Below, one piece after another: positions 1 to 10,858 of a DNA stretch of 10,858 bases. The stretch is from NCBI GenBank assembly GCA_900769095.1, contig CAAGFH010000130.1, forward strand, positions 1 to 10,858, given 5' to 3'. The notes under the pieces were generated by a model. The model saw only the letters and a list, made by a program, of their open reading frames with translations, ran no database searches and was not told the origin of the DNA. The translations under genes and the position numbers were made by a program. The DNA comes from Methanobacteriaceae archaeon. GTDB taxonomy: Archaea; Methanobacteriota; Methanobacteria; Methanobacteriales; Methanobacteriaceae. Position 1 is the stretch's first letter. Each line of letters starts with the position of its first letter.

Positions 1-17
1 GTGTGCTCTTCCGATCT
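1..17. other. Sequencing-adapter remnant at contig end
   Basis: The first 17 bases, GTGTGCTCTTCCGATCT, are identical to the 3' end of the standard Illumina TruSeq read-2 adapter. The sequence becomes AT-rich at base 18, like the rest of the window. This is most simply untrimmed adapter left in an assembled contig, so the bases are not genomic and position 1 marks a contig end. Positions 18-64 are a short AT-rich stretch downstream of moaA in which I see no gene. Confidence 0.93.
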
Positions 18-64
18 TTATTTGGTTAAATGGTAATGATTAATTAGGTTTAAAGTAGAATTGT

Positions 65-1000
65 TTAATCTTCTTTGTTGAATGGTTCACGGTTATATAT
101 TCCTTTCATGAAGAGTTCTTCAAGTTCCTCTTCACTTTCACCATTTCTTATATGTGAAATTAATTCTACAAGGTTGTCATTTCTAAGTAAGCATGGTTTG
201 ATTTTACCATCTGGTGTAATCCTTAATCTGGAGCAACTTGCGCAGAATTTAGCATTATCAACAGGCTTAACTATTTCGATTTCACCATCGTTTATGTAAT
301 ATTTCTTACGTCCTTGCATAAATTTACGTTCATGAACTTCATCAGATATATTGGTTAGCTTTTCTTCAAGTGGGTCTAATGAATAATGGTGTTTATTGCT
401 GAAGTCATCATCATCACAGCTTTCACTTTCGATTAATTCAATTAACTGAAGGATAATTCCATGTTCCTGACAGAATTTAAACATGTCTTTTATCTCATGA
501 TCGTTGATATCTTTCATCACTACCATGTTTATTTTAACAGGATATAATCCAACTTCTACAGCTTTTAGAATTCCAGCTTTTGTTTTTTCAAGATAATCTT
601 TAGATGTTACGTATTTGTAGGTATCTCTATTTAAAGTATCTAAACTGACATTTACTCTATCTAGTCCAGCATCTTTTAAACCCTGAGCATATTTTTCAAG
701 CAATACTCCATTAGTTGTAAGTGAAATGTCTTTAAAATCAAGACTTGCAATCTTTTCAACGATTTCTACGATGTCTTTTCTTACTAAAGGATCTCCACCG
801 GAAAGCCTGATTTTTTTAACTCCTATTCTTTTAGCTATTTTACTTATAGTAAATAGCTCATCAGGAGTCATTTCATTTTTAGAAGATACCATTCCATCAT
901 GATGACAGTAAAGGCAGTTTTCATTACATCTGTTTGTAATTGTAATTCTTAAGGAGATGATAGGTCTTTTGTATTTGTCTTTAACTACGTTTTTTAACAT
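65..1000 (-). CDS. moaA: GTP 3',8-cyclase MoaA (radical SAM)
   Basis: MoaA converts GTP to 3',8-cyclo-dihydro-GTP, the first step of molybdopterin synthesis, acting in the cytoplasm with S-adenosylmethionine and two [4Fe-4S] clusters. The 311-residue product has the radical SAM triad C25-x3-C29-x2-C32 inside [16 protein letters not shown], the SAM-binding LSGGDPL at 66-72, and the second-cluster triad C253-x2-C256-x13-C270, with [18 protein letters not shown] typical of MoaA. The length is normal for the family. The start ATG lies 4 bases after the mobB stop, and its ribosome binding site (AGGAG) lies inside the last mobB codons, so the two are probably co-transcribed and translationally coupled. 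One oddity is the C-terminus NREPFNKED, which lacks the terminal Gly-Gly known to be important in bacterial and human MoaA. The family assignment is firm. Confidence 0.95.
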
Positions 1001-1004
1001 GCGC

Positions 1005-2039
1005 CTACTCTCCTACGTTGATTTTTAATTCTTTAATTTCATCATCAATTTTTAAAGAATTTACAATTGCATAGGTTGTTTCTTTTAAGATTCCCTGGGT
1101 AAATTCATTGATTTCAACACTGTGATTGTTTGTTTTAAGTTCAATTGAAGCATTTTCTAGTTGGTCATGTTCAATATTGGAAATAACAATTTCAATTGTT
1201 TTAACATCACTTTCAGTTTTAAGGGATCTTATCATTCCATTAATGGAATTTGAAACAATATCTTTTGTAAATGCATTTATTTCTAAATCTTTTCCATTAA
1301 TTTGAATACTGCAGTTAGCATCAGTTGGGGTTAAGTGGGATTTTCCAGGGATGATTAATTCAATATCTTGAATATCTTCAACATTATAATCTTTTAAATT
1401 TAATGTATTGATAACACCAAGAACGGACTGTTTTAGATAATCACTAACGAATCTGTTTAATCCAACTACTTTACCGTCAATTGAAAGGTAGCTGTGAACT
1501 CCATCTAAGTTATCTACTGTAATATTTCCATTTCTGATGTCACATGCAATAGCTTCACCGTCATTGTATCCGCAGTTGTTTGCAAATAATGTGTTTACTA
1601 TGTCGTGTGATCTCTCTTCAATGAGGTCTACTAATTCTGTTAAACCTTTATAATCAATTGTAAAGGAATCAACCTGTTTAATTGTGTATTTATCAACTAC
1701 ATCAGGGGATGTTGCAATTTTTGGGTAATTGTATCTTTTAAATCCTTCAATTACAACAAAATCAACATTGTCCATATGTTTTATTAAAAATAGTAATCTG
1801 TTAAGATCCATTTCTTTTCTTACATTAAAGAATGTTGTTGAACCAATTCCAACTACAACATTTGATCCTGCATTTTTATGTTTCCAGGTATCAGTGTTTT
1901 CCCTGTCCATTTCCATTGTATGGTGGGAATGTTTTATTGATGCAACATTATAACCTCTTTTTGTAAGCTCTTCAATAACTTTTACAGTCAGTGAAGTTTT
2001 TCCAGTATTTTTCTTTCCAACTATGGATACAATTTTCAT
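1005..2039 (-). CDS. mobB: MobB-type molybdopterin-guanine dinucleotide protein with triple-repeat C-terminal extension
   Basis: MobB is a GTP-binding P-loop protein that assists attachment of the guanine nucleotide to the molybdenum/tungsten pterin cofactor. Residues 1 to about 165 are a MobB domain: Walker A GKKNTGKT at 8-15, the family signature [19 protein letters not shown] at 34-52 with a downstream KNAGS, and a hydrophobic strand ending VVIEGFKR at 95-102. The protein is 344 residues, about twice the E. coli length (about 175). The extra part (about 180-343) holds three copies of an approximately 45-residue unit, described separately. The start ATG has a good site, AGGGGA at 2047-2052, seven bases upstream. 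It is the first gene of the mobB-moaA unit, divergent from fwd, whose product needs this cofactor. The N-terminal assignment is firm; the role of the extension is unknown. Confidence 0.88.
1014..1493 (-). repeat. Three imperfect protein repeats in the MobB C-terminal extension
   Basis: The translated extension contains three related units: residues 183-230 (nt 1350-1493), 244-287 (nt 1179-1310) and 298-342 (nt 1014-1148). Each begins with a short beta-like stretch, then a turn (IDGK, INGK, TNNH), then the aligned core LNRFVSDYL / INAFTKDIV / INEFTQGIL, then a predicted helix ending VINTLN / MIRSLK / IVNSLK, and closes with a hydrophobic strand (IELII, IEIVI, LKINV). The pattern beta-turn-N-x-F-[TV]-helix-SLK-beta suggests an internally triplicated small alpha/beta domain. 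I do not recognise the family. The alignment was made by eye. Confidence 0.75.
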
Positions 2040-2104
2040 TTTATCTTCCCCTTATTATATTATAATATTGTATTTTGTATTAATTAAGAATTTCTAAATA
2101 ATTT

Positions 2105-2123
2105 ATGTGTAGTTACTACACAT
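2105..2123. promoter_or_regulatory. Perfect 19-bp palindromic operator candidate 1 (mobB side)
   Basis: ATGTGTAGT-T-ACTACACAT is a perfect 9-1-9 inverted repeat, 66 bases upstream of the mobB start. AT-rich stretches that could act as TATA boxes for leftward transcription lie just downstream in the mobB direction (about 2086-2104). Its geometry and sequence match the palindrome at 2428-2446, so the same DNA-binding protein plausibly recognises both. Binding is inferred. Confidence 0.7.
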
Positions 2124-2144
2124 TTAGGATGACCAAAATAAATT

Positions 2145-2160
2145 ACATGATTTTTCATGT
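2145..2160. repeat. Short inverted repeat in the divergent region
   Basis: ACATGA and TCATGT form perfect 6-base arms around a TTTT loop. It is not of the ATGTGTA pattern. It could be a minor operator or may have arisen by chance in such AT-rich sequence. Confidence 0.3.
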
Positions 2161-2349
2161 TTTTTTCATACTTTTATGGAATATATTTATTACAAATTTT
2201 ACATAATTTTTACATTTTTTAATGTTATTAATAAATATACGTTCTTAATTTTATTATTTAAAGGATATTTGATTAATTCTAAAAAAATTAATTATTATAA
2301 ATTATTATTTAATTATTTTAAGGATTCTAAGAGATTTTATTAAAAAAAA

Positions 2350-2368
2350 TTGTGTAGTTATACCACAG
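2350..2368. promoter_or_regulatory. Degenerate operator candidate 2 (fwd upstream promoter)
   Basis: TTGTGTAGTTATACCACAG matches operator candidate 1 at 14 of 19 positions. The left half TGTGTAGT is intact and the right half keeps CACA. It ends directly against the TATA box at 2369, the place of the archaeal BRE, so a bound protein would interfere with or assist TFB/TBP there. It was found only by comparison with the two perfect copies. Confidence 0.5.
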
Positions 2369-2378
2369 TTATATATAA
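2369..2378 (+). promoter_or_regulatory. TATA box, upstream fwd promoter candidate
   Basis: TTATATATAA fits the archaeal TATA consensus. Transcription would be expected to begin about 25 bases downstream, near 2397-2403, giving a leader of about 55 bases before fwdH. It adjoins operator candidate 2. Confidence 0.5.
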
Positions 2379-2410
2379 GTATTGTGTCTTTAATCTAGTA
2401 GGTAACTATA

Positions 2411-2418
2411 TTTATATA
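2411..2418 (+). promoter_or_regulatory. TATA box, proximal fwd promoter candidate
   Basis: TTTATATA matches the archaeal TATA consensus exactly. The expected start site, about 22-27 bases downstream, falls at about 2436-2441, inside the perfect palindrome at 2428-2446 and about 18 bases before the preferred fwdH start. This makes it the likelier main promoter, and one that a protein on the palindrome could block. Confidence 0.6.
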
Positions 2419-2427
2419 GGTAAACAT

Positions 2428-2446
2428 ATGTGTAATCATTACACAT
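2428..2446. promoter_or_regulatory. Perfect 19-bp palindromic operator candidate 3 (fwdH proximal)
   Basis: ATGTGTAAT-C-ATTACACAT is a perfect 9-1-9 inverted repeat sharing the outer ATGTGTA...TACACAT arms of the site at 2105-2123. It lies over the predicted start site of the proximal TATA box and immediately before the fwdH ribosome binding site. This geometry suits a repressor, or an RNA hairpin in the leader of the longer transcript. The gene just downstream encodes a helix-turn-helix protein, so autoregulation is possible. Confidence 0.72.
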
Positions 2447-2451
2447 GGTGG
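2447..2451 (+). promoter_or_regulatory. Ribosome binding site deciding the fwdH start
   Basis: GGTGG lies five bases before the ATG at 2457. The in-frame ATG at 2445 has no comparable site upstream and would overlap the palindrome, so 2457 is preferred. Confidence 0.6.
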
Positions 2452-2456
2452 TTCAA

Positions 2457-2906
2457 ATGCCAAAACATATTGCTTCTGGTTTAAAATATTTGGCTGCAGT
2501 TAAATTAAAAATGACTGGTAAAAGTCATCAAGAGATTGCTGATGAGTTAGGTGTTGATAGGTCTACTATTTCTCATTATTTGAATGGTAGAAACTTATCT
2601 TGGAACTCAATTGACGTTGCAAGAACAATCATCGACTTATCTCCCAAAGATTTTTTAATAATGACTGAAGCAATATTTAATAATCCAGAACAGAGTCGTA
2701 AAATTGTGAACATTTGCAAAGAAAGAAATTTCCAAGCAAGTGTAGAAGACTCCTGTATTGGTTGCGGCTTATGTGTAAATGCATGCAAGATGGATGCTAT
2801 TAAATTGGTGTCCTTAAAAGCGTATGCAGACTCCATGCAATGTTGTGGTTGTCAGCTTTGTGAAGATGAATGCCCAACTAATTCAATAAAAATTTTGGAG
2901 ATTTAA
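2457..2906 (+). CDS. fwdH: FwdH-type helix-turn-helix / two-[4Fe-4S] ferredoxin protein
   Basis: This is the first gene of the fwd operon; its 149-residue product joins two modules. Residues 23-42 (SHQEIADELGVDRSTISHYL) are a clear helix-turn-helix with a typical recognition helix. The C-terminal part has two ferredoxin motifs: C100-x2-C103-x2-C106-x3-C110 and C129-x2-C132-x2-C135-x3-C139-P. A helical linker (about 45-92) connects them. There is no signal peptide or membrane segment. The name comes from operon position and resemblance to FwdH as I recall it; FwdH is not part of the crystallised FwdABCDFG core. DNA binding combined with Fe-S clusters, right behind palindromic operators, suggests a redox- or cluster-sensing regulator; this is inference. 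It could instead be an electron-transfer subunit with a vestigial HTH. An alternative start at 2445 adds four residues. The codons are more T-ending than in the genes that follow. Confidence 0.82.
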   Translation: MPKHIASGLKYLAAVKLKMTGKSHQEIADELGVDRSTISHYLNGRNLSWNSIDVARTIIDLSPKDFLIMTEAIFNNPEQSRKIVNICKERNFQASVEDSCIGCGLCVNACKMDAIKLVSLKAYADSMQCCGCQLCEDECPTNSIKILEI

Positions 2907-2907
2907 T

Positions 2908-4005
2908 ATGATTAGAAATTTAAAAGAGGTTAAAGATAATAACTTTGACATTACAAGGTCTGCAGAAGAAGTCAGAAACTTGTCTTTCAATGACCATGTC
3001 TGTTTAGGTTGTGGGATTTGTGAATCCACTTGTCCTGTCGAAGCAATTACTGTAAAAGCTGTTGCTATCGATGCTCGTCACAGAATTTCCAACGACATCT
3101 ACTTCAGTGGACACGAAAAGATTGCTCAAAACTTCCAAGACGACTTTGATGCTCAAAGAGTAAGCATTGACGAAAGTAAATGTGTATTATGTGGTATGTG
3201 CAGTGGATTATGTCCTGTTGACGCATTAGTATTAACTATTGATGGCGTACCAATCAGAGAAATCGAAGCATATCCTCATTACAACGCTTTCTCAGAAATT
3301 GATGATGATGAATGTGTTTACTGTAAAAGATGTGAAATTGCATGTCCTCGTGACGCAATCGTTATCGACAGAGTTTTACCAGACCGTGCTGATTTAGTAA
3401 CTGGTGAAATCGATGTAAACGAAGATGACTGTATTTACTGTGGTGTATGTGAAGAATTATGTCCTGCAGAAGCTATCTACGTTGATCACGAAACTGGTAA
3501 AGAATCTATTGTTATCAACAAAGATGAATGTGTATACTGTCTCGTATGTAAAAAATCCTGTCCTACTAACGCTATCAAAGCTATTTGTAGAGCATGTAAC
3601 TACGGAGAGTACGACTTAAACCCTGCTAACGCAGTTGTTACTGGTAACTCTATTATCGACTCTGAACTCTGTGTATACTGTGGATGGTGTGAAGGCGTAT
3701 GTCCTACAGACGCTGCTAAAGTTAAAAAACCATTCAAAGGTTCTATTGAAGTCGACGATGACAAATGTCAAGCTTGTGGTGCTTGTGTAGATATCTGTCA
3801 ATGTAATGCTTTAGCATTCCCTGTATCTACCGCTCCAGGTTCCAGAATGGCACACGTTGTTGCTTACGGCGAATACTGTGTAAGTTGTAAAGCATGTGCA
3901 AATGCATGTCCTAACGATGCTATTACTGTAGTAAGAACTGAAGTTGACCACACTCCTATTAACTCCGCTACTTGGAAAGAAGCTTTAGATGCTATTAAAG
4001 ACTAG
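2908..4005 (+). CDS. fwdF: Formylmethanofuran dehydrogenase polyferredoxin subunit FwdF
   Basis: FwdF is the electron-wiring subunit of the cytoplasmic formylmethanofuran dehydrogenase complex. In the known FwdABCDFG structure it carries eight [4Fe-4S] clusters and bridges the enzyme units. All eight C-x2-C-x2-C-x3-C motifs are visible in the 365 residues, starting at C32, C92, C136, C175, C208, C255, C287 and C324. Seven end in CP; the seventh (287-297) ends CQC instead. An extra pair, C227-R-A-C230, lies between motifs 5 and 6. The ATG is one base after the fwdH stop, with GGAG at 2897-2900. After roughly the first 30 codons, usage shifts to C-ending codons (AAC, TAC, GAC), as expected of a very highly expressed gene. 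The assignment is firm. Confidence 0.95.
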   Translation: MIRNLKEVKDNNFDITRSAEEVRNLSFNDHVCLGCGICESTCPVEAITVKAVAIDARHRISNDIYFSGHEKIAQNFQDDFDAQRVSIDESKCVLCGMCSGLCPVDALVLTIDGVPIREIEAYPHYNAFSEIDDDECVYCKRCEIACPRDAIVIDRVLPDRADLVTGEIDVNEDDCIYCGVCEELCPAEAIYVDHETGKESIVINKDECVYCLVCKKSCPTNAIKAICRACNYGEYDLNPANAVVTGNSIIDSELCVYCGWCEGVCPTDAAKVKKPFKGSIEVDDDKCQACGACVDICQCNALAFPVSTAPGSRMAHVVAYGEYCVSCKACANACPNDAITVVRTEVDHTPINSATWKEALDAIKD

Positions 4006-4013
4006 GTGATTGG

Positions 4014-4244
<231 letters not shown>

Positions 4245-4257
4245 GGGGGATTATATA

Positions 4258-4827
4258 ATGCATTACGCTAATACTTATTTAGAAAAACCTGTAGTACCTG
4301 ATGTAAAAATTACTGGTGAAGGAACTACTGATGTTCTTAAATGTATGTTAAACACTGGATCTGACATCTACCAAGGTGCTTGTAAGAAAAGAGGATCCAC
4401 TTTAAAAGAAGAATATAAAAACGCTTCCGGTACTTGTTACATGGACCCTAGGGATATGGCTAAATTAGGTGTAAACAACTGGGACACCGTCCTTGTTAAA
4501 ACCGACTTTGGTGAAGTTGTTGTAAACTGTGCTGTATCTAGAGACGCACCTCACGAAGGTACTGTATTCATTTGTAAAGGTCCATGGGCTAACACTATTG
4601 TAAGCCACGATACCTACTGTTGTTCAGACCCTACTTACAAAGGTATTACTTGTACTGTAGAAAAAACTGATAGAAAAGTATTACTCATGGCTGACTTAAT
4701 GAGATGGGTATACAAAAAATACGTTGATGAAGAAGATGACGATGTTGTTGAAAACATGGATTCTTTAGGTGAATTACCTGTTTATCACGGACGTAAATGG
4801 GAGGAGTTGATTGATCATGACTTATGA
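4258..4827 (+). CDS. fwdD: Formylmethanofuran dehydrogenase subunit FwdD (pterin dinucleotide binding)
   Basis: FwdD supplies the molybdopterin-dinucleotide-binding beta-barrel domain that completes the FwdB active site. Residues about 27-137 are the core. Visible family features are the early segment [13 protein letters not shown], the [22 protein letters not shown] block, [12 protein letters not shown], and the strongly conserved [16 protein letters not shown] at 97-112. The 189-residue product exceeds the usual size of about 130. It has a leader of about 25 residues and an acidic, partly helical tail (138-189) containing DEEDDD. Cysteines are unusually frequent (29, 42, 60, 91, 106, 121, 122, 132). 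The ATG follows a strong GGGGGAT (4245-4251). The last codons overlap the fwdB start, suggesting translational coupling. Confidence 0.93.
4800..4806 (+). promoter_or_regulatory. Ribosome binding site for fwdB inside fwdD
   Basis: GGAGGAG lies within the fwdD coding sequence. It serves either the ATG at 4817 (10 bases on) or the in-frame TTG at 4811 (4 bases on). The ATG is preferred as the stronger codon at acceptable spacing. Confidence 0.6.
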
Positions 4828-6193
4828 ACCACCTGTAACTGATTATGATCACATTGTTGAAAACTGTACTTGTGCTTTCTGTGGTTGTAATTGTGATGAT
4901 TTAGATTACTTAGTTAAAGATAATCACGTTGTTGCTGTAAGACACGCATGCAGATTAGGAGCAAGTAAAATCATGGAAGATATGGACCAAAGATTACTTG
5001 TTCCAATGATTAGGGATGAAAACGGAGAACTTACTGAAGTTGACTGGGATACTGCTTTAGACAAAGCTGCAGAATACATTGCTAACTCTATCAGACCTGT
5101 ATTCTACGGTTGGTCTGAAACCTCAACTGAATGTATGAAAGAAGGTGTAGCATTAGGTGAATACATCGGTGCTGTATTAGATAACCAAGCTACTATCTGT
5201 CACGGTCCTTCTCTCCAAGCTGTACAAAACGCAGGTTACCCTATTCAAACCTTAGGGGAAGTTCAAAACAGAGCTGACATGATTGTTTACTCTGGAAGTA
5301 ACGCTATGAACTCTCACCCAAGACACTTGGCAAGATACGCTGCTTTCTGTCGTGGATACTTCAGACAAAGAGGAAGATTCGACAGAACTGTTGTTACTAT
5401 GGATCCTAAATTCTCAGATACTGCAAAATGTTCTGACAAATGGATTGGATTCGAACAAAACGGAGACTACGGTTTCTACAACGCTATCAGAGCTGTATTA
5501 AGAGGAAAAGAATTATACCAAGACGTAATTTCTGGAATTCCTAAAGAAGATATTTACGAATTAGCAGAAGAAATGAAAAACGCAGAATTTGGTGTACTCT
5601 TCTTCGGTTTAGGTTTAACTCACACTTTATCAAAACAAAGAAACATTGATATTGCTATTAAAATGATTCAAGACTTAAACAAATACAGTAAATGGGGACT
5701 TACTCCTATGAGAGGTCACTTTAACGTAAACGGATTCAACATCTTCATGGCATTTGAATGCGGATTCGCTTTCGGTGTAGACTACTGTAGAGGTTACCCA
5801 AGATACATGTTAGGTGAAACCAACACTATCGATTTATTAGTCAGAAAAGAACCTGACTGTTTCATGGTTATTGCAGCTGACCCAGGTGCTCACTTCCCTA
5901 ACGGAGCAAACCAACACTTAGCTGACATTCCAGTTATTCAAATCGATATTCACTGGGGTCCTTCCACCGAGCTTGCTGACGTAGTATTACCAGGTTCATT
6001 CATTGCTGTAGAATGTGCTGGTACCAGTTACCGTATGGATGGAGTTCCTATCTACATGAAAAAAGCTATTGACAAACCAGAAACTTGTCGTGACGACGAA
6101 TGGATTGTCCGTGAACTTAAAGAAAGAGTAATGAAACTCAGAGAAGAGCCAAACGTAGCTCCAAAATTTGTGCCAAATCCAAACGCACTCTAA
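4817..6193 (+). CDS. fwdB: Formylmethanofuran dehydrogenase catalytic subunit FwdB (W/Mo, CO2 reduction)
   Basis: FwdB is the molybdopterin oxidoreductase that reduces CO2 to formate at a tungsten or molybdenum bis-pyranopterin centre, resembling formate dehydrogenase. The 458-residue product opens with a [4Fe-4S] motif C19-x2-C22-x3-C26...C45. The metal ligand appears to be C128 in ATICHGPS, the position that is selenocysteine in some methanogens, for example one Methanopyrus enzyme. Here it is TGT (Cys), so no Sec machinery is implied. Other family features are [11 protein letters not shown] (about 165), [13 protein letters not shown] and the C-terminal [13 protein letters not shown]...VVLPG. 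The start overlaps fwdD by 11 bases. The tungsten or molybdenum form cannot be told from this sequence alone; 'Fwd' is used because of operon type. Confidence 0.94.
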
Positions 6194-6202
6194 GGTGATA
6201 TA

Positions 6203-7918
6203 ATGGAATATATTCTTAAAAATGGTATTGTCTACGACCCAGCTAACGAAATTAACGGTGAGAAAAAAGACGTTATGTTCAAAGATGGTATTATTGTAGA
6301 TGACGTATCTGCAGATGCTAAAGTCTTAGACGTTACCGATAAAATAGTCATGCCAGCAGGTATTGACCCTCACGCTCACGTTGCAGGTCCAAAATTAGTA
6401 GTTGGAAGATTATACAGACCTGAAGATTCCAGAAGAGGTGTTACTCAAAAAACTAAAGTATTAAGATCTGAATCTGGTTTCTCTATCCCAAGTTGTCCTG
6501 CAACTGGTTACAGATACTCAAGATTAGGTTACGGTACTGTTGTTGAAGCAGCTATGCCTCCTCTTGAAGCAAAACACACTCACGAAGAAATTGCAACTAT
6601 TCCACAATTAGACATCCCAGCTTTACCATTATTCGGTAACAACTGGTTTGTAATGGAATACGCAAAAGAAAACAACATTGAAGATATTGCAGCATTTGTA
6701 TCTGCATGGTTAAAAATCTCCAAAGGTTACGGAATTAAAATCGTAAACCCATGTGGAAGTGAAGCATGGGGTTGGGGTATGAACGTACACGGTGTTAACG
6801 ATAAAGCACCTTACTTCGACGTAACTTCTAAAGAAGTTGTAATCGCTTTAGCAAAAGCTAACGAAATGTTAAACTTACCTCACTCTATTCACATTCACCC
6901 TAACGATTTAGGACACCCTGGTAACGTTCCAACAACCATTGAAACTATGGATGCTGTTAAAAACGTTAAAAAAGGTTCTAAAGCAGCTGAAATCAGAGAC
7001 CAAATTATGCACATCTGTCACTTACAATTCCACGCATACACTGGAAACAGTTGGAAAGATGCTGCATCTGGTGCTGAAGAACTTGCTAAATACATTAACA
7101 GTCACGACCACGTTACTTGTGATGTAGGACAAGTTACTTTCGATGAAACCACTACAATGACTGCAGACGCTCCTATGGAATACGACTTATTCAAATTATC
7201 TGGTTTAAAATGGACCAACAAAGATATTGAATGTGAAACTGCAGCTGGTATCATCCCATGTATCTACTCTCCTAAAAACCCTGTTAACACTTTACAATGG
7301 GCTATTGGTCTTGAATTGTTCTTACAAATCGACGACCCATGGAAAGTATGTATGACTACTGACCACCCTAACGCAGGTCCTTTCACTAGATATCCTAGAA
7401 TCATCTCTTGGTTAATGAGTAACCAAAGAAGAATGGAAATGATCGAAAACAGAGAAGTTCACAAATGGGCAGAAAAAAGAACTACCCTTGCAACTCTCGA
7501 CAGAGAATACGATTTCTACGATATTGCAACTATTACCAGATCTGCTCCTGCTAAAATCTACGGATTCACCGACAGAGGTGCACTTACTCCTGGTTACAGA
7601 GCAGACATTGCAGTATACGACATAAATCCTAATGACATTGACCCATCCAGACAAGCTGCTGATATTGAAAAAGGTTTCGATATTGCTGAATACACTATTA
7701 AAGATGGTCAAATCTTAGTAAAAGACAAAGAAATTGTAAAAGTTAAAGAAAGTCAAAACATCTGGGTTAACGTAAAAGGATGGGAACAAAACGAGCAAAA
7801 AGTTATCGACAACATTATGCCGTTCTTCACCCAATACTACTCAGTCAAATGGGAAAACTACCCTGTACATGACCACTACGTATCCAACCCAATTCAAATA
7901 GATGTTGATGGTAAATAG
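6203..7918 (+). CDS. fwdA: Formylmethanofuran dehydrogenase subunit FwdA (dinuclear metal amidohydrolase)
   Basis: FwdA condenses formate, delivered by an internal tunnel from FwdB, with methanofuran to give formyl-methanofuran. It belongs to the amidohydrolase superfamily. Visible metal-site features in the 571 residues are H57-x-H59 in [13 protein letters not shown]179 in GYGIKIVNP (matching the carboxylated lysine known in this family), H230/H232 in [15 protein letters not shown], the H270/H273 region, and D387 in MTTDHPN. The C-terminal beta-domain carries [15 protein letters not shown] (459-473), typical of amidohydrolases. The ATG follows AAGGTGAT, which overlaps the fwdB stop. Length and motifs are normal and I see no frameshift. 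Confidence 0.96.
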
Positions 7919-7923
7919 AGGTG
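7919..7923 (+). promoter_or_regulatory. Ribosome binding site implying a TTG start for fwdC
   Basis: AGGTG follows directly after the fwdA stop. With a six-base spacer it points to the TTG at 7930. The in-frame GTG at 7921 is itself part of this AGGTG and has no site of its own. Confidence 0.65.
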
Positions 7924-7929
7924 TTTAAT

Positions 7930-8784
<855 letters not shown>

Positions 8785-8796
<12 letters not shown>

Positions 8797-8822
8797 TTCC
8801 TCTCTCTTTTTTTCTTTTTTTT
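8785..8822 (+). terminator. Hairpin plus T-tract ending the fwd operon
   Basis: AGGAATT-TAT-AATTCCT (8785-8801) is a perfect 7-base inverted repeat with a 3-base loop spanning the fwdC stop codon. It is followed by a C/T then T-rich run to 8822. T-runs are the main archaeal termination signal. The downstream small gene begins only 17 bases later, so partial readthrough is possible. Confidence 0.75.
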
Positions 8823-8827
8823 AGTGT

Positions 8828-8832
8828 AGGTG
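8828..8832 (+). promoter_or_regulatory. Ribosome binding site deciding the start of the first DUF2097-like gene
   Basis: AGGTG lies six bases before the ATG at 8839. The in-frame GTG at 8830 is part of this site, so the ATG is preferred. Confidence 0.65.
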
Positions 8833-8838
8833 TTTAGA

Positions 8839-9129
8839 ATGATTGAAGAAGTTGAAATGAGTTTTGATGAAGCACTTGAATATGTTAAAACCAAAGTTAA
8901 TGTTGGTGATGTTTTAGAACTTTCCTACAATCGTATTTTTGCTCCTGGTGAAGTTTTAGGATTCACTGAAGAAGATGATATGACTGGTGAAGGTTTTAGA
9001 GTTAGTCTTCAATTAAACGGTGAAATTTTAAATCAATCTATCGAAATCGATTTCGATGAAATTAAAGATGATTTAATTGAAATGCGTCATATTACTGACG
9101 ATAAAGAACTTGTTGTAGAAATTTTGTAA
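8839..9129 (+). CDS. Small acidic DUF2097-like methanogen protein, copy 1
   Basis: The 96-residue, strongly acidic soluble protein has no signal peptide or membrane segment. It resembles the DUF2097 family as I recall it, a family of unknown function found in methanogens. The clearest landmark is LELSYNRIFAPGEVLGF (about 29-45), a beta strand and turn; a helix precedes it (SFDEALEYVKTKV) and a second segment IEIDFDEIKDDLIEM follows. It is paralogous to the gene at 9255, also 96 residues. It lies 42 bases after fwdC, past the T-rich terminator, with no obvious TATA box of its own. It may be expressed by readthrough from fwd. I cannot assign a function; the gene itself is well supported by its start signal, codon pattern and paralog. 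Confidence 0.85.
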   Translation: MIEEVEMSFDEALEYVKTKVNVGDVLELSYNRIFAPGEVLGFTEEDDMTGEGFRVSLQLNGEILNQSIEIDFDEIKDDLIEMRHITDDKELVVEIL

Positions 9130-9158
9130 TTTCTCTCTTTTTTTCCTATTATTTTTTT
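9130..9158 (+). terminator. T-rich terminator after DUF2097-like copy 1
   Basis: A C/T then T-rich run (TTTCTCTCTTTTTTTCC) followed by a second T-run (9152-9158) directly follows the stop codon. No stable hairpin is visible. It resembles the tract after fwdC. Confidence 0.6.
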
Positions 9159-9184
9159 GATCTAATTTTTCATAAATCAATATT

Positions 9185-9206
9185 TTGTTCGTATATATAC
9201 AAACAA
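9185..9206. promoter_or_regulatory. 22-bp near-perfect palindrome upstream of DUF2097-like copy 2
   Basis: The arms TTGTT(C)GTATA and TATAC(A)AACAA pair at 10 of 11 positions around a continuous centre, GTATATATAC. It sits immediately before the TATA box at 9208, the place for an archaeal repressor or activator site. The central TATATA could also be part of a promoter. It is unrelated in sequence to the ATGTGTA palindromes. Confidence 0.5.
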
Positions 9207-9207
9207 G

Positions 9208-9216
9208 TTTATATAT
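9208..9216 (+). promoter_or_regulatory. TATA box of DUF2097-like copy 2
   Basis: TTTATATAT matches the archaeal TATA consensus. The expected start site near 9234-9241 gives a short leader before the ATG at 9255, with a site resembling GGTGAT (GGGTTGAT, 9243-9250). A second AT-rich element (CTATATTATAG) lies at 9224-9234. Confidence 0.6.
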
Positions 9217-9254
9217 GATAACTACTATATTATAGTTTACAAGGGTTGATTATC

Positions 9255-9545
9255 ATGAAAAATTTAGAATTAACAACAAACGACGCTGTAAGTTATTTAA
9301 AAGAAAATGTTAAAATTCATGATAGAATTGAAATTTCATATAATAGAATTTTCGCAGAAGGAGAAATCCTAAATATGGATTTTTCTGAATACTTTGGAAA
9401 ACCAGGTTTTAAAATGTTAGTCTCTCTTGACGAAAGTCGTTTGGGGGCTACTGTTGAAATTGATATTTTTGAAGTTGCGGATGATATAATCGAATTTACT
9501 CATTATCCTAAAAATGGTGAGGAAGTGGATGTGACTGTAAGTTAA
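9255..9545 (+). CDS. Small acidic DUF2097-like methanogen protein, copy 2
   Basis: This 96-residue soluble acidic protein is paralogous to the one at 8839. Both have an N-terminal helix (DAVSYLKENV), then IEISYNRIFAEGEILNM around residues 25-41, then VEIDIFEVADDIIEF. Identity outside the SYNRIFA-x-GE-x-L core is limited, so the duplication is old. It has its own promoter and a palindrome, unlike copy 1. The ATG at 9255 is preferred over the in-frame TTG at 9246, which directly abuts the ribosome binding site. The stop is immediately adjacent to the stop of the convergent nrpR-like gene. Codon use is the ordinary T/A-ending type, so it is not in the high-expression class of fwd. Function is unknown. 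Confidence 0.83.
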   Translation: MKNLELTTNDAVSYLKENVKIHDRIEISYNRIFAEGEILNMDFSEYFGKPGFKMLVSLDESRLGATVEIDIFEVADDIIEFTHYPKNGEEVDVTVS

Positions 9546-10858
9546 TTATAGTCTATCCATCTTTTCGAAAGGTAATAATTTTTCAATAGCTTTAACCTTA
9601 ACAGCTATTCCTTTTTCTTTAATTGCAGCGATGGAATTTAAACCACTGCCTGTAACAATACCGAAGTTATAATTGTTTGCTTTTGCGTTGTATGTAACTT
9701 CTCTTGGCTTTCCAATTTTGTATATTGGGAATCCTATATTGTTTAAAATATCTAAAATATGGACACTTTGTTCTCTTGATATATATGGTATTTCTTTAAA
9801 ACTAGCAAGTATTTTACTATGTCCATTATTATTAGTTATAGATGTCATATTTTTAGCTAGGAATATCATATGTGGGTCTTCTGTGGACCCGTTGTATGAA
9901 ATTAAGTCAATGAATAATGGAGGCTCTGTGAGTTCAAGTAATCCACCATATTTTGGGTTACTCATAATTCCATTATCAATCAAAATTCCATCAATACTTA
10001 AACTGCAGATTGTAGCAAGACCAATCATTGAATCATTACTTGGATGTTCAACTAATTTATAGTATGGACTAATGAATTTAGGTTTGTCATTGTATGTTTC
10101 TTCCATTATATCCAAAGCCTTGTCAATCTTGTCTTTGTCCATAAATGAAACATTTGTAATGATATTTCCTTTTCTTTTTTCAATATCAAAATCAACTTGC
10201 TGGATTAAGTTCCATGTTTTTGAAAGTAAAAATGCAATGTTTTGTGGTGGTGTACTTTTTACTTGTGATAATACAGGATTGATTCTTGAAGCTATTGGAG
10301 ATAAAGTTTTGAAATCTTTAATCTCTTCAGCAATTTTAATTTCAATATCCTGATTTTCTTCTTGCACTGCACAAAATGGAGTAATTCCACCTACAACAGA
10401 GATTCCAACCATTCCTTCAGGTACTGGAACTCCTAAAAGATTCTTTCCTTCTTCTGAAATAGCTATTATTCCACCAATTCCAATTTTTTCTAGTTTATTG
10501 ATTATATCAATAGCATTTTGGCGGCCAATTCCTGGAATTAATCTGAAGTTTGCAGGAATAATTCCTTCCCCATTTTCAATTACATCCATTACTGATGTAA
10601 ATCCTTTTGCTGAGAATGCTTCAAGCGGGGATACTGAAGTCTTTTTGTATGAAATTAATTCGGTAAATCCAACAGGTTCATTATCTTCAATTTTTAGAAG
10701 TCCACCATATTGTGGTTGTGATGCAATTCCTTCATTAAGCAACACTCCGTCTACTGTTGTTCCACATAAAGTTGTTACTTCTATTTTGTTGTCATTACCA
10801 GTATGATTTAAATTAACGTAAGGGCTAACAGAAAGGCCATGTTCAATAACTTTTTTAA
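9546..10858 (-). CDS. nrpR: NrpR-type nitrogen regulator, partial (N-terminus beyond the window)
   Basis: NrpR represses nitrogen assimilation and fixation genes in methanogens and is released by 2-oxoglutarate. The visible 436 codons hold two homologous NrpR (DUF128) domains. Matching landmarks are SPYVNLNH...VDGVLLNEGIASQPQYGGLLKI in the first and SPYYKLVEH...IDGILIDNGIMSNPKYGGLLEL in the second, and GISVVGGITPFCAVQE against GIVTGSGLNSIAAIKE. The frame stays open to the right edge with good family sequence upstream of an internal GTG at 10745, so that GTG is not the start. The Methanococcus protein has about 540 residues, so roughly 100 residues, including the expected winged helix-turn-helix, lie outside the window. 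It converges on the DUF2097-like gene with no gap. Assignment is good; DNA-binding ability cannot be judged here. Confidence 0.88.
   Translation of the reverse strand, partial: KKVIEHGLSVSPYVNLNHTGNDNKIEVTTLCGTTVDGVLLNEGIASQPQYGGLLKIEDNEPVGFTELISYKKTSVSPLEAFSAKGFTSVMDVIENGEGIIPANFRLIPGIGRQNAIDIINKLEKIGIGGIIAISEEGKNLLGVPVPEGMVGISVVGGITPFCAVQEENQDIEIKIAEEIKDFKTLSPIASRINPVLSQVKSTPPQNIAFLLSKTWNLIQQVDFDIEKRKGNIITNVSFMDKDKIDKALDIMEETYNDKPKFISPYYKLVEHPSNDSMIGLATICSLSIDGILIDNGIMSNPKYGGLLELTEPPLFIDLISYNGSTEDPHMIFLAKNMTSITNNNGHSKILASFKEIPYISREQSVHILDILNNIGFPIYKIGKPREVTYNAKANNYNFGIVTGSGLNSIAAIKEKGIAVKVKAIEKLLPFEKMDRL

Follow-up and report, generated by a model that had tools for sequence, protein, structure and literature searches.

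The intergenic region ahead of the fwd (formylmethanofuran dehydrogenase) operon carries palindromic sites of the pattern ATGTGTA-N5-TACACAT that, judged by comparative sequence analysis, are conserved and specific operators of the operon, common to mobB-moaA in many Methanobrevibacter-type genomes. We consider it fairly probable that these palindromes are the operators of an autoregulatory circuit of fwd, of either sign, run by FwdH, the HTH-ferredoxin product of the first fwd gene. This likely regulator was overlooked in a preliminary description of the same DNA, which had proposed a regulon operator linking tungsten/molybdenum cofactor synthesis to the enzyme that uses it.

Palindromes in the mobB-fwdH intergenic region

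We analyzed a window of 10,858 bases (the whole stretch of DNA under study), in which the fwd operon lies on the plus strand. The first gene, fwdH (2457–2906), is that of the proposed regulator and encodes an N-terminal HTH domain (residues ∼1–60) and a C-terminal 2[4Fe-4S] ferredoxin (residues ∼96–149). Its open reading frame could start at 2445; the conserved start, MPKH, is at 2457 and is preceded by a GGTGGT ribosome-binding site. The second gene, fwdF (2908–4005, plus strand), encodes a polyferredoxin scoring above the NCBIfam FwdF cut-off. It is followed by fwdG, fwdD, fwdB, fwdA, and fwdC (4014–8796, plus strand), assigned from family models and place in the operon: FwdB, FwdA, and FwdC exceeded the cut-offs of TIGR03129, TIGR03121, and TIGR03122, FwdD matched the FwdD model with a score below the cut-off, and fwdG was named from its 4Fe-4S motifs and operon place. 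The fwd gene order has been given as fwdHFGDACB (PMC3087415). On the minus strand, mobB (1005–2039; PF03205, TIGR00176) is divergent from fwdH, with moaA (65–1000; TIGR02668, above cut-off) downstream from it. Two tandem DUF2097 paralogs (8830–9129 and 9246–9545) lie 3′ of the operon, and an NrpR-domain protein of the nitrogen regulator family (9546–10,856, minus strand) is found at the window end. Positions 1–17 (gtgtgctcttccgatct) look like the terminal part of an Illumina sequencing adapter, which makes an assembly artefact the probable origin of this contig end.

The mobB-fwdH intergenic region is 417 bp long, with 18% GC. The preliminary description had reported here two perfect 9-1-9 palindromes with identical outer seven bases and a third copy agreeing with the first at 14 of 19 positions; both statements were borne out. 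The perfect copies are the predicted distal operator, O-dist (ATGTGTAGTTACTACACAT; 2105–2123), and the predicted proximal operator, O-prox (ATGTGTAATCATTACACAT; 2428–2446), and there are no other perfect 9-1-9 palindromes in the window. The third, the predicted middle operator O-mid (TTGTGTAGTTATACCACAG; 2350–2368), is an imperfect palindrome; none of the three is assigned a strand. O-dist, which is shared with mobB, is at −352 relative to the start of fwdH, and 66 bp separate it from the mobB start codon. In 5000 dinucleotide shuffles of the intergenic region, at least one perfect 9-1-9 palindrome arose in 140, at least two in two, and two with common outer seven bases in none. Scanned over the whole window with up to three mismatches, the common pattern of the perfect copies gave two matches versus 0.19 expected, a count reached in two of 200 shuffles.

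Beside O-dist, and sharing its last base, is an imperfect inverted repeat, TTTAGG-N4-CCAAAA (2123–2138, no strand), which reads TTTAGG..CCTAAA in some relatives. The repeat is conserved across the 32 Methanobrevibacter-type regions that we selected and aligned, is present in mobB-side sequences, and is perhaps the site for a different regulator.

Conservation of the sites across the class

We compared the regions upstream of fwdH at 111 loci from 109 genomes, with two loci each from G048 and G051, the window used in place of G001, and the set defined without G035 (fwdH at a contig end) and G053. Sites were scored at up to three mismatches to ATGTGTA-N5-TACACAT, against random windows of equal width from the same sequences; distal-site counts omit loci cut by contig ends and use 107 or 105 of the 111. 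Three recurrent site classes emerged, at about −29, −107, and −352 relative to the fwdH start. The proximal site was matched in 78 of 111 loci (0.2% of random windows) and the distal site in 65 of 107 (1.0%); the middle site is often weak, with just 69 of 111 loci within three mismatches (0.3% of random windows). In 110 of the 111 regions, the 700 bp next to fwdH held at least one site, the one exception being a Methanothermus-type locus with degenerate sites only (L130, from a genome presumably close to Methanothermus fervidus). A proximal or middle site is present in 16 of the 17 genera having full-length fwdH, and the middle-to-proximal spacing was 77–79 bp in all 42 loci with both sites. 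In G053, outside the set, the proximal, middle, and distal sites had one, four, and zero mismatches.

Within an alignment of 32 of the 56 Methanobrevibacter-type (g1) loci, picked for a common gap length, the main conserved islands fell at about 2105–2136 and 2351–2446, with shorter runs near 2160–2175; the palindromes stand out as islands of conservation in an AT-rich intergenic region. Individual sites have been lost in places. The proximal site is missing from 13 of 14 g9 loci, and in L049 and L050 (presumably an M. smithii-like genome and its relative) both near sites are degenerate, with five and six mismatches, leaving the distal site alone near-perfect. At L061 (G075), the fwdH match begins at residue 31, and the gene start is different or broken there. 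The preliminary description had staked its operator on conservation in orthologous mobB-fwdH intergenic regions and on a nonrandom genomic distribution. We found the first, as set out above, and a distribution far from random in the searches below, so the operator withstood the tests that the description had set for itself.

A single locus rather than a regulon

Exact 19-mers were found in 71 of 138 family genomes, versus none of 138 for a backward control pattern. All 75 exact matches listed sit at the fwd locus; base composition predicts ∼0.03 matches per genome. Seventy of them are within 700 bp upstream of fwdH, four are 2.0–2.3 kb upstream with an extra gene between mobB and fwdH, and the last lies at a contig end in sequence 86.5% identical over 468 nt to an fwdH upstream region. 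This placement of every listed exact match points to a single-locus switch rather than a scattered Mo/W regulon, and on this point the earlier proposal is not supported. As far as our searches reach, the operator would be a switch of the fwd locus, common to mobB-moaA where that pair is divergent. In four Methanobrevibacter-type loci (L143, L144, L145, and L146), ∼2 kb separate mobB from fwdH, and each gene has a palindrome copy nearby; in L143 and L145, the two whose open reading frames were read, a polyferredoxin gene lies between.

A looser search of 15 genomes, tolerating two mismatches at most, yielded 51 matches, of which 18 were at fwd and 33 elsewhere; the controls gave 35. Two related genomes stood apart, with eight of nine such matches away from fwd in G043 (which we take to be close to M. 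smithii) and six of seven in G038, against zero in the controls of both; in other genomes, one to three matches lay away from fwd, including one at G044:579345 that has a single mismatch. In G001, the nearest genome, TGTGTA-N5-TACACA occurred exactly at two places, both in the mobB-fwd region, and with one mismatch at two further places versus seven in the control. G086 has two exact 19-mer matches, outside the 75 listed places, and no FwdH match. We rejected a dispersed Mo/W regulon on these whole-genome pattern searches, in which non-fwd matches were at control level overall, G038 and G043 excepted. Among IMG/VR viral contigs there was one exact 19-mer (L270:4851–4869), without FwdH, which we took as chance; by eye, this copy adjoins phage-type and structural-type genes. 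A plasmid search with the intergenic region returned no match.

The distal site and mobB-moaA

Of the 54 loci with divergent mobB, 38 retain an intact TGTGT-N7-ACACA core no more than 130 nt from the start of mobB, and in 34 of these 38 the O-dist core was 74–89 nt ahead of that start. A single site serves as the mobB-side copy and as the fwd −352 site in most g1 loci. Seven divergent loci with a gap of ∼600 bp have two copies, one fixed relative to fwdH (−354 to −357) and one fixed relative to mobB (74–82 nt before its ATG). Nine others have wider gaps (679–2287), and in eight of these the 130 nt next to mobB contain no perfect core. The connection with cofactor synthesis that the preliminary description had drawn therefore stands for the region common to mobB-moaA and fwd, and most of the widest-gap loci speak against it. 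The distal site thus belongs with fwd and, in many divergent loci, with mobB as well.

Where mobB-moaA is co-directional or absent from the fetched stretch, the middle or proximal site persists, and the distal site persists in part of such loci. This retention without divergent mobB-moaA marks the operator as primarily an fwd element. In g9, mobB-moaA is co-directional with fwd where found, and distal sites near −411 and −387 are present in 11 of 12 loci. Other upstream genes were recognized by eye in L071 and L073, with the site retained, and a divergent moeA-like gene, also by eye, in L077. In a genus-by-genus count, the distal site was not seen in g8, g19, and g20 (Methanothermobacter-type) and other genera.

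The distal-to-middle distance was 244–248 bp in 42 loci, 250 bp in two, and 254–260 bp in 12 (56 loci in all), which hints at clusters one helical turn apart. Looping of DNA between O-dist and the promoter sites is a suggestion that we put forward tentatively, since 45 of these 56 loci come from one genus.

Operator positions at the promoters

Two copies had been described as lying against the two fwd TATA boxes. This is literally so for O-mid, which directly abuts TATA box 1 (TTATATATAAG; 2369–2379, plus strand), and needs adjustment for O-prox, which starts nine bases past the predicted TATA box 2 (TTTATATA; 2411–2418, plus strand, called from sequence). TATA box 2 is conserved in the 32-region alignment and weaker in other genera. 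A TATA-like hexamer follows the middle site by 0–5 nt in 110 of 111 loci, versus 11.7% of random upstream positions, and a strict TATATA lies within 12 nt of it in 100 of 111, versus 0.8% at random. On the minus strand, a by-eye assignment gives a putative mobB TATA element, TTAATTAATAC (2077–2087), which recurs in many mobB-side sequences.

The usual archaeal TATA-to-start distance is ∼25 nt. This places the predicted start of promoter 1 at about 2398 and that of promoter 2 at about 2438; the latter position is inside the O-prox palindrome, whose center is 2437. Because nine bases separate it from TTTATATA, O-prox would lie over the expected promoter 2 start, immediately 5′ of the ribosome-binding site. 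With O-mid at TATA box 1 and O-prox over this start, occupancy should block both promoters.

These positions bear on the sign of the proposed circuit. FwdH might instead activate, acting at O-mid on fwd and at O-dist on mobB from upstream of a TATA box and recruiting TBP/TFB. The placement of O-mid immediately 5′ of TATA box 1 in 110 of 111 loci would suit an activator, and so would the position of O-dist, which in 34 of 54 divergent loci is 74–89 nt ahead of the mobB start. Against this, O-mid leaves 0–5 nt for the BRE, and O-prox is at or after the predicted start points; operators against the BRE, or at or after the start, are typical of repressors. We regard activation, which falls within the autoregulatory reading, as unlikely though a serious contender, and if FwdH binds these sites, we lean toward repression.

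FwdH as the candidate regulator

FwdH likely binds the palindromes, in our judgment from its domains, its conservation, and its genomic position. The protein matched Pfam HTH_3 (PF01381; 25.5 bits vs. a cut-off of 23) and Fer4 above its cut-off, and structure models had a mean pLDDT of 93.8 for the whole protein and 91.5 for the HTH part. It has eight invariant cysteines and two 4Fe-4S motifs, and the fwdF start lies directly 3′ of fwdH in 108 of 111 loci. Over the 111 loci, the recognition helix (residues 34–46) is the most conserved part of FwdH, with a mean entropy of 0.18 bits, compared with 0.66 for residues 26–55, 1.61 for the linker, and 0.91 for the ferredoxin. A palindromic site at the gene's own promoter region, as known from HTH_3/XRE-like regulators, was found in 110 of 111 loci.

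The family matches of FwdH comprised 14 Pfam families of HTH, 4Fe-4S, LdpA Fe-S, and sigma-70 region 4 types. Neither among these 14 nor among the best 25 of 45 NCBIfam matches were there FNR, Rrf2, MerR, or WhiB families, and the 14 Pfam families included neither an oxyanion-binding TOBE/MOP domain nor TFX_C (PF14601). In a profile search of the PDB, every match among the best 60 of 241 sequences was confined to the ferredoxin half; chains of FwdF and FwdG from solved structures of Fwd complexes were among these 60, and FwdH was not. A fold search with the whole model was likewise dominated by the ferredoxin part, and weak sequence and fold matches were found to lambda cI and C proteins. We scanned for relatives with two word patterns in one genome per species (84,980 species). 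Among the 80 of 228 relatives listed, all matches over residues 1–149 were from Methanobrevibacter and other Methanobacteriaceae-type genomes. HTH-ferredoxin relatives in Methanomethylicota were set aside, as the two of five matches that were opened (L205 and L226) were, by eye, polyferredoxins without an HTH.

Variation within the recognition helix gave two further observations. Operator position 7 covaries with residue 34, being mostly A in loci with D34 and mostly G in loci with N34. The association is clear at the proximal site (A in 119 of 144 half-sites of D34 loci; G in 25 of 28 of N34 loci) and weaker at the middle site (109 of 166 and 15 of 28), and it tracks clades and G+C content. 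All 13 loci with S45 in place of R45 keep a distal site with zero or one mismatch, so R45 is dispensable for retention of the site.

Genomes lacking FwdH offer a further comparison. All 20 Methanosphaera-type (g12) genomes lack both the exact motif and a full-length FwdH match, and FwdD is present in 19 of them. In the loci of these 19, fwdG-D-B-A was found, and ATGTGTA-N5-TACACAT had no match there at up to two mismatches; in these loci (L230–L248), fwdG is the most upstream fwd gene, and the fetched stretch held no fwdH or fwdF match. Methanosphaera counts as one loss event, and co-absence therefore does not single out FwdH among the proteins lost. A supposed FwdH remnant in G123 (Methanosphaera-type) proved to be a weak site near an ordinary ferredoxin of 62 residues and hence not a remnant. 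Outside Methanosphaera are 20 of the 40 family genomes without a FwdH match. We sought FwdA in all 20: It gave no match in 15, matched in truncated form in four, and in one started 105 bases from the contig start. With FwdA unmatched, truncated, or near a contig start throughout, no intact counterexample was seen.

Could the sites instead be operators of an unlinked factor, such as a ModE/TunR-like metal sensor or another archaeal regulator, while FwdH carries electrons and its HTH is vestigial or directed at some other target? Neither adjacency nor a single co-loss is enough to identify the binder, and that FwdH binds is something we infer. The molybdopterin-gene neighbors would fit such a factor as well, namely, mobB-moaA, the moeA-like open reading frame in L077 (by eye), and FdhA-like open reading frames in L135 and L140 (by eye from translations). 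A metal sensor, however, should also have sites at genes for transport and for other steps of cofactor supply, and all 75 listed exact matches are at the fwd locus; moreover, the strongest conservation within FwdH is in its recognition helix. We rejected Tfx as the binder in Methanobrevibacter-type genomes: A search of 17 genomes detected TFX_C in four, none of them among the seven fwdH-bearing Methanobacteriaceae genomes tested. An unlinked factor and an electron-carrying FwdH, taken jointly, are in our estimate improbable, and we favor FwdH.

RNA structure or chance

We think it very unlikely that O-prox is an RNA hairpin in the leader and O-dist a terminator. O-prox does lie immediately 5′ of the ribosome-binding site, and O-dist is terminator-like by score on the minus strand. 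Yet O-dist is upstream of mobB, not downstream, O-mid is upstream of a TATA box, and no Rfam family matched in the window. As for pairing, the right half ACACA is retained in 109 of 111 loci and a perfect in-register left half in 51, and at least seven of nine pairs are kept in 67 of 109. A chance origin in AT-rich DNA, where shuffles of the region do yield at least one perfect palindrome in 140 of 5000 cases, is refuted by the clustering of the motif at one locus and by its conservation, in sequence as well as position, throughout the class, and we give it practically no weight.

The proposed circuit

In the autoregulatory circuit that we propose, FwdH would occupy ATGTGTA-N5-TACACAT as a dimer, both at O-mid, next to the BRE/TATA of promoter 1, and at O-prox, over the promoter 2 start, so that both promoters would be shut. 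O-dist, usually ∼246 or 257 bp upstream of O-mid, might assist by looping and would also control mobB-moaA where that pair is divergent. The state of the ferredoxin clusters would set DNA binding by FwdH. We observed the sites and their fixed positions, the clustering of the motif at one locus, and the domain make-up of FwdH; that the ferredoxin clusters sense redox, Fe-S, or metal state is conceivable, and we advance it with reserve. A broader and more speculative proposal, of which the DNA loop is no part, is that FwdH, annotated as subunit H of the tungsten formylmethanofuran dehydrogenase, could be a ferredoxin-type transcription factor. With two [4Fe-4S] clusters it would sense low-potential electron or Fe-S supply and set transcription of the very enzyme that spends such electrons in the first step of methanogenesis, plus the cofactor genes sharing the region; this would apply to nearly all Methanobacteria, Methanosphaera excepted. 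The tungsten enzyme has been described as constitutive (PMC3087415), which argues against strong metal regulation; regulation may be modest or respond to another signal. In searches of open-access literature, we found no description of the operator or of FwdH as a regulator.

Several known systems resemble parts of this circuit. Tfx is a DNA-binding protein that is encoded beside a formylmethanofuran dehydrogenase operon and binds near its promoter (PMC3087415). As with FwdH, the regulator gene of Tfx/fmdECB in Methanothermobacter adjoins a formylmethanofuran dehydrogenase operon, whereas Tfx belongs to the TFX_C family and targets the molybdenum operon fmd. XRE/Cro-CI autoregulators, such as lambda cI and restriction-modification controllers, have palindromic operators at their own promoter, several per region. 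FwdH shares with them the HTH_3 domain and the several palindromes and differs in that a C-terminal 2[4Fe-4S] ferredoxin replaces the dimerization/protease domain and that the promoter is archaeal. FNR, IscR, SoxR, and WhiB each sense through a single dedicated cluster, carried by a Crp, Rrf2, MerR, or WhiB fold; FwdH likewise joins a DNA-binding domain to Fe-S cluster ligands, but has a complete 2[4Fe-4S] ferredoxin and is encoded by the first gene of the operon that it putatively controls. Finally, ModE/TunR control Mo/W enzymes and transport through palindromic operators; unlike them, FwdH is without an oxyanion-binding domain, and none of the listed exact sites lies away from fwd.

Formylmethanofuran dehydrogenase catalyzes the first step of CO2 methanogenesis, and to our knowledge, the control of its level in gut and rumen methanogens is little understood. 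If the proposed circuit is correct, a self-regulating, ferredoxin-fused DNA-binding protein would be an unusual kind of Fe-S regulator, and the reading of FwdH as an enzyme subunit would change. The circuit would also provide a concrete cis-trans pair, open to experimental test, in a group for which few operators are known.
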